From contig NZ_JACEMT010000052.1 in assembly GCF_013868415.1 (NCBI RefSeq), forward strand, positions 265,802 through 329,801: DNA of 64,000 nucleotides, in the 5' to 3' direction. Below the pieces are notes generated by a model. The model did no database searches. It was not told the origin of the DNA and saw only the letters and a list, made by a program, of their open reading frames with translations. Both the position numbers and the translations under genes were made by a program. This DNA is from Marinobacterium marinum. GTDB lineage: Bacteria > Pseudomonadota > Gammaproteobacteria > Pseudomonadales > Balneatricaceae. Positions 1 to 64,000 of the stretch are shown in pieces. Positions within the stretch are counted from its first letter, which is position 1, and the number at the start of each line of letters is the position of its first letter.

Positions 1-1115
1 AACCACACCAGGTCATAGCCCAGACTGGCCACCAGCGGGTAGAACACCGGCACCGTCAACAGCATCATCGACAGGCTTTCGAACACCATGCCCAGCACGA
101 TATAGATGCCCAGAATCGCCAGGATCACACCCATCGGCGGCACATTCATGGAGGACACCAGCTCCAGCAGCATCGTCGGTAGACCGGCACGGTTAATGAA
201 GTCGGAAAAGATCAGGGCACCGATCACCACCGCAAACAGCATTGCCGAGGTCCGCGCCGTATCGGCCAGCGTCTCGAACAGGTTGCGCAGGGTCATGCGG
301 CCACGGAACAGGGTAATCAGGAAGGCACCACCGGCACCGATGCCGGCCGCTTCGGTCGGAGTGAAAATCCCCAGATAGATACCACCCATGACCACCGTGA
401 ACAGTACCAGGACACCCCAGACGCCTTTCATGGCCTGCAGGCGTTCCGGCCACTCGGTCTTTTCACCGGCCGGACCGGCACTGGGATCACGCCAGACCAC
501 ATAGCGCACCGCCACCAGGTACAACAGGATACCGAGAAGGCCCGGTATGAAGCCGGCCGCGAAGAGTTCACGAATGGAGGACTCGGTCAACAGACCGTAG
601 ATCACCAGGATCACGCTGGGCGGAATCAGGATACCCAGGGTGCCGCCGGCGGCAATGGAAGCCGTGGCCAGCGCGTCGGAATATCCGTACTTGCGCATCG
701 GCGGCATCGCCACCTTGGACATGGTGGCGGAGGTCGCCAGGCTGGAGCCACAGATGGCGGAAAAACCGCCACAGGCCACAACAGTTGCCATCGACAGGCC
801 GCCCTTGCGGTGGCCCAGAAAGGCGTTGGACACCGCATAGAGTTCCTGAGACAGGCCCGAGCGAGTGACCAGGTTACCCATCAGGATAAACAGCGGAATC
901 ACCGACAGGCTGTATTCCTGCACGGTGTCGATCACGCGGTTGGACGCCATCGACAGCGCCCCGGTCCAACGGAAGTTGGCAATATTGCTCAGCTCCAGGC
1001 CCTGCAAAAAGGCAAAGCCGAAGAAGCCGACGATCCCCATGGCAAATGCAATCGGCATCCGCACCACGATGATCAGAAACAGGAGAACGGCAAAGCCGAT
1101 CAGAACTACGGACAT
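1..1115 (-). CDS. dctM: TRAP transporter large permease DctM (partial, cut by window edge)
   Basis: This is the large 12-helix subunit of a tripartite ATP-independent periplasmic transporter, which carries the ion-coupled translocation path. About 371 codons are visible, beginning MSVVLIGFAVLLFL; the C-terminal end lies outside the window. The frame shows dense hydrophobic helices and family signatures such as AAGGTLGILIPPS and FTPTEAAG. It follows dctQ by 27 bases and is the last visible gene of hpaF-dctP-dctQ-dctM. The family usually carries organic acids. The operon context suggests 4-hydroxyphenylacetate or a related aromatic acid as substrate, which is inference. The family call is firm. 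Confidence 0.93.
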   Translation of the reverse strand, partial: MSVVLIGFAVLLFLIIVVRMPIAFAMGIVGFFGFAFLQGLELSNIANFRWTGALSMASNRVIDTVQEYSLSVIPLFILMGNLVTRSGLSQELYAVSNAFLGHRKGGLSMATVVACGGFSAICGSSLATSATMSKVAMPPMRKYGYSDALATASIAAGGTLGILIPPSVILVIYGLLTESSIRELFAAGFIPGLLGILLYLVAVRYVVWRDPSAGPAGEKTEWPERLQAMKGVWGVLVLFTVVMGGIYLGIFTPTEAAGIGAGGAFLITLFRGRMTLRNLFETLADTARTSAMLFAVVIGALIFSDFINRAGLPTMLLELVSSMNVPPMGVILAILGIYIVLGMVFESLSMMLLTVPVFYPLVASLGYDLVW

Positions 1116-1142
1116 AATCGAGATACCTGTATCCGGTTCGGG

Positions 1143-1658
1143 TTAGTCTTGATCCTGAAACAGGATGCGATAGACGCCATAGGTGATCATGCCAAGGGCC
1201 GTGGCCCAGCTCATGATCGCGATGTACTGCACGATGTAACCGCTCGGCATCGCCAGAAACTCGGTCACGACACCTCGACGAATGGAGCGTTCGCCCAACT
1301 CGAAGATACGCAGTGCCAGAAAGTACAGGGACGATGACATGACCAGCGCCGCCAGCAACGACAGTACCTTGACGATCTTCGAACCCAGAAAACGGTCCAG
1401 CAGGTCAACCACGATATGACCGCCCCGCCAGGTTATGACCGGCATCGCCGCAAACACCATCACCGCCAGACCGATCTCGGTCATCTCGGTGCCGCCATGA
1501 ATGGGACTGTTAAACAGATAACGGCCAAAAACGTCGACACAGGTCAACGCCATCAGAAAGAACAGTACGCTTGCCGACACCACTTCGAGAAAAAAGGCCA
1601 GCCAACGGACCGGCCCCTTCTCGTCATAGTGCGCTTTCAACCAGGCACCAAACGACAT
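1143..1658 (-). CDS. dctQ: TRAP transporter small permease DctQ
   Basis: This is the small four-helix membrane subunit that pairs with DctM in TRAP transporters. At 171 aa it has the normal family length, with hydrophobic segments near residues 20-40, 55-72, 95-115 and 140-160. The stretch DVFGRYLFNSPIHGGTEMTE near residue 43 is the typical DctQ motif (RY.F..P..g..E). It starts 3 bases after the end of dctP and is followed by dctM, so the three transporter genes are surely cotranscribed. Confidence 0.93.
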   Translation of the reverse strand: MSFGAWLKAHYDEKGPVRWLAFFLEVVSASVLFFLMALTCVDVFGRYLFNSPIHGGTEMTEIGLAVMVFAAMPVITWRGGHIVVDLLDRFLGSKIVKVLSLLAALVMSSSLYFLALRIFELGERSIRRGVVTEFLAMPSGYIVQYIAIMSWATALGMITYGVYRILFQDQD

Positions 1659-1661
1659 GGA

Positions 1662-2702
1662 TTACTCCTGCTTTTGCGCTTCGTACTCACGAGCGATCTG
1701 GCGCAGTTCGGCCAGCGCTGCACGGGCATCGACATCACGATCGGCAACACTCTCAACCCAGGCGTCATCCATGCCCTTGATCAGCTCGCCAAATTCCAGC
1801 GTCATGGGGTCGTTTGGTCCCAGCTCCTTGACTGTCACGCCCGCAGCACGTGCAGCTTCAAGACCTTCCACATCCGCCTGATCCCAGGCACGACCGGCCA
1901 GAGCCGAGAGCTTTTCACCGGATACGCTCAGGATCGCCTCGGCATCCTTGGGATCAAGGTCTTCCAGGAAGTACGGATCGATAAACATGGAGAAGCTGCC
2001 CAGATACATACCGCCCGGCAGTACGGTCAGGTTCGGTGCCACTTCATGCAAACGCAGGGACTTCTGCTCGGTGATCGGCATGAAGACACCGTCGATCACA
2101 CCCTGCTGCATCATTTCGTACACTTTCGAGCCTGGAGCGGCCACACCGGTGACGTCCATGCGCTCGGCCAACTCGGTCTGCACACCGCCACCGATACGGA
2201 CCTTCTTGCCCTTCAAATCGGCAAGACTCTCAACCGGATCGATGCTGTGAATCTGCCCCGGACCGTGTGTCAGGGTTGCCAGCAGAGTCAGACCTTCATA
2301 TTCACCTGCATCGGCAAAGTACTTCTGCTGCACCTTCCACAGCGCGACCGATGCCGCTTCCGCACTGACATTCAGGCCCGGCAGCTCAACCGCGACCGGC
2401 AGCTTGAAGCGGCCCGGACCATAGCCATGATAGCTCCAGCCCGCATTGATCACGCCATCTTCCACCAGCTGGAAGTAGGTTTTGGGGTGACCCACATCCT
2501 GCTCGATTTTAACCTTGACGCGTCCCTCGGTGGCTTCTTCCACCCACCCGGCCCAGGTTGGCCACACGACTGAATTCATGGGGTTGCCCGGCGGCTGCCA
2601 GGTGCCCACGATCAGAGTGGTTTCGGCTGACGCCGCAGCGGAAACGCCCAGCCCCAGTGTCAGCGCAGCAGCGCTCAGCATGGATTTAAAACTTGCTTTC
2701 AC
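1662..2702 (-). CDS. dctP: TRAP transporter periplasmic binding protein DctP
   Basis: This 346-aa protein is the solute-binding component. A Sec signal peptide ends at about residue 26 (ASA-ETTL), followed by the mature start LIVGTWQPPGNPMNS. The segment GKKVRIGGG carries the arginine that family members usually use to bind the substrate carboxylate, and the protein ends in a long helix as in DctP homologues. It lies 115 bases downstream of hpaF in the same direction and therefore under the same HpaR-type operator. E. coli imports 4-hydroxyphenylacetate with the MFS protein HpaX; here this TRAP system is the likely replacement. The substrate is inferred. Confidence 0.93.
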   Translation of the reverse strand: MKASFKSMLSAAALTLGLGVSAAASAETTLIVGTWQPPGNPMNSVVWPTWAGWVEEATEGRVKVKIEQDVGHPKTYFQLVEDGVINAGWSYHGYGPGRFKLPVAVELPGLNVSAEAASVALWKVQQKYFADAGEYEGLTLLATLTHGPGQIHSIDPVESLADLKGKKVRIGGGVQTELAERMDVTGVAAPGSKVYEMMQQGVIDGVFMPITEQKSLRLHEVAPNLTVLPGGMYLGSFSMFIDPYFLEDLDPKDAEAILSVSGEKLSALAGRAWDQADVEGLEAARAAGVTVKELGPNDPMTLEFGELIKGMDDAWVESVADRDVDARAALAELRQIAREYEAQKQE

Positions 2703-2817
2703 GGTGTATCTCCCGGTCTTCTACGTCTGTTGCTACGATCGTTGTTGTTGCCGCTGATACGGCTTATTGTGCTGGCGGCCAGGGGTTATGCCGCCTGTTC
2801 CATGAACGCTTTCCGGC

Positions 2818-3207
2818 TTACTTCGGATCCACGAACAACGGATGAATGTTGTTTTTGTTGAATTTAAGCACCGGGTCCAGCTCTGTCATTTCGAAAGAGA
2901 TCTGCACATAGCTGTTATCGGTGATCGGCCTCATCCAGTCACAGAGAATCGCGAACACCCGCTCCGCCACCTCTTTTTTCAGCGTCATGTCACGCCCATG
3001 CCCGATCTTCAGATTCAGGTTCAGGAAGGCGAAGTCTTCACGACCATCGGCCACCCTGAAGTCATTGCAACGGATGGCTCGGCTACGCACACCGCCGATT
3101 GGAAAGGCACCTGTCGAGACAACATACTCGTGCAACTCTTTGAAAAGCGACTGAAACTCCAGACGCTCGTGCAGGTTTCCCGAATATTCAACAATGAAGT
3201 GAGGCAT
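2818..3207 (-). CDS. hpaF: 5-carboxymethyl-2-hydroxymuconate delta-isomerase HpaF
   Basis: HpaF isomerises 5-carboxymethyl-2-hydroxymuconate to the 2-oxo-3-ene triacid in homoprotocatechuate breakdown. The chosen ATG at 3207 has a strong ribosome site (AGAGGAGGG) 7 bases upstream and puts Pro right after Met, as the tautomerase superfamily requires for its catalytic N-terminal proline. The open frame continues upstream to 3390, but that extension has no family match. The product is 129 aa, close to the E. coli enzyme (126 aa). It is the first gene of an operon with the TRAP transporter and is divergent from hpaH across a region with two HpaR-type operators. Confidence 0.93.
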   Translation of the reverse strand: MPHFIVEYSGNLHERLEFQSLFKELHEYVVSTGAFPIGGVRSRAIRCNDFRVADGREDFAFLNLNLKIGHGRDMTLKKEVAERVFAILCDWMRPITDNSYVQISFEMTELDPVLKFNKNNIHPLFVDPK

Positions 3208-3292
3208 CTCGAGGCCCTCCTCTGATGGATGAAAAATTTCTGCCCGCACGGCTCTCCGACACGGAAGTAGCAGACAGAAAAACAAACGAAAT

Positions 3293-3312
3293 CTAATTAA
3301 CATATTAACTGT
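3293..3312. promoter_or_regulatory. HpaR-type operator, site A (hpaF side)
   Basis: The sequence is CTAATTAA-CATA-TTAACTGT, an 8-4-8 imperfect palindrome in the 327-base gap between hpaF and hpaH (3208-3534). It sits about 90 bases before the hpaF start. The same form recurs five more times in this locus. The rest of the gap is AT-rich divergent promoter DNA with no gene. Binding by HpaR is inferred from the recurrence and from the MarR family habit of binding such palindromes. Confidence 0.7.
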
Positions 3313-3404
3313 TGTCAATAAGATGTAAGTTGCAACATTTTTAAGATCATAGTGGCAAAACTCGTCTATAACTGTATTGGCCATACTCATATTGAGGTAT
3401 TGAC

Positions 3405-3424
3405 TTAGTTAAGATGTTAACTAA
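3405..3424. promoter_or_regulatory. HpaR-type operator, site B (hpaH side)
   Basis: The sequence is TTAGTTAA-GATG-TTAACTAA, with perfect 8-base arms around a 4-base centre. It is the best-formed copy of the repeated palindrome. It lies about 110 bases before the chosen hpaH start and would control hpaH-hpaI-hpaG1-hpaG2-hpaE. Confidence 0.75.
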
Positions 3425-3534
3425 AATGCAAATCAAATGGTCTGTGCCCTTGCCTGTCGGCGCCTTCACCGTCGAACAGCGTCCGCCCAGCACAACCAGT
3501 GAACGCAATGGATAACAAGAAGGTGCTAGCGAGC

Positions 3535-4338
3535 ATGTTGAACAAAGAGCAGATCAAGGCCTGTGCCGATCGCCTGTACGAGGCAGAAGTAACCCGCAAG
3601 CAGATTCCGGCGCTGACGCTGGAGTACCCGGACATGGACATGGCCGATGCCTACGCCGTGCAGAAAGCCTGGGTAGACCGCAAACTTGAAGACGGTCGCA
3701 AGGTCATCGGTTACAAGATCGGCCTGACGTCTCGCGCCATGCAAATGTCTTCCAATATCGACGAACCGGATTACGGCGTGCTGCTGGACGACATGCTGTT
3801 TGATGATGGTGCCACCATCAAGGCATCCGATTTCCTCGACCCGCGTATCGAAGTGGAACTGGCGTTTGTACTGAAAAAGCCGTTGTCTGGTGAAAACGTC
3901 ACCATCTTCGACGTCATCGACGCCACCGACTACGTGATCCCGTCGCTGGAACTGATCGCCGCTCGCTGCCTGCGCACCGATCCGGAAACCGGCTACACTC
4001 GCAAGGTGTACGACACCATCTCCGACAACGCTGCCAATGCCGGTATCGTCATGGGTGGCCGCCCGATCAAGCCGATGGATATCGACCTGCGCTGGGCCGG
4101 CTGTATGCTGTATTTGAATGGCCAGATCGAAGAAACCGGCCTGGCTGGTGGTGTACTGGGCAACCCGCTGAAAGGCATCACCTGGGTCTGCAAGCGCTTC
4201 GCGCCGCACGGTATCGGTCTCGAACCGGGTCAGGTCATCCTGTCCGGCTCCTTCACCCGCCCGGTACCGGTCAAGGCGGGCGACACCGTCCACGCCGACT
4301 TCGGACCTCTGGGCGGCGTCACCCTGAACTTCGAATAA
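3535..4338 (+). CDS. hpaH: 2-oxo-hept-4-ene-1,7-dioate hydratase HpaH
   Basis: HpaH hydrates 2-oxohept-4-enedioate to 4-hydroxy-2-oxoheptanedioate, the substrate of the HpaI aldolase. The sequence belongs to the fumarylacetoacetate-hydrolase-like hydratases, with motifs KIGLTSRAMQ, EPDYG.LLDDM, RIEVELAFVL and DTISDNAANAG that align closely with the E. coli protein. The ATG at 3535 gives 267 aa, the same length as E. coli HpaH, and has AAGAAGG 11 bases upstream. In-frame GTG 3499 and ATG 3508 would add 9-12 residues without a good ribosome site. It is the first gene of the plus-strand hpaH-I-G1-G2-E run. Confidence 0.95.
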   Translation: MLNKEQIKACADRLYEAEVTRKQIPALTLEYPDMDMADAYAVQKAWVDRKLEDGRKVIGYKIGLTSRAMQMSSNIDEPDYGVLLDDMLFDDGATIKASDFLDPRIEVELAFVLKKPLSGENVTIFDVIDATDYVIPSLELIAARCLRTDPETGYTRKVYDTISDNAANAGIVMGGRPIKPMDIDLRWAGCMLYLNGQIEETGLAGGVLGNPLKGITWVCKRFAPHGIGLEPGQVILSGSFTRPVPVKAGDTVHADFGPLGGVTLNFE

Positions 4339-4399
4339 GCCAAACCCTTTGCAAATCCGGGTGTGGCCTGTTGCCCGCCCTTTTGAACAGGAGACGAGC

Positions 4400-5206
4400 A
4401 TGGAACTGCCGAAAAACCGCTTCAAGCAGGGTCTGGCCAGCGGCAACACCCAGTACGGCCTCTGGCTGGGACTGCCGGACAACAGCGCTGCCGAAATTGC
4501 CGCTGTCGCCGGTTTCGACTGGCTGCTGATCGATGGCGAGCATGCGCCGTTCGACCTGCGCACCATCATGGCTCATCTGCAGGCCATGGCACCCTATGAT
4601 GTAGCGCCGATCGTGCGCTGTGTCGAAGGCAACACCGCTCTGCTCAAGCAGCTGCTGGATATTGGCGCGCAAACCCTGCTGGTACCGATGGTGGAAACCG
4701 CCGAGCAGGCCGCTCAGTTGGTACAGGCCGTACGCTACCCGCCGCAGGGCATTCGCGGTCTGGGCACCTCGCTGGCACGCGCCGCCCGCTGGAATCAGGT
4801 ACCGGGCTACCTGCAGAAAGCCAACGACGAAATCTGTCTGATCGTGCAGGTGGAAACCGCCAGTGCGATGGAAAATCTGGATGCTATTCTGGCAGTGGAC
4901 GGCGTGGACGGCGTGTTCATCGGCCCGTCCGATCTGTCTGCTTCCATGGGCTATATCGGTGATGCCGGCAACCCGGTGGTGGTCGAGTCCATCAACACCG
5001 GTCTGAACAAGATTCGCGATGCCGGCAAGTATGCCGGTCTGCTCTGCCTGGACCCGGCTCTGGCCGAGAACTATGTCCGGCAGGGTGCCAACTTCGTGGG
5101 CGTCGGTGTCGACACCATGATTCTGGCCAACGAAACCCGCAAGCTGGCGCAGCGCTTCAAACAGGGCGCTCCGGTTGAAGACGAGAAACCTCAGGCTGGC
5201 TACTGA
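4400..5206 (+). CDS. hpaI: 4-hydroxy-2-oxoheptanedioate aldolase HpaI
   Basis: HpaI is a class II metal-dependent aldolase that cleaves 4-hydroxy-2-oxoheptanedioate to pyruvate and succinate semialdehyde. The catalytic set is visible: H48 in DGEHAPFD, R73 in APIVR, E152 in VQVETA and D178 in GPSDLS. These match H45, R70, E149 and D175 of the E. coli enzyme with a constant shift of three. ATG 4400 follows CAGGAGACGAGC, a strong ribosome site, and gives 268 aa. It lies 61 bases after hpaH and 29 bases before hpaG1. Confidence 0.96.
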   Translation: MELPKNRFKQGLASGNTQYGLWLGLPDNSAAEIAAVAGFDWLLIDGEHAPFDLRTIMAHLQAMAPYDVAPIVRCVEGNTALLKQLLDIGAQTLLVPMVETAEQAAQLVQAVRYPPQGIRGLGTSLARAARWNQVPGYLQKANDEICLIVQVETASAMENLDAILAVDGVDGVFIGPSDLSASMGYIGDAGNPVVVESINTGLNKIRDAGKYAGLLCLDPALAENYVRQGANFVGVGVDTMILANETRKLAQRFKQGAPVEDEKPQAGY

Positions 5207-5235
5207 TCGCCAGTCCTAACACGAGAAGGTTAACC

Positions 5236-5904
5236 ATGACTGCAAACACTCTGGTCAACAGCAAGCTGGTCTGCGTCGCGCTGAACGACAAGGCGCAGCT
5301 GGCTGCTCTGGATGCCACATTCAACGATGCCCCGTACAAGAAGCCGCCGACCCAGCCGGTGCTCTACTACAAGCCGCGCAACACCTGGAGTGTTGACGGT
5401 GCCGAGGTCGAATGGGCCAAGGATTTCGGCAGTAACGACGTAGCGGCCATGGCCGTGGGCGCCAGCCTGGGCGTGGTCATCGGCAAGGAAACCTGCCGCG
5501 TATCCGCCGAAGACGCACTGAACTACGTCAACGGCTACACCATCGTCAGCGATTTCTCTCTGCCGGAAGAGAGCTACTACCGCCCGGACATCAAGGGCAA
5601 GTGCCTGGATACGTCTGCCCCGGTCGGCCCGGAAATCGTTGCAGCTGACAAGATCGCCAACCCGGATGCTCTGACCGTCAGCATCAGCGTCAACGGCGAG
5701 CAGAAAAGCGTCTTCGAACTGGCCAATATGGAGCGCAGCGTTGCCGAACTGATCAGCATCATCTCGCGCATCATGACCCTGCAGCCGGGCGAGATCATCG
5801 CTGTCGGTTTCGCCGGTGACCGCGTGGCCGTCGCCAAGGGTGACAAGGTTGTAGCAAGCATTGAGGGTGTCGGCACCCTGAACAACACTCTGGGAGGCGC
5901 CTGA
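5236..5904 (+). CDS. hpaG1: HpaG N-terminal-type subunit (HHDD isomerase / OPET decarboxylase)
   Basis: In E. coli HpaG is a single protein of about 429 aa with two related fumarylacetoacetate-hydrolase-like halves that decarboxylate 5-oxopent-3-ene-1,2,5-tricarboxylate and isomerise the product. Here the first half is a separate 222-aa protein. The motifs YYKPRNTW, NGYTIVSDFSLP and ESYYRPDIKGKCLDTSAPVGPE are of the family. Start ATG 5236 has GAGAAGG upstream. The next gene, hpaG2, starts 3 bases after the stop, so the two halves are made together and presumably assemble. Which activity each half carries cannot be read from the sequence. Confidence 0.92.
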   Translation: MTANTLVNSKLVCVALNDKAQLAALDATFNDAPYKKPPTQPVLYYKPRNTWSVDGAEVEWAKDFGSNDVAAMAVGASLGVVIGKETCRVSAEDALNYVNGYTIVSDFSLPEESYYRPDIKGKCLDTSAPVGPEIVAADKIANPDALTVSISVNGEQKSVFELANMERSVAELISIISRIMTLQPGEIIAVGFAGDRVAVAKGDKVVASIEGVGTLNNTLGGA

Positions 5905-5907
5905 GCC

Positions 5908-6690
5908 ATGAGACATGCACGTATCGTATTTGACGGCCGCGAGCTGGATATCGACATCGACGCCAACGATCGCATCACCACCGCTGACGGTGAAGTGCTG
6001 GACGTGGCGCTGGATTCCGACCAGATCACCTGGCTGCCGCCGGTAAAGGCACCGGGTACCATCTTCGCGCTGGGCATCAACTATGCCGATCACGCCACCG
6101 AGCTGGCGTTCGAGCCGCCGAAAGAGCCGCTGGTGTTCATCAAGCACGCCAACACGCTGACCGGCCACAAGCAGGTGAGCTACCGCCCGGACGGTATCGA
6201 ATACCAGCACTACGAGTGCGAACTGGTTGCCGTGATCGGCAAGACCGGCAAGAACATCAAGCGTGAAGAGGCGCTGGACTACGTTGCCGGCTACACCGTC
6301 TGCAACGACTTTGCCATCCGCGACTATCTGGAAAACTACTACCGCCCCAACCTGCGCGTGAAGAGCCGTGACTCTCTACTGCCGATGGGCCCCTGGATCG
6401 TCGACACTGCGGACATCCCGAATGCCAACGCACTGAAACTGACCACCACGGTCAACGGCAAGCTGACGCAGGACGGTACCACCAAGGACATGATCTTTGA
6501 CGTACCCTTCGTGATCGAGTACCTGAGCAAGATCATGACCCTGAACCCGGGCGACATGATCTGCACCGGTACCCCGCACGGCATCGTCGACTGCCAGCCG
6601 GGCGACACCATCGTTTGTACTATTGAAGATGTCTGCTCACTGGAGACCCGCATGGTCAGCGAGCAGGAATTCTACGGCGACAAATACTAA
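5908..6690 (+). CDS. hpaG2: HpaG C-terminal-type subunit (OPET decarboxylase / HHDD isomerase)
   Basis: This 260-aa protein has the full FAH fold signatures: FALGINYADHATEL, the metal-binding acidic triad region HYECELVAVIGK, NDFAIRDYLENYYRPNLRVKS and GTPHGIVDCQPGD near the C-terminus. It corresponds to the second half of E. coli HpaG. The start follows GGGAGGCGCC, which overlaps the end of hpaG1, so translation is probably coupled. With hpaG1 it should convert 5-oxopent-3-ene-1,2,5-tricarboxylate to 2-oxohept-4-enedioate for HpaH. Confidence 0.93.
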   Translation: MRHARIVFDGRELDIDIDANDRITTADGEVLDVALDSDQITWLPPVKAPGTIFALGINYADHATELAFEPPKEPLVFIKHANTLTGHKQVSYRPDGIEYQHYECELVAVIGKTGKNIKREEALDYVAGYTVCNDFAIRDYLENYYRPNLRVKSRDSLLPMGPWIVDTADIPNANALKLTTTVNGKLTQDGTTKDMIFDVPFVIEYLSKIMTLNPGDMICTGTPHGIVDCQPGDTIVCTIEDVCSLETRMVSEQEFYGDKY

Positions 6691-6709
6691 CAAGCTTCAG
6701 GAGATCACC

Positions 6710-8245
6710 ATGAGCGATACACTGGATACCAACCTGGAACGCGCCCAGCAGTACCTGGAGCGCTTCAAGAACAACACCACCGGCCACTACATCAACGGTG
6801 AATTCACCCTCGGCAACGGCGGCAACGAATACGACAACGTTACCCCGACCGACAACAGCTCCATCGGCAAGATCATGGCCGGCTCCGTCGCCGATATGGA
6901 CGCGGCCTGTGAAGCGGCTGAGAACGCTTTCACGGAATGGTCTACCATGCCGGGTGCCGAGCGCAAACGCCTGCTGCACAAGTTCGCCGACCGTCTGGTC
7001 GAGCGCGCCGACGAGATCGCCCTGGTTGAGTCCATGGACTGCGGTCAGGCGATCCGCTTCATGAAGCAGGCCGCCATCCGTGGCGCGGCCAATTTCCGCT
7101 TCTTCGCCGACAAGGCGCCGGAAGCGCAGAACGGCCTGGCCCTGCACCAGGACGAGCACGTCAACTACACCATTCGCAAGGCGATCGGTCCGGTCGGCAT
7201 CATCACGCCCTGGAACACGCCGTTCATGCTGTCCACCTGGAAGATTGCACCGGCACTGGCTGCAGGCTGCACCGTGGTGCACAAGCCTGCTGAGCTGACC
7301 CCGCTGAGCGCCTACATCCTGGCCGAGATCGCGGACGAAGTGCTGCCCAAGGGCGTCTGGAACATGGTGAACGGTTTCGGCGAAAGCGTCGGCAAGCGCA
7401 TGACCGAACACCCGGCAATCAAGGCGGTTGCACTGGTGGGTGAATCCGCTACCGGTTCTCACGTCATGCGTCAGGGTGCCGACACGCTGAAGCGCATGCA
7501 CTTCGAGCTGGGCGGCAAGAACCCGGTGATCGTATTTGACGATGCCGACTTCGAACGCGCCCTGGACGCCGTGGTGTTCATGATCTACAGCCTGAACGGC
7601 CAGCGTTGCACTTCCTCCAGCCGTCTGCTGATTCAGAGCGGCATCCGTGACAAGTTCATGGCAGCCCTGGAACAGCGCGTACGCAACCTGAAAGTCGGTC
7701 ACTCACTGGACCCGAACACCGAAGTGGGTCCGCTGGTTCACACCGAGCACTACAACAAGGTGTTGAGCTACTTCGACATTGCCAAGGAAGACGGCGCCAA
7801 CATCGCGGTCGGCGGCAAGCGTATCGACGAAGCGCGCGGCAACATCGACCCGGCCGGCAACTACCTGGAGCCGACCCTGTTCACCGGTGCCAGCAACAAG
7901 ATGCGCATCGCACAGGAAGAGATCTTTGGCCCGGTTCTGACCGCCATCTCCTTCGACACCGAAGAAGAAGCGATCGCCATTGCCAACGATACCGAATACG
8001 GCCTGTCCGGTTACATCTGGACCGAGAACACCGGCCGCGCCATGCGCATGGCCAAGCATGTCGAAGCCGGTATGCTGTGGGTGAACTCCGAGAACAACCG
8101 TAACCTGCCGTCTCCGTTCGGCGGTATCAAGATGTCCGGCATCGGTCGCGACGGTGGCGACTGGAGCTTCGACTTCTACATGGAAACCAAGAACGTCTGT
8201 ATTGCACAGGGTACCCACCGCGTACCTCAGCTGGGCAAAGGCTGA
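6710..8245 (+). CDS. hpaE: 5-carboxymethyl-2-hydroxymuconate semialdehyde dehydrogenase HpaE
   Basis: HpaE is an NAD-dependent aldehyde dehydrogenase that oxidises the ring-cleavage product made by HpaD. The 511-aa frame has the family core: PWNTPFMLSTWK (cofactor site), FELGGKNPVIVFDDAD with the general-base Glu, GQRCTSSSR with the catalytic Cys, and EEIFGPVL. ATG 6710 has CAGGAGATCACC upstream; the open frame reaches back to 6623 inside hpaG2 but has no better start. It is the last gene of the hpaH-I-G1-G2-E run and is followed by a strong hairpin. Confidence 0.95.
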   Translation: MSDTLDTNLERAQQYLERFKNNTTGHYINGEFTLGNGGNEYDNVTPTDNSSIGKIMAGSVADMDAACEAAENAFTEWSTMPGAERKRLLHKFADRLVERADEIALVESMDCGQAIRFMKQAAIRGAANFRFFADKAPEAQNGLALHQDEHVNYTIRKAIGPVGIITPWNTPFMLSTWKIAPALAAGCTVVHKPAELTPLSAYILAEIADEVLPKGVWNMVNGFGESVGKRMTEHPAIKAVALVGESATGSHVMRQGADTLKRMHFELGGKNPVIVFDDADFERALDAVVFMIYSLNGQRCTSSSRLLIQSGIRDKFMAALEQRVRNLKVGHSLDPNTEVGPLVHTEHYNKVLSYFDIAKEDGANIAVGGKRIDEARGNIDPAGNYLEPTLFTGASNKMRIAQEEIFGPVLTAISFDTEEEAIAIANDTEYGLSGYIWTENTGRAMRMAKHVEAGMLWVNSENNRNLPSPFGGIKMSGIGRDGGDWSFDFYMETKNVCIAQGTHRVPQLGKG

Positions 8246-8266
8246 TTAGCACCTCGTAGACGTACC

Positions 8267-8287
8267 GCCGGCCCCTGCGGGGCCGGC
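8267..8287 (+). terminator. Stem-loop terminator after hpaE
   Basis: The arms GCCGGCCCC and GGGGCCGGC form a perfect 9-bp GC stem with a 3-base loop, 21 bases after hpaE and before hpaA. The downstream tract is pyrimidine-rich (CCCTCCTGTCTCC) but not a clean T run, so termination may be partial. Confidence 0.6.
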
Positions 8288-8325
8288 CCCTCCTGTCTCC
8301 GGTCGGGGTTTGCTATAGTCCCATC

Positions 8326-9252
8326 ATGACAACCAGCAGCCAGCACGAATGGATCCCCAACATCATCCTGGGCAAGGATTACGACCGCCGTTATCTGCAC
8401 GCGCCCATTCATTATGATGTCCTTGAAAACCTTGCCGCCTTCTACGGACGTGACATGCCGGTACATCGGCATGCCCAGTATTTGCAGATCCACTACATTG
8501 ACCGGGGCGAAATACGCTTTCATATCGATGACCGAATCTACCATGCCCGCGGCCCGGCACTCCTGCTGACTCCGGCCTCCGTCCCCCACTCGTTTCTGAC
8601 GGAAGATAAAGCCTGCGGCCATGTACTGACGATTCATCAATCAATCGTCTGGCAACTGCTGAAGGACGGTCTGCAGCAGGAAATGGAAACCGAGTTCAAA
8701 CACGGGCTCTGCATTGCCCGCAACGAGCTGGAGCCGTCTCAGCGCCTGCAATGGCCCCTGATCACCCAGACATTGCGCAATCTCAAGGTTGAATGGTATC
8801 GGGAGCGCGCAGCCAAACGGTTGACCCTGCACACGCTGGTCAATCTGCTGTTGATCCAGATATCCCGCCTGTCCCCCAAGGAAGCCGAAAGCACCAGCCT
8901 CAATAACGACGACTTGCGCATCTTTCACCGTTTTACCAATCTGGTTGAAGAGCACTTTTGCACACACTTGCGGTTGCCGGAGTACACCAATCGACTGGGT
9001 ATTTCGGAAAGCCGACTGCACCAGATCTGTCAACGGGTCTCCAACCGATCACCCAAGAAACTGATTCATGACCGCCTGATCCAGGAAGCCAAGCGGCTTC
9101 TGGTTTTCTCCGAACTGTCCAGCAGTGATGTCTGCTACCGGCTCGGTTTCAGCGATCCGGCCTATTTTTCACGCTTTTTCAAGCGCCATACCGACATGAC
9201 GGCACAACAATTCAGGCAGGCTCACAAGCACGACAACTGGACTACTAATTAA
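8326..9252 (+). CDS. hpaA: AraC-family regulator HpaA of 4-hydroxyphenylacetate catabolism
   Basis: This is a 308-aa regulator. It has an N-terminal cupin-like sensing part (PVHRHAQYLQIHYIDRGEIRF near residue 45, PALLLTPASVPHSF near 75) and a C-terminal AraC DNA-binding domain (RLGISESRLHQICQRVSNRSPKKLIHDRL, then SSSDVCYRLGFSDPAYFSRFFKRHTDMTAQQFR). In E. coli, HpaA activates the hydroxylase genes in response to 4-hydroxyphenylacetate. The position between hpaE and hpaR supports that role here. Its stop codon lies inside operator site C. Confidence 0.9.
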   Translation: MTTSSQHEWIPNIILGKDYDRRYLHAPIHYDVLENLAAFYGRDMPVHRHAQYLQIHYIDRGEIRFHIDDRIYHARGPALLLTPASVPHSFLTEDKACGHVLTIHQSIVWQLLKDGLQQEMETEFKHGLCIARNELEPSQRLQWPLITQTLRNLKVEWYRERAAKRLTLHTLVNLLLIQISRLSPKEAESTSLNNDDLRIFHRFTNLVEEHFCTHLRLPEYTNRLGISESRLHQICQRVSNRSPKKLIHDRLIQEAKRLLVFSELSSSDVCYRLGFSDPAYFSRFFKRHTDMTAQQFRQAHKHDNWTTN

Positions 9253-9264
9253 CATATTAATAAA
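9245..9264. promoter_or_regulatory. HpaR-type operator, site C (before hpaR)
   Basis: The sequence is CTAATTAA-CATA-TTAATAAA. It overlaps the hpaA stop codon and lies about 165 bases before hpaR, so it could serve autoregulation of hpaR, as known for MarR-family repressors. The match to the other sites is best in the left arm and centre. Confidence 0.6.
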
Positions 9265-9426
9265 ATCCCGACCTGATTCAGACCAGAGGCCAGGCAACAA
9301 CACTGCCTGTACAACGCCCCGGTCCTCGCCCATGCCCGCTTGCAGGCCCGGTAGTGTACACTTACTGCAAACGGACATTCAGTGCGCTGACCAGGCCAGG
9401 ACCAACTGACGGGTACTTTCAGACTC

Positions 9427-9858
9427 ATGCGAAACATGCGTAAATACGAAGATTCCATACCGCTCAAACTGCTCAAGGCCCGCGAAGTCACTATGGGCTT
9501 TTTCCGCCCCGTGCTGCAGGAAATTCCACTGACAGAACAACAGTGGCGCATTATTCGCGCGCTGGACGAGCACGGAGAACTGGAATCCAAGCAACTGGCC
9601 GAACTCTGTTGCATTCTGAGCCCCAGCCTGACCGGCATCATCAGTCGACTGGAACAGCAGGATTATATTCAGCGCCGACGTTCCCCCGAAGACCAGCGCC
9701 GCGTACTGATCAGCCTGACCGACAAGGCCAAGGAGATGTTCGAGAAAGTCAGTCCCGTGCTTGAAGCCCGCTACCAGGAAATCACCGCACAGTTCTCCCG
9801 CGAGAATATGGAACAGCTGAACAAGTTGCTCAACCTGCTCTGCCAGATCAAACCCTGA
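9427..9858 (+). CDS. hpaR: MarR-family repressor HpaR
   Basis: This 143-aa protein is closely similar to E. coli HpaR, the repressor of the homoprotocatechuate meta-cleavage operon. Shared stretches are FFRPVLQEIPLTEQQWRIIR and CILSPSLTGIISRLEQQDY, followed by the wing RRRSPEDQRRVLISLT. It is expected to bind the local TTAGTTAA-CATA-TTAACTAA palindromes as a dimer and release DNA when the aromatic acid binds. The start could be ATG 9427 or ATG 9436; neither has a clear ribosome site. Confidence 0.93.
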   Translation: MRNMRKYEDSIPLKLLKAREVTMGFFRPVLQEIPLTEQQWRIIRALDEHGELESKQLAELCCILSPSLTGIISRLEQQDYIQRRRSPEDQRRVLISLTDKAKEMFEKVSPVLEARYQEITAQFSRENMEQLNKLLNLLCQIKP

Positions 9859-9916
9859 CCCCCGTCAATATCCCTCCCTATTGTCGAACGGCGCCCCTTC
9901 CGGGGAGCCATTGACA

Positions 9917-9936
9917 TTAGATAACATGTTAACTAG
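9917..9936. promoter_or_regulatory. HpaR-type operator, site D1
   Basis: The sequence is TTAGATAA-CATG-TTAACTAG, a near-perfect 8-4-8 palindrome. It is in the 311-base gap between hpaR and the aldehyde dehydrogenase gene (9859-10169), together with D2. The remainder of that gap shows no gene. Confidence 0.7.
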
Positions 9937-9938
9937 CA

Positions 9939-9958
9939 TTACTTAACATATTAACAAT
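9939..9958. promoter_or_regulatory. HpaR-type operator, site D2
   Basis: The sequence is TTACTTAA-CATA-TTAACAAT. It starts 22 bases after the start of D1, so the two copies are offset by about two helical turns and would lie on the same DNA face. This suggests cooperative occupancy in front of the aldehyde dehydrogenase gene. Confidence 0.68.
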
Positions 9959-10169
9959 ATGGCACCTTCGGTATCGGTCGCTTTTATCCGACAAGCAACA
10001 CTCGCTTGCCAAAAAACGCACCACCCACAGCCACCGAATATCGACACGTGCAGTTCAGGCCTTTGGGGCGACTGGATTTGATACGCGATTGCCTGCCGGC
10101 AGCGACAGCGCAGGGCGGGTGACACCGATTAGACAACCCAACATCAATAAGCAGACGGAGACCCATCCC

Positions 10170-11600
10170 ATGCTGCAAGCATCCTACCCTTACTACCTGG
10201 CCAACGAAGCCCTGTCCCCTAACCAGGACCTGGCGGTAACCGACAAATTCTCCGGAGAAGTCGCCACACGTGTCGCCATTGCCGATGCAGCCGCCATTGA
10301 CCAGGCCATTGCCGCCGCTGATGCCGCCGCCGAGCCGATGCGCAAACTGCCGGCATACAAGCGTCAGGAAATCCTGAACTACTGTGTCAAGCGCTTCGAA
10401 GAACGTGCCGAAGAGCTGGCGGTCGCTCTGTGTATTGAAGCGGGCAAGCCGATCAAGGATGCACGCGGTGAAGTCGTTCGTCTGATCGATACTTTCCGTA
10501 TTGCAGCAGAAGAAACCACCCGTATCGGCGGTGAAGTGGTCCCCATGGATATCACGCCCCGTGCCGAAGGCTACACCGGCATGTGGAAGCGCGTACCCAT
10601 TGGCCCCTGTTCCTTTATTTCACCGTTCAACTTCCCGCTGAACCTGGCCGCCCACAAGGTCGCTCCGGCCATTGCCGCCGGTTGCCCCTTCATCCTGAAA
10701 CCGGCCAGCCTGACACCTGTCGGCGCCATCATTATCGGTGAAATTCTGGCCGAAACCGACCTCCCGAAAGGCGCATTCTCGATCCTGCCCTGTCACCGAG
10801 ACGGTGCCGACCTGTTCACCACCGACGACCGCCTGAAGCTGTTGAGCTTCACCGGTTCCCCGGATGTGGGCTGGCAGTTGAAAGCCAAGGCCGGCAAAAA
10901 GCCGGTCGTACTGGAACTGGGCGGTAATGCGGCCTGCATCGTGGACGAAGGTACCGATATTGATGATGCTGTCGCACGCATCGTGTTCGGCGCCTATTAC
11001 CAGTCCGGCCAAAGCTGCATCAGCGTGCAGCGCATCATGGTGCACGAAAAGCACTATGATGAAGTACGTGAAAAACTGTCTGCAGCCGTCAATGCGCTGG
11101 TATCCGGTGATCCCAAGGATGAGAGCACATTCATTGGCCCAATGATCTCCGAAAAGGAAGCTGCTCGTTTGCACAACTGGGTGCTGGAAGCCAAGGAAGC
11201 CGGTGCAACCGTGCTGGCCGGTGGTGAGCGTGACGGTGCCATGCTGCAGGCTACACTGCTGGCAGATGTCGAGCCGCACCTGAGCGTGAACACTCAGGAA
11301 GCCTTCGGTCCGGTGGCGATCCTGTCCAGATTCAGCGACTTCGACGCAGCCCTGAAAGAGGTCAACAACTCCGATTTCGGTCTGCAGGCCGGTATTTTCA
11401 CCCGCGACATCTACAAGATCCAGAAAGCATGGGACGAACTGGAAGTCGGCGGCGTGGTCATCGGTGATGTGCCTTCATGGCGCGTGGATCACATGCCGTA
11501 CGGTGGCGTTAAGGACAGCGGCCTGGGTCGTGAAGGTGTGCGTTACGCCATTGAAGACATGACCGAGCTGCGTATGCTGGTCGTACGCAACCCGAACTAA
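10170..11600 (+). CDS. NAD(P)-dependent aldehyde dehydrogenase, probable succinate-semialdehyde dehydrogenase
   Basis: This 476-aa aldehyde dehydrogenase has SPFNFPLNLAAHKVAPAIAAG (cofactor site), VLELGGNAACIV with the catalytic Glu, SGQSCISVQR with the catalytic Cys, and EAFGPVAIL. HpaI produces succinate semialdehyde, and two HpaR-type operators precede this gene, so oxidation of that aldehyde to succinate is the most economical role. The exact substrate cannot be read from sequence; 4-hydroxyphenylacetaldehyde or another aldehyde feeding the pathway is the main alternative. Start ATG 10170 follows GACGGAGACCC. Confidence 0.88.
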   Translation: MLQASYPYYLANEALSPNQDLAVTDKFSGEVATRVAIADAAAIDQAIAAADAAAEPMRKLPAYKRQEILNYCVKRFEERAEELAVALCIEAGKPIKDARGEVVRLIDTFRIAAEETTRIGGEVVPMDITPRAEGYTGMWKRVPIGPCSFISPFNFPLNLAAHKVAPAIAAGCPFILKPASLTPVGAIIIGEILAETDLPKGAFSILPCHRDGADLFTTDDRLKLLSFTGSPDVGWQLKAKAGKKPVVLELGGNAACIVDEGTDIDDAVARIVFGAYYQSGQSCISVQRIMVHEKHYDEVREKLSAAVNALVSGDPKDESTFIGPMISEKEAARLHNWVLEAKEAGATVLAGGERDGAMLQATLLADVEPHLSVNTQEAFGPVAILSRFSDFDAALKEVNNSDFGLQAGIFTRDIYKIQKAWDELEVGGVVIGDVPSWRVDHMPYGGVKDSGLGREGVRYAIEDMTELRMLVVRNPN

Positions 11601-11606
11601 AACACT

Positions 11607-11624
11607 GGCGGGGGCACCCCCGCC
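11607..11624 (+). terminator. GC stem-loop between aldehyde dehydrogenase and exporter genes
   Basis: The sequence GGCGGGG-GCAC-CCCCGCC forms a 7-bp GC stem directly after the aldehyde dehydrogenase stop. It has no T tract and the exporter gene begins 21 bases later, so it may act as a partial terminator or transcript stabiliser. Confidence 0.5.
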
Positions 11625-11645
11625 TCTAACCGAACAGGTCGACCG

Positions 11646-12845
11646 TTGAAGCAACAGCCTTCCCTTATCCTGCTGGTTTTCATCGCCATGGCCAGTCCAC
11701 TGGCGCTGAATGCCTTTGTTCCGGCCATGCCGGATGCGGCACAGGCACTGCATACGGATATCGGCACGATCCAGCTGACCTTCACGGCCTACCTGCTAAC
11801 ACTGGCATTCGGTCAGCTGATTTCCGGCCCTCTGGCCGATTATTTCGGCCGACGCCCGGTGTTGCTGACCGGCCTGGGCCTGCACATCGCTGGCAGTCTG
11901 CTGGCAGCTCAGGCCGCCAATGTAGAATCACTGATTGCAGGACGTGTACTCCAGGCTCTGGGCGGCAGTACCGCCATGGTACTGGCACGCACCATTATTC
12001 TGGATGTACACGGTCGCACCGGTGCCGCCGGGCGCATGGGGTATGTCGTCATGGCCATCGCAATTGCCCAGTCCGTTGCTCCTGCACTGGGCGGCTACCT
12101 CAACCTGTGGAGCGGCTGGCAATCGGTCTTTTACCTGTCTCTCATTATGGGGACTCTGGTCTGGCTGTTCGCTCTGGCCCGACTCCCGGAAACCTGTGCC
12201 GTGCGCAGCGACAGCCTGCGTCTGGGCAGCCTGCTGAGCCGCTATGGCGAAGTCCTGCAATCCGGCCCCTATCTGGGATATGCCGTTTCCACAACGGCCA
12301 TTGCCTCTGCCTTTTACCTGTTTGTCGGCAGTACTCCCTACCTGGTGGTCAACCATCTGGGGGGCACTTCAGCCGACTTTGGCCTCTGGTTTCTGGCGGT
12401 TTCACTGGCCTTCATGCTGGGCAGCCTGGCCTCTACTCAGCTGGCACATTATTGCAACGTCGACCGGATGGTCCTGATCGGAAACCTGCTGTCGCTGGCA
12501 GGTGCCATCATCCTGTTGCTGCCAACGCTGTTCGGCACGCTGAGTTTTGCCAGTCTGTTTCTGCCCATGGCGCTGCTCACCTTTGGGCGCGGACTGAGCC
12601 AGCCCAATGCCCAATCGGCGGCCATCAGCTGCGCAACCGGCTCAGCAGGCACCGCATCCGGATTAATGGGTTTTATCCAGCTGCTCACTGGCGCCGCCAT
12701 TGCTCAGCTGGTCCCCTGGCTGCTGGAGTTCGGAGTCTCTCTGCTCTTCGGCTGTATAGTGCTGGCTCCCTGTATCGCTCTGCTGGCCCATTGGCAGGCC
12801 AGGCGTGTCGGACGCCAAATGACTGATCCGGCATCGGTGCAATAG
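11646..12845 (+). CDS. MFS transporter, Bcr/CflA (DHA1) type
   Basis: This 399-aa protein has about 12 hydrophobic segments. It begins SLILLVFIAMASPLALNAFVPAMP, which is the Bcr/CflA first-helix pattern, and has LISGPLADYFGRRPVLLTG, the MFS motif A between helices 2 and 3. Bcr/CflA members are drug or metabolite exporters driven by the proton gradient. The start is taken as TTG 11646, because it preserves the first helix; ATG 11688 would cut into it. It lies between the aldehyde dehydrogenase and hpaD, so export of a toxic catechol or pathway intermediate is possible, but this is inference. Confidence 0.88.
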   Translation: MKQQPSLILLVFIAMASPLALNAFVPAMPDAAQALHTDIGTIQLTFTAYLLTLAFGQLISGPLADYFGRRPVLLTGLGLHIAGSLLAAQAANVESLIAGRVLQALGGSTAMVLARTIILDVHGRTGAAGRMGYVVMAIAIAQSVAPALGGYLNLWSGWQSVFYLSLIMGTLVWLFALARLPETCAVRSDSLRLGSLLSRYGEVLQSGPYLGYAVSTTAIASAFYLFVGSTPYLVVNHLGGTSADFGLWFLAVSLAFMLGSLASTQLAHYCNVDRMVLIGNLLSLAGAIILLLPTLFGTLSFASLFLPMALLTFGRGLSQPNAQSAAISCATGSAGTASGLMGFIQLLTGAAIAQLVPWLLEFGVSLLFGCIVLAPCIALLAHWQARRVGRQMTDPASVQ

Positions 12846-12903
12846 CGTCGATGCTCAATGCTTGACGGGTATGGACCCGCGATAATCAAAAGAGGATAAC
12901 CTC

Positions 12904-13830
12904 ATGGGTAAACTCGCATTAGCTGCAAAAATCACACATGTTCCCTCCATGTACCTGTCGGAACTGGACGGTCCTCAAAAAGGTTTCCGCCAGGCCGCCA
13001 TTGACGGTCACAAGGAGATCAGCCGCCGCTGCCGTGAGCTAGGCGTCGATACCATCATCGTGTTTGACACTCACTGGCTGGTCAACGCCAATTACCACAT
13101 CAACTGCGCGGCTCACTGGGCCGGCAACTACACCAGCAACGAACTGCCGCACTTCATTTCCAATATGGAATTTGAATACGACGGCAACCCTGAACTGGGG
13201 CGTTTGCTGGCGGAAGAGTGTAATGCTCAGGGCGTTGAAACTCTGGCCCATGATTCAACCAGCCTCGATCCCGAGTACGGTACTCTGGTGCCCATGCGCT
13301 ACATGAATGAAGATCGCCACTTCAAAGTAGTCTCTGTATCGGCCATGTGCACCGTTCACTACCTGAACGACAGCGCCCGTCTGGGCTGGGCCATGCGCAA
13401 GGCAATCGAGGAAAAGTACGACGGCACCGTCGCGATCCTGGCCTCGGGTTCCCTGTCACACCGCTTTGCCCAGAACGGCCAGGCGCCGGGCTTTGCCACC
13501 AAAACCTGGTCACCGTTCCTGGAACGTCTGGACCATGAAGTCGTACGCATGTGGGAAAATGCCGAGTGGGCCGACTTCTGCGAAATGCTGCCCGAATATG
13601 CGGTCAAGGGACATGGCGAAGGTTTCATGCACGATACAGCCATGCTGCTGGGCGCGCTTGGCTGGTCCGAATACGACCAGAAAGTGGAAGTACTGACACC
13701 CTATTTCGGCAGCTCCGGCACCGGCCAGATCAACGCCCTGTTCCCGGTTTCACCGGTCAGCGGCGACCAGGTTCCGGGGCCTCAGGCTTCAGTCACCGAA
13801 ACCTTCGTTCCGGGCTCCAGCCGGGTCTGA
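12904..13830 (+). CDS. hpaD: 3,4-dihydroxyphenylacetate 2,3-dioxygenase HpaD
   Basis: HpaD opens the ring of homoprotocatechuate between carbons 2 and 3 to give 5-carboxymethyl-2-hydroxymuconate semialdehyde. The 308-aa sequence belongs to the class III (LigB-type) extradiol dioxygenases. Visible features are the N-terminal AAKITHVPSMYLSE with a metal-ligand His, TIIVFDTHWLVN, and the later ASGSLSHRFAQNG with conserved His. The C-terminal tail GSSGTGQINALFPV is also typical. It stands between two exporter genes instead of within the main hpa run. ATG 12904 is preceded by AGAGGATAACCTC. Confidence 0.95.
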   Translation: MGKLALAAKITHVPSMYLSELDGPQKGFRQAAIDGHKEISRRCRELGVDTIIVFDTHWLVNANYHINCAAHWAGNYTSNELPHFISNMEFEYDGNPELGRLLAEECNAQGVETLAHDSTSLDPEYGTLVPMRYMNEDRHFKVVSVSAMCTVHYLNDSARLGWAMRKAIEEKYDGTVAILASGSLSHRFAQNGQAPGFATKTWSPFLERLDHEVVRMWENAEWADFCEMLPEYAVKGHGEGFMHDTAMLLGALGWSEYDQKVEVLTPYFGSSGTGQINALFPVSPVSGDQVPGPQASVTETFVPGSSRV

Positions 13831-13855
13831 TTCCCCCCTTATCACCCTGCACTCA

Positions 13856-13877
13856 ACGGCCCGCTCACGCGGGCCGT
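13856..13877 (+). terminator. Rho-independent terminator after hpaD
   Basis: The arms ACGGCCCGC and GCGGGCCGT form a perfect 9-bp stem with a TCAC loop, followed by TCTCATCTTTT. It lies 26 bases after the hpaD stop and would end the transcript coming from the aldehyde dehydrogenase or exporter genes. Confidence 0.8.
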
Positions 13878-13925
13878 TCTCATCTTTTGCATGACGCTTC
13901 CACCATTTTCCGCGCCCCCTGCAAA

Positions 13926-13945
13926 CTTGTTAATATATTAAATAC
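13926..13945. promoter_or_regulatory. HpaR-type operator, site E
   Basis: The sequence is CTTGTTAA-TATA-TTAAATAC, a weaker copy of the local palindrome, 57 bases before the second exporter gene and after the hpaD terminator. It suggests that a new HpaR-controlled promoter begins here. Confidence 0.55.
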
Positions 13946-14002
13946 ATTGTCGACAGTGGTAATATTCACGCATAACAATTCATGATAGAACCGGAGCCTG
14001 TG

Positions 14003-15184
14003 ATGTCATCGGTAGCCAACCCCCAACGCCTGATCGTTCTGCTCGCCGCACTTGTTGCCTTTGGTCCCTTATCGATCGATATGTACCTGCCCAGCCTGCC
14101 ACTGATTGCAGAGGATTTGCAGGCATCCGAGGCCAGTATTCAGATGACTATCGGCGCCTTTCTGGTCGGGTTGTTTATTGGCATGCTGTTCTACGGCCCG
14201 CTGTCGGACAAGTTCGGTCGTCGTCAACTGCTGCTCGGCGGTATTGGACTTTACCTGCTGGCCAGTATCGGCTGCATTCTGGCCGACAGCGCCGAGTGGC
14301 TAATTGCGGCCCGCTTTGTACAGGCTTTGGGAGGTGCGGCCGCTTCGGTACTGGCACGCGCCATTGTGCGCGACCTGTTTCCGCTCAATGAGGCCGCCCG
14401 AGTCCTGTCACTAATGCACCTTGTCACCATGATCGCCACTCTGATCGCCCCTCTTCTGGGCGGCTATCTGATTCTGATTTCCGGCTGGCGCTCTCTGTTT
14501 GTGGTCCTGTTCGCCTTTGCGGCGCTCATGCTGCTGTTCAGCGCCTGGAAAATACCCGAGACGCATCATGGCGATTCGCGCAATGCCAGTATTCTGGCAG
14601 TCTTCAAGGCCTACCTGCAGATCGGACTGCAGCCGGTCGCGATCGGCTATATTCTCTGCATGGGTCTGACATTTGCCGGCATGTTCGCTTATATCACCGC
14701 GTCCCCCTTCGTCTACATCGAATACTTTGGCGTTGCGCCCCAGCATTTTGCCTGGCTGTTCAGCCTGAATATCGGCGGCATTATTGTGCTGGTCAGCCTC
14801 AATGCTCGCTATGTCGGCACGCTGGGCACGCAAAAACTGTTGCTGGCCGGTGCTCTGCTGGCCACCGCTTCGGGCCTGGTCCTGATTCTGGCAGGCCTGA
14901 CCGGCCTGGGCGGTCTGCCCCTGATTGTTGCCGGGCTGCTGGGCTATGTCAGCGTCACCGGCGTCATGGGCGCCAACTGCATGGCCAGCCTGCTGTCACG
15001 CTACCCCGACCAGGCCGGTGCCGCTGCCGGTCTGGCCGTTGCCTGTCAGTTTGGCCTGGGCGCTCTGGCCAGCTCGGCTACCAGTGCCCTGCATGACGGC
15101 ACACCACTGCCAATGACGCTGATTATCGGCCTGACCGGCATCGGCGCGCTGGTCGCGTTACGACTCACCCGAAACGGTGATTGA
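14003..15184 (+). CDS. MFS transporter, Bcr/CflA (DHA1) type, second copy
   Basis: This is a 393-aa, 12-helix transporter related to the gene at 11646. It has LIVLLAALVAFGPLSIDMYLPSLP as first helix, MLFYGPLSDKFGRRQLLLGG as motif A, and FVQALGGAAASVLARAIVRD in helix 4, all Bcr/CflA features. ATG 14003 has GGAG 7 bases upstream; an in-frame ATG at 13982 lacks one. It is preceded by an HpaR-type site and followed by the hydroxylase genes, so it belongs to the aromatic locus. Export of an aromatic or quinone-like compound is likely, but import cannot be excluded. Confidence 0.88.
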   Translation: MSSVANPQRLIVLLAALVAFGPLSIDMYLPSLPLIAEDLQASEASIQMTIGAFLVGLFIGMLFYGPLSDKFGRRQLLLGGIGLYLLASIGCILADSAEWLIAARFVQALGGAAASVLARAIVRDLFPLNEAARVLSLMHLVTMIATLIAPLLGGYLILISGWRSLFVVLFAFAALMLLFSAWKIPETHHGDSRNASILAVFKAYLQIGLQPVAIGYILCMGLTFAGMFAYITASPFVYIEYFGVAPQHFAWLFSLNIGGIIVLVSLNARYVGTLGTQKLLLAGALLATASGLVLILAGLTGLGGLPLIVAGLLGYVSVTGVMGANCMASLLSRYPDQAGAAAGLAVACQFGLGALASSATSALHDGTPLPMTLIIGLTGIGALVALRLTRNGD

Positions 15185-15217
15185 ATTGTACCGCTCGATT
15201 TTGTCTATACTTTAGTA

Positions 15218-15240
15218 GTGCCTCGCCGAAGGCGGGGCCT
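15218..15240 (+). terminator. Stem-loop after second exporter
   Basis: The sequence CCTCGCC-GAA-GGCGGGG forms a 7-bp stem (one T-G pair) about 40 bases after the exporter stop. The following DNA is A-rich rather than T-rich, so termination is uncertain. The rest of 15185-15412 carries the ribosome site of the hydroxylase gene and no recognisable HpaR palindrome. Confidence 0.4.
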
Positions 15241-15412
15241 GTAAATAAAGAAAAATACAATGATAAGCCAGTTTTTTACATTTCCTGCACCAGGATTGCT
15301 CCTCATAATCGACGAATCCTAACGGATCAGTATTTCGTTGCGAGCCGGTACCCCCAAATACCCAACCCGGTTTACGCAGCCGATTCAGACTATTAGAAGA
15401 GAGAAGATCCCG

Positions 15413-16582
15413 ATGACTACGCACAATCCGATGCTTGATAAACTCAAAGAGATCCTGCCCGCCATTCGCGCCAACGCCGGTAAGGCGGAAGAGCTGCGCA
15501 AGGTACCGCAGGAAAACATTGATATGCTGCACGGCATCGGCTTGAACCGCGCCTTCCTGCCGAAGGCCTATGGTGGTCTGGAAATGAGCCTGCCGGAATT
15601 TGCCGACTGCATCGCCGCACTGGCCGGTGCCTGCTGCTCCACGGCCTGGGCCTATAGTCTGCTGTGTACACACAACCACCAGATGGCAATGTTTTCCAAG
15701 CAGGCCCAGGACGAATTCTGGGGTGAAAACCCGGATACCGTTGCGTCCAGCTCCATCGCGCCTTTTGGCAAGCACGAAGAGGTCGAGGGCGGTATCATCT
15801 TTACCGGCGACATGAAATGGAGCTCCGGTGTTGATCACGCTCAGTGGATCATTGTCGGTTTTAACCGCTTCAACGACGCCGGCGAGAAAATCTACAGCTT
15901 CGCCGTCATCCCTCAGAGCGATTTCAGCGTCATTGACGACTGGTACTCCGCCGGCATGTGCGGCAGCGGCACCAAAACCGCTCACATTGAAGGCGTTTTC
16001 GTACCCGAACACCGTATCCAGGCCGCCGGTGACATGATGGAAGGTCGTCATGTCGGTCGCTCCCTGTACCCGGACAGCAAAATCTACCATACCCCTTACC
16101 GTCCCTACTTCGCCTGTGGCTTCGCCGCCATGAGCCTGGGAGTAGCCGAGCGTATGGTCGAGGTTTACAAGGAGATGACCAAGAACCGTGTCCGTGCCTA
16201 CACCGGCGCTCAGGTGAAAGAATCCATTCCGCCGATCCTGCGCGTCGCCGAATCCTATCAGCAGGTATGTGCCGCACGTGCCTACCTGGAAAAAACCTGG
16301 AACGAGCACAAGGAATACGGCGAGCGCCACGAGTACCCGGACCGCTATACCCTGGCACACTGGCGTACCAACCAGGCCTACGCCATCAAGATGTGTGTTG
16401 AAGCCGTCAACCGTTTGTGGGCCGTGATGGGTGCCTCCAACTGGCTGTCAGAGCGCGAAGGGCAGCGACTGTGGCGCGAATCCAACATGACGGCGGCACA
16501 CGCCTACACCGACTATGATGTTTGCGCCCAGATCATCGGCCGCGAATTGCTGGGCCTGGAACCGGATCCCGCTCTGCTCTGA
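15413..16582 (+). CDS. 4-hydroxyphenylacetate 3-hydroxylase, oxygenase component (C2 type)
   Basis: This 389-aa protein is a group D flavin monooxygenase with the acyl-CoA dehydrogenase fold. It resembles the Acinetobacter baumannii C2 component rather than E. coli HpaB. Supporting stretches are LAGACCSTAWAYSLLCTHNHQMA, GGIIFTGDMKWSSGVDHAQW, the middle-domain AGMCGSGTKTAHIEGVFVPEHRI, and a helical C-terminal half ending in NMTAAHAYTDYDVCAQIIGRELLG. It uses reduced flavin from the neighbouring reductase to hydroxylate 4-hydroxyphenylacetate to homoprotocatechuate. ATG 15413 follows AGAAGAGAGAAG. Substrate specificity is inferred from the locus and the partner gene. Confidence 0.9.
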   Translation: MTTHNPMLDKLKEILPAIRANAGKAEELRKVPQENIDMLHGIGLNRAFLPKAYGGLEMSLPEFADCIAALAGACCSTAWAYSLLCTHNHQMAMFSKQAQDEFWGENPDTVASSSIAPFGKHEEVEGGIIFTGDMKWSSGVDHAQWIIVGFNRFNDAGEKIYSFAVIPQSDFSVIDDWYSAGMCGSGTKTAHIEGVFVPEHRIQAAGDMMEGRHVGRSLYPDSKIYHTPYRPYFACGFAAMSLGVAERMVEVYKEMTKNRVRAYTGAQVKESIPPILRVAESYQQVCAARAYLEKTWNEHKEYGERHEYPDRYTLAHWRTNQAYAIKMCVEAVNRLWAVMGASNWLSEREGQRLWRESNMTAAHAYTDYDVCAQIIGRELLGLEPDPALL

Positions 16583-16594
16583 TCCGCTCCAGCC

Positions 16595-16622
16595 GGGGAC
16601 GCATGGACTCAAGTGCGTCCCC
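16595..16622 (+). terminator. Stem-loop after the oxygenase gene
   Basis: The arms GGGGACGCA (16595-16603) and TGCGTCCCC (16614-16622) form a perfect 9-bp stem 12 bases after the oxygenase stop. No T run follows. It could reduce read-through into the reductase gene or protect the upstream mRNA. Confidence 0.5.
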
Positions 16623-16647
16623 TCCCTTATGGCAAGGGACCCGCTGT

Positions 16648-16699
16648 ACAACCGAAGGGGCCGAAGCAGACCCTGTTGAAACGGACACTGTTCGGTTGT
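16648..16699 (+). promoter_or_regulatory. Inverted repeat in the leader of the reductase gene
   Basis: ACAACCGAA (16648-16656) and TTCGGTTGT (16691-16699) are perfect 9-base inverted arms separated by 34 bases, ending 37 bases before the reductase start. They could form an mRNA stem or a protein-binding site. No function is known to me. Confidence 0.4.
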
Positions 16700-16736
16700 G
16701 CCGTCATCACATAAGAACCCAACATCAGGTGCCCTT

Positions 16737-17675
16737 ATGAGCAACTCAATCACAGAATTCGATTCCAAAGCCTTCCGTCGGGCTCTGGGCAACTTTGCCA
16801 CCGGAATCACCGTTATTACGGCGACAACACCTTCCGGTGAAAAAACCGGTGTCACCGCCAACAGCTTCAACTCCGTCTCTCTGGACCCGGCACTGATTCT
16901 GTGGAGCATCGACAAGCGCTCCGGCAGCTGCCGCATCTTTGAAGAAGCGACCCACTTTGCCGTCAATATCCTGGCCGCGGACCAGATCGATGTCTCCAAT
17001 CATTTTGCCCGCCCCAGCGACGACAAGTTTGCCGATATCACCTACACCGATGGTCTCGGCGGTGCTGCACTGCTGCACGACACAGCAGCCTGTTTCCAGT
17101 GTGAAGCCTATGAAACCGTGGATGGTGGCGACCACTGGATCCTGATCGGAAAGGTTGTCGCTTTCGAGGATACCGGCCGTGCCCCACTGGTTTACCATCA
17201 GGGCAGCTACTCAGTCGTCATGCCTCACTCTCGGTTCCCGACCAAATCCGACGATAAACCGGCTGCGGTCAAACAGCTGGAAAGCCGCCTGAATGACAAC
17301 CTGTACTACCTGATGACCCAGGCCGTGCGCAGCTATCAGGCTGATTACACGCCGCAGCAGCTGTCTACCGGACTGCGTACCAGCGAAGCCCGCATGCTGA
17401 TGGTACTGCAGCAGGCCCCCAACCTGGGCCTGAAAGACCTGCTCAAAGAGGTCAATATGCCTGAAATCGAAGTGGCCGAAGCCGCTGAGATCCTGCAGCG
17501 CAAGGGTCTGGTTGCACTGGAAAACGACTGCTACGGCATTACTGAAAAAGGCATCGAGCAAGCCGATGCCCTGTGGCGCATTGCCGACGAAGAACAGCAG
17601 AAGATGTTCAGCGATTTCAGTGAAGACGAACTGGCCACCTTCAAGAAGGTGCTGGCGACCCTGGCCGCTCAGTAA
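16737..17675 (+). CDS. 4-hydroxyphenylacetate 3-hydroxylase, flavin reductase component (C1 type) with MarR-like tail
   Basis: This 312-aa protein has two parts. Residues 1-165 are a flavin reductase domain (FRRALGNFATGITVITA, GVTANSFNSVSLDPALILWSI, FAVNILAADQ). Residues 180-312 form a MarR-like winged-helix region (LRTSEARMLMVLQQAP, LKDLLKEVNMPEIEVAEAAEILQRKGLVALE). This fusion is the hallmark of Acinetobacter baumannii C1, in which substrate binding to the MarR-like tail relieves autoinhibition and speeds NADH-dependent flavin reduction. ATG 16737 has AGGTG upstream, and the length is close to the 315 aa of the known protein. It supplies reduced FMN to the oxygenase encoded just upstream. 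Confidence 0.92.
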   Translation: MSNSITEFDSKAFRRALGNFATGITVITATTPSGEKTGVTANSFNSVSLDPALILWSIDKRSGSCRIFEEATHFAVNILAADQIDVSNHFARPSDDKFADITYTDGLGGAALLHDTAACFQCEAYETVDGGDHWILIGKVVAFEDTGRAPLVYHQGSYSVVMPHSRFPTKSDDKPAAVKQLESRLNDNLYYLMTQAVRSYQADYTPQQLSTGLRTSEARMLMVLQQAPNLGLKDLLKEVNMPEIEVAEAAEILQRKGLVALENDCYGITEKGIEQADALWRIADEEQQKMFSDFSEDELATFKKVLATLAAQ

Positions 17676-17699
17676 CACCCTGCTCCCGGGTGACAACAC

Positions 17700-17719
17700 G
17701 ACCTGCCCTCGGGCAGGTC
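17700..17719 (+). terminator. Terminator after the reductase gene
   Basis: The arms GACCTGCCC and GGGCAGGTC form a 9-bp stem with a 2-base tip, followed by TTAC, 25 bases after the reductase stop. It closes the 4-hydroxyphenylacetate locus. Confidence 0.65.
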
Positions 17720-17895
17720 TTACAGGGGGATACGGCTCTGATCGGCACGGTATTCCGATCCCGTGAGGTTCCCGTCCTCTCCAGCGACTGCACGTCTGTT
17801 TACCCCGGACATGTCCTGATACTTCCGCCCTCCAAAGCCTGCCGGCTATACTCCAAACCGGTACACCGGCGTGTTTTTCAACGGCAGACCTCATC

Positions 17896-18651
17896 ATGCA
17901 GCACCTGAGCCCCCCGGCAATAATGACACTCGGCTGGATGCCGTCCGAACAGGTTCTGAGCGTTCTGGAACAACTGGGCACAGCTCGCTTCTACGACCGC
18001 TTCCTGGACTGGCTGCAACGCGAGTTCGGCACTGATCAATGCATGGTGTTCTACTGTGCTGACGGACAACAGGTTTCCACCTTGATTTACAAAGACTTTG
18101 CCCACGAAGCTTCAGGCAAGCGTCTGGCTGAAGCCTATGTCAGTGAACGACACTACCTGCAGGACCCCAATTTCAGGCTGCTCAAGACCATTGCCTCGGG
18201 CGAGGTGGAGGTCGTGCGTTTCAATTCAGTCAGCGACAGCATGGGACTGCACTACCGCCAGGCCTTCTTCGAAACACCCGGTTTTACCGACAAGATTGCC
18301 ATTATTCGCGGGACCGAGCAGGGCAACTACTACATTAATTTGTACCATCGTGCCCCCGGATTCGACGAACGCTTCGATGATCCTGCGTTCAACCGCCGTG
18401 TCTGTGCACTGATCAGCATTCTGGTCAGCAAGCATTTCGAACTGAACGACCATCTGCGGCAGGAAGGCCCGCTGGCGTTCCTGTCCGAACGCGAGCGGGA
18501 AGTCTGCCGCGCGGTTCTGCGCGGCAAAAAGAATGAGGCCATTGCGGCCGAGCTGAAAGTCGCTGTCAGCAGTGTGATCACTTACCGCAAGCGAGCCTAT
18601 GAGAAGCTGGGCATTTCCAGTCGCGCCCAGCTGTTTGCCTTATGTACCTGA
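17896..18651 (+). CDS. LuxR-family (FixJ/NarL HTH) transcriptional regulator
   Basis: This 251-aa protein has a C-terminal LuxR-type helix-turn-helix (LSEREREVCRAVLRGKKNEAIAAELKVAVSSVITYRKRAYEKLGISSRAQLFAL) preceded by about 185 residues with no receiver aspartate or clear acyl-homoserine-lactone signature. The N-terminal part is probably a ligand-sensing domain of unknown type. It is transcribed alone between the hydroxylase terminator and the convergent siderophore receptor gene. The target is unknown; either neighbouring locus is possible. Confidence 0.85.
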   Translation: MQHLSPPAIMTLGWMPSEQVLSVLEQLGTARFYDRFLDWLQREFGTDQCMVFYCADGQQVSTLIYKDFAHEASGKRLAEAYVSERHYLQDPNFRLLKTIASGEVEVVRFNSVSDSMGLHYRQAFFETPGFTDKIAIIRGTEQGNYYINLYHRAPGFDERFDDPAFNRRVCALISILVSKHFELNDHLRQEGPLAFLSEREREVCRAVLRGKKNEAIAAELKVAVSSVITYRKRAYEKLGISSRAQLFALCT

Positions 18652-18664
18652 GCCAACAACGCCA

Positions 18665-20827
18665 TCAGAAGTCGTAGTTCACGGAAAGCCGCAGGTTGCG
18701 TGGCGTCCCCCACCAGGCCTGACTGTAAAAGCCGACCTGCTCGTAGTACTCCTCATCGAACAGGTTGTTCAAATTCAGTTGTGCACTCAAATCCGGGGTA
18801 AACTGGTAGCGCGCCATCAGATCCACTACCGAATAACTGCCCTGCGCTACACGTGTTGTGCCGTTAGGACCACGGGTATCGCTGTAAATGCCGCTTTGCC
18901 AGCGTACGCCGCCGCCGACACGCAACGGATTCCAATCACCGGTAAACCGGTAGCTGGTGAACAACTTGGCCTGCTGACGCGGATGCAGGGTATTCATGCG
19001 TTCGCCATCCGCCTTTTTGGCATTGGCCAATGTGTAACTGGCACTGAGGTTCCACCCGTCGGCCAGGCGCCCCACAAGTTCTGCCTCAAAGCCATCCACA
19101 GTCGCACCATTCGTCGCACGGTAGGCCTGTGTATCCGGACGACCATTAACCGTCTGATCGGGTATGGCCTCTCCCAGGCCATCCTGTTCACTTCGGAAAA
19201 CCGCCAGATTCAGGTCCAGCTCATCGGCCAAAGTCGCTTTCACACCCAGTTCATAGTTGCGCCCGGTTACCGGGTCCAGCAGCTCGCCATCGGGTGTGCG
19301 CTTGTTCTGCGTCTGGAAAATTTCGGTATAACTGACATAGCCACTGAAGCGCTCGTCAAAATCGTAGATCAATCCGGCATAGGGGGTCAGCTCATTACTG
19401 TAGGAGTAGTTGCGTCGATCACCGAAATACTCCTGCTTCAGTTTCCAGTCACTGAGCCGCAGCCCCGCAACCAGGTGCAGGGGATCTGACAGAGACAGAC
19501 GCGTGACCGCATAGGCACCGGTCTGTACCAGGTTGCTGTCATCAACACTGTTCAAATTTCCCCAGGCCGGTTCGGCAACGGGATCACCCTTGCCGTTCAC
19601 ATAGCCACCGATATCCGGGGCTGATCCGGCCGGTGAAGCCAGTCGCATGTCCAGATCATCCTGGGTCCTGACCCAGCCGAATGCGGCCTCATGCTCGCGA
19701 CCGAACAGGGCGAAGGGACCCTCGGCGGTAAAATGTAGATCCTGACGGCTACGATCACCCCGATAATTGGCAAAATAGGCCGACATGCCTTCCCCCGTGT
19801 TGCGACCGGGGAAACCGCTGCGAAACAGATAGGTCAAACCGTAGTTGCCATCGTCGTAGCTGTAGGCGGCACGCAGGCGCCAGCCATTGTCCAGATAATG
19901 GTTCACATCCATGAAGGCCCGGGTCGTCTCGTTGAAAAACCGGGACCAGTTCGTATTGTTGGAGGCCGACCGATCAAAGCGCGTCCGTCCACCATCTGCG
20001 TAAAACATGGGAAAACCGGCTCCGGCGCCGTCGGTTCGATTCTGCTGATATTCAACCCCAAGGCTGATATCGGTATTGGGTGTCAGCTGGGAGTTGATCA
20101 CGCCATAGTAGGTTTCCTTATCCTCGGCCATATCATCCACATGAGTATCGCGGCGATCACGTACGGCCACAAAGCGTGCCGCGGTCCGGCCGGCTTTATC
20201 CAGCGGAGTGGACACATCAGCGGTCACACGGCGCGTATCCCAACGCCCGATATCGCCACTCAGTCGACCGGTAAACTCCGGCAGGGGTTTCTTGCGAATG
20301 AAGTTCACGCTGGCAGAAGGGTCACCCGCTCCGGTCAGCAACCCCGTCGCCCCTCGTACCACTTCGATGCGGTCATAGATGGCGCTGTCCCAATCGGTGT
20401 CGCCAAAGTTCCAGGCGCCCTGAATCGGTGTCATCAGGCCATCGAACTGGTAGGTACTGATGGAATATCCACGAGCGGCATAGCCAAAACGGTTACTGTC
20501 ACGGCGGGTCATGGATACCCCCGGCGCCTGATGCAGGATTTCACCGCTGGTCACCAACCCCTGATCCTCGATCTGCTGATGCGTAACGACACTGACAGCC
20601 TGCGGGGTTTCCTTAATCGCCAACGGCAAGCCCGTTGCCGTTGTACTGGCACCCGGTGCATAGCTGTCGCGCTGTTCGGAATCTGCCGACAGCTGGCGGC
20701 CCGTCACGACGACCGTTTCCTGCTCTTGCTGTAGGGTTTCAGCCAGGACGGGAACACTGAGCAGCAGCGGGGCCGTCAACAGGCCGCAGCGACCGGCCCG
20801 ATGCACGAATGAAGGATCAAGGAACAT
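18665..20827 (-). CDS. TonB-dependent siderophore receptor
   Basis: This 720-aa outer-membrane receptor has a signal peptide, the TonB box ETVVVTG, a plug domain (TPQAVSVVTHQQIEDQG, GAWNFGDTDWDSAIYDRIEVVRGATGLLTGAGDPSASVNFIRKKP in pieces) and a long beta-barrel. The last residues LRLSVNYDF end in Phe, as barrel proteins do. The plug motif RIEVVRGATGLL is typical of FhuE/FpvA-type siderophore receptors. ATG 20827 has GGAGACGTACCCC just upstream; the open frame to 20881 is not needed. A Fur-box-like site lies upstream. The siderophore, probably one taken from other microbes because no synthesis genes are seen, is not known. Confidence 0.93.
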   Translation of the reverse strand: MFLDPSFVHRAGRCGLLTAPLLLSVPVLAETLQQEQETVVVTGRQLSADSEQRDSYAPGASTTATGLPLAIKETPQAVSVVTHQQIEDQGLVTSGEILHQAPGVSMTRRDSNRFGYAARGYSISTYQFDGLMTPIQGAWNFGDTDWDSAIYDRIEVVRGATGLLTGAGDPSASVNFIRKKPLPEFTGRLSGDIGRWDTRRVTADVSTPLDKAGRTAARFVAVRDRRDTHVDDMAEDKETYYGVINSQLTPNTDISLGVEYQQNRTDGAGAGFPMFYADGGRTRFDRSASNNTNWSRFFNETTRAFMDVNHYLDNGWRLRAAYSYDDGNYGLTYLFRSGFPGRNTGEGMSAYFANYRGDRSRQDLHFTAEGPFALFGREHEAAFGWVRTQDDLDMRLASPAGSAPDIGGYVNGKGDPVAEPAWGNLNSVDDSNLVQTGAYAVTRLSLSDPLHLVAGLRLSDWKLKQEYFGDRRNYSYSNELTPYAGLIYDFDERFSGYVSYTEIFQTQNKRTPDGELLDPVTGRNYELGVKATLADELDLNLAVFRSEQDGLGEAIPDQTVNGRPDTQAYRATNGATVDGFEAELVGRLADGWNLSASYTLANAKKADGERMNTLHPRQQAKLFTSYRFTGDWNPLRVGGGVRWQSGIYSDTRGPNGTTRVAQGSYSVVDLMARYQFTPDLSAQLNLNNLFDEEYYEQVGFYSQAWWGTPRNLRLSVNYDF

Positions 20828-20905
20828 GGGGTACGTCTCCAAACAACAAGGAATAAGATCATGCCTGTCACTCGGTTCCAATCGGCGAGTGAAATCAGGT
20901 GCAAA

Positions 20906-20920
20906 TGGGAATGCTTATTC
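20906..20920. promoter_or_regulatory. Fur-box-like site before the siderophore receptor
   Basis: TGGGAATGCTTATTC matches the 7-1-7 Fur consensus TGATAAT-N-ATTATCA at 9 of 14 positions and lies about 80 bases before the receptor start. Taken alone it is a weak site; two better ones in the same locus support it. Confidence 0.45.
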
Positions 20921-20983
20921 TTTAATATCTTTTGTCGTTTGAGCTATGCCTGATGACTGAACACCTATTCACGCGTATCCGAT

Positions 20984-21913
20984 TCAACGAATCAGGGAAC
21001 TGGGCGCCACCCCGAAGTGTTTGCGAAAGGCCGTCGTGAAATTGGTGGCGTAGCTGTAGCCTGCAAAATGTGCAGCCTGCTGTACGCTGAATCCCTGCAG
21101 CAGGTAATCACGCGCCATATTCAGGCGCTGCTCCTTGATGAAGTCGAACAACGTCTGTCCATAACAGGCCTTGAACTTGCTGCGCAGACTGCTGGGACTC
21201 ATGGCCGCCAGTCGAGACAGATCCGTCAGGCTGTATTCGGCACGCGGATCATCCACTACCCGATCTCGTATCTGCTCCAGACGCACACGCTCCTGTGGTG
21301 AGATGCGGGGTTCCTTCAGAGGTGCCAACTCTTCGGTTTGTGCCAACCCATGCGACAGCACCTGCAAACTCAGTCCTTCAAGATACAGCCGGGACAAATC
21401 CATATTCTGGCGATACGCCAGCAATCCCTGGTAAAGGTGTGGCGGCAGACGCCACAGGTGCCAGCCGGTGCCGCTCTGGACGGGAGCCTGCAACAACTCC
21501 AGCGCCGCATAATCAAGGCTCAGGGTGAGAACCTTCAGATGCTGTCCGGTCAACTGCCGGGCATCCAGCTGCACTTCCTTGTCGAGACTGACTGTCAGTG
21601 CCATCTGTTCCGATAATTCAATGACTTCAGGCCCCAGTGACAGACTGACATACCCTTCCAGCATGATAATGATATTCAACGGTGCCGGGTCCAGTGAACT
21701 GGACATATAGGATTCCATGACCTGCACATTGGAATAGACCAATTGCATCCCCGAACGAAAGCCGAATTCTTCCACCTGACCACGCATGATGTTTCCGGAC
21801 CGGTAGCGGTCCGGAAAACGGTAGTCCAACGCGTAGCGTTCGCCAAATGTCAGCAAGTCCTGATCCGTAAAGATGCGGGCCTCGGCAGGTGTTGAGTCAT
21901 AGCGGTTCTGCAT
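20984..21913 (-). CDS. AraC-family regulator, PchR-like, of siderophore uptake
   Basis: This is a regulator of about 309 aa. The C-terminal DNA-binding domain reads YSLTDLSRLAAMSPSSLRSKFKACYGQTLFDFIKEQRLNMARDYLLQGFSVQQAAHFAGYSYATNFTTAFRKHFGVAPSSLIR in order, two helix-turn-helix units. The N-terminal 190 residues resemble sensor domains of PchR/YbtA-type proteins, which bind the imported ferri-siderophore and activate the receptor gene. It lies between the receptor and transporter genes on the same strand. ATG 21913 was chosen; the frame runs back to 21964, but that extension is hydrophobic and atypical. Neither start has a strong ribosome site. Confidence 0.88.
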   Translation of the reverse strand: MQNRYDSTPAEARIFTDQDLLTFGERYALDYRFPDRYRSGNIMRGQVEEFGFRSGMQLVYSNVQVMESYMSSSLDPAPLNIIIMLEGYVSLSLGPEVIELSEQMALTVSLDKEVQLDARQLTGQHLKVLTLSLDYAALELLQAPVQSGTGWHLWRLPPHLYQGLLAYRQNMDLSRLYLEGLSLQVLSHGLAQTEELAPLKEPRISPQERVRLEQIRDRVVDDPRAEYSLTDLSRLAAMSPSSLRSKFKACYGQTLFDFIKEQRLNMARDYLLQGFSVQQAAHFAGYSYATNFTTAFRKHFGVAPSSLIR

Positions 21914-21979
21914 GAGCAAACTGATCGTCACAAGGAAAAGTGACGCCCATACTAGCTCAGCCATAACAATAAACGCAAA

Positions 21980-21994
21980 TACTAATGATTATCG
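21980..21994. promoter_or_regulatory. Fur-box-like site before the AraC-type regulator
   Basis: TACTAATGATTATCG matches the Fur 7-1-7 consensus at 11 of 14 positions. It lies about 66 bases before the ATG at 21913, where it would repress the regulator when iron is plentiful. Confidence 0.6.
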
Positions 21995-22010
21995 AATAGA
22001 ATCTATTCGA
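21992..22010. promoter_or_regulatory. Perfect 9-1-9 palindrome upstream of the AraC-type gene
   Basis: TCGAATAGA-A-TCTATTCGA has perfect 9-base arms around one base, overlapping the end of the Fur-like site. It sits in the 109-base gap between the ATPase stop and the regulator start. No T tract follows on either strand, so it looks more like an operator than a terminator. Confidence 0.5.
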
Positions 22011-22022
22011 TATGCTCAAGTC

Positions 22023-22871
22023 TCATTCCCATGCCGGTAATGCCGCCCCGGTATGAGTCTGTGAATTCATACGCGGAATCAGCATGGGACAACCGGCTTC
22101 CGGGTCTTGCATGATGCGCGCATCCAGATCAAATACCGCCTTGAGCACCTCCTCATTGATGACGACATCCGGCCGCCCCTGTGCCAGCAACTGTCCATCT
22201 CGCATCAAGAGCAGATGGTCGGCGTAACGCAGGGCCTGATTGATATCATGCAACACCAGTACCAACGTACGCCCCTGCCGACGCAGGGCACGGCAAAAAT
22301 CCAGTACCGACAGCTGTGCGCGAATATCCAGAAATGACGTGGGCTCGTCCAGCAACAGCACTTCACTCTGCTGTGCCAGAACCAGTGCCAGCCAGACCCG
22401 TTGTTGCTGCCCCCCCGACAAGCAGGCAACTTCACGCCGGGCCATCTCGCTCAGCCCTGTCGCTTTCAAGGCCTCTGCGACGGCCGCTTCGTCCTCCGGC
22501 GACCATTGCCGCCATACGCTCTGATGCGGATAGCGGCCACGGCTCACCAGTTCCTGCACCGATATGCCGTCCGGCAGTTCCGGCTTTTGTACCAATAGAG
22601 CCAGCTGTCGTGCCCTTTCCTTGTTGCCCATCGCCGCCAGACATCGGCCATCCAGCAGCACGTTGCCCTGATCCGGTGGCAACACCTGGCTCAATACCTT
22701 AAGCACACTGGATTTGCCACATCCGTTAGCCCCCAGAATGACACTGAGCTGACCTCGCGGAATGCGGATATCCAGCCCGGAAATCACCGGCACTCCGGCA
22801 TAGTTCAAGTGCAGGTCCTGCCCCTGCAAGACAGGGTCCATCGGCATACCGGAAGTGTGAGTCTGTTTCAT
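22023..22871 (-). CDS. Iron-siderophore ABC transporter ATP-binding protein (FecE/FhuC type)
   Basis: This 282-aa ATPase energises siderophore import across the inner membrane. It has Walker A GANGCGKSS, the Q-loop LVQKPEL, signature [14 protein letters not shown], Walker B VLLLDEPTSFLD and switch His in LVLHDINQA. ATG 22871 has GGAAGGA upstream. ATG 22898 overlaps the stop of the upstream permease as TGATG and would add nine residues, so it is a real alternative. An open frame in this register continues far upstream to 23585, but that part is only the antiphase reading of the permease gene. Confidence 0.93.
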   Translation of the reverse strand: MKQTHTSGMPMDPVLQGQDLHLNYAGVPVISGLDIRIPRGQLSVILGANGCGKSSVLKVLSQVLPPDQGNVLLDGRCLAAMGNKERARQLALLVQKPELPDGISVQELVSRGRYPHQSVWRQWSPEDEAAVAEALKATGLSEMARREVACLSGGQQQRVWLALVLAQQSEVLLLDEPTSFLDIRAQLSVLDFCRALRRQGRTLVLVLHDINQALRYADHLLLMRDGQLLAQGRPDVVINEEVLKAVFDLDARIMQDPEAGCPMLIPRMNSQTHTGAALPAWE

Positions 22872-22897
22872 TGGCTTGAAGTCCTTCCACAATGTCA

Positions 22898-23947
22898 TCA
22901 CAAACCGGCCCGCGCTTGCGACCGGGAACGGAACAGGCCCGCGAATAGAATCCAGGCAAGATAACTCCCTCCCAGCAGGGCCGTCAGCACACCCACCGGA
23001 AGGCGATGCACGCCCGGCAGCATGAGTGTCACCGTATCGGCACCGAGCAACAAAAGGGCTCCGATCAAGCCCGAGCGCAACAACGCTGGCGAATGGCTGC
23101 CCCAACGTGCCAAATGGGGCGCGACCAACGCCACGAATGCCACCGGGCCGGCACACAACACCGCTCCCAGTGCCAGAACGGTCGCCAGCAACAAGGCCAC
23201 CAGCCGAGTCTGTCGAACTCCCGCCCCCACCCCCTGGGCCATCTCGCCGCCCAGCGTCAGCAACGTCAAGCGACGGCTCAACAGCAGCAGTCCCGGCAAG
23301 GCCATTGCCAGCGTCATGCCGATAAGCGCCACCTGCTGCCAATCCTTGTGTGCCAGGCTGCCGGACAGGTACCCCAACATTTGCTGAGCCTGCTCGCGCT
23401 GGACCAGCGTCAACACAAACTGCACCAGCGCAAGTGCAAAGGCATTGATCGCCACTCCCATCAACACCAGGTTGCGCGACAATCGCCCGCTGCGCTCCAG
23501 TCCCGGCAACAACAGCACCAGCACGGCCACCGCTCCCAGCAAACCGCCCCAGAACATCGGCCAGGCCGGCAGGAACATTAACCACAACAAGGTGCCGGCA
23601 CTGGCCCCGGTATTGACGCCGATGATATCCGGGCTACCCAAGGGGTTACGACTCAGGCTTTGAAATACCGCCCCCGATACCCCCAGCGCCACACCGACAC
23701 CCAGTGCACACAAGGCTCTCGGCAACCGTGACTGCCACAGCAGCCAGTGATCATAGGGTGAGGCTTCGCCCCCCAGAACCTGCACCAGACCGGAAAGTGA
23801 CAAGCCCGGTTCCCCAAGTGTCACACTCAGCAACATGGCCGCCATTACCAAAGCGGTGCCGAGTACGGCCGTCAAAACCGCTGCCCTGTTCGGAGCCAGC
23901 AGGGTCAGAGTTCCCAACCTCCAGAGAGGAAAACGTGGTGCCATCAT
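22898..23947 (-). CDS. FecCD-family siderophore ABC permease
   Basis: This 349-aa permease has about nine to ten transmembrane helices. FecCD signatures are GVALGVSGAVFQSLSRNPLGSPDIIGVNTGAS near residue 80, GPVAFVALVAPHLAR near 270, and GADTVTLMLPGVHRLPVGVLTALLGGSYLAWIL at the end. Its start overlaps the stop of the preceding permease by 4 bases. It pairs with that permease to form the membrane channel. Confidence 0.94.
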   Translation of the reverse strand: MMAPRFPLWRLGTLTLLAPNRAAVLTAVLGTALVMAAMLLSVTLGEPGLSLSGLVQVLGGEASPYDHWLLWQSRLPRALCALGVGVALGVSGAVFQSLSRNPLGSPDIIGVNTGASAGTLLWLMFLPAWPMFWGGLLGAVAVLVLLLPGLERSGRLSRNLVLMGVAINAFALALVQFVLTLVQREQAQQMLGYLSGSLAHKDWQQVALIGMTLAMALPGLLLLSRRLTLLTLGGEMAQGVGAGVRQTRLVALLLATVLALGAVLCAGPVAFVALVAPHLARWGSHSPALLRSGLIGALLLLGADTVTLMLPGVHRLPVGVLTALLGGSYLAWILFAGLFRSRSQARAGL

Positions 23948-24978
23948 GATGCTTTATACTCCCCGGCCGTACGTGCGGCACTGTACAGAAAAGGAGCGCC
24001 TAACAGCGCAATCATAATACCGGTCAGCAACTCTCTTGGCGGCAACAGAACGCGAGCCAACAGGTCGGCCGACAGCACCAGTATGCCTCCCGCCAATGCA
24101 GCACCTGGCAGCAGAACACGAAACGACATCGGCAACCAGGCACGCGCCAGATGTCCCGCTGCCAAACCGACGAACGCCAGTGGACCCACGACCGAAGTGG
24201 CCGCCGCACATAACAGGGTCGCGCTCAGCCAGGCCAGGATCGTATGCCGCTGCAAGCTCATACCCAGCGATACGGCCGTGCTGCGATCCAGCAGCAATAG
24301 ATTCAGCCCCGGTGCAAGCAATACAAGCATCAGCCCGGCAGGCACCAGATAGGGCCATAGTGCGTTGACCTCGGACCAGCCAAGACCCGACAACGAACCG
24401 GCCATCCAATAGCGGAAGCCGTCGAACAACTGAGGATTCAGCAACACCCGCGCCTGCACATAAGCCCCCAGCACAGCACTGATGGCGGCTCCCGCCAAAA
24501 TAAGACGAACCGGAGCCTGTGCCTGCCCCAGCGCACTTTGCACCTGTGACAACGCGTACACAAAAGCGCTGGCCAGCAAAGCGCCGGGCAGTGCCTGCCA
24601 GAACACGCCCCACTCCGACGCAAAAGGGAGCAGGCTGAGCGTAACCAGCGAGGCACTGGCACCGGCATTGACGCCCAACAGCCCAGGATCAGCCAGGGGG
24701 TTACGACACAAGGCCTGAATCACCGTACCGGCAACGGCCAGCGCCATTCCTGCCAACACACCGGCCAGCACACGCGGCGCCCGCGCTTGAAGTACCAACA
24801 GCTCGTGACGATCACCCGGCGGCTCAAACATATGCATCAGCCAGACCGGCGACAACATGCGTGCACCCCACAGCAGGTTCATAACCACCAGTCCCAGCAG
24901 CAACGCCAGCAGGCCAAGCAGAATCCATCCGGTCGACATGACACCTGATGCAGCCCGATCGGTGCTAGTACGCATCAT
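23944..24978 (-). CDS. FecCD-family siderophore ABC permease
   Basis: This 344-aa permease has the family motif GMALAVAGTVIQALCRNPLADPGLLGVNAGAS near residue 80 and GPLAFVGLAAGHLARAWLP near 265. The start is set at ATG 24978 because AAGGAGAGG lies 6 bases before the ATGATG pair; an upstream ATG at 24993 has no such site. The gene start overlaps the end of the binding-protein gene by 14 bases, so translation is probably coupled. Confidence 0.94.
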   Translation of the reverse strand: MMRTSTDRAASGVMSTGWILLGLLALLLGLVVMNLLWGARMLSPVWLMHMFEPPGDRHELLVLQARAPRVLAGVLAGMALAVAGTVIQALCRNPLADPGLLGVNAGASASLVTLSLLPFASEWGVFWQALPGALLASAFVYALSQVQSALGQAQAPVRLILAGAAISAVLGAYVQARVLLNPQLFDGFRYWMAGSLSGLGWSEVNALWPYLVPAGLMLVLLAPGLNLLLLDRSTAVSLGMSLQRHTILAWLSATLLCAAATSVVGPLAFVGLAAGHLARAWLPMSFRVLLPGAALAGGILVLSADLLARVLLPPRELLTGIMIALLGAPFLYSAARTAGEYKAS

Positions 24979-26053
24979 TAGCCTCTCCTTCATCCATCGG
25001 TTGAACCGCTAAAGCCTGGTTCAATCGCGATACCAGCCGTGGCAGGCTCCAGCGCAGACTCAACAGGCTGCCATAAGAACTGGCCATCACCAGCGCCGGG
25101 TCGGTAATCGCCAGATAGCGCCCCTCGCGCAAGGGCGGCAGGCGACGCAGCAGGGCCATGGACTCGACGTCCCGGCGACTTCGATTCGAGCTGTACCAGC
25201 TGACAATCAGCCCAGCCTTGTCCAGCCGGTCGGCCTGTTCCAACCCCAACAGAGCGGCAAAATGTCCGCGGCTCGCCTGCAGCCCCGTCAACTCCGGTAA
25301 CTCAACAAAGCCCAGTGCCAGCAAAACATCCATTCTGGGGTCACCGGGAAGATACACGGACAGGTTGCCGACCCGGCTGGCAGCATTGATATAAGCAAGC
25401 GGAACGCCGGAAAATTGAGGATTGTCAGCCGCATATTGCGCCAACAGGGCCTGACGTTCGACCAATAAGGCTTCGCCACGCTCGCGTTGTCCCAACGCAC
25501 GCGCAATCAGACGAACCTGCTGCTCGACCGATGTCAGCCAAGGCTGGTCGGGGTAACCGACCACGGGTGCCAACCGACTGAGTTGCCGATAGCTTTCCCG
25601 AGTCAACCCGGATTGTGGTGCCAGGATCAGATCAGGACTCAGTGCCAGCAAACGTTCGACATCCAGTTCGGGATAACTGCTGATAATCACCGGCAGCGCG
25701 ACCTCCTGTGCCTCTATGGCCTGCCGAAACCAGGGTAAATACCCCTCGCGATCGCCCCCCCAGTAATGCGGTTCCACGGCAACGGGGACAACCCCCAGCT
25801 GAAGGCTCCAGTCTTCGGCTGCCGCTCCCAACGTGACAACCCGCCGGGGGCGCTTGGGGATATAAGCTTCGCCATGCGCCGTGCGTACCCGGACCGGAAA
25901 TTGATCAGGCTCCGAGGCGATCGCAACATCCGGCGCGCTTGCCTCTCGCCGCATCGAGTCCGACTCTCCGCAGCCCGAAAGAGCCAGCGCCATTGTCAGC
26001 ACCAGCGTACCGATACGCCGCAACGGGCTGCACCTGTTCACGTCAGCGGCCAT
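24965..26053 (-). CDS. Iron-siderophore ABC transporter substrate-binding lipoprotein (FecB/FhuD type)
   Basis: This 362-aa protein starts with a lipoprotein signal ending in the lipobox LALSGC, with Cys 28 as lipid anchor, then a periplasmic binding domain of the helical-backbone class. Class motifs are RPRRVVTLGAAAEDWSLQLGVVPVAVEPHYWGG and LSPDLILAPQSGLT. It would bind ferri-siderophore in the periplasm and deliver it to the FecCD permeases. It overlaps DUF3325 by 11 bases. Confidence 0.92.
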   Translation of the reverse strand: MAADVNRCSPLRRIGTLVLTMALALSGCGESDSMRREASAPDVAIASEPDQFPVRVRTAHGEAYIPKRPRRVVTLGAAAEDWSLQLGVVPVAVEPHYWGGDREGYLPWFRQAIEAQEVALPVIISSYPELDVERLLALSPDLILAPQSGLTRESYRQLSRLAPVVGYPDQPWLTSVEQQVRLIARALGQRERGEALLVERQALLAQYAADNPQFSGVPLAYINAASRVGNLSVYLPGDPRMDVLLALGFVELPELTGLQASRGHFAALLGLEQADRLDKAGLIVSWYSSNRSRRDVESMALLRRLPPLREGRYLAITDPALVMASSYGSLLSLRWSLPRLVSRLNQALAVQPMDEGEANDAY

Positions 26054-26294
26054 ATCGTTTCACCACAATACGTCCCATAAATACCAGCCCGGCTCCGGCA
26101 CTGAGATATCCGACCCCCAGAGTCACTCCCAATCCCCCACCCCAGAGCACGCTGGCGACGATCAGGGCACCCCATAACAGGCACCAGCCAAGCCGATACA
26201 GAACCGGGCGGTGCCGCCAGGCCCCCTGCCCGGTCGTCATCGCCAGCACGTGAAAGCCCGCAACGGAGAGTGTCAGGACCAGCAAATGCACCAT
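26043..26294 (-). CDS. DUF3325 small inner-membrane protein
   Basis: This 83-aa hydrophobic protein has three predicted helices (MVHLLVLTLSVAGFHVLAM, WCLLWGALIVASVLWGGGLGV, LGVGYLSAGAGLVFMG). Size, helix pattern and position directly after a PepSY protein fit DUF3325, a family common in TonB-receptor and iron loci. ATG 26294 overlaps the PepSY stop as TGATG, which decides the start against a longer frame from 26321. Its function is unknown. Confidence 0.75.
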   Translation of the reverse strand: MVHLLVLTLSVAGFHVLAMTTGQGAWRHRPVLYRLGWCLLWGALIVASVLWGGGLGVTLGVGYLSAGAGLVFMGRIVVKRYGR

Positions 26295-27814
26295 CAGACA
26301 CCCCTCCGGCGACGCGCACATCGGAACATCAACAACGCCAGCAACACCGATAACAGATCGAAACCGATGAATACTCCATCACCGGCAGCCAGACTGGCTG
26401 GAAAACCTCTATCAGTCGTCAGCAGATTCAACACGGGCAACCCCAGCAAGAGCAGGCCTGCCAGCCCCAGCTGCTCACGCCAGCCTGACTGCAAAGGGCG
26501 CAGCAGCGCATGGATACCCATGCCCAGCCATACCAGAAACAGCCCATGGATTTCCCACTGCGCCCGTGCCGTCATTTCCACCGGCAACAACCGGTTCAGC
26601 CAGAACAACGCCACAACCGCAACGGGAAATCCTGCCAGTGTCGCCACGTTCAGGCGCTCAACCAGCCAGAGCCCGACGCGGGAATGCCCCGGCTTGCGCC
26701 GCCGCTTACTGGTCCAAAGCAACATGCCCGTTGCCAACATGCCACATCCCGCCGCACCCAACAGCGCATACAACCAACGACCGGGCCAATCCGCAAAGCG
26801 CCCCAGGTGCAGCCCCAGCAACGTACCATACGCATCATAGGCCGGGCGTGAGGCCTTGGCCTTCAGCAACTCGCCGGTGACGCCATCAAACAGCATGAAC
26901 GGTGGATGGCCACTGATCCCCAGCCGGTCCGCCTGTCCGGTCTGCGCCTCGACAAGCACTTTGGCACTCAAGTCTCCCGGATGGGCTATCTGCACTCGTC
27001 CCACATGTGCGCCCTGCCAACTTGCCCGCGCCTGTTCCACTAGAGCCGGCACGGATGTCAAAGCTGCCACTTGACCACTACTCGGCGTGGACGGCATAAA
27101 CGCAAAAATCTCACCGATCAATTGTTGGCGCTGTTCCTGCTCAGGGAAAGCCTTGTCCATCCCCCAGGGCACATACAGCGTCATCAGCGTCACCAGACCC
27201 GTGTAGGTAATCATCAGATGAAAAGGCAGGGCCAGCACCGAAAAGCCATTATGTGCGTCCAGCCATGATCGTTGCCCCTTACCCCAGCGAAAGGTAAAAA
27301 AGTCACGCAGAATTTTTTTGTGTGTCAGCACCCCCGAAATCAGTGCCAACAGCATCATCATGGCGGCGATGCCAACCAGATAGCGTGCCGTCAGCACGGG
27401 CAGGTAGTGCAGTTGAAAGTGGAAACGATAGAAAAATTCACCGCCGCGCGTATCCCGGACCTGGACCCCTTCCCCCGTGTCCGGATGCAGATACGCCTGT
27501 CCCCGGCCTTCCGCCCCGCGCCAGCTCACATCTAACAAACCGCTTCGCTCCCCGGGAAGCACAATCGTCCAGTGGCTGGCTGCCGAGGCATGCTGCCACA
27601 AATACGGCAGCGCGTGCTCCAACGCCGCTTCCGGCTGAGCCAGCTCCCGACCCTGTGGCCGTTCGGGCTGCATCCACTGCGTCAGTTCCTGCCGAAAAAA
27701 GCTCAGAGTTCCTGTCAGAAAAATCACAAACAGCAACCAGATCAGCAGGACACCCGTCCAGCGATGCAACTGAGCCATGCGTTGACGCACGTGGCGCCCC
27801 AGAGGAGCGATCAC
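26294..27814 (-). CDS. PepSY-associated transmembrane protein (PiuB-like)
   Basis: This 506-aa protein starts with a helix carrying LHRWTGVLLIWLLFVIFLTGTLSFF, the PepSY_TM pattern. A periplasmic PepSY domain and further helices follow, including FHLMITYTGLVTLM and a C-terminal group of three. Homologues accompany ferri-siderophore uptake and are thought to act as inner-membrane reductases or iron-release factors; that is family knowledge, not visible here. The start codon GTG 27814 overlaps the stop of the DUF3649 gene as GTGA. Confidence 0.88.
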   Translation of the reverse strand: MIAPLGRHVRQRMAQLHRWTGVLLIWLLFVIFLTGTLSFFRQELTQWMQPERPQGRELAQPEAALEHALPYLWQHASAASHWTIVLPGERSGLLDVSWRGAEGRGQAYLHPDTGEGVQVRDTRGGEFFYRFHFQLHYLPVLTARYLVGIAAMMMLLALISGVLTHKKILRDFFTFRWGKGQRSWLDAHNGFSVLALPFHLMITYTGLVTLMTLYVPWGMDKAFPEQEQRQQLIGEIFAFMPSTPSSGQVAALTSVPALVEQARASWQGAHVGRVQIAHPGDLSAKVLVEAQTGQADRLGISGHPPFMLFDGVTGELLKAKASRPAYDAYGTLLGLHLGRFADWPGRWLYALLGAAGCGMLATGMLLWTSKRRRKPGHSRVGLWLVERLNVATLAGFPVAVVALFWLNRLLPVEMTARAQWEIHGLFLVWLGMGIHALLRPLQSGWREQLGLAGLLLLGLPVLNLLTTDRGFPASLAAGDGVFIGFDLLSVLLALLMFRCARRRRGV

Positions 27815-28086
27815 ACTCCGCCTCCATAACAGACATATATCAGCAATAACGTCGGCAGCAACAACCCCATGCAGGCACTACGCAAGCTGGCCGCCCAGAA
27901 CACCCAAATCACCGTGGCAGCAAAGACGGCAAATGCCAGCAGCATGCCGGTCAGAACCGCCTGCTCAGGTGCCCAGGGCAAGGCCAGCACGGCAATGCTG
28001 CTCCAGCGTGTCAGCAGAAATGCGCTCAGGATGGCGAACAGTGTGCGAAGCAATGGCTCCAGATGGAAGCGAACCTTGGCTGGCAT
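27811..28086 (-). CDS. DUF3649 small inner-membrane protein
   Basis: This 91-aa protein has three hydrophobic segments (LRTLFAILSAFLLTRWSSIAVLAL, EQAVLTGMLLAFAVFAATVIWVFWAASL, CMGLLLPTLLLIYVCYGGG). Length and position at the head of a PepSY-DUF3325 group match DUF3649. ATG 28086 is the chosen start; ATG 28113 would add nine residues without a ribosome site. It is the first gene of the siderophore transport operon and follows a Fur-box-like palindrome. Confidence 0.75.
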   Translation of the reverse strand: MPAKVRFHLEPLLRTLFAILSAFLLTRWSSIAVLALPWAPEQAVLTGMLLAFAVFAATVIWVFWAASLRSACMGLLLPTLLLIYVCYGGGV

Positions 28087-28240
28087 GATGTAATCTCTGT
28101 ACGGCAGTTGCATCGTTGAAGTGAAAATCGGCTGCTGACCTGAACGCCAGCTTCCAGAACGGACGCAGTCTAGCCGCCACGCCCAGGTGACACACTGATC
28201 CGGCGAATGATTTGGCGGTGAGCATAGCGTTTGCAGCAAA

Positions 28241-28255
28241 TGAGATAGATTCTCA
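28241..28255. promoter_or_regulatory. Fur-box-like palindrome before the siderophore transport operon
   Basis: TGAGATA-G-ATTCTCA is a near-perfect 7-1-7 palindrome with 10 of 14 matches to the Fur consensus. It lies about 155 bases before the DUF3649 start in the 327-base divergent gap 28087-28413, which holds no other recognised feature. Confidence 0.6.
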
Positions 28256-28413
28256 GTGGTAACAGACGACAGCTGCAGGACAGGCTGTTGTCCCGTTCTG
28301 CATCTGCAGTCGAATGAATGACACCCGTTCATGCACTTCCATGTTCCCGTTTACAGACTCGGGAAGGTGTCCACGCTCTGCTAGGATAGGCGTCCATCCA
28401 TAACTCGACGGGG

Positions 28414-29295
28414 ATGCCGATCTTGTCTACACATCGCAAGGCCGACCTGCTTCTTCTGCTGACCACTCTGCTGGCCGCCGCCGGCTGGATCTTTTCCCGA
28501 GAAGCCATTCAAGGTTTGGCCCCAATGCTGTTCATGGCACTGCGTTTTCTGATAGCAGGAAGCGTTTTGGCGGTTATTGGCTGGCCGGCCATGCGCGCCT
28601 TTACTGCACCACAATGGAAGAGCGCCGGACTGGTGGGGATTTTCTTCGGCATCGCCATGACCTTCTGGATTCTGGGCCTGGACCTCGCGACTCATGTCGG
28701 CGTTGGTGCATTTTTAACCAGCCTGGGTGTCGTCATGGTACCGCTGGTCGGCCTGTTGTTCGGTGAACGCGCGCGCCCTTCCGTTTTTCTGTCCATACCA
28801 TTTGTGGTGGCGGGGCTGGCCTGCCTGTCGCTGGATCATGAGTTCCACATTGGTCTGGCCGAGGTGTTTTTCCTGCTGTCGGCACTGTTTATCGCCCTGA
28901 TGTTCATCCTCAACAGTCGTGCGGCAGCTCGCCTGCCCGCCTTGCCATTGACCGCAATACCCTTGTTGGTCACCGGCCTGATGACCGGTACCCTTTCAGC
29001 GTTCACGGAAGAATGGAACTTTAGCCAGCCATCGGCCATCTGGGGATGGCTGCTGGCCAGCGCTCTGATCGCCACCAGCCTGCGTTTTTTGATTCAGACC
29101 CGTGGACAAAGTCTGGCACCGCCCAGCCACACGGCAATCATCATGACTCTGGAACCGGTCTGGACCGCACTGCTGGCCGTACTCTGGCTGGGCGAGACCA
29201 TGACGGCACTCCAGTTCAGCGGTTGCGCCCTCATCTTTTTTGCCATGCTTGTTAATCGCTGGCCCGCTGTGCGAGCATGGATCAAGCTCCATTGA
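28414..29295 (+). CDS. DMT-superfamily (EamA) transporter
   Basis: This 293-aa protein has ten hydrophobic segments arranged as two EamA repeats. The first repeat has ADLLLLLTTLLAAAGWIFSREAIQG and FLTSLGVVMVPLVGLLFGERA. The second ends with PPSHTAIIMTLEPVWTALLAVLWLGETM, the diagnostic EamA motif. Members export amino acids or other metabolites; the substrate here is unknown. It is transcribed away from the siderophore operon. Confidence 0.9.
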   Translation: MPILSTHRKADLLLLLTTLLAAAGWIFSREAIQGLAPMLFMALRFLIAGSVLAVIGWPAMRAFTAPQWKSAGLVGIFFGIAMTFWILGLDLATHVGVGAFLTSLGVVMVPLVGLLFGERARPSVFLSIPFVVAGLACLSLDHEFHIGLAEVFFLLSALFIALMFILNSRAAARLPALPLTAIPLLVTGLMTGTLSAFTEEWNFSQPSAIWGWLLASALIATSLRFLIQTRGQSLAPPSHTAIIMTLEPVWTALLAVLWLGETMTALQFSGCALIFFAMLVNRWPAVRAWIKLH

Positions 29296-29329
29296 ATGAA
29301 CGGCACACATCAACTTACAAGGATGCCCC

Positions 29330-30103
29330 ATGAAGAAACGCTTGATGACCCCCGCCGCTCTCAGCGGTCTGGCACTCGCACTGACTCTGTCTCAACCTGC
29401 TCAAGCCGACTGGGATGACGTCCTCAAGAAACAGGGCGAGAAGCTGTTGCAGGGGCAGACGGCTCCCGAAAGCAAATCCACCCCCGTTCCCGCAGGCATG
29501 GATACCGCCACCCTGGCCAGCGGACTGAAAGAAGCGCTGAAAGTCGGGGGCGAGCGTGCCATCAAGGAACTGGCCGCCGAGGGTGGCTACGCCAACCACG
29601 ATGATGTGCGCATTCCTTTACCCGGCGCTCTCGACACCGCCAGCGGCCTGATGCGCAAGTACGGCCTGGACAGCCAGATTGACACGTTCGAAGCCAGCAT
29701 GAACAGCGCGGCCGAGCAGGCCATCAGCGAAGCCACACCAATCTTTCTGGAAACTCTGGAAGGGATGACGCTAGATGACGCCCGTCGCATCTATTCCGGT
29801 GGAGATACGGCAGCAACCGACTACTTCCGCGAGAAAACACAGGGGCCGCTGGGCTCTCGCATGCAGCCGCTGATCGAAGAAGCCATGAGCAGCACCGGCG
29901 TCATGCAGGCCTACCAGGCACTGGTCAGCCAGGCTGAAAGTCAGGTTCCCATGCTGAAAGGGCTGAGCCCGGATGTAGGTGAGCATGTTACCGACGCGGC
30001 TCTGGACGGGCTTTTCCTGCGCCTGGCACAGGAAGAAAAACAGATCCGTGAAAACCCGGTCGCACGTACGACGGATTTGTTGAAAAGCGTTTTTGGGCAG
30101 TAA
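29330..30103 (+). CDS. DUF4197 domain-containing exported protein
   Basis: This 257-aa protein has a signal peptide ending QPAQA-DWDD and a helical mature part. It has LASGLKEALKVGGERAIKELAAEGGYANHDDVRIPLP, the start of the DUF4197 domain, and later EGMTLDDARRIYSGGDTAATDYFREKT. The family is common in Gammaproteobacteria and has no known function. It starts 34 bases after the EamA gene with AAGGATGCCCC as ribosome site, so the two may be cotranscribed. Confidence 0.85.
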   Translation: MKKRLMTPAALSGLALALTLSQPAQADWDDVLKKQGEKLLQGQTAPESKSTPVPAGMDTATLASGLKEALKVGGERAIKELAAEGGYANHDDVRIPLPGALDTASGLMRKYGLDSQIDTFEASMNSAAEQAISEATPIFLETLEGMTLDDARRIYSGGDTAATDYFREKTQGPLGSRMQPLIEEAMSSTGVMQAYQALVSQAESQVPMLKGLSPDVGEHVTDAALDGLFLRLAQEEKQIRENPVARTTDLLKSVFGQ

Positions 30104-30112
30104 ATCACGACC

Positions 30113-30136
30113 GGCGGTGGCGGTAACGCCTCCGCC
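30113..30136. terminator. Bidirectional terminator hairpin between DUF4197 and cysQ
   Basis: The arms GGCGGTGGCG and CGCCTCCGCC with a GTAA loop form a 10-bp stem with one central mismatch in the gap between the convergent genes. It can serve both strands. T runs are absent, so efficiency is uncertain. Confidence 0.55.
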
Positions 30137-30145
30137 CCCTCCTGA

Positions 30146-30937
30146 CTAGGGCTTGCTGCCACCATAAACAATAAAGTGGGGATTCAGCGTCTCACTCGGG
30201 TCGGCATAGCTCAAGACCTCCCCCTCCGGCGTCAGCAACTGCCCGCCTGCTGCATTGATCACCGCATGAGACGCCGCCGTATCCCACAGGCAGGTTGGTC
30301 CCAACCGCGGGTAAAGGTGCCCGGCTCCCTCGGCTACCAGACACAGTTTGATTGAGCTGCCCAGACGGATCAATTCATGCTCGCCCAATGCATCCATCCA
30401 GGCCAGAGTGTGAGGTCCCAGGTGAGAACGGCTGCCGTAAACCTTCCAGGGAGTACCCGGTTGATGGGTACTGACATGGATCGCTCGACGCTGATCCGTA
30501 CCCTCCATACGACAGGCTTCCACGCCTTCGGCACCCAGCCAGGTGACGTCCAGTACGGGAGCATGTACCACGCCCAACACGGGACGCCCTTGCTCAATCA
30601 GGGCGATGTTGACGGTAAATTCGCCATTGCGCTTGATGAACTCCTTGGTCCCGTCCAGCGGATCCACCAGCCAATAGCGACCATCCGCATCCGGGCCGGT
30701 AAAATCATCCACCGCCTCCTCGGTCAAAATCGGCAAGCATGGCGATAGATCGCTCAACCCATCCACAATCACTGCGTTGGCAGCAAGATCGGCACGAGTC
30801 AGGGGCGACTGGTCGGCCTTGTGCTCAATACCGAAATCCTGTTCGCCATACACGCTTAAAATAGCTTCACCGGCTGTCCGAGCGATACGCTCAACCTGCG
30901 TCAGCAGGGATTTCAGGGGCAAGGATGTAACAGGCAT
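30146..30937 (-). CDS. cysQ: 3'(2'),5'-bisphosphate nucleotidase CysQ
   Basis: CysQ removes the 3'-phosphate from PAP and PAPS and so controls sulfur-assimilation intermediates. The 263-aa sequence has the inositol-monophosphatase fold motifs ILTEEAVDDF, WLVDPLDGTKEFIKRNGEFTVNIALI (metal site DPLDGT) and LWDTAASHAVINAAGG. ATG 30937 has AGGAGCGCCC immediately upstream, which decides against longer frames from 31060. It lies 64 bases downstream of the HAD phosphatase gene on the same strand. Confidence 0.93.
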   Translation of the reverse strand: MPVTSLPLKSLLTQVERIARTAGEAILSVYGEQDFGIEHKADQSPLTRADLAANAVIVDGLSDLSPCLPILTEEAVDDFTGPDADGRYWLVDPLDGTKEFIKRNGEFTVNIALIEQGRPVLGVVHAPVLDVTWLGAEGVEACRMEGTDQRRAIHVSTHQPGTPWKVYGSRSHLGPHTLAWMDALGEHELIRLGSSIKLCLVAEGAGHLYPRLGPTCLWDTAASHAVINAAGGQLLTPEGEVLSYADPSETLNPHFIVYGGSKP

Positions 30938-31001
30938 GGGCGCTCCTGTGGACAGAAAAGTATTCACCAAGCACGATTTTACCATGAAGTGCCCAAACAC
31001 C

Positions 31002-31808
31002 TCAGGCCAAACGAACCTCACCGCCCCGTAGCGACAACAGGTGCTGCGCCATTTCGGCAAAACCCTTGCCTCCTTCTGCTGCGGTCTTGTAGGTCGGCAA
31101 GGCTTTCAGCCAGGTACGGCTGTGCTCAATGTTGGCAACCCCAACGCTGATCGGCAGTGCGCGAAACATGGGTTCATCATTGGCAGAATCGCCAATGCAC
31201 AGCACCTGTTCCGTGATCTGGTCACGCGTCAGCCCTTCCCGCGTCGTGAAATAGCGTTCCGCTGCACGCCACTTGTCGTGCCCACCGGTCCACACATTCA
31301 GATGGATGGAGCTGGTCGAATAGTCCACCCCGAAGGCATCAAGTACCTCGCACATTTGCTCGACCTCTTCAGTACCCAGCTGAACCGCCTGACCGATATC
31401 GATGGCAAAATCGGTAAACCTCAACGCCTGGTCCGTCGCCAGACGCGCACGAGGCACGACCGCCAAAGCCGCCTTCACCGAAGCCTCCAGCTGCAGCCGG
31501 GATTCCTCTCGACTGGCCTCGGGCAGCCAGTATTCCGTGGTCATCTTCAAACCATCCAGCTGGAACCGAAAACCGCCCCCCTCACCGATGATTGTCTCGA
31601 CCGGCAGCAGCCGCACCAACGCATCACACCAGCCCGCACAGGCTCCGGTGACAGGGACCACGGTAATACCGGCGGCGCGCAGGGCATACAATGCATCCAG
31701 TGTTTCCGGCAATAGTTGTCCCCGGTAGCTGAGCGTGTCATCCACATCCGTGAGAATATAGCGAATACCCTGCGCCTGCCGCCGAGACAGTTGTTGTATC
31801 TGTTCCAT
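31002..31808 (-). CDS. HAD-superfamily phosphatase (Cof/MPGP-like, class IIB)
   Basis: This 268-aa hydrolase has motif I as ILTDVDDTL (nucleophile Asp 21, Asp 23), motif II as VVPVTGA, the Lys of motif III near GGHDKWRAAE, and motif IV as CIGDSANDEPMF. The layout fits C2-cap HAD phosphatases acting on sugar phosphates or phosphoglycerate derivatives. Its start overlaps the phosphodiesterase stop as TGATG, so it is translationally coupled to it. A sensible role is removal of the phosphate freed as a monoester by the upstream phosphodiesterase; this is inference. Confidence 0.85.
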   Translation of the reverse strand: MEQIQQLSRRQAQGIRYILTDVDDTLSYRGQLLPETLDALYALRAAGITVVPVTGACAGWCDALVRLLPVETIIGEGGGFRFQLDGLKMTTEYWLPEASREESRLQLEASVKAALAVVPRARLATDQALRFTDFAIDIGQAVQLGTEEVEQMCEVLDAFGVDYSTSSIHLNVWTGGHDKWRAAERYFTTREGLTRDQITEQVLCIGDSANDEPMFRALPISVGVANIEHSRTWLKALPTYKTAAEGGKGFAEMAQHLLSLRGGEVRLA

Positions 31809-32635
31809 CAGTCAATCAACCTGCCCTGCTTATCAAAAAACGGATGGGGGCCGTCACAGGCCTCCACATGGCTCTGGTGACTCAGGATCATGCCGCTCTG
31901 GGGGTGCAGATAGAGCAGTCGGATCATGGCCGGCTCCAGAGTAAACGAGGATGCCGCTGCCGGCGTCAGATCCAGCGTCACCGCATGGTTATGCGCCGAC
32001 CCCACGTAGACCGGTCGGCCGCACCAGACGAATTCCACCGGACGGTGCAGGTGCCCGCACAGAATCACTTCAACCTGAGGATGCTCCTGCAGTACCTCCG
32101 CCAGCCTTTCACTGCCGTTCAACCGCTGCACATCCATATGGTCCAGCCCCACAGCCACCGGCGGGTGGTGCATGAACAGCAGCGTCCGTTGCTGCGGCGC
32201 CTGCTCCAGCACCGTTGCCAACCAGGCTCGGCGGACCTCATCAACTTCGCCATACGGCTGGCCCGGCACACTGGTATCCAGACCGACCAGACGCAGCGGC
32301 AGGCCTTCAATGGCATGACTCAGATGTGTGTCGGCCTGAAACAGGTACACATGGTCGGCAAAAACTTCACGCAGCGCCTGGCGCTCATCGTGGTTGCCCG
32401 GCACCAGATAAAAGGGCATTTCCAGATCATCCAGCGCCAGCCGTGCCTGACGGTATTCTGCCGCCAGGCCGAAGTCTCCCAAATCACCGGTGATCAATAC
32501 CAGATCCGGTTGCGGGCGCATGGCATTGAGATGTTCGACAGCCTGTCGCAACTTGGCATAGGTATCCACCTTGCCGGCATAAGCGGTCTTGCCGCCGGCC
32601 TTGATATGCAGATCCGTCAGTTGTGCAATGATCAT
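31808..32635 (-). CDS. Metallophosphodiesterase of the GpdQ/Icc class
   Basis: This 275-aa dinuclear metallo-phosphoesterase shows all five blocks: QLTDLH (8-10), ITGDLGDFG, VPGNHDERQ, FMHHPPVAVG and CGHLHRPVEF. Overall length and block spacing resemble glycerophosphodiesterase GpdQ and also cAMP phosphodiesterase CpdA. Its place directly behind an ABC transporter for an anionic solute and before a phosphatase favours hydrolysis of an imported phosphodiester. The start ATG 32635 touches the stop of the ATPase 3' remnant, so before the IS insertion the gene was read in the same operon. Confidence 0.88.
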   Translation of the reverse strand: MIIAQLTDLHIKAGGKTAYAGKVDTYAKLRQAVEHLNAMRPQPDLVLITGDLGDFGLAAEYRQARLALDDLEMPFYLVPGNHDERQALREVFADHVYLFQADTHLSHAIEGLPLRLVGLDTSVPGQPYGEVDEVRRAWLATVLEQAPQQRTLLFMHHPPVAVGLDHMDVQRLNGSERLAEVLQEHPQVEVILCGHLHRPVEFVWCGRPVYVGSAHNHAVTLDLTPAAASSFTLEPAMIRLLYLHPQSGMILSHQSHVEACDGPHPFFDKQGRLID

Positions 32636-32989
32636 TCAGACACTCTCCGCCCGACGATCCAGCATGATCATCTGTTCCGGTCGCATGTCCAGTGTCACGG
32701 CCTGTCCGGCTCTGAACTCGGAACGCCCCTGCGCGTCCACAATGATCGGCTCGTGACCGGCATCGCTCACCCAGACACGGGTACGATCCCCCATGAATTG
32801 AGTTTGCAGAACCACACCACTCAGGCCATCCCCGCCCCCTGCGGTAATGCGAATATCCTCGGGGCGGCAATAGATTTTGCCGATGCCGTCCGCCAGCCCT
32901 ACGCCCGGCAAGGCACCTCCAGGCAGCAACATGCGATGGTTGCTGACCGGACCTTCAAAGGTGTTGATCTGGCCGATGAAGTCCGCCAC
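32636..32989 (-). pseudogene. 3' remnant of ABC transporter ATP-binding protein (TOBE domain), cut off by IS insertion
   Basis: These 118 codons encode the C-terminal part of the ATPase that begins at 35628: VADFIGQINTFEGPVSN, then YCRPEDIRIT and the end VTLDMRPEQMIMLDR, a TOBE/MOP-type regulatory domain. Joining codon by codon to the 5' part gives PQNDF-VADFIG, the normal sequence at this place in the PotA/UgpC class, with no base missing (711 + 354 = 1065 bases). An open frame enters this segment from inside the element at 33151, but it has no start signal of note. Confidence 0.9.
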
Positions 32990-33005
32990 CAGCTTTTTCC
33001 CGCAG

Positions 33006-33031
33006 GGTGCCCACACCGATGAAGGTGTGGG
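33006..33031 (+). other. Left-end hairpin and guide of the IS605-family element
   Basis: The guide GGTG is followed by the stem CCCACACC (33010-33017), loop GATGAA and GGTGTGGG (33024-33031). TnpA of this family binds such subterminal hairpins and reads the cleavage site through the guide. The 16-base spacing to the target CCAC is similar to that of IS608. A second hairpin, ACGGGGC-GTTA-GCCCCGT, lies at 33043-33060 over the end of tnpA. Confidence 0.8.
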
Positions 33032-33050
33032 GTGAATGCGGAACGGGGCG

Positions 33051-33449
33051 TTAGCCCCGTTGATTTCGCACGTACTGTGCAACCACTTCAAGGGGCGCTC
33101 CACCACACGACCCAACAAAGTAGGAACGGCTCCAAAGTACGGGTTTGTCATACGCTGCCCTAAGATCGGTGAACTGGTTTCGCAAGCGTCGTGACGTAAC
33201 AGCCTTGAGCGAGTTTACCAGTTTGGTCAGCTGCACCTTGGGGTTGTATTCGATCAGCAGGTGGACGTGATCAGATTCACCGTCACATTCCCGCAACTCA
33301 GCATCGAATTCGGCGCACACTTCAGCCGCTGACGTTTTGAAGGCATCCAAGTGCAAGTCGCCAAGCACATTGCGCCGGTACTTAGTAACGAAGACGATAT
33401 GGGCGTGCAACAGATAGGCACTGTGTCTTGACTTATTTATTACATACAT
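33051..33449 (-). CDS. tnpA: IS200/IS605-family Y1 transposase TnpA
   Basis: This 132-aa single-strand DNA transposase has the HUH motif H61-V-H63 within SDHVHLLIEY and catalytic Tyr 126 in VVAQYVRNQ. The N-terminal segment AHIVFVTKYRRNVL is standard for the family. All catalytic residues are present, so the protein may be active. It forms dimers that bind the end hairpins and catalyse peel-and-paste transposition. It starts 69 bases from tnpB, which is on the other strand. Confidence 0.95.
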   Translation of the reverse strand: MYVINKSRHSAYLLHAHIVFVTKYRRNVLGDLHLDAFKTSAAEVCAEFDAELRECDGESDHVHLLIEYNPKVQLTKLVNSLKAVTSRRLRNQFTDLRAAYDKPVLWSRSYFVGSCGGAPLEVVAQYVRNQRG

Positions 33450-33518
33450 ACTGATAATTGCCTTCGCTAGTTTGGCAATATAGTATCAGTACTAGTATAA
33501 CTACACACTGACTTATAA

Positions 33519-34760
33519 ATGAAGATTCTTAAGGCGTACAAATATCGACTAAAGCCGACCGACGAGCAGGTAAACCTGCTGTATCGCATGGCGGGCTGTG
33601 GCCGTGTCGTCTTCAATGAATCGCTCGAAATGCTGCTGTCCATTGCCCGCAAAGAGCTTAGTTTTGTGGGTGACAAGAAAGCGTTGTACAACGAACTGAA
33701 CAGCTTGCTGCCGAAGGACAGGATAACCCTAGCCAAGAAGTTTCCAAGCTCGGCAGCACTTAACAAGCACCTGACTCAGTGGAAGAAAAAGACCGAGCTG
33801 TCATTTCTGACCGAAGCCTATACTGACAACCTGCAACAGCGTCAGCGTGACCTGCGGGACAGGGCAGTTAAGGACTGGTGTTCAGGTAAGCGCGGATTCC
33901 CGGTGTTTCGTACACGCAAGCTGGCCCATCACTCGACCCTCCGGTTCGTAAACTTTCCAAAGTATTGTCGGTTGGAGGGTCGCCATGCCAAGCTGCCCAA
34001 TGGTCTTGGCCTTATGCGGTACTACCAGTCGCAGCCCATACAGGGCCTTCCCAAGAGCTGCACCGTTACGCTTGATCCATGCGGCAACTGGCATTTAAGC
34101 ATCCTGTGCGAGGTCGAAATTGAACCGGCGCGTACCGGAACCGGCGCGGTCGGTATCGACATGGGGGTAGCCAAAAATATGACGCTGAGCAATGGTGTTG
34201 TGTACAAGGGTGTCAGCAGCTTCGCGACACACCGCGATAAGCTGGCCAAGGAGCAACGCAGGCTGTCCCGCAAGGTACGCGGCTCAGCCAACTGGAAAAA
34301 GCAGAAGCAGAAAGTCGCCCGCTTGCACAAGCGGATCGCGGACATACGTTATGACTACCAGCAGAAAGCAACGACTGAAATCAGCAAAACTCACGCGATG
34401 GTCGCAGTCGAAGCCTTGAAGGTAGCTAACATGTCCCGATCCGCTAAAGGGACCGTTGATGACCCAGGCAAGAACGTCCGACAGAAGTCAGGCTTGAACC
34501 GTTCTATTCTCGATCAGGGGTGGGGAGAGCTACGGCGTCAGTTGGAGTACAAGATGACATGGAATGGTGGGCTGCTTATAGCTGTGCCGCCCCATCACAC
34601 CAGTCAGACGTGCCCTGCCTGCCTGCATGTCTCGGCTGAAAACCGCACTTCACAGGCCAGCTTTGCTTGCGTCCATTGTGGCCTTGTAGAAAACGCCGAT
34701 GTTGTGGGCGCTATCAACGTACTCAATCGTGGTCTGGCCGCGCTAGAAAGCGCAGCCTAG
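33519..34760 (+). CDS. tnpB: TnpB, RNA-guided endonuclease of the IS605-family element
   Basis: This 413-aa TnpB starts MKILKAYKYRLKPTDEQ. It has the split RuvC nuclease with D214 in VGIDMGVAKN, E298 in VAVEALKVANM and D394 in ENADVVGAIN, and a zinc ribbon C365-x2-C368 and C384-x2-C387. All catalytic residues are intact and the length is normal for TnpB. Characterised TnpB proteins use an RNA from the element's right end to cut DNA next to a short motif equal to the element's target, here predicted to be CCAC. Activity was not tested; this is inference from intact motifs. Confidence 0.95.
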   Translation: MKILKAYKYRLKPTDEQVNLLYRMAGCGRVVFNESLEMLLSIARKELSFVGDKKALYNELNSLLPKDRITLAKKFPSSAALNKHLTQWKKKTELSFLTEAYTDNLQQRQRDLRDRAVKDWCSGKRGFPVFRTRKLAHHSTLRFVNFPKYCRLEGRHAKLPNGLGLMRYYQSQPIQGLPKSCTVTLDPCGNWHLSILCEVEIEPARTGTGAVGIDMGVAKNMTLSNGVVYKGVSSFATHRDKLAKEQRRLSRKVRGSANWKKQKQKVARLHKRIADIRYDYQQKATTEISKTHAMVAVEALKVANMSRSAKGTVDDPGKNVRQKSGLNRSILDQGWGELRRQLEYKMTWNGGLLIAVPPHHTSQTCPACLHVSAENRTSQASFACVHCGLVENADVVGAINVLNRGLAALESAA

Positions 34761-34933
34761 CTATTTTTCAGGGGCGGATAGTCCCGCAGCGCCTGTGAAG
34801 TGAACCGCAGTAGCGGTCAGCATCAGGAACCAGCCAACCGAGTAATTAGTTGGCACCCTGTAAAGGGAATCCACCTCCTGAGTCAGCTCAAGCTGCGAAG
34901 GGGGTGGAGGATATCAAGAAATCATTCTGCGGC
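34761..34933 (+). ncRNA. Predicted omega (right-end) RNA of TnpB with its guide
   Basis: The 157 bases from the tnpB stop to the right end have no coding potential and contain several stems, such as CCAAC/GTTGG near 34836-34855 and the right-end hairpin. Omega RNAs of known IS605 elements come from this region and continue about 16 bases into the flank. The guide would thus be the 16 bases starting at 34918 (GAAATCATTCTGCGGC). The exact 5' end is unknown and may lie inside tnpB. Expression is inferred. Confidence 0.6.
34867..34917 (+). other. Right-end guide, hairpin and cleavage site of the IS605-family element
   Basis: The guide GAAT (34867-34870) is followed by stem CCACCTCC (34871-34878), a 21-base loop with an inner CAGCT/AGCTG stem, and GGGGGTGG (34900-34907). 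A 6-base linker then leads to TCAA (34914-34917). The order guide, hairpin, linker and TCAA is that of the IS608 right end. Confidence 0.82.
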
Positions 34934-35628
34934 GCGAAGTAGATCTCCTTCGGCGTGCCGATCTGAGACACCCGACCATGGTCCATCACCACGATGCGAT
35001 CGCCCAGCGCCATCGCCTCGTCCTGGTCGTGGGTCACATAGATCGCGGTGATACCCAGCCGACGCAGCAGATTGTTGATATCCGCCCGCAGGCGGTCACG
35101 CAGGATTGCACCCAAAGCGGTCAACGGCTCGTCCAGCAGCAGCACGCGGGGGCTGGTGATGATGGCACGGGCCAACGCCACACGCTGACGCTGACCACCG
35201 GACAGCTGATCGATACGGCGATGCGCCAGCGCGCCCAGCTCCATCATCTCCAGCATTTCACCGACGCGCGACTTGATCTCGGCCGCCTTTACCTTCTGCA
35301 CTTTCAGACCGTAACCCACGTTTTCAGCCACGGTCATGTTGGGAAAAAGCGCGTAGGACTGGAACACCATGCCCACGTTACGCTTCTCGATCGGGGTATG
35401 GGTTACATCCTCGTCATCAAAGAGGATACGCCCGCCATCGTCCGGAAACTCCAGACCGGCAATCAGCCTCAGCGTGGTGGTCTTGCCGCAGCCGGACGGT
35501 CCCAGCAGTACCAGGGTTTCTCCGGCCTGTACCGACAGGTCCAGCGGGTGCAGCGCCAGAGTGCCGTCGGCAAAGGTTTTGGTGCAGCCTTCCAGGCGGA
35601 TGGAGGCGCCGTGTTCATTGGTGTTCAT
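34918..35628 (-). pseudogene. 5' part of ABC transporter ATP-binding protein (PotA/UgpC class), interrupted by IS element
   Basis: The 237 host codons encode a complete nucleotide-binding domain: Walker A LGPSGCGKTT, Q-loop FQSYALF, signature LSGGQRQR, Walker B LLLDEP and switch THDQDEA. The frame continues ten residues into the element and stops at 34888, giving a 246-aa protein without the C-terminal regulatory domain. It may still be made and might work partially. The D-loop reads LTALGA where the family has ALDA, a one-base change (GAT to GGT) that may reflect decay. ATG 35628 follows AGGATTCAATC. Intact, the gene product was 354 aa. Confidence 0.9.
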
Positions 35629-35680
35629 GATTGAATCCTGCAAACGCATAAATGGGTAAAACGAAAATCGGGCCAACCGC

Positions 35681-36472
35681 TCAGGCGCGGGGCTTGCGCA
35701 ACCGCGAGCCGCTCCATTGCACGCCGATCATCAACGGCAGCAGCATGACCAGAAATATCAGCGTGTAGGCACTGCTGATCTCCAGTCGCATGGAGGCATA
35801 GGCATCCGCCAGCCCCACCGGCAGCGTCTTGGTCAGCGGGGTGTGCAGCATCCAGGTCAGGTTGAACTCGCCCACCGACAGGGTGAGGGTCATCAGCGCA
35901 CCGCTGATGATGCCGCCCTTGCAGTTGGGCACCACCACATCAATAAAGCGGCGGAAAAAACCGGCCCCCAGACTGGCGGCGCCCTCTTCCAGCGTCTTGA
36001 AGTTGATGCTGTGCAGCACCGCCAGCACGGCGCGCACCATGAACGGCAGGGTGTAGAGCACATGGCCGATAAGGATAAACAGCCAGCTGGTGCGCAATCC
36101 GTGCACGCCGCCATAGGCGATGATCAGCGCCAGTGCGATGGCCAGGCCGGGAATTGCCACCGGCAGCACGATCAGCTCTTCAAAGATGCGCGCCCAGCGG
36201 CTGCTGGACGACGCCAGATAATAGGCCGCCGGCACACCCACGATCAGGTTGACCGCCAGGGTCGCCAATGCCAGCTGCAGAGTCAGCCAGAGAGTATCGC
36301 TGTACAGCGCCAGCACCTCCTCGATCCAGCGCAGCGTCAGGCCGCTGGAGAGCCCCTGGAAGTAGTTATTGGTGAGCCCCGCGGCCACGGACATCAACAC
36401 GGGCACCACCATGAAGGCGCAGATCAACAGGGTAAAACCCAGCTGCAGGTAATAGGACAGGGATCGTTTCAT
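35681..36472 (-). CDS. ABC transporter permease (PotC/PhnV-like)
   Basis: This 263-aa inner-membrane protein has six helices, and the cytoplasmic coupling loop EEGAASLGAGFFRRFIDVVVPNCKGGIISGALMT (EAA motif) near residue 165. It belongs to the class II permeases of polyamine, iron and 2-aminoethylphosphonate importers. ATG 36472 has GAGGAGACCGTC upstream. It lies 52 bases before the ATPase gene and 10 bases after the other permease. Confidence 0.92.
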   Translation of the reverse strand: MKRSLSYYLQLGFTLLICAFMVVPVLMSVAAGLTNNYFQGLSSGLTLRWIEEVLALYSDTLWLTLQLALATLAVNLIVGVPAAYYLASSSSRWARIFEELIVLPVAIPGLAIALALIIAYGGVHGLRTSWLFILIGHVLYTLPFMVRAVLAVLHSINFKTLEEGAASLGAGFFRRFIDVVVPNCKGGIISGALMTLTLSVGEFNLTWMLHTPLTKTLPVGLADAYASMRLEISSAYTLIFLVMLLPLMIGVQWSGSRLRKPRA

Positions 36473-36482
36473 GACGGTCTCC

Positions 36483-37304
36483 TCAAGCCGCTGGCGTGGT
36501 ATTGGCGCCGGATACCGAGCGCGCCAGCAACAGCACCAGCCAGGTGATCAGGCCCAGCAGAATGCTCAATGCCGCCGCCATGGCCACATTGGCACCCAGG
36601 GTGAATTCGGTGTAGATGGTCATCGGCATCACGTTGATGCCACTGGCCAGCGCAAAAGCGGTGCCGAAAGCCCCCATGGAAGTGGCAAAACAGATGGCAC
36701 CACTGGCGATCAGCGCCGGTTTCAGCGCCGGGATAATCACATCCCGCAGTACGTGCAGCCGTGAAGCGCCCATGGAACGCGCCGCCTCTTCCAGCATCAC
36801 GTCCATTTTTTCCACCGCCGACATCACCGTGATCAGCACCCGCGGGATGGAAAAGTAGATGTAGCCGACAAACAGCCCAACGATGGAGTAGGCAAAGGTC
36901 CAGCGTGAGCCGTCCAGCAACAGGCCCAGCTCGGCACTCAGTCCCTGACGTCCGCCCAGCATGATCACCAGAAAACCGACCACTACGCCCGGAAAGGCCA
37001 GCGGGAAGGTCAGCAGCGACACCAGCGCCGACTGGCCGGGAAAGCGATTGCGAGCCAGAAACATGCCCGCCACCAGCGCTATGGTCAGGGTCGTCAAAGT
37101 GGTAGCGATCGACAGCACCAAGGTCTGCAGCAGGCTGCTCAGATAGCGGCTATCGGTCAGGGCGTGCCAGTAGGTCATGCCCCCCTCTTCGCCGCCGATC
37201 GAGATCAGGATCAGCTTGCCCATGGGGATCAGGAAAAAGGCACAGGTGATGATGAGCACCGGCAGCATCATCAGGTACAGAGGTCGGGTTAATCGCGCGG
37301 ACAT
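36483..37304 (-). CDS. ABC transporter permease (PotB/PhnU-like)
   Basis: This 273-aa permease has six hydrophobic helices and the EAA loop EEAARSMGASRLHVLRDVIIPALKPALIASGAICFATSMGAFGTAF. The start is taken at ATG 37304; a TTG at 37319 is possible. It forms the channel together with the following permease. In 2-aminoethylphosphonate and ferric transporters the two permeases have the same arrangement. Confidence 0.92.
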   Translation of the reverse strand: MSARLTRPLYLMMLPVLIITCAFFLIPMGKLILISIGGEEGGMTYWHALTDSRYLSSLLQTLVLSIATTLTTLTIALVAGMFLARNRFPGQSALVSLLTFPLAFPGVVVGFLVIMLGGRQGLSAELGLLLDGSRWTFAYSIVGLFVGYIYFSIPRVLITVMSAVEKMDVMLEEAARSMGASRLHVLRDVIIPALKPALIASGAICFATSMGAFGTAFALASGINVMPMTIYTEFTLGANVAMAAALSILLGLITWLVLLLARSVSGANTTPAA

Positions 37305-37365
37305 GGATGTTCTCAACAACAGGAATCAAGAGGAGACCGGACCGAGTCCGGTCTCCGCCGGTCAA

Positions 37366-38379
37366 TCAGTTCAACTGATCGAGGTAGCGCTTCTGGAAAT
37401 CCCCCTGCACCTCGGCCATCTTCTTGTAGTCGACGGGCTTGGCACGGGCATATTCGGACGCAGGCAGGAACTTGGCTTTCACGTCCTCCGGCATGGCATC
37501 GGGGCGCACCGGACGCAGGAAGGCATTGGCCCAAACCGCCTGCCCCTTGTTGGACAGTACAAAGTCGAGAATCTTGCGACCCTTCTCCGGGTTGGGCGCA
37601 TTCTTCACCAGGCTCATCACGTAAGGCACCACAACACTGCCTTCTTCCGGAATGACAAACTGAATGTTGGCCCCGTCCTTGTACTTGGCGCGGTAAGCGT
37701 TGAAATCGTAGTCCAGCATGATCGGAATCTCGCCGGACAGCACACGCGAATAAGCTGTCTGCTTCGGCACGATGGGATGATTCTGCTTCAGTTTGGCAAA
37801 GTAACTCAGGCCCGGCTCGAAGTTATTCAGGTCACCACCCAAGGCACCATTCACCGCCACGGCACCGGCATAGCCCACAAAAGCGCTGGACGGGTCCAGA
37901 TAGCCGACCATCCCCTTGTAGGTGGGATCAAGCAGGTCCTGCCAGCTTTTCGGCACCGGCTTGCCATCCAGGGCATCCACGTTGACGAACAGACCGATAG
38001 TGCCTGAGTGGATGGTGAACCATTGGCCATTGGGGTCTTTCAGACCTTCCGGAATCTGATCCCAGTTGGCCGGCTTATAGGCTTCGGTCACGCCCTTCTC
38101 GGCCGCAGTGATACCGAAAGACACGCCGTAGTAAGCCACATCCGCTACCGGGTTGTTCTGCTCCGCCAACAGCTGAGACAGGGTCTGGCCGGAGTTTTTG
38201 TTGTCGAACGGAATGCTGTAACCCAACTCTTCTTTGATCACTTTAAGCTGAGTGCCCCAGTCCGCCCACTGCGGCGGGCAGTTGTAGCAGATGGCATCGG
38301 CTGCCTGAGCGGTACCGCTTATAACGCTGGCGGACAGGGCCAATGCGGAAGTCAATTCGAACGCACGTCGTTTAAGCAT
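37366..38379 (-). CDS. ABC transporter substrate-binding protein (class of Fe3+/spermidine/2-aminoethylphosphonate binders)
   Basis: This 337-aa periplasmic protein has a signal peptide ending GTAQA-ADAICYNCPP and the two-lobed fold of the SBP_bac_6/8 group. Visible blocks are ADVAYYGVSFGITAAEKG, WQDLLDPTYKGMVGYLDPSSAFVGY and EEGSVVVPYVMSLVKNAPNPEKGRKILDF. The transported solute cannot be told from sequence. The coupled phosphodiesterase and phosphatase favour an organophosphate such as a glycerophosphodiester. ATG 38379 was chosen; ATG 38394 is possible. It overlaps the end of the LacI gene by 8 bases. Confidence 0.9.
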   Translation of the reverse strand: MLKRRAFELTSALALSASVISGTAQAADAICYNCPPQWADWGTQLKVIKEELGYSIPFDNKNSGQTLSQLLAEQNNPVADVAYYGVSFGITAAEKGVTEAYKPANWDQIPEGLKDPNGQWFTIHSGTIGLFVNVDALDGKPVPKSWQDLLDPTYKGMVGYLDPSSAFVGYAGAVAVNGALGGDLNNFEPGLSYFAKLKQNHPIVPKQTAYSRVLSGEIPIMLDYDFNAYRAKYKDGANIQFVIPEEGSVVVPYVMSLVKNAPNPEKGRKILDFVLSNKGQAVWANAFLRPVRPDAMPEDVKAKFLPASEYARAKPVDYKKMAEVQGDFQKRYLDQLN

Positions 38380-39463
38380 CGTCTTTACTCTCATTGAATA
38401 ATTGAAAGGGTGTATCCTGGGTTTTGCCGGGGGTGCTGCCATCACGAATAACAGATGTCTCGGCCAGTGTTCCGCCTGCCACCAGCTGATAGCCAAGCTT
38501 GCGTCCGGTACCGGACGAGGTATCGTTCAACTGCGTCAGCAGCAGATCAACGGCGGCACTGCCGATTTCTAGATTGGGGGTACGGATGCTGGTCAGCGCG
38601 GGAGCACGCAAGGCGCCCGCCTGGATACCGTCGAAACCGACAATGGATATTTCATCCGGGACGCGCTTGCCCATTCGCTCAAGCTGAGCAATGGCAGCCA
38701 ACGCCAACAGGTCATTGGAGCAGAACCAGGCCGTCGGCGATTCTTCCGACTGTTCATATACCGCCGTCAGGGCCTGCTGCAGCCCGGTAGCATTGACCGG
38801 ATCGACCTGTACCAGCTGCGCCAGTGCCACCCCTGCATATTTGAGTCCGGCCAGGAAACCGGCATGGCGATCACGTGCCCGGTCGGTGCGAATGAACTCG
38901 CCCGATATCATGCCGATACGCGTATGCCCCTGCGCCAAAATCCGCTCGGCCACCTCGGCGGCAGCACGAAAGTTGTCCACACCGATATAGCCCGCCACAC
39001 GGTGACGTGGCACATTGTGCATCAGGCAATAGGGAAATCCGGCTTCGTCCAGTCGCTGCAGCGCGGCACTGGCCGCCGCATCATTGACCGTCAGCAGAAT
39101 GCCATCCACCTGATAGGCCAACAGGTTTTCGACGGCACCCAGTTCCAGCGCGTCATCGTAATCGGACGACAAAATCAGCGGTGTATAGCCCAGTTCACGC
39201 GCCCGTTGCTGCAGGCCCGCCGCCGTTTCGGCAAACACCGGGTTGGTCAGACTGGGAATGATCACGCCCAGCGTCATGCTGCTGGCAGATTTAAGCGCCC
39301 GTGCCGCCATACTCGGACGATAGCCCAGAGCCTGTATCGCCGCTTCGACCTTCTCGACCGTCTCTGCTCGCACCGCTCCCTTGCCGTTGACGACACGGGA
39401 GACCGTGGCGACGGAAAGTCCGCAGTGCTGCGCTATATCCTTGATGGTAACGGGTTTGACCAT
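38372..39463 (-). CDS. LacI-family transcriptional regulator
   Basis: This 363-aa repressor has the LacI HTH at residues 5-27 (TIKDIAQHCGLSVATVSRVVNGKGAVRAETVEKVEAAIQALGYRPS in order). The periplasmic-binding-protein-like effector domain has LGVIIPSLTNPVFAETAAGL and ISIVGFDGIQAGALRAPALTSIRTP. It is the first gene of the organophosphate-type transport operon and overlaps the binding-protein gene, so it is probably autoregulated and controls the whole operon. Confidence 0.93.
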   Translation of the reverse strand: MVKPVTIKDIAQHCGLSVATVSRVVNGKGAVRAETVEKVEAAIQALGYRPSMAARALKSASSMTLGVIIPSLTNPVFAETAAGLQQRARELGYTPLILSSDYDDALELGAVENLLAYQVDGILLTVNDAAASAALQRLDEAGFPYCLMHNVPRHRVAGYIGVDNFRAAAEVAERILAQGHTRIGMISGEFIRTDRARDRHAGFLAGLKYAGVALAQLVQVDPVNATGLQQALTAVYEQSEESPTAWFCSNDLLALAAIAQLERMGKRVPDEISIVGFDGIQAGALRAPALTSIRTPNLEIGSAAVDLLLTQLNDTSSGTGRKLGYQLVAGGTLAETSVIRDGSTPGKTQDTPFQLFNESKDDA

Positions 39464-39516
39464 GAATGCCTCCTTTCGTGTTGGGAGGCACTATAGATTC
39501 GTTTTTTTACACCCGT

Positions 39517-39550
39517 GTTAACGTTTAACTACAGGATGTAATCGTTTACA
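39517..39550. promoter_or_regulatory. Candidate LacI-type operators before the transport operon
   Basis: Two palindromes lie 54-87 bases before the lacI start: GTTAA-CGT-TTAAC (39517-39529) and TGTAA-TCGT-TTACA (39537-39550). Both have a CG near the centre, as LacI-family operators usually do. The remaining DNA up to 39626 holds no gene. Confidence 0.5.
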
Positions 39551-39626
39551 TATACGTATCATCTCAGGATAAGAAACCCGACCAGGCCCCGCATTCCTAA
39601 TGTGCAGTAACAACCTGAAGTATCAT

Positions 39627-39857
39627 TTACCGATCCTGATCCTGTTCGAAAAAGGCAAACCCGCCTTCGACCACCAAAGCAATAAGAGGAATCAGCACAA
39701 GAGCCATCGGCAGCAGGAAAGGCCAGCCATATACCAGAAACCCCAACACCACGGCTGAATCCATCAGTGCCGCCCAGCCACTGCCATTCACTATCACCAC
39801 AGCGATGGTGAACAAATAGATCAACGTAGCGATACCAAGGCTTTTACTGGAAAACAT
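39627..39857 (-). CDS. Small hypothetical inner-membrane protein
   Basis: This is a 76-aa candidate protein, MFSSKSLGIATLIYLFTIAV at the start, with two hydrophobic segments (residues 8-28 and 33-66) and the acidic tail FAFFEQDQDR. The frame is open further upstream, but that part overlaps the divergent isochorismatase gene and is not protein-like. No ribosome site is evident and no family is recognised, so the call rests on the clean hydrophobic pattern. Confidence 0.5.
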   Translation of the reverse strand: MFSSKSLGIATLIYLFTIAVVIVNGSGWAALMDSAVVLGFLVYGWPFLLPMALVLIPLIALVVEGGFAFFEQDQDR

Positions 39858-39994
39858 ATTCACGATGAACTTGAACCCTGTCCAATTGAGAACGCGGCGT
39901 TTGACCACGTGGGATGCAAGGCAGTATACAGGAGAGATAACTACAAGCCGGATGCCGCCCGGCCTGCCATCACACGCACAAGGAGTGAGTAAAA

Positions 39995-40540
39995 ATGCTG
40001 TTGGATACAAATAAGTCCGTATTGGTTGTAATCGATGTGCAGGCCAAACTGCTGCCCGGCGTACATGAACAGCAGCGGCTCGTGGACAACTGCAAGTGGC
40101 TGACCCGGCTGGCTCAACTGATGGCAGTGCCGGTAATCGGATCCGAACAATACCCTCAGGGGCTGGGGCACACTGAAGAAGGCCTGCGTGAACTGATCGG
40201 TGCTGACAGGTTGTACGGCAAGGCTCACTTCGCCTGCATTGATGACCCAGACTTTGGCAACGCCTTCCGTAAGCTGGACCGAAAACAGGCGGTCCTCTGC
40301 GGCATGGAATCCCATGCTTGTGTAATACAGTCCGCTCTGCGCCTGCTCGAAGAAGGATACGAAGTATTCGTGATTGCCGACTCCATCTCCGCACGTAACC
40401 CGCTTGATACCGAAGTGGCCCTGCGTCGAATGGAAAAGGAAGGCGTCAGGTTACTTACCCGCGAAATGGCAGGATTCGAATGGGTACGCAGCTCCGACGC
40501 CCCCCAATTCAAAGCCTTCAGTATGGAATTTCTGCGCTGA
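39995..40540 (+). CDS. Isochorismatase-family cysteine hydrolase
   Basis: This 181-aa protein has the cysteine-hydrolase triad: Asp in VLVVIDVQAKLLPGV (Asp 13), Lys in GKAHFAC, and Cys in AVLCGMESHACVIQSALRLLEEGYEVFVIAD (the Cys of ESHAC). These enzymes hydrolyse amides or N-carbamoyl groups, and this subclass (YcaC/nicotinamidase-like) is broad. The substrate is not known. ATG 39995 follows AAGGAGTGAGTAAAA, a strong ribosome site. The gene stands alone. Confidence 0.9.
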   Translation: MLLDTNKSVLVVIDVQAKLLPGVHEQQRLVDNCKWLTRLAQLMAVPVIGSEQYPQGLGHTEEGLRELIGADRLYGKAHFACIDDPDFGNAFRKLDRKQAVLCGMESHACVIQSALRLLEEGYEVFVIADSISARNPLDTEVALRRMEKEGVRLLTREMAGFEWVRSSDAPQFKAFSMEFLR

Positions 40541-40802
40541 TTGATGACGCCCCGGTCACCTTTCGCCGGGGCCACCCTCTTCGCAATACTGAACAAGACT
40601 GTTTACATGGCACAAAATCGCCACCCTGACCGTATACAAAACGACTATGAAAACCTGACTCACCGTGCAAGCCGCCGACAAATGGCGGTAACATCTTGAT
40701 TTATAATTTCTATTCATGTGCTTATATCAGCTCTTCAAATCGTGGACCCTGAGCAAAAATGCACATGCGCAGGATTAAACTTTTAGCAATACAGGAAGCT
40801 AC

Positions 40803-40925
40803 ATGAAAAATTTAAATTCTTTTTTACTCTTATTAGTTGTAACCGTCCGGGATGCGACAACTAGGGTTGCTTGTCAAACACCTTCACGCCCGCCGGAATC
40901 TCGAACCAGTCCTGCTTTTCGCTGA
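40803..40925 (+). pseudogene. Possible 5' relic of a secreted-protein gene in an AT-rich patch
   Basis: The 320-base gap 40541-40860 is AT-rich from about 40690 to 40850. It holds a ribosome site AGGAAGCTAC followed by ATG 40803 and MKNLNSFLLLLVVTV, which looks like the start of a signal peptide. At about 40850 the composition jumps back to GC-rich and the frame runs antisense into the GFA gene to a stop at 40925. This reads like a gene start cut off by deletion or recombination. Low confidence; it may be chance. Confidence 0.3.
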
Positions 40926-41286
40926 CCCAGGCATGGGCCACCGGCTGGATCAACCGGGTGTCGGACAGATTGCTGGGCTTGAGTTTGATCTGATCCGGCT
41001 GATCCGGGTTGTAGTGATAGATACGGTTGCCACAGCCGGGGCAGAATTTGGCAGCACTGACATTGCCGCTCTCCGCCGGACGCTGCCAATGTGCCATCTC
41101 GCCACTGAATACGACGCTTTTGGCATCCACCATGGCGGTAATACTGAAGGCACTGGTCGACAGTTTCTGACACTCCCTGCAGTGACAAGCAACGACCATC
41201 TGCGGTGGCTCCAGCAGTTCATAGGATACCTGGCCACATTGGCATGACCCCTTGATCGGATATTTGATCGCGTCCAACGTATTCAC
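40861..41286 (-). CDS. GFA-family (glutathione-dependent formaldehyde-activating-like) zinc protein
   Basis: This 141-aa protein has the GFA zinc sites CQCG (15-18), CHCRECQ (34-40) and CPGCG (about 82-86). Most family members have no proven activity, and few act on formaldehyde. The start is GTG 41286 (MNTLDAIKYPIKGSCQCGQ). It is 26 bases downstream of the XRE-cupin regulator on the same strand and probably cotranscribed. Confidence 0.88.
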   Translation of the reverse strand: MNTLDAIKYPIKGSCQCGQVSYELLEPPQMVVACHCRECQKLSTSAFSITAMVDAKSVVFSGEMAHWQRPAESGNVSAAKFCPGCGNRIYHYNPDQPDQIKLKPSNLSDTRLIQPVAHAWVSEKQDWFEIPAGVKVFDKQP

Positions 41287-41312
41287 CTTTCTATCAGGTT
41301 GATAAAGACCGC

Positions 41313-41942
41313 CTACTGCGGCGGCTCGTTTTCCTTCGGCTCCGACATCACCGCGATCACTTCGGCATCCTGCTCGCCTTCCGCCAGGTAGATATGACCG
41401 ATGGCACTGTTGAAGTAAGCGGTTTCACGCTCCCCCAGACTGATCGTTTCACCGGTTTCGAAGTGAATGCGGATGCGGCCAGACAGTACCATGGTGAATT
41501 CCTGCCCCGGATGACGCACAAAGTCGTCAAATTCGCTCAGGTCCCGCGCCATGATACGGGCATAGATCGGCATCATGCTACGGCCGGGGAATTCGCCGGC
41601 GATGGGGTGATATTCATAGTTGCCGGTGGCGTAACCGGGAGCCTCGGATATTTTGACGCTGACCACGGTGGGGCGTGCCGCCGAGTCGGCCTGTTCATCC
41701 GGGTTGAACAACTGTGACAGCTCGATGTTCAGTGCTCGGGCGGCGGCGGCAAGCTTGTCATAGCTGACCGTAGCCTGGCCCAGCTCCATTTTCGACAGCG
41801 TCGACAGTGCGACACCGCACTGTTCCGACAGCTGCTTGAGGGTAAGCTTCTGTTGCTTGCGATGCTTTCTCAGGCGCGCACCGACCAGTACTCGATCAAT
41901 GAGCGGGTGGGCCTGTTGCAAAGAATGTGACTCGATTGTCAT
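41313..41942 (-). CDS. XRE-family regulator with C-terminal cupin domain
   Basis: This 209-aa protein has an HTH_3 domain at residues 22-80 (LRKHRKQQKLTLKQLSEQCGVALSTLSKMELGQATVSYDKLAAAARAL in order) and a cupin at 130-200 (GQEFTMVLSGRIRIHFETGETISLGERETAYFNS). Such HTH-cupin proteins regulate amino-acid, polyamine or sugar catabolism by binding a small ligand. It is divergent from the RidA-YkvI-DadA genes, with tandem repeats between them, and is their likely regulator. Confidence 0.9.
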   Translation of the reverse strand: MTIESHSLQQAHPLIDRVLVGARLRKHRKQQKLTLKQLSEQCGVALSTLSKMELGQATVSYDKLAAAARALNIELSQLFNPDEQADSAARPTVVSVKISEAPGYATGNYEYHPIAGEFPGRSMMPIYARIMARDLSEFDDFVRHPGQEFTMVLSGRIRIHFETGETISLGERETAYFNSAIGHIYLAEGEQDAEVIAVMSEPKENEPPQ

Positions 41943-42011
41943 TGACGTGTTACGGCAAAGCCGGGCTGTGCGTGTGGCATTAGTGTATCCCGAAATCGAC
42001 TTGACTTTAAA

Positions 42012-42041
42012 ATTCTCATATCTGATATTCTCACATCAGAG
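42012..42041. repeat. Two tandem 15-base repeats in the XRE/RidA intergenic region
   Basis: ATTCTCATATCTGAT (42012-42026) is followed at once by ATTCTCACATCAGAG (42027-42041). The first nine bases agree in eight positions, and ATCTGAT/ATCAGAG form local inverted repeats. Placed 73 bases before the RidA gene and 70 after the XRE start, they are candidate operators for the XRE-cupin protein. Confidence 0.55.
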
Positions 42042-42113
42042 AAAATAATGCAGACTAATACTCGGCATTGATAGTGCCGATATCCAAACCCGTACCCAAC
42101 GAGACTGATAATA

Positions 42114-42491
42114 ATGACTGATTCTATCCAGCGCTTCCCCAGCGACCTGCCGCTTCCGTTCTCCCGTGCCGTCAAGGCCGGTGGCTTTCTGATGCTGTCA
42201 GGTCAGGTCCCCATGACAGCGAACGGTGAAGTGGTCCTCGGCACCATTGAAGAGCAAACCGAAACCGTGATGACGCGTATAGGCGAGACACTGGCACACT
42301 GCGGGGCCGATTTTTCTCAAGTGGTTAAAGTCACCGTGTGGCTGTCCGACATGCAGCACTTTGCCGGTTTCAACGAAGTCTACAAGCGCTATTTTGAAGC
42401 CGGCCTGCCGGTACGCTCCACTGTAACAGCAGGCCTGGCACTGGGCGTGGACGTTGAAGTCGAGGTACAGGCCTGGGTCGGCGAGAGCTGA
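42114..42491 (+). CDS. RidA-family (YjgF/YER057c/UK114) protein
   Basis: This 125-aa protein has FSRAVKAGGFLMLSGQVPM, DFSQVVKVTVWLSDMQHFAGFNEVYKRYF and PVRSTVTAGLALGVDVEVEVQAW, the three RidA blocks with the active-site Arg in VRSTV. RidA proteins hydrolyse reactive enamine/imine intermediates released by PLP enzymes and amino-acid oxidases. It precedes a membrane transporter and a D-amino-acid-dehydrogenase-like gene; the latter makes imino acids, a natural RidA substrate. Confidence 0.9.
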   Translation: MTDSIQRFPSDLPLPFSRAVKAGGFLMLSGQVPMTANGEVVLGTIEEQTETVMTRIGETLAHCGADFSQVVKVTVWLSDMQHFAGFNEVYKRYFEAGLPVRSTVTAGLALGVDVEVEVQAWVGES

Positions 42492-42539
42492 ACAGGTGCT
42501 GACGGCACGAAACAACAGGCAACGGTGGAGCCACTGCCC

Positions 42540-43625
42540 ATGAAGGAAATACTCAAGATCGCCGGTGCATTTGTCGGCGTCCTGGTGGGTGCGGGGTTTG
42601 CCTCGGGCCAGGAAATCCAGGTATTTTTCGTCAACTTCGGCCTCTGGGGACTTGCGGGAACATTACTGAGTGCCGCTGTTTTCGTGTTCCTGGGCATGGC
42701 CCTGGCCGGTATGGGCAGCCGCCTTCAGGCAACCTCTCACAAGGAGCTTGTATACGCCATTTGCGGCCCCGCCCTTGGCTGGCTGGTCGATGGCATGATC
42801 ACCTTTTTCATGTTTGCGGTCACCGTCGTCATGCTGGCCGGAGCCGGTGCTCTGATGGAACAGCAGTTCGGCCTGTCGGCACTGCTGGGCAGCGCGCTGG
42901 TCACGGTTTTCATCATTACCGTGGTATGTCTGGACATACGGCGCGTCATCACATTGATCGGCTCCGTCACACCGGTCCTGGTCATGGTATCGCTGGCTAT
43001 TGCCGCCTATGCCGTGTTGACGCGAGAAGCGGACCTGAACGCATTGGAAGCCGTTGCCGAGACTCAAACACCCGGTGCTCGCTATTGGTGGCTGGGCGCC
43101 CTGCTGTACGTGTCCTACAACATCGTCGCAGGCGTTCCGATTCTGGCCATTATGGGCGGGGCCGTCGCCAATGAACGCAAGGCGGCCTGGGGCGGCCTGC
43201 TCGGCGGTGCCATTCTGGGTGGACTGATGCTGGTCATCGCCATGGCGTTGCTGTCACGCCTGGACAGTATCGCGGGGGCCCCCATGCCCATGCTGCTTCT
43301 GGTACAGGAAGTGTCGCCCGCCCTGTCGGTACTGGTCGCAATGGTAATTCTGGGCATGATCCTGAATACCGCCGTGGGCGCTCTGTACGCATTTACGGCA
43401 CGTTTCCTGCCCGCTGGCACCCGACAGTTTCGCTTTGGCGCCATCGGCATAGGCCTCGCCGCCTATGGCGGCAGTCTGGTCGGTTTTGTTAGTCTTGTCG
43501 GCCAGGTGTATCCATTTTTTGGCTACCTGGGCTTTTTCCTGATGGCCGCGATTCTGTTCGCCTGGATACGTCAGCGCCGAGCAGGCGCAGCCCCGGCAGT
43601 CGCGATCGAACAAAGAGGTAACTGA
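42540..43625 (+). CDS. YkvI-like ten-to-eleven-helix membrane transporter
   Basis: This 361-aa protein starts MKEILKIAGAFVGVLVGAGFASGQEIQVFF, the signature of the YkvI family (APC-type fold; first-helix motif GAGFASGQE). About ten hydrophobic segments follow, including LGALLYVSYNIVAGVPILAIMG. The function is not established; amino-acid-like substrates are plausible given the neighbours. ATG 42540 has GGTGGAG 8 bases upstream. It ends 3 bases before the oxidoreductase gene. Confidence 0.82.
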   Translation: MKEILKIAGAFVGVLVGAGFASGQEIQVFFVNFGLWGLAGTLLSAAVFVFLGMALAGMGSRLQATSHKELVYAICGPALGWLVDGMITFFMFAVTVVMLAGAGALMEQQFGLSALLGSALVTVFIITVVCLDIRRVITLIGSVTPVLVMVSLAIAAYAVLTREADLNALEAVAETQTPGARYWWLGALLYVSYNIVAGVPILAIMGGAVANERKAAWGGLLGGAILGGLMLVIAMALLSRLDSIAGAPMPMLLLVQEVSPALSVLVAMVILGMILNTAVGALYAFTARFLPAGTRQFRFGAIGIGLAAYGGSLVGFVSLVGQVYPFFGYLGFFLMAAILFAWIRQRRAGAAPAVAIEQRGN

Positions 43626-43628
43626 TTG

Positions 43629-44870
43629 ATGTCACGCGAGATTCTGGTTTTAGGTGCCGGTATGGTAGGTGTTTCGGTAGCCTGGCATCTGCAGCAGCGC
43701 GGGCACCAGGTGACCTTGGTCGATCGCAACACACCAGGGCGGGAAACCTCGTTTGGCAATGCCGGCCTGATTCAACGTGAGGCCGTACGTCCCTACGCCT
43801 TCCCGCGCGACTTGAAAACGCTGCTGCGGGTACTGCCCAACCGGGATATCGATATCCGTTACCAGATGGGCGGACTGTTCAAGTTTGCCGGTCCGTTGCT
43901 GCGCTACTGGAACCAGTCAACGCCCTCACGCTATGCAAGGATTGTCCCCGAGTATGCGGCACTGATCGAGCAGTCGCTGGATACCCACGCGGAAATGATC
44001 CGAGCAGCCAAAGCCGAATCGCTGATGAGCCAGGATGGCTATATCGAAGTTTTCCGCTCCTCCCGTGCGCTGGCGGCGGGACAGCAAATGGCTGATGAGG
44101 TCCAGACGCATTTCGGCGTCACTCACCAAACCCTGGATGCCGCTGCCCTGGCCCGAATGGAGCCGGGACTGACTCGAGATCTGGTCGGTGGTATTCACTG
44201 GACACAGCCCTGGAACGCATCCTCACCCGGCGGCCTGGTCGCCGCTTATGCTCTTGCATTTCAGCAGGCTGGAGGGCAGTGGCTACAGGCCGAACTGCAC
44301 TCGCTGGAGCCTCATCAATCAGGCTGGCAGGCCTGTGCTGGACAGGATCGCATCCAGGCTGAACAGGTGGTTGTGGCACTGGGGCCCTGGTCGACTGACT
44401 GGCTGAAGAAACTGGATATTGCGCTGCCACTGTTTGTCAAACGCGGTTACCACATGCATTACGCCAATGCGGAGCAGACACCCCTCAAGCACTGGCTGCT
44501 GGACTCCGAAGTCGGCTATGTGCTGGCCCCCATGCAAACGGGGATCCGCCTGACCAGTGGTGCCGAACTCGCAACCCTGGATGCCAAACGGCGCTACCAG
44601 CAGTTGGAAGCGGCCGAAAACGCTGCCCGTCGCTTTTTCCCGTTGGGCGAGCGCCTGGATGCAGAGCCCTGGATGGGTGGACGTCCCTGCATGCCTGATA
44701 TGAAGCCGGTGATTGGCCCGTCACATAAACACCCCGGACTCTGGCTGGCAGTGGGTCATGGACATCAGGGCTTCACCCTTGGCCCCGCGACCGGCAAGCT
44801 TTTGGGCCAGATGATGGATGGCGAGACCCCGGATATCGATATGCACCCCTACCGGGTGGAGCGATTCTAG
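43629..44870 (+). CDS. FAD-dependent D-amino-acid dehydrogenase-like oxidoreductase (DadA/DAO family)
   Basis: This 413-aa flavoprotein begins with the dinucleotide fold ILVLGAGMVGVSVAWHLQQRGHQVTLVDR. It has the DadA-like block RETSFGNAGLIQREAVRPYAFPRD and the C-terminal FAD region HPGLWLAVGHGHQGFTLGPATGKLLGQMM. The class oxidises D-amino acids or related amines to imino acids at the membrane. It follows RidA and the YkvI-like permease with 3-base spacing, so the three form an uptake and oxidation unit. The real substrate is not known. ATG 43629 follows AGAGGTAAC. Confidence 0.88.
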   Translation: MSREILVLGAGMVGVSVAWHLQQRGHQVTLVDRNTPGRETSFGNAGLIQREAVRPYAFPRDLKTLLRVLPNRDIDIRYQMGGLFKFAGPLLRYWNQSTPSRYARIVPEYAALIEQSLDTHAEMIRAAKAESLMSQDGYIEVFRSSRALAAGQQMADEVQTHFGVTHQTLDAAALARMEPGLTRDLVGGIHWTQPWNASSPGGLVAAYALAFQQAGGQWLQAELHSLEPHQSGWQACAGQDRIQAEQVVVALGPWSTDWLKKLDIALPLFVKRGYHMHYANAEQTPLKHWLLDSEVGYVLAPMQTGIRLTSGAELATLDAKRRYQQLEAAENAARRFFPLGERLDAEPWMGGRPCMPDMKPVIGPSHKHPGLWLAVGHGHQGFTLGPATGKLLGQMMDGETPDIDMHPYRVERF

Positions 44871-45122
44871 CCCTCTGCCGGTTGAGGTCTGAGCACCGGG
44901 TACACGCGGTGGATATCCGAACGTATCCACCGCTTCCCTGCCGGAAATCTTCGCCTCCACCAATCAATTGCCAGTCGATGGCAACAGGCAGACCCTTGCC
45001 TTCAGACCTGCTCGACTGATGGCCGAGATCGCGCACCTGTTCCATCAGTAGGTTCATGCCATTGATCCCGCACTCTATACACCTGATTCTCACGCCTGAT
45101 GCCCTGATCTGATGGTCACGCG

Positions 45123-46331
45123 CTAACTGCCTTGCGCCTCAGCCAGCGCAGTGCCGGTCGAGCGTATTTTACGCTGCTCCTGATACAGCACGATCAGGGT
45201 GGTGATACCCATGAACGTGGCCGTCGCCCAGAACAGGCTGGTATGCCAGCCTCGGTCCAGCATGAAACCGAACAGGATCGGCCCGACCACGCCACCGATA
45301 TTGAAGCCGGTCGAGACGATGCCGAAGGTGCGTCCTTCCGCACCGGCCGGAGAAGCCGCTCGCACCAGCATGTCGCGTGACGGGGCAACCACACCGGCCA
45401 GGAAACCGGTCGCGCCCAGCACCAGTGCCAGCATCAGTGGCGACAGCGGTACACTCGCCACCACCATCGCCAGACAGGCCGCCAGCGCAAAAGCGATTCC
45501 CGCCAGAGAACCGTGTCGCTGAGTCAGGTCAGCCAGCACACCACCGGCCAGAACGCCGAACGCGGTCGAGAACAGAAACACCGTCAGCGCCCGGTTGGCG
45601 TCCGACAATGACACATCGAATCCGCCCACCAGTGCCGATACCGAGAACTGCTCGATCGAGCCGGTGCTCAGGTTCAACATCATGAACAGCAACATCAGGA
45701 TTGCCAGTGAGGCCAGCGGTGTAGACAGTGGCCGCTGTTCGGCTCGGGACGACTCGGCGGCCTCCCGCTCCGACGGTACCTGTTCCCTGCCCGGTGCCAC
45801 CAGGGCAAACACCAGCAACCCGGCTCCGGCCGCGACCGCGAAGGCCCAGCGCGGCTCCAGCATCATCGCCACCCCGATCATCACCGGCGGGGCCAGCGCA
45901 CCACCCAGAAAACCCGAGAAGGTATGTACCGAGAACGCCCGCCCCATGCGTTCCGGTGCCATGCCACGGGACAGCAGCGCGTAATCCGCCGGGTGATAAA
46001 CGCCATTGGCCAGCCCCGCCAGCGCCATGGCCACCAGCAGACAGGTGTAGGTCGGTATGGCCGCCACCAGCCCGAAACTGAAGGCGCCCAGCAGCAGCGC
46101 GGCCAGCAGCATGCGCTTGGCCCCAAGCCGGTCGACCATGAAACCGAGCGGAATCTGCACCAGCGCCGTGACAATGTTGAATACGCCGATGGCGATGCCC
46201 AGCTCGACAAAACCGACCTCCATCACGCCGGGCAGCAGCGGCAACAATGCGGGCACCGTCATGATATGCAGGTGGCTGATCAGATGGGCCGCCGAGACCT
46301 GCGCCAGCAGGCCGTTCCGTGTCACGTTCAC
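45123..46331 (-). CDS. MFS transporter (DHA1-like)
   Basis: This 402-aa, 12-helix protein has LGFMVDRLGAKRMLLAALLLGA as motif A, GLANGVYHPADYALLSRGMAPERMGRAFSVHTFSGFLGGALAPPVMIG (helices 4-5), and FSTAFGVLAGGVLADLTQRHG as the second motif A. The HPADYALLS segment is typical of FsmR/YfcJ-like or sugar/aromatic exporters. GTG 46331 was chosen because AAGGAGAG lies 8 bases upstream; longer frames to 46448 lack a site. It is 89 bases downstream of glyA on the same strand. The substrate is unknown. Confidence 0.88.
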   Translation of the reverse strand: MNVTRNGLLAQVSAAHLISHLHIMTVPALLPLLPGVMEVGFVELGIAIGVFNIVTALVQIPLGFMVDRLGAKRMLLAALLLGAFSFGLVAAIPTYTCLLVAMALAGLANGVYHPADYALLSRGMAPERMGRAFSVHTFSGFLGGALAPPVMIGVAMMLEPRWAFAVAAGAGLLVFALVAPGREQVPSEREAAESSRAEQRPLSTPLASLAILMLLFMMLNLSTGSIEQFSVSALVGGFDVSLSDANRALTVFLFSTAFGVLAGGVLADLTQRHGSLAGIAFALAACLAMVVASVPLSPLMLALVLGATGFLAGVVAPSRDMLVRAASPAGAEGRTFGIVSTGFNIGGVVGPILFGFMLDRGWHTSLFWATATFMGITTLIVLYQEQRKIRSTGTALAEAQGS

Positions 46332-46420
46332 CTTTAACTCTCCTTGCCGCTTACTACTGGGCTGATGACGGGGAATAACCGAGTATAACGGCACCCCCGT
46401 ATAACCGAGATACTTTCGTC

Positions 46421-47685
46421 TCAGGCATAGACCGGGTAACGGCGGCACAACGACAGCACCTGCTCCCGCACCCGTGCAATAACAGCATCACGGTCGGCAG
46501 ATTCCAGTGCATCCAGCACATCACACAGCCAACCGGCCAGCTGTTCGCACTCTGCCACACCGAAACCACGGGTGGTCACCGCCGGAGTGCCGATGCGCAG
46601 GCCCGAAGTAACAAAGGGCGAGCGCGGATCATTGGGCACCGAGTTTTTGTTGGCAGTAATCCAGGCTTTGCTCAGCGCGGCATCCGCCTCCTTGCCGGTG
46701 TAGTCACGACCGATCAGGTCGATCAGCATCATGTGGTTGTCCGTACCGCCGGATACGATCTTGTAGCCACGTGCCTGAATCACCTCGGCCATGGCGCGAG
46801 CATTGATCACGACCTGTTGTTGATATGCCTTGAACTCGGGCGCCAACGCTTCCTTGAACGCCACCGCCTTGGCCGCCACCTGATGCATCAGTGGGCCACC
46901 CTGTACTCCAGGAAATACAGCCGAGTCCAACCGCTTATAGAAATCCTCGCCCTGCCCTCTGGACAGAATCAGGCCGCCACGCGGGCCTCTCAGTGTCTTG
47001 TGGGTGGTGCTGGTGACCACATGGGCATGGGGCAAGGGATCAGGATATTCACCAGTCGCCACCAGGCCGGCCACATGCGCCATATCGACCCAGAACAGCG
47101 CCCCACCTTGTCGGCGATGGCCCGCATACGGGCCCAGTCCTTGCGACGTGAATAGGCGGAAAAACCGCCGATCAGCAGCTTGGGACGGTTTTCCAGTGCG
47201 ATGCGCTCCATCTCGTCGTAATTGATCAAACCGGTTTCAGAATCCAGGCCATAAGGCACGATGTTGTAATGCCGACCGGAGAAACTAGACGGGTTGCCGT
47301 GGGTCAGATGACCGCCCTGTGCCAGGTTCATCCCCATCACGGTATCACCCGGCTGTACCAACGCCAGAAAGATCGCCGCATTGGCCTGAGCCCCCGCGTG
47401 TGGCTGCACGTTGGCATAATCGCAGTCGAACAGCTCTTTGGCCCGCTCAATGGCCAACTGTTCCACTTGATCCACATATTCACAGCCGCTGTAATAACGG
47501 CGTTTTGGATAGCCCTCGGCATACTTGTTGGTGAACACCGTGTTCTGCACCCTCATCACCAGTGGACTGGCGTAGTTTTCAGATGCGATCAGCTCCACAT
47601 GCTCTTCCTGACGGCGCACTTCCTGCCGTACCGACTCGGCCAATGCGGCATCAAAAGTTTCCAGTGTGAGGGATGAATCATACAT
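46421..47685 (-). pseudogene. glyA: Serine hydroxymethyltransferase gene with a single-base frameshift
   Basis: The N-terminal frame (47685 to about 47104) reads [36 protein letters not shown] and [13 protein letters not shown]. The C-terminal frame (about 47100 to 46421) continues [43 protein letters not shown] with the PLP lysine in THKTL. They are in different registers; one G is missing from a G run (plus-strand CCCC at 47101-47104, where five C are needed for [12 protein letters not shown]). Repaired, the protein is about 421 aa and otherwise normal. It could be a real pseudogene, with another glyA elsewhere, or a homopolymer sequencing error. ATG 47685 follows GAGGAAA. Confidence 0.88.
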
Positions 47686-47801
47686 ATCAGTTATTTCCTC
47701 AGATTCGGATGGATAAATAATCAATGGCGCTGCAAGGCACCGCGGCTGGCAACAGGTAAACCTGGCCTTGCGTGAGATTATTTATAGCGTGAAAATGGAC
47801 T

Positions 47802-47853
47802 GACCAACCCATCCACTTTATTAAGAATAACCAGACCAATACTGGAGTTGGTC
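47802..47853. promoter_or_regulatory. Inverted repeat in the glyA/MocR divergent region
   Basis: GACCAAC (47802-47808) and GTTGGTC (47847-47853) are perfect inverted 7-base arms, with CCAGACCAATACTGG (47831-47845), which shares GACCAA, in between. MocR regulators bind spaced repeats in such divergent regions. The gap 47686-47921 holds no gene. Confidence 0.4.
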
Positions 47854-47921
47854 GGCTCTTTTGAGGCGGGTAACGCCGTATCCCGCTCCCATCCTGGCAC
47901 GCCCCGAAGAGGCCATAATCG

Positions 47922-49406
47922 ATGTTCAAACATTCCCAGCTCGAATCGGTAAAAGCCTGGCTGATCCACCCGAACCATGCGGATCTGCCACTGTATGCCC
48001 GTATTCAGCGCGCCATTCGGCAACTGATTCTCGACGGTGCTCTGGGACCCGGAAAACCGCTGCCCGCCTCACGAGCGCTGGCCGGGTCACTGCAGGTGTC
48101 ACGTGATACGGTTGAAGCCGCCTATACCCAGTTACATGCAGAAGGCTACATCGAACGCCGAGTCGGCAGTGGCAGCTTCGTATCAGAGCGGACCCGACTG
48201 TCGCGCCGCAGCCTGACGCGACGTACCCGGAGCCCCAGAATACTGGCCCCCGAGCTCAGCCGACGCGGCAGCGCCATGTATGACAGCGGCGGCGTACGCG
48301 AAGCTTTGTCACCCCGCCCGTTTTCGCCGGGTATCCCCGAAACACGCCTCTTCCCGCTGCCGCTCTGGACACGATTGGAACGTCAGGTGATAAAAGAATG
48401 GGGCACGACGGCACTGCTGCACAGCGATCCTCAGGGCACCACAGCACTGCGTCAGGCCATTGCCGATTACGTGAATCTGGAACGAGGCGGCCGCGCCACG
48501 CCCGAACGAATACTGGTCCTCACCAGCTCGCAACAGGGGATGACGCTCTGTGCCCAGAACCTGATGGATGCCGGTGATGCCATCTTCATCGAAGACCCGG
48601 CGTACTACGGCGCCCGCCGCGCCTTCGATGCGGCCGGGCTGAAATCGATCCCCATTGCCGTCGACCGGCAAGGCCTGCAGGTCGACCTGCTACAGCAAAG
48701 CCCTCATCCGGCCAAAGCGGTATTCCTGACGCCTTCGCACCAATTTCCCAGCGGTGCCACCCTGTCACTGGATCGACGTCTGGCCCTGATCGAATGGGCC
48801 CGGCAGCACAACGCATGGATCATCGAAGATGACTATGACAGCGAATTCCACTACGCAGGCAAGCCTACCGCCTGCGTACAAGGACTGGATCCTTATGACC
48901 GCACCATCTACATCGGCACCTTCACCAAATCACTGTTCCCCGGACTGCGCATTGGCTACCTGGTACTGCCACCTCAGCTGGTAAAACCACTGACCACCGC
49001 CCGTACCCTGATCGATGGCCACAGCGCCCCCTTGCCACAGCTGACACTGGCTCGCTTCATGGAAAGCGGCCACTTCAACGCCTATGTCCGCCAGATGCGC
49101 GGTCTCTATGCCGAGCGATTGAAGGTACTGGACGAATTGGTACAGCAGTACCTGACCGGTTTTGTCGAGCCCCGCCCACCCATCGGCGGCCTGCAGATGC
49201 CCTGCATACTGACCTGTAATACCCCCGAAACCGATGTCATCACGGCTGCGCGGCGACAGGGGCTGGACCTGATGGGATTAAGTGGACTACACGCTTCAGG
49301 CGTGGGCACTGCCGGGTTTCTACTCGGTTTTGCAGCCTATACCCCGGAAGAGATGTGTGCCGCCATAAAAACACTGGCACGGGTGTTCAGAAAGCTCCAA
49401 AAGTAA
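47922..49406 (+). CDS. MocR-type regulator (GntR HTH fused to aminotransferase-like domain)
   Basis: This 494-aa protein has a GntR winged helix at residues 22-90 (LPLYARIQRAIRQLILDGALGPGKPLPASRALAGSLQVSRDTVEAAYTQL in order). A fold-type I aminotransferase domain follows, with the PLP Lys in GTFTKSLFPGLRIGYLV and the PLP-phosphate region SSQQGM. MocR proteins such as PdxR and GabR sense pyridoxal phosphate, or PLP with an amino compound. It is divergent from the PLP enzyme gene glyA, which suggests that it controls glyA and the downstream MFS gene. Confidence 0.92.
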   Translation: MFKHSQLESVKAWLIHPNHADLPLYARIQRAIRQLILDGALGPGKPLPASRALAGSLQVSRDTVEAAYTQLHAEGYIERRVGSGSFVSERTRLSRRSLTRRTRSPRILAPELSRRGSAMYDSGGVREALSPRPFSPGIPETRLFPLPLWTRLERQVIKEWGTTALLHSDPQGTTALRQAIADYVNLERGGRATPERILVLTSSQQGMTLCAQNLMDAGDAIFIEDPAYYGARRAFDAAGLKSIPIAVDRQGLQVDLLQQSPHPAKAVFLTPSHQFPSGATLSLDRRLALIEWARQHNAWIIEDDYDSEFHYAGKPTACVQGLDPYDRTIYIGTFTKSLFPGLRIGYLVLPPQLVKPLTTARTLIDGHSAPLPQLTLARFMESGHFNAYVRQMRGLYAERLKVLDELVQQYLTGFVEPRPPIGGLQMPCILTCNTPETDVITAARRQGLDLMGLSGLHASGVGTAGFLLGFAAYTPEEMCAAIKTLARVFRKLQK

Positions 49407-49491
49407 GGTTTGAAGGTTTGCATTCGCTTCACGACTGGCAACATAATCCCTATCCAGGCAGGATCGCCGACACTTCCGAAAGGACTCGAAA

Positions 49492-49806
49492 ATGCTCCAG
49501 GAAGGCTTCACATTTTCCGCTCTGGCCATGGTGCTCTTCGTGACGGCAACCGACTATCTGTTGCGCCACCTATGCCGCCACCTGCTCAGCAAGCCGATGC
49601 TACTGGCCTGTTTGTTGTTTTTCATCGGGCTGACCGGAGTAGTTCTGTACATATCCGATCATCTGTATGCCGTGCTGGGAGAGTTCACTTTCGCCGTACA
49701 GCTGTCCGCCTTTTTCTCCATTTTCACCTGCCTGCATGCCTGGCTGTATCAGCCCGACAGCGATAAACGGCCGGATATTCATCCGACCTATATCGACAAG
49801 TACTGA
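49492..49806 (+). CDS. Small hypothetical membrane protein
   Basis: This 104-aa protein has three hydrophobic segments (about residues 8-22, 35-54 and 65-86) and a polar tail ending PDIHPTYIDKY. The region upstream has GGACTCGAAA, a weak ribosome site. No family is recognised. It lies between the MocR gene and a convergent exporter gene. Length and a clean membrane pattern support a real gene. Confidence 0.6.
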   Translation: MLQEGFTFSALAMVLFVTATDYLLRHLCRHLLSKPMLLACLLFFIGLTGVVLYISDHLYAVLGEFTFAVQLSAFFSIFTCLHAWLYQPDSDKRPDIHPTYIDKY

Positions 49807-49822
49807 AGCCCAAGGCCCTGTC

Positions 49823-51325
49823 TCAGGTCTCATCTCCTTTTGAGCGTCGCATCAACAGCAGCACACAAGCCACCGCCACCAGTGCGACAATCGCCGCCAC
49901 CTCAAACAGGGCGCTGAAGCCTGCCTGGTATCCCTGCAAGGCAAACGATGACGCCAGCGGACTGCCTTCATACTCGGCCCGCATCCACTCACCGGCCGCC
50001 ACGGATGTCACCAGATCCGCTGTCAACCAGCAGCCCGACGGAGGACACAGCTGTACCTGCAGTTCCGCACGAACACCACTGAGCAGCACCGATGACAAAC
50101 CGGCATACCCTATCAACATGGCCAGAAAGCGCGCGGTTGTACTGATTCCCGAGGCCATGCCAACCTGATCGGCCGACACCGTACCCAGGATGGCTTTTTG
50201 GGTTTCTCCGTTGATCAGGCCACCACCGGCTCCCAGACACGCCATGCAGATAAAGAACCCCATCGAACTGTCGGCCTTCACCGCCGCCGCCAGGCCCAGA
50301 TTACCCAGCGCAATAATCGCCAAGCCCAGTCCCAGCAATTGCCAGGATTGCAGCCAGGCCGACAATCGCCGACCGACCATGGGAAAGATCAACATGGCCA
50401 GTGCAAACGGCAGGAGTGCAACCCCCGTCCAAACCAGTGACACACCCAGTCCCTTCTGCAGATAGACAGGCAAAAAGGCCGCCATCACCTGCGCGGCAGC
50501 GGCATACCCCAGCATAGCGGCAACCGCCCCCACAAAAGCGGGTGAAGCAAATAATCGCAGCTGCAGCATGGGGTTGGACACGGCCAGCTCACGCACAATA
50601 AAAGCGGTGAGCAACACGGCTCCGGCCAACAACGGTCCGAGTACCAGAGCACTGCTCCAGCCAATTTCAGGGCCACGAATCAGACTCCAGCTCCCGGCCA
50701 ACATGGTCAGGCTGAACAGAGCCGCTCCCAGCCAGTCGAACGCCTGCGGACGCGGTGCACTGGACTCGTCGATTAACCGCATGACTTGCCACATCAACAG
50801 AGCACAGATCGGCATCATCATACCCAGCGCCCAGCGCCACCCAAGCCCGGCTCCCACCAGACTGCTCAATAAGGGTGCCGTTACCATGGTCAAACCCATC
50901 AGACTGCCCCAGATAGCCCAAGCCTTGACCGCCTCTTCCGGCGCCCGGAAGGTCTGCCCGATGATAGCCAGCGCCGGCGCCAACAAAAACGCGGCCCCAG
51001 CTCCCTGCAGAATTCGAGCGGCAATCAGTAACCCCACCTCGGGCGCCAGCCCTGAGGCCAGTGCGGCACCACCATACAGGCCCAGCCCCAGCAACAAGAT
51101 CCGCTTGCGACCATAATGGTCGGCCAGTGCCCCGGCTACCAGCAACAGGGACGCAAAACTGAGCAAAAACCCACTCATGACCCATGCCATCTGGGCAAAG
51201 TCGACCCCCATGTCCGCCACCAGCATCGGCATGATGACACCCAGCAAGTTGGTATCAAAAATGGTCAGTGCGCAGGCCGCCGACGCCGTCAGCAGCACCG
51301 ACCGCTGCCGGTTTTCCGCCTTCAT
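49823..51325 (-). CDS. MFS multidrug exporter, DHA2 (EmrB/QacA) family
   Basis: This 500-aa protein has about 14 hydrophobic helices. Typical stretches are FDTNLLGVIMPMLVADMGVDFAQMAWVMSGFLLSFA (helices 1-2), GALADHYGRKRILLLGLGLY (motif A) and GAGGGLINGETQKAILGTVSADQVGMASGISTTARF (helix 11 region). DHA2 proteins expel drugs or dyes with protons. ATG 51325 has AGGAGCGTCGT upstream. No adjacent adaptor (EmrA) gene is present, and no regulator of its own is visible. Confidence 0.92.
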   Translation of the reverse strand: MKAENRQRSVLLTASAACALTIFDTNLLGVIMPMLVADMGVDFAQMAWVMSGFLLSFASLLLVAGALADHYGRKRILLLGLGLYGGAALASGLAPEVGLLIAARILQGAGAAFLLAPALAIIGQTFRAPEEAVKAWAIWGSLMGLTMVTAPLLSSLVGAGLGWRWALGMMMPICALLMWQVMRLIDESSAPRPQAFDWLGAALFSLTMLAGSWSLIRGPEIGWSSALVLGPLLAGAVLLTAFIVRELAVSNPMLQLRLFASPAFVGAVAAMLGYAAAAQVMAAFLPVYLQKGLGVSLVWTGVALLPFALAMLIFPMVGRRLSAWLQSWQLLGLGLAIIALGNLGLAAAVKADSSMGFFICMACLGAGGGLINGETQKAILGTVSADQVGMASGISTTARFLAMLIGYAGLSSVLLSGVRAELQVQLCPPSGCWLTADLVTSVAAGEWMRAEYEGSPLASSFALQGYQAGFSALFEVAAIVALVAVACVLLLMRRSKGDET

Positions 51326-51689
51326 ATACGACGCTCCTGTATCGGAGCCAATTCATATTCAGCGCTTCTGTACACGCATCAACCCCATTATTGTTTTCAA
51401 GGAAACTCGCAGGGTAGCGGCCTCCGTACCATTGGGGAAGGCTCACATCGGTCAATATGGATGGGTACAGATCCATCATATTAACGCTGCCCCTCATTCT
51501 GTACCCATTAAATATTACTTTTTTATACCTGAACCTATCAGCAATACAGGCGTAGTCTGGCGCCATCGAAAACCGGTGAGGCGTATCCCACGATCCAGCA
51601 GCAGTGGCCCCTCCCTGCTTCCTATGAACGCGGCGCAACTCGCTGGACACGATACCCCCGAACAAACTGATTTCAATCCGAGGAATTCC
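51326..51689. other. Intergenic region between DHA2 exporter and cytochrome bd genes
   Basis: These 364 bases separate divergent genes. The frame of cydA is open backward through this stretch to 51177 but shows no protein-like sequence. An AT-rich part near 51470-51530 is the likely promoter of cydA. The ribosome site of cydA is CCGAGGAATTCC. I see no clear operator, RNA gene or small gene. Confidence 0.5.
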
Positions 51690-53072
51690 ATGTACGACAC
51701 AGCCCTGATGCTGGCCCGGATACAGTTTGGCTTTACTGTATCCTTCCACATCATTTTCCCGGCCATCACCATCGGCCTGGCAAGCTACCTGGCCGTTCTG
51801 GAAGGCTGCTGGCTACGCAGCCAAAACCCGGTGTTCAAGCAGCTGTACCAGTTCTGGAGCCGCATCTTTGCGCTCAACTTCGGCATGGGCGTCGTTTCCG
51901 GCGTGGTCATGGCCTACGAGTTCGGCACCAACTGGCCCGAATTTTCGCGTTTTGCGGGCAGCATCACCGGCCCCCTGCTGACCTATGAGGTCCTGACCGC
52001 CTTCTTCCTTGAAGCCGGTTTTCTGGGCGTCATGCTGTTCGGCTGGAACCGGGTGGGCGGCCGACTGCACTTCTTCGCCACCCTGATGGTCGCGCTGGGC
52101 ACGCTGGTGTCCGCGACCTGGATTCTGGCCTCCAACAGCTGGATGCAAACACCGGCGGGCTTCGAGGTTGTGGACAATCAGGTGATTCCCACCGACTGGA
52201 TGGCGATCATCTTCAACCCGTCATTTCCCTACCGACTGGTCCATATGGTGCTGGCGGCCTTTCTCAGTACCGCACTGATGGTCGCGGCCAGCGCCGCCTG
52301 GCACCTGCTCAAAGGCAAGAACACACCAGCCATTCGCAAGATGCTGACCATGGCCCTCGGCATGCTGGTGGTCACCGCTCCGCTACAGATGCTGGCCGGT
52401 GATTTTCACGGCCTGAATACGCTGGAACACCAGCCGGCCAAGGTCGCCGCCATGGAGGGACACTGGCGCAACGAGGAACCGGGCGCGGGCGTGCCCCTGC
52501 TGCTGTTCGGCTGGCCGGACAACGACGCCGAGACCACCCGCTTTGCCGTTGGCATTCCCCGTTTGGGCAGCCTGATCCTGACCCACAGCTGGGACGGCAC
52601 CTTCCCCGGCCTGTCGGAGTTCCCGGCCGACGAGCGTCCCAATGCCGCCGCCGTTTTCTGGTCATTCAGGGTGATGGTCGGCCTGGGACTGCTGATGTTC
52701 CTGCTGGGTATCTGGGGCATCTGGGCCTGGCTCAAAGGTCGGCTGTTCCAGAGCCGTACCCTGCTCCGCTTTACCCTGCTGATGGGACCCTCCGGGCTGA
52801 TCGCGCTGCTGGCCGGCTGGTTCACAACCGAGCTGGGCCGGCAGCCCTGGGTGATCTACGGCCTGATGAAAACCGCCGATGCCGGCAGCAATCACAGCAC
52901 GTCGACCCTGGTGTTCTCTTTGGGACTGCTGGTGATCGTATACGGCCTGATCTTCGGTACCGGCATCCGCTACCTGCTGCGTCTGATCGGCCGGGGACCC
53001 GATCAGGACATTGACACAACGCTTTCCACCATCCGTCCGACCTCCCCGTCGGATATGCATCCGGGAGACTGA
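51690..53072 (+). CDS. cydA: Cytochrome bd-type quinol oxidase subunit I (CIO type)
   Basis: This 460-aa subunit I carries quinol oxidation and the haems. It starts MYDTALMLARIQFGFTVSFHIIFPAITIGLA with the axial His for haem b595/d in SFHIIFPA. It has the conserved block TTELGRQPWVIYG (GRQPW) near residue 390, and ends without a long Q-loop insertion. The short Q-loop and sequence match the cyanide-insensitive oxidase CioA subgroup found in Pseudomonas and marine bacteria. It reduces oxygen at low tension or in the presence of cyanide or sulfide. ATG 51690 follows GAGGAATTCC. Confidence 0.94.
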   Translation: MYDTALMLARIQFGFTVSFHIIFPAITIGLASYLAVLEGCWLRSQNPVFKQLYQFWSRIFALNFGMGVVSGVVMAYEFGTNWPEFSRFAGSITGPLLTYEVLTAFFLEAGFLGVMLFGWNRVGGRLHFFATLMVALGTLVSATWILASNSWMQTPAGFEVVDNQVIPTDWMAIIFNPSFPYRLVHMVLAAFLSTALMVAASAAWHLLKGKNTPAIRKMLTMALGMLVVTAPLQMLAGDFHGLNTLEHQPAKVAAMEGHWRNEEPGAGVPLLLFGWPDNDAETTRFAVGIPRLGSLILTHSWDGTFPGLSEFPADERPNAAAVFWSFRVMVGLGLLMFLLGIWGIWAWLKGRLFQSRTLLRFTLLMGPSGLIALLAGWFTTELGRQPWVIYGLMKTADAGSNHSTSTLVFSLGLLVIVYGLIFGTGIRYLLRLIGRGPDQDIDTTLSTIRPTSPSDMHPGD

Positions 53073-53073
53073 C

Positions 53074-54078
53074 ATGGGTATCGATACTGCCCTGATCTGG
53101 GCCGTCATCATTCTTTTTGGCGTATTGCTGTACGTGGTTGCCGATGGTTTCGACCTGGGCGTCGGGATACTGTTCCCGCTGGTGCCCGACAAGGAGAACC
53201 GCGACTGCATGATGGCCAGCATCGCACCGATCTGGGACGGCAATGAAACCTGGCTGATCCTTGGCGGCGCCGGGCTGATGGCCGCCTTTCCATTGGCCTA
53301 CGCCGTCATTCTGAGCGCGCTGTATATTCCGGTGCTGATGATGCTGATCGGGCTGATTCTGCGCGGTGTGGCGTTCGAGGCCCGCGCCAAGGCCAGCCCC
53401 CGCAGCCGCCACCTGTGGGACAAGGCCTTTTTCGCCGGTTCACTGCTCGCCACCTTTTTCCAGGGCGTGATACTGGGGGCCTACCTATCCGGACTACCGG
53501 TGGAAAACAATACCTTCAGCGGTCATGCCCTGAGCTGGATCAGCCCCTTTGCGCTGTTCTGCGGCATTGCGCTGATCGCTGCCTACACTCTACTGGGATC
53601 GACCTGGCTGATCATGAAAACCGAAGGCCGCCTGCAGCAACGCATGCGCCGCCTGAGCCGGCCGCTGGTCGGGCTGCTGATGGCCGTCATCGTGCTGGTG
53701 TCGATCTGGACGCCGCTGGCCCATGAAGCCATTGCCGAGCGCTGGTTCAGCCTGCCCAACCTGTACTGGCTGGCCCCGTTACCGGTGTTCACCGCTCTGG
53801 CGTGTCTGTGGTTGCTGAAGATGGTCGATCGAGGCGAAGCCGGACCGTTCGTGATGAGCCTGATCGTCATGGCGCTGGGCTTTCTGGGACTCGGCATCAG
53901 CCTCTGGCCCAATGTCATCCCGCCCTCGATCAGCATCTGGGAGGCCTCGGCGCCGGTGGCCAGCCAGGGCTTCGCTTTGGTCGGCGCCCTGTTGATCATT
54001 CCGGTAATTCTGACCTACTCGGTCTGGTCCTATTACGTCTTCCGAGGCAAGGTACACGCCGAGGATGGTTACCACTGA
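53074..54078 (+). CDS. cydB: Cytochrome bd-type quinol oxidase subunit II (CIO type)
   Basis: This 334-aa subunit II has eight to nine helices. It starts MGIDTALIWAVIILFGVLLYVVADGFDLGVGILFP and has IAPIWDGNETWLILGGAGLMAAFPLAYA, both diagnostic. The C-terminal PPSISIWEASAPVASQGFALVGALLIIPVILTYSVWSYYVFRGKV is also typical. ATG 53074 is one base after the cydA stop with GGGAG upstream, so the two are translationally linked. No cydX-like small subunit gene follows. Confidence 0.94.
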   Translation: MGIDTALIWAVIILFGVLLYVVADGFDLGVGILFPLVPDKENRDCMMASIAPIWDGNETWLILGGAGLMAAFPLAYAVILSALYIPVLMMLIGLILRGVAFEARAKASPRSRHLWDKAFFAGSLLATFFQGVILGAYLSGLPVENNTFSGHALSWISPFALFCGIALIAAYTLLGSTWLIMKTEGRLQQRMRRLSRPLVGLLMAVIVLVSIWTPLAHEAIAERWFSLPNLYWLAPLPVFTALACLWLLKMVDRGEAGPFVMSLIVMALGFLGLGISLWPNVIPPSISIWEASAPVASQGFALVGALLIIPVILTYSVWSYYVFRGKVHAEDGYH

Positions 54079-54089
54079 CAGGCTGTCCG

Positions 54090-54122
54090 CCTGAGCCCGA
54101 GTGACAACCACCCGGGCTCAGG
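54090..54122. terminator. Terminator hairpin between cydB and the DUF411 gene
   Basis: CCTGAGCCCG (54090-54099) and CGGGCTCAGG (54113-54122) form a perfect 10-bp stem with a 13-base loop, between convergent genes. No T run is present on either side. Confidence 0.55.
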
Positions 54123-54141
54123 GTCGCCAAGGGCGCTTGGA

Positions 54142-54684
54142 TCAGTATTGCTCAGCCTGCTGATCGATGGTCGCGTAGATTTCGTAATCTCCACCCTTTT
54201 TCATCAGCAGTACTTGATACGGCTGGAAGCGTTCGCCCATTTCCATCCCCGGACTGCCCATCGGCATGCCGGGTACCGTCAGCCCCAGTGCACCCTCGGG
54301 CGGATCAGCCAGGAACTGCTTCACCAGTCTGGCCGGCACATGGCCCTCGAACAGATACCCGGACTCGGAAACCGCCGTATGACAGGAATGGAAACGCCCT
54401 TGAATGCCCAAATCCAGTTTCATTTGGGTCAGATTCTGGGGGTGGAAGTTTTTGATTCCGAAACCGTTTTCTTCCGCATGTTCGGCCCAATCAATACAGC
54501 ACCCACAGGTCGGGCTTTTATAGACGTTCAGATGTTCGGCCCCTGCCGTCTTCAGCATCTCGTTGACGGTCGAAGAGTCGGCAGAGGTTGCGGATGGGGT
54601 CGGCCCGGCTTGAACCGTCCCGGCACCCAACACTACCAGAGCAGAAACAATGGAAACGACGATATTCTTGCGTATTGCAAACAT
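54142..54684 (-). CDS. DUF411 periplasmic protein, copper-linked
   Basis: This 180-aa protein has a signal peptide (VVSIVSALVVLGAGTVQAGP) and the DUF411 motif LNVYKSPTCGCCIDWAEHAEENGF with Cys-Gly-Cys-Cys. HSCHTAV, GHVPARLVKQFL and a Met-rich PGMPMGSPGMEMGE segment follow. DUF411 proteins occur in copper and silver resistance loci and are thought to bind metal in the periplasm. ATG 54684 has GGGAGATACATC upstream. A Cys-rich exported protein is encoded just upstream on the same strand. Confidence 0.88.
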   Translation of the reverse strand: MFAIRKNIVVSIVSALVVLGAGTVQAGPTPSATSADSSTVNEMLKTAGAEHLNVYKSPTCGCCIDWAEHAEENGFGIKNFHPQNLTQMKLDLGIQGRFHSCHTAVSESGYLFEGHVPARLVKQFLADPPEGALGLTVPGMPMGSPGMEMGERFQPYQVLLMKKGGDYEIYATIDQQAEQY

Positions 54685-54756
54685 GATGTATCTCCCGATG
54701 ATCGGTACCGAGTATTCAATCTGAGGGTACCGGTTAATCATAAAAAACCGCTTTGA

Positions 54757-55143
54757 TCAGGCAACCCGGCTCAGCCGTGGGGGCTGGTAAGGCGGTTCGG
54801 GAGGGTGGTCGGTCAAGCGCTGTGACACGGGGGGAGGTAAAGCACGAACCTGTGCCAGAGTCACCTGAACCGGCGCGATGCCGATCCATGCCGTCCCCAG
54901 GGCACATTTGATAACACAGGTCGCCGCCGAATCGGCACAGCAATCGTCCGGCATCTGCGCATGGCAGTTGCCATCTGCCGATACACAGGGCATTTCATGG
55001 CTGCTCAACAGAGAAGATGGCGCCATCGTGTGTCCCCCGGCCTGGACCGACAACTGTCCAACCAAAAGTACCAGACCCAGCAGCATCAGCGGCAGGACCG
55101 GGTACATTGTCTGTGTGCGGTTTTTGGGCTGCGATTTCGACAC
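54757..55143 (-). CDS. Small exported Cys-rich protein, possibly metal-linked (DUF2946-like)
   Basis: This 128-aa protein has a signal-like helix (MYPVLPLMLLGLVLLVGQLSVQA), then a short Cys-rich mature part (EMPCVSADGNCHAQMPDDCCADSAATCVIKCALG) and a proline-rich tail. The pattern resembles small periplasmic proteins of copper loci (DUF2946/CopL-like), but the match is not certain. The first codon could be GTG 55143 or ATG 55107. It lies 72 bases before the DUF411 gene on the same strand, suggesting a copper-responsive pair. Confidence 0.6.
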   Translation of the reverse strand: MSKSQPKNRTQTMYPVLPLMLLGLVLLVGQLSVQAGGHTMAPSSLLSSHEMPCVSADGNCHAQMPDDCCADSAATCVIKCALGTAWIGIAPVQVTLAQVRALPPPVSQRLTDHPPEPPYQPPRLSRVA

Positions 55144-55280
55144 GGGTGCTCACTGTGACGATGAGTGAAAAAGACGGACCAGAAGCCTGCCTCTTCCAGT
55201 ATACCATCGAGGTCGGCAAACAGTAGGAACACAAACGGCGCTTATGGTTCCCCTAGCACGGCGGGCCCGACCTCCAGGTA

Positions 55281-55613
55281 TCAATGACTGCTGCCGGCCG
55301 AGAACAGATTGATCACCAGGATTCCGGCCACAATCAGCGTCATGCCCGCCATGGTTGCCGGATCCAACTTTTGGCCATGTAGCCACCAACCAGCCAAAGC
55401 CACCAGAACCAACCCTACACCGGACCAAATCGCGTACGCGACACCAACAGGAATGGTCTTCAACGTCAGTGACAGGCAATAAAACGCAATCAAATAACCA
55501 ACCACCACGATGATGGAGGGCAGAGGACGAGAAAAGCCTTCACTGGACTTAAGCGCCGAGGTCGCTACGACTTCGGCCACAATTGCGATAGAAAGAAACA
55601 GCCAATTTTGCAT
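55281..55613 (-). CDS. SMR-family multidrug efflux protein (EmrE type)
   Basis: This 110-aa protein has four helices: the membrane-embedded Glu in [19 protein letters not shown] (equivalent to Glu 14 of EmrE), then [37 protein letters not shown] and a last helix [18 protein letters not shown]. The KS.GF motif after the Glu and the [15 protein letters not shown] segment place it in the EmrE/QacC branch. It exports cationic drugs in exchange for protons. Ribosome site AGGATAAAAGC. Confidence 0.93.
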
Positions 55614-55735
55614 GCTTTTATCCTGCCCGTTCCACCCGGCTCTTGCTGAAAGCCGAGACGATTATAAGCCGCTCACCGCGGCCCGGAAACACGAAAAGGA
55701 GGCTAATGCCTCCTCTTGTAATATGCGCATCAAAC

Positions 55736-56650
55736 TCAGAAATTGAAGTTCATGCCCACATGAACCACGTTGGAGTCCTCGATGCCGTACAGAGTTCCGT
55801 CCCAGGCCATGGCTTCAACCCAGACCAGAACATCTCTGTGCAGACTACGCTGGAACGCCAGAATCACTGCATCGAAATCATCCGTCCCCGCATCATCATC
55901 CAGACTGGACAGTCCCAGAGTGTAAAGATTCTTGCCGGACGGCACGCCGATCAGTGCATCGATACCTGAACCCGTGTCATCACGATCAATCCAGGCGCCG
56001 TTGATGTAGAAGCCGTTGCCGGAATAAGACGCAGACAGACCATAGATGTCCTTGTCGTTGGCGGCATCGGTATAGGCGGCGCCCAGGGTCAGGTTGCCGA
56101 TGCTGTAGTTGGCGCCCAGCTGGTGCTGGCCTTCATCGTCGTTGTCGTCATCGTCGATCTGCACCAGCGCCTTCAGCTTCAGGCCTGCCAGATCGGGGCT
56201 CTCATACAGCGCCGACTGGCCGATACGGGAACCGCCATCCAGGGTGTAGTACACCGGTGCGGAATCCCACCACATGTAGTCGCCGTAGTAGCCCACCGCA
56301 TCATAGAACGGCGAGGCAACCTTGCCACCGGAGATGGCCCCCCAGTCACCGCTCAGGCCCAGGTAGCCGTAGCGCATGTCGCCAATGCTGTCGCCTTCGT
56401 TGTCCAGGTTGACCGCCACTTCGTACTTGGCGAATGCCTTCAGACCTTCGCCAAGATCACGCTCGCCCTTAAGGCCGATGCGGGAAGAAGCATCCTTGTA
56501 CTCGGTGTCGTCGGCGTACTCGGCATGTTCCAGCATGATGCGCAGGCTGCCGTAAAAATCGATACCGGTATCCGCAATCTCAACCGCCTGGACAGTCGTA
56601 GAAGTCATTGCCGTGCCGGCCAGCGCCAGGCAGATCAGTTGTTTTTTCAT
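55736..56650 (-). CDS. Outer-membrane porin (Gram-negative general porin family)
   Basis: This 304-aa protein has a signal peptide MKKQLICLALAGTAMTSTTVQA and a beta-barrel rich in aromatic and acidic residues. It has FYGSLRIMLEHAEY, SSRIGLKGERDLGEGLKAFAKYEV and LSGDWGAISGGKVASPFYDAVGYYGDYMWW, the porin_4 pattern with constriction loop. It ends NVVHVGMNFNF with a terminal Phe. An acidic run (DDDDNDDE) lies in an outer loop. ATG 56650 was chosen with GGAA upstream; ATG 56659 is an alternative. Confidence 0.92.
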   Translation of the reverse strand: MKKQLICLALAGTAMTSTTVQAVEIADTGIDFYGSLRIMLEHAEYADDTEYKDASSRIGLKGERDLGEGLKAFAKYEVAVNLDNEGDSIGDMRYGYLGLSGDWGAISGGKVASPFYDAVGYYGDYMWWDSAPVYYTLDGGSRIGQSALYESPDLAGLKLKALVQIDDDDNDDEGQHQLGANYSIGNLTLGAAYTDAANDKDIYGLSASYSGNGFYINGAWIDRDDTGSGIDALIGVPSGKNLYTLGLSSLDDDAGTDDFDAVILAFQRSLHRDVLVWVEAMAWDGTLYGIEDSNVVHVGMNFNF

Positions 56651-56735
56651 CGTTTCCATCAGCTCGGTTAGTAAACAGGTCTTGGTGCTCCCAAGCGGCG
56701 CTGAACACGGCTGCTCGCAAGGGATGTCGAGCCTG

Positions 56736-56756
56736 AAAAGGCGGCCATAGGCCGCC
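56736..56756 (-). terminator. Intrinsic terminator in the porin leader
   Basis: Read on the minus strand, GGCGGCC-TAT-GGCCGCC is followed by TTTT. It lies about 86 bases before the porin start on the porin strand. It could end a small transcript or attenuate a long porin leader. The whole gap between porin and phosphatase (56651-57211) holds no other gene that I can support. Confidence 0.6.
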
Positions 56757-57093
56757 AAAGAATGAAGAGGAGGTCTCGCTTCAGGCCTGACTCGGAGCGC
56801 ATTCTTGGGGAAGGGCCCCAGCTTGAAAACGGAGAAAAACGAAATGAGCCAATAGAAAAACTGGGGATACTCTGTAGCAGGCACAACGGTGGACAGAGCG
56901 GCAGGAAAAATGGACCGCTCGTCCATAAATAAATATTTTCGACACAAAGTCGCAATATTTTTTAAACAACCAGCCGCTAGACAGCGTTTACGGCCACCAT
57001 CAATCTACGGACTGCTCACAGCAGGCAATACGATGAAATTTGTTGCGCCGATATTGATCCGGAGACCTGACCGGATGACACGCCAAACGCATT

Positions 57094-57123
57094 AGTTTTT
57101 CTAATCGATTGATTGGAAAAACT
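57094..57123. promoter_or_regulatory. 30-base inverted repeat upstream of the phosphatase gene
   Basis: AGTTTTTCTAATC (57094-57106) and GATTGGAAAAACT (57111-57123) are 13-base inverted arms with one mismatch and a 4-base centre. It lies 88 bases before the phosphatase start, in AT-rich DNA. On either strand no T run follows the stem directly, so an operator is more likely than a terminator. Confidence 0.55.
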
Positions 57124-57211
57124 CCCGCATATTACCGTTTTTTATCATCTTTTTGACACAGCCCATGCCTAACCTTGCCGCATCGATTTTGAAGCAGCCG
57201 GGAGCAGCACG

Positions 57212-58468
57212 ATGGGCAAACTGATCATGATCATGATCGACGGTATCAGCGCCGATCATTTCGAACGTTATCGCAGTCACCTGCCAAACCTGGACCACCT
57301 GGCCCGTACCGGTACTCAGGCAGCAGCCCTGCGCCCGGAGATGTGTGGTACCTCCTGCCCCGGACGTACTTCAATGATTGCCGGTGTTGCGCCCGCCGAA
57401 CACGGTGTTTACGGCAACCATATCTGGAGCGAAGATGGTTTTCGCTGGGCCAGTCCCTATGACGTGAAGGTCGAGACACTGCCGGCCCTGGCCATGCGCC
57501 AGGGGCTGGATGTAGCCAATCTCGGTTACGGCATGGTTCGCCCGGAAGACTGTAGCCTTTATGTCGGCCCCTGGTGGGCGGATGAGATGCTGATGCGCGG
57601 CAAGGACGCGACGCCAGAGCCCGCCGACGCAGGCTGGCTGCGTGCCGCCGGTACCCATGATCCTGATGGCCGTCTGGCCGCGCTCAATGCCGAAGCGGTG
57701 GTGGCGCCGAATCACTCCGAAGCGCACCAACTGCAGCTGGGCATGCTGGCGGATCAGCAGTTGCTGGACCTGGCCGCGGGTCTGGCGACTTCCGAGCAAG
57801 CCCCCGACTTTACCCTGCTGGAGATCGCCATCACCGACTACTTCCTGCACAAGTACGGTGCCGATCATGACCTGACCCGCTGGTCGCTGCGTACCGCCGA
57901 CGCCCAGATCGGTACTTTGCTGACGCGACTGGAGCAGGCCGGTGTGCTGCAGCAGTACAACTTTGCCATCTGCAGCGATCACGGACATGCCGCCATGCCT
58001 CAAGGCCTTTATGTGGATCGCCTGCTGGGCGACGCAGTGACCTGGTCCAGCGAAGGTGGCGTGCTACTGATCAAACCAAAGGACGAAGCCGAAGCCAAAC
58101 AGGTCAACGATACCCTGATCGGCGAAGGCATGGAGCCTTGGTCAACCGACTTCATGCCGACCGCGCTGCGCGACCAGTTGCTGGCCTTTGTCGTACCGGA
58201 AGGCTCCGAGATCAGCTTCGAGGCCGCCGTACCCGGCACCGAGGGTCTTTACGGCCCCTCCAAGTACGTTTCCAACCATGGCATGCGTCCCGGCACCGAG
58301 GCCGACCATCGCTTCTGCATTTTCAATGGCCCCGATATCCCGCGGCAGCAACTGGGAGTATCGGACTGTATCCGTTTTGCACCAACGCTGGCCGACATTC
58401 TCGGCATCGAAACACCCTGGGCCGCCCGCTCACTGCTGAGCGATGAAGCCAACCGGAGCCAGGCCTGA
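57212..58468 (+). CDS. Alkaline-phosphatase-superfamily hydrolase (nucleotide pyrophosphatase/phosphodiesterase type)
   Basis: This 418-aa enzyme has a metal-binding Asp in IMIMIDGISADH (Asp 10), a nucleophile Thr 53 in CGTSCPGRTSMIAGVAPAEHGVYGN, and a second metal cluster in CSDHGHAAMPQG. A late His is in KYVSNHGMRPGTEADH. The order fits the NPP/phosphonate-ester hydrolase group of the AP superfamily. No signal peptide is seen, so it acts in the cytoplasm, consistent with hydrolysis of a solute imported by the ABC system that follows 57 bases later. ATG 57212 has CGGGAGCAGCACG upstream. Confidence 0.88.
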   Translation: MGKLIMIMIDGISADHFERYRSHLPNLDHLARTGTQAAALRPEMCGTSCPGRTSMIAGVAPAEHGVYGNHIWSEDGFRWASPYDVKVETLPALAMRQGLDVANLGYGMVRPEDCSLYVGPWWADEMLMRGKDATPEPADAGWLRAAGTHDPDGRLAALNAEAVVAPNHSEAHQLQLGMLADQQLLDLAAGLATSEQAPDFTLLEIAITDYFLHKYGADHDLTRWSLRTADAQIGTLLTRLEQAGVLQQYNFAICSDHGHAAMPQGLYVDRLLGDAVTWSSEGGVLLIKPKDEAEAKQVNDTLIGEGMEPWSTDFMPTALRDQLLAFVVPEGSEISFEAAVPGTEGLYGPSKYVSNHGMRPGTEADHRFCIFNGPDIPRQQLGVSDCIRFAPTLADILGIETPWAARSLLSDEANRSQA

Positions 58469-58525
58469 AGCCGACCTCTGACACACCCTGAAGATTAACC
58501 CGATTCACACAAGCAGGACACCCTG

Positions 58526-60001
58526 ATGAAACAGCTGATGACCTCTCTGGTAATAGCCTCCGCTCTGACCAGTACTATCGCCGCCGCCGGTACCATCCGA
58601 CTCGGCCATGATGTCGGCTATGCCGGCGCCGAATCACTGGACCCGATTTCGCCGAGCCGCTTCTTTGAAGTCAACCAGATGCTCTACTCCCGCATGATCC
58701 GTCAGGGCCAGGACGGCCAGCCGAGCCCGGAACTGGCCACCGAGTGGTCGGCTTCCAGCGATGCAAAAACCTGGACATTCCAGCTGCGCAAGGGCGTCAA
58801 GTTCCACGATGGTTCCGACCTGACCGCTGCCGACATCAAATACACCTTGGAGCGTATCAACGACCCGGAAATCGACTCCCCGGTCGCCGCCGTGCTTGGC
58901 ATCATCAGTGAGGTCAAGGTACTGGACGACTATCGCTTCGAAATCAAGCTGTCTTCGCCCCATGCCGACCTGCCACTGCTGCTGATGGACTATCGTGTAC
59001 GCATCATCCCGGAAAACAGCGGTGACAGCATCGCCAAGACCGGCATCGGCTCCGGCCCCTTCATGCTGGAAGAGCTGGATTCCGAAGGCACCACCGTACT
59101 GGTGGCCAACCCCAACTACTGGGAAGGCAAGCCGGCGGCCGATGGCGCCGAGCTGATCGGCATCCCCGACTCCCAGGCCCGTGTGCAGGCGCTGATGGCC
59201 GGACAGGTAGATCTGGAGCAGAGCATCACCGCGCAGCAGAAGCGCCTGTTCGAAAACAACCCGCAGTTCAAGCTGCAGACCATCGCCACCGGCGAATGGC
59301 GCGGCCTGGCTTTCCGTACCGATATGGCACCGCTGGACAACCCCAAGGTGCGCAAGGCACTGCGCATGGTGGTCGACCGTGAGGAGATGATGACACTGGT
59401 ATCTGGTACTGACGCGGGTATCGTCACCTGTGACCACCCGGTCTGGTCCGGCGACCAGTACCGTGCAGAAATCAACTGTTCGCAAGACATCGAAGGTGCC
59501 AAACAACTGCTGCGTGAAGCCGGCTACCCGGACGGTCTCGAAGTCACCATCAGTGCTGCCGATAACGAGCCGGAATGGATCCACATGATCGAGGTATACC
59601 AGCAGCAGGCCGCCAAAGCCGGTATCAAAGTCAATCTGAACATGGTGCCCTCCGACGGTTACTGGAGCGATGTGTGGATGAAGCACCCGGCCTCGGCCTC
59701 ACGCTGGTCCCAGCGTCCGGCCGACCAGGCTCTGAACGAAGTGTTCCGCTCCGATTCGGCCTGGAACGAAACCTTTTTCAACAACCCGCGCTTTGATCAG
59801 GCACTGGATGACGCCCGCTCCGAGTTGGACTTCGACAAGCGCAAGGCGCTGTACGCCAAACTGCAGAACATCCTCTGGGAAGAAGGCGGAGAAATGGTGC
59901 CCTACCACCTGAACCAGACCCGTGCCCTGCGCAGCAACGTGACCGGACTGGACCCGGTAGAGCAGTTCTCCATCCGCTGGCACAAGGTAAATGTGGAATA
60001 A
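58526..60001 (+). CDS. ABC transporter substrate-binding protein, peptide/Opp family (SBP_bac_5)
   Basis: This 491-aa periplasmic protein has a signal peptide (MTSLVIASALTSTIAAAG). It has the family blocks QMLYSRMIRQGQDGQPSPELATEWSASSDAKTWTFQLRKGVKFHDGSDLTAADIKYTLERI, in order, and GSGPFMLEELD. It would bind a peptide-like or other organic solute. The neighbouring cytoplasmic phosphohydrolase suggests a phosphorylated or phosphonate ligand; this is inference. Two strong stem-loops follow before the permease genes. Confidence 0.92.
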   Translation: MKQLMTSLVIASALTSTIAAAGTIRLGHDVGYAGAESLDPISPSRFFEVNQMLYSRMIRQGQDGQPSPELATEWSASSDAKTWTFQLRKGVKFHDGSDLTAADIKYTLERINDPEIDSPVAAVLGIISEVKVLDDYRFEIKLSSPHADLPLLLMDYRVRIIPENSGDSIAKTGIGSGPFMLEELDSEGTTVLVANPNYWEGKPAADGAELIGIPDSQARVQALMAGQVDLEQSITAQQKRLFENNPQFKLQTIATGEWRGLAFRTDMAPLDNPKVRKALRMVVDREEMMTLVSGTDAGIVTCDHPVWSGDQYRAEINCSQDIEGAKQLLREAGYPDGLEVTISAADNEPEWIHMIEVYQQQAAKAGIKVNLNMVPSDGYWSDVWMKHPASASRWSQRPADQALNEVFRSDSAWNETFFNNPRFDQALDDARSELDFDKRKALYAKLQNILWEEGGEMVPYHLNQTRALRSNVTGLDPVEQFSIRWHKVNVE

Positions 60002-60015
60002 GCCACCACTGACCT

Positions 60016-60050
60016 GCCTGCGGGCCGCTCCCTGCGAGCGACCCGCAGGC
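60016..60050 (+). terminator. Stem-loop 1 between binding protein and permease
   Basis: GCCTGCGGGCCGCTC and GAGCGACCCGCAGGC form a 15-bp stem with one mismatch and a 5-base loop, starting 15 bases after the binding-protein stop. TTCTCTGTC follows. Such structures often protect the mRNA of binding proteins or give partial termination. Confidence 0.6.
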
Positions 60051-60061
60051 TTCTCTGTCGG

Positions 60062-60105
60062 GCCCTCTGCAAATCGGCAATCGCCATGGCCGCTTTGCAG
60101 AGGGC
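60062..60105 (+). other. Stem-loop 2 between binding protein and permease
   Basis: GCCCTCTGCAAA (60062-60073) and TTTGCAGAGGGC (60094-60105) form a perfect 12-bp stem with a 20-base loop just before the permease gene. With stem-loop 1 it probably sets the ratio of binding protein to membrane proteins. Confidence 0.55.
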
Positions 60106-60142
60106 TTGCGACGTATCGGATAACCAAGCGACACAAGACACT

Positions 60143-61090
60143 ATGCTGAAACTGATTCTGCAGCGGCTCGCCATGGCCCTGTTTACCCTGCTGACCGTCT
60201 GCGTACTGGTCTTTTCCATCACCGAAGCCTTGCCCGGCGACGTCTGTACCGCCTATCTGGGCCGCGATGCCCAAGGTGCCCGGCTGGAAAACTGCCGTCA
60301 GGCACGCAACCTCGATCAACCGGCGCTGCAGCGCTTTGCCGACTGGGGTACGGGCGTGTTGCAAGGCAGTCTCGGCACATCACTCAAGCGCGACAAGCCG
60401 ATCAACGATCTGGTCGCCACCCGCATGCGCAACACCGCTGTGCTGGCGCTGGGCGCTGCCGTCATCGGCATTCCGCTGGCGATCTTCCTCGGTGTCATCG
60501 CCGCGCTGCGACGTGACCGCCCCGCCGATGTGCTGATCTCCGGCGGTTCCATCTTCGCCATGACCATCCCCGAATTCGTCACCGCCACGGTACTGGTGCT
60601 GATCTTCTCGATCCAGCTGCAGTGGTTCCCGGCGGTGACCACGGTGCGGCATAACGCGCCGGTCAGCGAGCTGCTGCCCAATATCGTGCTGCCGATGATC
60701 ACCCTGGCGCTGGTGATGATGGCGCACATCCTGCGCATGGTCCGTTCGGCAATGATCGATGTAATGGCCAGCGACTTCGTGCAAATGGCCCGGCTCAAGG
60801 GCGTGCCCTTCTGGCGTATCGTCTGCCTGCACGCCCTGCCCTCGGCGATGTTGCCAACCATCAATATCATCGCACTGACCGTGGCCTGGCTGCTCGGCGG
60901 AGCGGTGATCATCGAGCAGGTGTTCAACTACCCTGGGATCGGCACCCTGATGATCCGTGCCATCTACGACCGGGACCTGCCTCTGGTGCAGGCAATCGCA
61001 CTGATTCTGGCCACGGTCTACGTACTGTGTAATCTGCTCGCCGACCTGTCGTCACTGGCGTTAAATCCGCGCCTGAGAACCACCCGCTAG
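60143..61090 (+). CDS. ABC transporter permease, DppB/OppB type
   Basis: This 315-aa permease has six helices. It starts MLKLILQRLAMALFTLLTVCVLVFSITEALPGD, the OppB pattern. The EAA loop reads VQMARLKGVPFWRIVCLHALPSAMLPTINIIALTVAWLLGGAVIIEQVFNYPGIGTLMIRAI. The start at ATG 60143 is fixed by homology; the ribosome site is weak. It lies 142 bases after the binding protein and 10 before the next permease. Confidence 0.93.
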   Translation: MLKLILQRLAMALFTLLTVCVLVFSITEALPGDVCTAYLGRDAQGARLENCRQARNLDQPALQRFADWGTGVLQGSLGTSLKRDKPINDLVATRMRNTAVLALGAAVIGIPLAIFLGVIAALRRDRPADVLISGGSIFAMTIPEFVTATVLVLIFSIQLQWFPAVTTVRHNAPVSELLPNIVLPMITLALVMMAHILRMVRSAMIDVMASDFVQMARLKGVPFWRIVCLHALPSAMLPTINIIALTVAWLLGGAVIIEQVFNYPGIGTLMIRAIYDRDLPLVQAIALILATVYVLCNLLADLSSLALNPRLRTTR

Positions 61091-61100
61091 GAGACACCTG

Positions 61101-61994
61101 ATGACCGCAATCACGATGGACATGAACACGCCCGTCACCAAGCCGGCTTCCCGCTGGCGCCAGGTGTGGAGCAACCTGCGCCGCTCGCCTTCCGGCATGA
61201 TCGGACTGAGCGTGCTGATCTTTCACCTGTTGCTGGCCCTTCTGGCGCCCTGGCTGGCACCACACGACTGGACACTGCAGAACGGCTACCAGATTCTGCA
61301 AGCACCCAGTGAGGCTTTCTGGTTCGGCACCGACCATATGGGACGCGACCTGCTCAGCCGCACCATGATGGGCGGGCGCGAAGCCATTACCGTGACCATG
61401 CTCGGCACACTGCTGGCCGTGAGCTGGGGCGGGCTGGTCGGCATGACGCTGGGCTTTGTCGGCGGTCGCACTGACGCCTGGTTGATGCGTGTCATCGATG
61501 CGCTGCTGGCCATCCCCTGGCTGCTGTTCCTGCTGCTGGTGATCGCGCTGGTCGGCCAGCAAACCTGGACCCTGGTGCTGACACTGGGCTTCTTCTTCGG
61601 CATCGCCGTGGTGCGCGTGGTGCGCGGTGCCACGCTGGAATATGTGCCGCGTGACTTTGTGCTGGCTGCCCGCACCCGCGGCGAATCACGCCTGACCATC
61701 GTGGTGCGCGAATTGCTGCCCAACGTGCTCGATGCCCTGCTGGTGGAAGCCGCCATGCGCTGGGCCTGGATGCTGCTGGCATTCAGCTCGCTCTCCTTTC
61801 TCGGCTTCGGCGTGGTACCGCCGACCCCGGACTGGGGCCTGATGATCGCCGACAGCCGCGGCATGATCTCCATCGCCCCCTGGGCCGTGATCTTCCCGGC
61901 GCTGGCCCTGTCCACACTGATTATCAGCATCAACCTGACCGCCGATGCACTGGCCAAGGCGATCGGCCTCGACCGCGCCAAGGCCCCCGTATGA
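61101..61994 (+). CDS. ABC transporter permease, DppC/OppC type
   Basis: This 297-aa permease has an N-terminal cytoplasmic extension, then six helices. The OppC features are RSPSGMIGLSVLIFHLLLALLAPWLAPHDW, FWFGTDHMGRDLLSRTMMGGREAI (the GTD..GRD motif) and the EAA loop AARTRGESRLTIVVRELLPNVLDALLVEA. Its stop overlaps the ATPase start as ATGA. Confidence 0.94.
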   Translation: MTAITMDMNTPVTKPASRWRQVWSNLRRSPSGMIGLSVLIFHLLLALLAPWLAPHDWTLQNGYQILQAPSEAFWFGTDHMGRDLLSRTMMGGREAITVTMLGTLLAVSWGGLVGMTLGFVGGRTDAWLMRVIDALLAIPWLLFLLLVIALVGQQTWTLVLTLGFFFGIAVVRVVRGATLEYVPRDFVLAARTRGESRLTIVVRELLPNVLDALLVEAAMRWAWMLLAFSSLSFLGFGVVPPTPDWGLMIADSRGMISIAPWAVIFPALALSTLIISINLTADALAKAIGLDRAKAPV

Positions 61995-64000
61995 GTGAAG
62001 CTCAGACCATGAACACGACAATGACTCCCATGCTGGACGTAGACAATTTCACTCTCGGATATACCAACGCCGAGGGGCGGCTGGTCAGTGTGCTGCGCGA
62101 TGTCAGCCTGCAGGTCGCGCCCGGCGAAGCGCTGGGACTGGTTGGCGAATCCGGCTGTGGCAAAAGCACGCTGGCACTGGCGATGATGGCCTTCCTGCGC
62201 TCGGGCTCCCAGGTACAGAACGGTACCATCCGCTTCCACGAGCAGGACCTGTTCGCGCTCAAGCCGAAGATGCTGCAGTCACTGCGCGGCGGCCGTATCG
62301 GCCTGATTCCGCAGAACGCCGGTCAGTCGCTGACACCGACGCTGAAGATCGATGCCCAGCTCTACGAGGCGCTGAAACTGCACTCCGACCTGCCCCGCAG
62401 CCAGTGGCGCCAGCGCGCCATCGAACTGCTGCAGCAGGTCCGCCTGCCCGCTCCCGAGGCGATGCTGGAGCGCTACCCGCACCAGCTCTCCGGCGGCCAG
62501 CAGCAGCGCGTGGCCGTGGCCATGGCACTGGCGGGTCAGCCGGAACTGCTGATTCTGGACGAACCCACCACCGGTCTCGACGTGACCACCCAGGCGCATA
62601 TCCTGGAGTTGCTGCGCACTCTGCGTCAGGAACTGGGCATGGCGATGGTGTTCGTCAGCCACGATCTGGGGGCCGTGGCCCGCATCAGCGAACGCATCGC
62701 GGTGATGTACGCCGGCGAGGTGATCGAGCTGGGCAGCAGCCACCAAGTGCTGCTGCAGCCGACCCATCCCTATACCCGTGCGTTGCTCGACGCCATTCCG
62801 CGTCTCGATGCCGAGGGCCTGCCGCCATCACTGCCGGGCTACCCGCCCAAGGTGGGTTCCATTACTCAGGGCTGTGCCTTCGCCGGCCGCTGCCCTCATG
62901 CCCAGCCGATCTGCAGTGAGCAGGATGCGCCGCTGGCGGCACTGTCCGGTCATCAGGTGCGCTGTCATCTGGCCGGCGAGCTGAAGCGCCCGGCCAGCGA
63001 TTCCAAGGTGGTGCAGCTGCCGGTGCAGAGCAGCGATGAACCGCTGCTGATGCTGGAACAGGTGCAGATCAGCTACCACCGTCAGGGGCTGATGGATGCG
63101 CTGCTGCAGCGTCCAGCCCCGGTGGCCACCGTGGACGGCATCGATCTGCAGCTGAACAAGGGCGAAACCCTGGCACTGGTGGGTGAATCCGGCAGCGGCA
63201 AGTCCACCATCATGCGAGCGATCAGCGGTATCCAGCCAGCCCGCAACGGCCAGATCCGGCTCAAACAGGACGACCTCAACCTGCCGGTGGAGCAGCGCAG
63301 CAAGGCGCTCAAGCGCCGGGTGCAGATGATCTTCCAGAACCCCGATGCCTCGTTGAACCCGCGCCACACGGTGTTCGAAATTCTGCAGCAACCGTTAAAA
63401 CTCTATTTCGGCCTCAACCATGACGCATGCCGCGACAAAGCCGCCGAGCTGCTGTCGCTGGTACGCCTGGCACCGCACTATCTGGACCGCCTGCCGGGCC
63501 AGCTGTCCGGCGGCGAAAAGCAGCGCGTGGCCATCGCCCGCTGCTTCGCCGGTGATCCTGACCTGATCCTGTGCGACGAGGTGACATCGGCACTGGATGT
63601 CTCGGTGCAGGCCGCAGTGCTCAAGCTGCTCAAGGAACTGCAGCAGCAGCGTGGCGTGACCTACCTGTTCATCGCCCACGATCTGGCGGTGGTCAAGGCG
63701 ATTGCCGACCAGGTGGCAGTGCTCTATCAGGGCCGTATCTGTCAGGTCGGACCGGTGAGTGAGGTGTTCACAGGTCATCATCATCCCTACACCCGCACCC
63801 TGCTCAACGCGGTGCTGGAGCCGGACCCGAATCATCAGCCCGTCATTCAGGGTGATGACTGTTCCGAACAGTACCCGCCAGCCCGTGGCTGCGCCTACCA
63901 GCGCCGCTGCCCACTGGCGGAACCGCGCTGCAAGGAGCAGCTGCCCCCCTGGAAGACGGATGGCGGCAACCGCATCCGCTGCCACCTGGAGCTGGATGCG
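61991..64000 (+). CDS. Fused double ABC ATPase, DppD-DppF type (partial, cut by window edge)
   Basis: The 670 visible codons contain two complete nucleotide-binding domains in one chain. The first has Walker [13 protein letters not shown], signature [15 protein letters not shown] and Walker [13 protein letters not shown]. The second has [12 protein letters not shown]-like [12 protein letters not shown] near residue 400, [14 protein letters not shown] and [12 protein letters not shown]. Each is followed by an oligopeptide-type C-terminal Cys cluster ([17 protein letters not shown] and [17 protein letters not shown]). Fused forms such as GsiA and YejF are known. The Walker B of the second half has CDEV instead of DEP, which is also seen in homologues. 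The frame is still open at 64000. Confidence 0.93.

Follow-up and report, generated by a model that had tools for sequence, protein, structure and literature searches.

IS608 (ISHp608), from Helicobacter pylori, carries divergently oriented tnpA and tnpB genes. Its left guide AAAG (GL) is matched to the left cleavage site TTAC (CL) and its right guide GAAT (GR) to the right cleavage site TCAA (CR), with contacts that include the pairs A+16:T-3 and A+17:T-4, and a second hairpin located 3' of the main left one is described for IS608, ISDra2 and IS605 (from sections of PMC5934647). In the TnpB of ISDra2, the TAM is contacted at bases -4 and -3 by residues F77 and K76 and at the -2 A by Q80 (from sections of PMC10097598). 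The TAMs given in the portion of the IS200/IS605 family literature sampled here are TTGAT, TTTAA, TTTAT and TTAT, all AT-rich, and CG-rich TAMs are mentioned there for IS607. A literature search returned no paper on a TnpB with CCAC, on a GC-rich TAM or on covariation, and a search on several target words gave only unrelated papers among the matches listed.

The element and its insertion site

The window, that is, the whole stretch of 64,000 nucleotides of Marinobacterium marinum DNA that was analysed, contains a complete element of 1,928 bp at positions 32990–34917 (+ strand), present as one copy in its own genome. The element interrupts an ABC transporter ATPase gene (Pfam ABC_tran) encoded on the - strand, of which the N-terminal part lies at 34918–35676 and the C-terminal part at 32636–32989. 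Excision of 32990–34917 in silico yields a single ATPase frame of 371 codons that reads ...APQNDFVADFIGQ..., which bears out the proposal of an earlier note on this DNA that cutting at CCAC and TCAA restores the frame. The best same-genus homologue of the gene (L089), with 96% identity over the retained ATPase part, is uninterrupted and aligns across the junction in an ungapped block of 451 bases, of which 51 lie on the CCAC side and 400 on the other; small alignment gaps occur only further left. Its junction reads ...GGCCAC^GAAGTCG, and that of a second genome with the empty site (L090) reads ...AGCCAC^GAAGTCG; the nearest genomes therefore match the junction that had been predicted. The gene is also uninterrupted in two more distant genomes (L091 and L092), but these have GCGAC at the junction, and L093 and L094 gave no junction reading, with alignment gaps nearby.

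A copy 99% identical over element positions 1–1928 is found at a different site in Marinobacterium weihaiense, with CCAC at its left boundary and TCAA at its right. No uninterrupted counterpart of this site was detected among eight genomes of the genus, two of which gave partial right-flank matches. The empty site and the second copy fix both ends of the element to the base, as the earlier note had deduced from the window, and the copy elsewhere starts after CCAC and not after another tetranucleotide. In the window, the left cleavage site CCAC (32986–32989, + strand) is host DNA kept at the left flank, and the right cleavage site TCAA occupies 34914–34917 (+ strand). The L089 empty site and the M. 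weihaiense site show that insertion takes place 3' of a fixed word and that the target is not duplicated.

The tnpA gene (33051–33449, - strand) encodes a Y1 HUH transposase of 132 aa with the HVH motif at residues 61–63 and the catalytic Tyr126. The protein matches Pfam Y1_Tnp (5.3e-39) and the NCBIfam IS200 transposase, and its top score against solved chains is to IS608 TnpA (1.7e-21). The tnpB gene (33519–34760, + strand) is divergently oriented and encodes an RNA-guided nuclease of 413 aa, identified by Pfam, NCBIfam and a match to ISDra2 TnpB (2.8e-36), in which the RuvC residues Asp214, Glu298 and Asp394 and the zinc-ribbon residues Cys365, Cys368, Cys384 and Cys387 are present. Each end has a subterminal hairpin with a guide tetranucleotide at its 5' foot, all on the + strand. 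The left guide GGTG (33006–33009) lies directly 5' of a perfect hairpin with an 8-bp stem and a 6-nt loop (33010–33031) that is conserved among relatives, and a second left-end hairpin, AACGGGGC-GTTA-GCCCCGTT, follows at 33042–33061; the right guide GAAT (34867–34870) lies directly 5' of the right hairpin (34871–34910). These features place the element in the IS200/IS605 family (IS605-type) as a complete, apparently intact member.

Guide and target words among relatives

The earlier note proposed that GGTG and GAAT pair with CCAC and TCAA by the IS608 rule (guide base 1 with site base 2, 2 with 1, and 4 with 4). The proposal is supported by 61 of 63 related left ends that satisfy the rule, the window included, although the rule itself served to assign most sites, many of the rows are closely related, and 17 of the 63 ends were placed by hand, motif or eye after the sequence had been seen; permuted guides satisfied the rule in 16.9 ends on average and in at most 27 over 2,000 shuffles. 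When hand placement is removed, 45 of the 46 kept automatic ends obey the rule (permuted mean 12.1, maximum 22), and when all automatic picks are counted, wrong hairpins included, 46 of 61 do so (permuted mean 13.8, maximum 31). The input was restricted to TnpB loci of at least 38% identity. From the 61 picks of the automatic scan, 46 were kept, 13 were replaced because the hairpin or register looked wrong, and 2 (L119 and L068) were dropped; L073 and L067, missed by the scan, and two Helicobacter phage ends read by eye were added. The table omits six loci with no upstream DNA (L056, L061, L063, L064, L083 and L114), those with no recognisable left end (L118, L124, L057 and L069), a cut copy of the window (L088) and a repeat of L073 (L045).

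Twelve different guides occur among the 61 rule-obeying ends. The rule is broken by L098, which has a thirteenth guide (GTAG), and by L070, which has the guide CAAG but TCAA before its end. All eight GGTG ends in the 63-end table have CCAC at the rule position, with CCCC at another spacing fitting as well in two of them. The rule makes no use of site base 3, and this base is A in 60 of the 61. Because sites were assigned by the rule, guide/site agreement in the five independent base-4 pairs holds by construction, and these pairs serve only to count switches. The proof of the rule comes from the permutations, from base 3, from the empty site and from copies located at different sites. At the right ends, GAAT...TCAA was found in 52 of 61 loci, a count that shows presence and not invariance, since the search pattern requires both words.

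The relatives use ten words (CCAC, CCAT, CTAC, CTAT, TGAC, TGAT, TGTC, TTAC, TTAT and TTAA), and 13 word changes are required by parsimony on the best TnpB tree. CCAC is therefore one word of a natural code, and among these relatives it is one variant of many in the branch and no isolated oddity. The description of the element as IS608-like holds for its architecture and right end, but the branch to which it belongs has widely varying targets.

Structures at the two ends

An outer left-end stem, formed by CCGCA (33000–33004) and TGCGG (33037–33041) on the + strand, encloses the left guide and the left hairpin and covaries among relatives; the count was made without L048, L098, L120 and L082, which fall outside the pattern, and in L121 the stem was taken to stand one base closer to the guide. 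In class A, the stem is broken in L004 and L059 and kept in part in L007. In class B (TGAC/TTAC-type), it scores 82 of 105 pairs, while slides by two also score 0.60–0.65; the observed value was reached by 24 of 5,000 shuffles, and L106 and L102 break the stem. The class-B stems cannot prove pairing because they are too uniform.

The folded region at 34768–34917 (+ strand), which ends at the right end of the element, is a probable guide-RNA scaffold (right-end RNA) of TnpB. In 11 related right ends, 12 of the 39 predicted pairs have a two-sided change that preserves the pair. An Rfam search of 32900–35000 returned no family. By analogy with ISDra2, for which a 16-nt RNA guide is described (in the sections used of PMC10097598), about 16 nt of host flank (34918–34933, + strand) would be expected to supply the guide segment of this copy's RNA.

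TnpB residues and the target word

The target word is the predicted TAM of TnpB, and residues at the columns aligned with the TAM contacts of ISDra2 appear to be associated with it. TnpB Asp103 aligns with ISDra2 F77, and Gln106 with Q80. The F77-aligned column is the only one of 332 scored columns that fully determines target base 2, with D corresponding to C, V or Q to T, and H or A to G; the K76-aligned column ranks second of the 332 for this base. The Q80-aligned column has Q in all 58 rows, 57 of which have A as target base 3. Target base 4 is not determined by any single TnpB column; columns 53, 56 and 52 rank 4, 5 and 12 of 332. Six of the 14 listed columns, including 77, determine target base 1, an association that tells little because so many columns determine it and base 1 changed only twice. 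Since the F77 column determines base 2, protein reader and DNA guide appear to switch together.

Alternative explanations

Target words cluster on the tree like any inherited trait, as would be expected if TnpA read its target by protein contacts and the guide had no role beyond a common ancestry with the target preference. This explanation is very improbable, because the elements of Vibrio diabolicus (GGTG/CCAC) and Vibrio casei (GGTA/CCAT) use different words, each with a guide to match, although their TnpAs differ at 6 of 136 compared residues; the similarity of their DNA starts precisely with the word's first base (957 and 956), a result obtained without the rule. In addition, the sections of PMC5934647 used here state that IS608 TnpA makes no direct recognition of the cleavage sites and that changed guides redirect insertion. 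The base-4 pairs were not counted against protein contacts, given that their sites were assigned by the rule. Shared ancestry alone could also underlie the association of TnpB residue 77 and its neighbours with the target word: independent contrasts for base 2 number only two or three per class on well-supported (starred) branches, and many columns differ between clades, as the base-1 columns illustrate. It is nonetheless an unlikely account. The two best base-2 columns correspond to F77 and K76, which the sections of PMC10097598 consulted had already named as TAM contacts, and site base 2 and residue 77 require six changes each on a tree constructed with the TAM columns removed. Moreover, L053, a TTAC element among TGAC elements, has Q77 as in other TTAC elements and not H77, with the qualification that it sits on a long branch of unsure placement. 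The TnpB target reader thus apparently changes in step with the DNA guide.

The outer left-end stem is located upstream of tnpB and, on the opposite strand, immediately downstream of tnpA, and base pairing by itself cannot separate a role in DNA from one in RNA; it could therefore be a transcript feature, an attenuator or terminator near either gene, and not a structure of single-stranded DNA. We consider this rather doubtful, as the stem encloses the guide at a near-fixed spacing whether the left end is ~500 nt or ~90–130 nt before tnpB. The balance is much closer for two Halomonas copies (L077 and L086), which adjoin host deletions of 1.1–1.6 kb bounded by CCAT and were rejected as simple empty-site tests for that reason. 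In both deletions, the two endpoints lie exactly 3' of CCAT, the word specified by the copy's own guide GGTA, and the L086 case is in a complete chromosome, which speaks for the transposase. Conversely, ordinary recombination between short repeats, or an assembly error, is favoured by shared stretches that exceed four bases (TCCAT in L077 against L144, and ATCGCCAT in L086); there are only two cases, and one is in a metagenome-assembled genome. In L147, one of four L077 relatives examined, the flanks are unaligned up to the junction, and no CCAT is found there. An origin of the deletions outside the transposase falls only slightly short of an even chance.

Proposed mechanism and significance

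As a whole, the locus is best explained as a single-strand-moving IS605-type element with a guide-read CCAC and a TnpB that should recognise the same word (probability about 0.93); its activity, strand choice, right-end RNA and TAM are predicted. The element would move as single-stranded DNA, with TnpA bound to the subterminal hairpins. Base pairing would join the left guide GGTG to a CCAC, either that of the donor flank or that of a new target, and the right guide GAAT to TCAA. After cleavage 3' of each word, the element would leave as a single-stranded circle, and this would be inserted 3' of another CCAC; as expected for the family, the movement would be strand-specific, on the lagging strand. 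The RNA carried by TnpB would come from the right end and the neighbouring host flank. With it, TnpB should recognise CCAC and the flank at the empty donor site, where a cut would lead to repair that restores the element. In evolution, the target word drifts as the guide changes, and TnpB appears to keep up through substitutions at positions aligned with the ISDra2 TAM contacts.

A broader joint reading, to which we give even odds, is that the word has two readers, the DNA guide on behalf of TnpA and, for the TAM, a few residues of TnpB, and that the two have changed in concert about a dozen times among ten words, including the GC-type CCAC and CCAT. Base 3, unspecified by the guide, would stay A because Gln80 of TnpB reads it; the branch would amount to a natural table from which the TAM specificity of TnpB can be decoded (residue 77: D for C, V or Q for T, and H for G at base -3), and TnpA would also make host deletions bounded by the same word.

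The locus provides an element that has both ends defined and a GC-type target, whereas the family's TAMs in the literature sampled are AT-rich. The 13 parsimony changes on the best tree show that a property engineered in IS608, the redirection of the target by a changed guide, operates in evolution. How the protein reader keeps pace with the DNA reader when one base flips is a testable question, for which the V. diabolicus and V. casei elements are a natural close pair.

Comparison with known systems

The element resembles IS608 in having both tnpA and tnpB, a guide tetranucleotide 5' of each hairpin with the same pairing rule, and a second hairpin 3' of the left one (sections of PMC5934647). 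The same description confirms both halves of the earlier comparison of end pairs: the right pair GAAT/TCAA is that of IS608, whereas the left pair is GGTG/CCAC in place of the AAAG/TTAC that defines IS608 proper. Unlike IS608 as described, bases 3' of the left hairpin in this branch pair with the leader to form the outer stem. With ISDra2 of Deinococcus radiodurans, it shares the TnpA/TnpB composition and a TnpB with homology along most of the protein, aligned catalytic residues and a conserved Q80 equivalent; it differs in its four-base word, compared with the five-base TTGAT (given in part of PMC8612924), and at several TAM-contact positions. The Helicobacter-phage elements annotated as IS606/ISCco1-like (L126 and L127) have rule-placed AAAA/TTAT and a similar weak outer stem, but they are far sequence relatives with an AT-type target, and their left ends were read by eye. 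In some elements of the same branch, the left end is too near tnpB for an intervening tnpA. The elements of this branch in Vibrio, Aeromonas, Citrobacter, Halomonas/Vreelandella and Pseudomonas have similar ends and the same right pair, with guides GGTG, GGTA, GGCA or GGGA and CCAC or CCAT, and differ from the M. marinum element in their individual target words and outer-stem sequences.

Ends and insertion site of the element

The IS200/IS605-family element occupies positions 32990–34917 of the window (1,928 bp) and carries tnpA (33051–33449, minus strand), encoding a Y1 HUH transposase, and tnpB (33519–34760, plus strand). The best-scoring solved relative of the window TnpA is that of IS608; its motifs are HVH at residues 61–63 and a tyrosine at 126, and TnpB has all three RuvC acidic residues (214, 298, and 394) together with four zinc-ribbon cysteines. 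The element is present as a single copy in its own genome.

Once 32990–34917 is taken out, the frame of the interrupted minus-strand ABC transporter ATPase gene, 371 codons long, reads through PQNDF-VADFIG. The retained part of this gene was used as a query for the empty site against 116 family genomes (E ≤ 1e-90), and homologues were found in six other genomes. The best of them (same genus, 96%) aligns with no gap over 451 bases spanning the junction, 51 of which lie on the CCAC side, and reads ...GGCCAC^GAAGTC without interruption, while the second-best reads ...AGCCAC^GAAGTC. Two remoter homologues are also uninterrupted, but have GCGAC in place of CCAC, and the last two gave no junction reading because of alignment gaps close to it. 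The empty-site comparison further reveals that the window copy lies without an adjacent host deletion. A copy in M. weihaiense, 99% identical across all 1,928 bases, occupies a different insertion site and again follows CCAC, with TCAA at its right end followed by TTACGC. The junction match and the second CCAC copy thus both favor the earlier note, which had deduced these ends and a CCAC target, and had named a copy behind another word or an intact ATPase gene mismatching the junction as evidence to the contrary.

The truncated ATPase reading frame (34888–35676) enters the right end of the element, where its stop codon lies, and retains an ABC transporter domain match without the C-terminal part. 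The plus strand of the window (59% GC) contains CCAC 341 times versus 91 times for TTAC, so a GC-type word gives more targets here. A lone right end of about 104 bp, 83% identical, was found at a separate locus (L006; G004:C20:38080–38183); a DNA search of its vicinity matched no other element part, and it is either a remnant or a non-autonomous end.

Guide–target code among relatives

TnpB loci were collected from the genus, family, order, and class (among the matches listed), two further families, named genomes, plasmids, and phages. Left ends were located by a hairpin plus 3'-flank pattern in which the target word was not used; of 61 automatic picks, 46 were retained, 13 replaced, and 2 dropped on inspection, and 4 were added to give 63 distinct ends. 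A word obeying the IS608 pairing rule (guide base 1 with site base 2, 2 with 1, and 4 with 4) is found 9–17 nt upstream in 61 of the 63; with guides permuted among the ends, the count averages 16.9 and never exceeds 27. The rule is obeyed by 45/46 retained automatic ends (permuted maximum 22) and by 46/61 unedited picks (permuted maximum 31). The 61 words are TGAC (18), CCAT (11), CCAC (8), CTAT (6), CTAC, TTAC, TTAT, and TTAA (4 each), and TGAT and TGTC (1 each); base 3, which lies outside the rule, is A in 60 of them. The failures are two collected loci, L098 and L070. L070 (G719:C38) has the guide CAAG, but where TGAC would stand before its left end there is TCAA, the word cleaved at the right end; this may be a trace of a right–left junction, though no right hairpin was seen in the short upstream stretch. 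The record of a filamentous phage, Escherichia phage If1 (NC_001954), has matches to such a TnpA and TnpB at 5391–7008.

Parsimony on a 60-row TnpB tree gives 13 word changes, poorly supported forks counted in. At base 4, five independent pairs fall on well-supported branches, with a guide/site agreement of 5/5 that holds by construction, the rule itself having served to assign the sites. The clearest word switch is that between V. diabolicus (guide GGTG, word CCAC) and V. casei (GGTA, CCAT), whose elements are 88% similar across about 1.8 kb, a similarity that in each of them begins with the word's first base, and whose TnpAs differ at 6 of 136 compared residues.

TnpB residues and the target word

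According to the available sections on the ISDra2 TnpB structure (PMC10097598), TAM base −1 is contacted by Y52 and S56, −2 by Q80, −4 by F77 and T123, and −5 by N124, with F77 additionally touching the target-strand base opposite −2. Base −3 is described as a bidentate contact to G, made by a residue that we infer, from the mutants named with it, to be K76. To relate these positions to the target word, whose bases 1–4 correspond to −4 to −1, 58 TnpBs were aligned with the ISDra2 segment and 332 columns, named by ISDra2 residue, were scored for association, with near-copies down-weighted (effective number 27.9).

For base 2 (−3), the F77 column ranks first and the K76 column second of the 332, and the F77 column alone fully determines the base (D with C, V and Q with T, H and A with G). 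Base 2 and residue 77 each require six changes on a tree from which these columns were omitted; only two to three independent contrasts per class fall on well-supported branches, and every one of them goes in the expected direction. Base 1 carries little weight, since it changes only twice and 6 of the 14 listed columns fully determine it. The Q80 column is Q in all 58 rows, 57 of which have A at base 3; the invariant Q80 would explain the constancy of this base, one not read by the guide. At base 4 (−1), no one column suffices; columns 53, 56, and 52 take ranks 4, 5, and 12. The TnpBs of V. diabolicus and V. casei have 36 differences, 10 of them within one 25-residue window, a clustering reached in 34 of 20,000 random draws, and residues 51–53 and 56 read NYA..C versus SAF..N. 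TnpB thus appears to follow changes in the target word, as an association between sequences rather than a proof of contact.

Folds of the ends and adjacent host deletions

In the class with GG or AG guides (28 loci), an outer stem forms between the leader 5' of the guide and the bases 3' of the hairpin, which places the guide in an internal loop flanked by both stems. Across five pairs in 21 distinct sequences, 95/105 cells are Watson–Crick in register, versus fractions of 0.30–0.38 when slid; for the 11 distinct stems the count is 45/55, versus a shuffled mean of 28.7 and a maximum of 44. Examples are CCGCA/TGCGG, TGGCTA/TAGCCA, TCCAAA/TTTGGA, GCGCAA/TTGCGC, and GCGAAA/TTTCGC. The available part of a report on IS608 assigns the corresponding bases 3' of the left hairpin to a second hairpin, which is proposed to keep target pairing from extending further (PMC5934647); the outer stem would likewise bury bases of this kind. 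The right end is predicted to fold as expected of a guide RNA scaffold, with two-sided changes in 12/39 pairs among 11 sequences.

Two CCAT copies in Halomonas relatives (L077:1817–3258 and L086:2883–4303) lie at places where sister genomes have additional host DNA. At L077, the missing interval measures 1,618 bp in three of the four relatives examined and begins and ends just 3' of CCAT; in the fourth, more distant relative it measures 1,632 bp, with CCAT at neither point. At L086 the sole relative examined (G881) has an interval of 1,104 bp, again beginning and ending just 3' of CCAT. Plausibly, the left guide takes the second, downstream CCAT as the partner of the right-end cut, and the host segment would then be released in circular form. 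A fair rival explanation for these adjacent deletions is recombination between short repeats.

Comparison with known systems

A literature search with few terms, covering few subscription papers, returned no title or abstract on natural covariation of TAM and residues, and nothing in titles and abstracts on an outer left-end stem or word-bounded deletions. As far as the available sections of the reports go, the choice of target by the guide, and the redirection of that choice, are established for IS608 (PMC5934647; PMC8266576), and the TnpB TAM equals the TnpA target in ISDra2 (PMC8612924). The window element is a new member of the kind known from these two systems.
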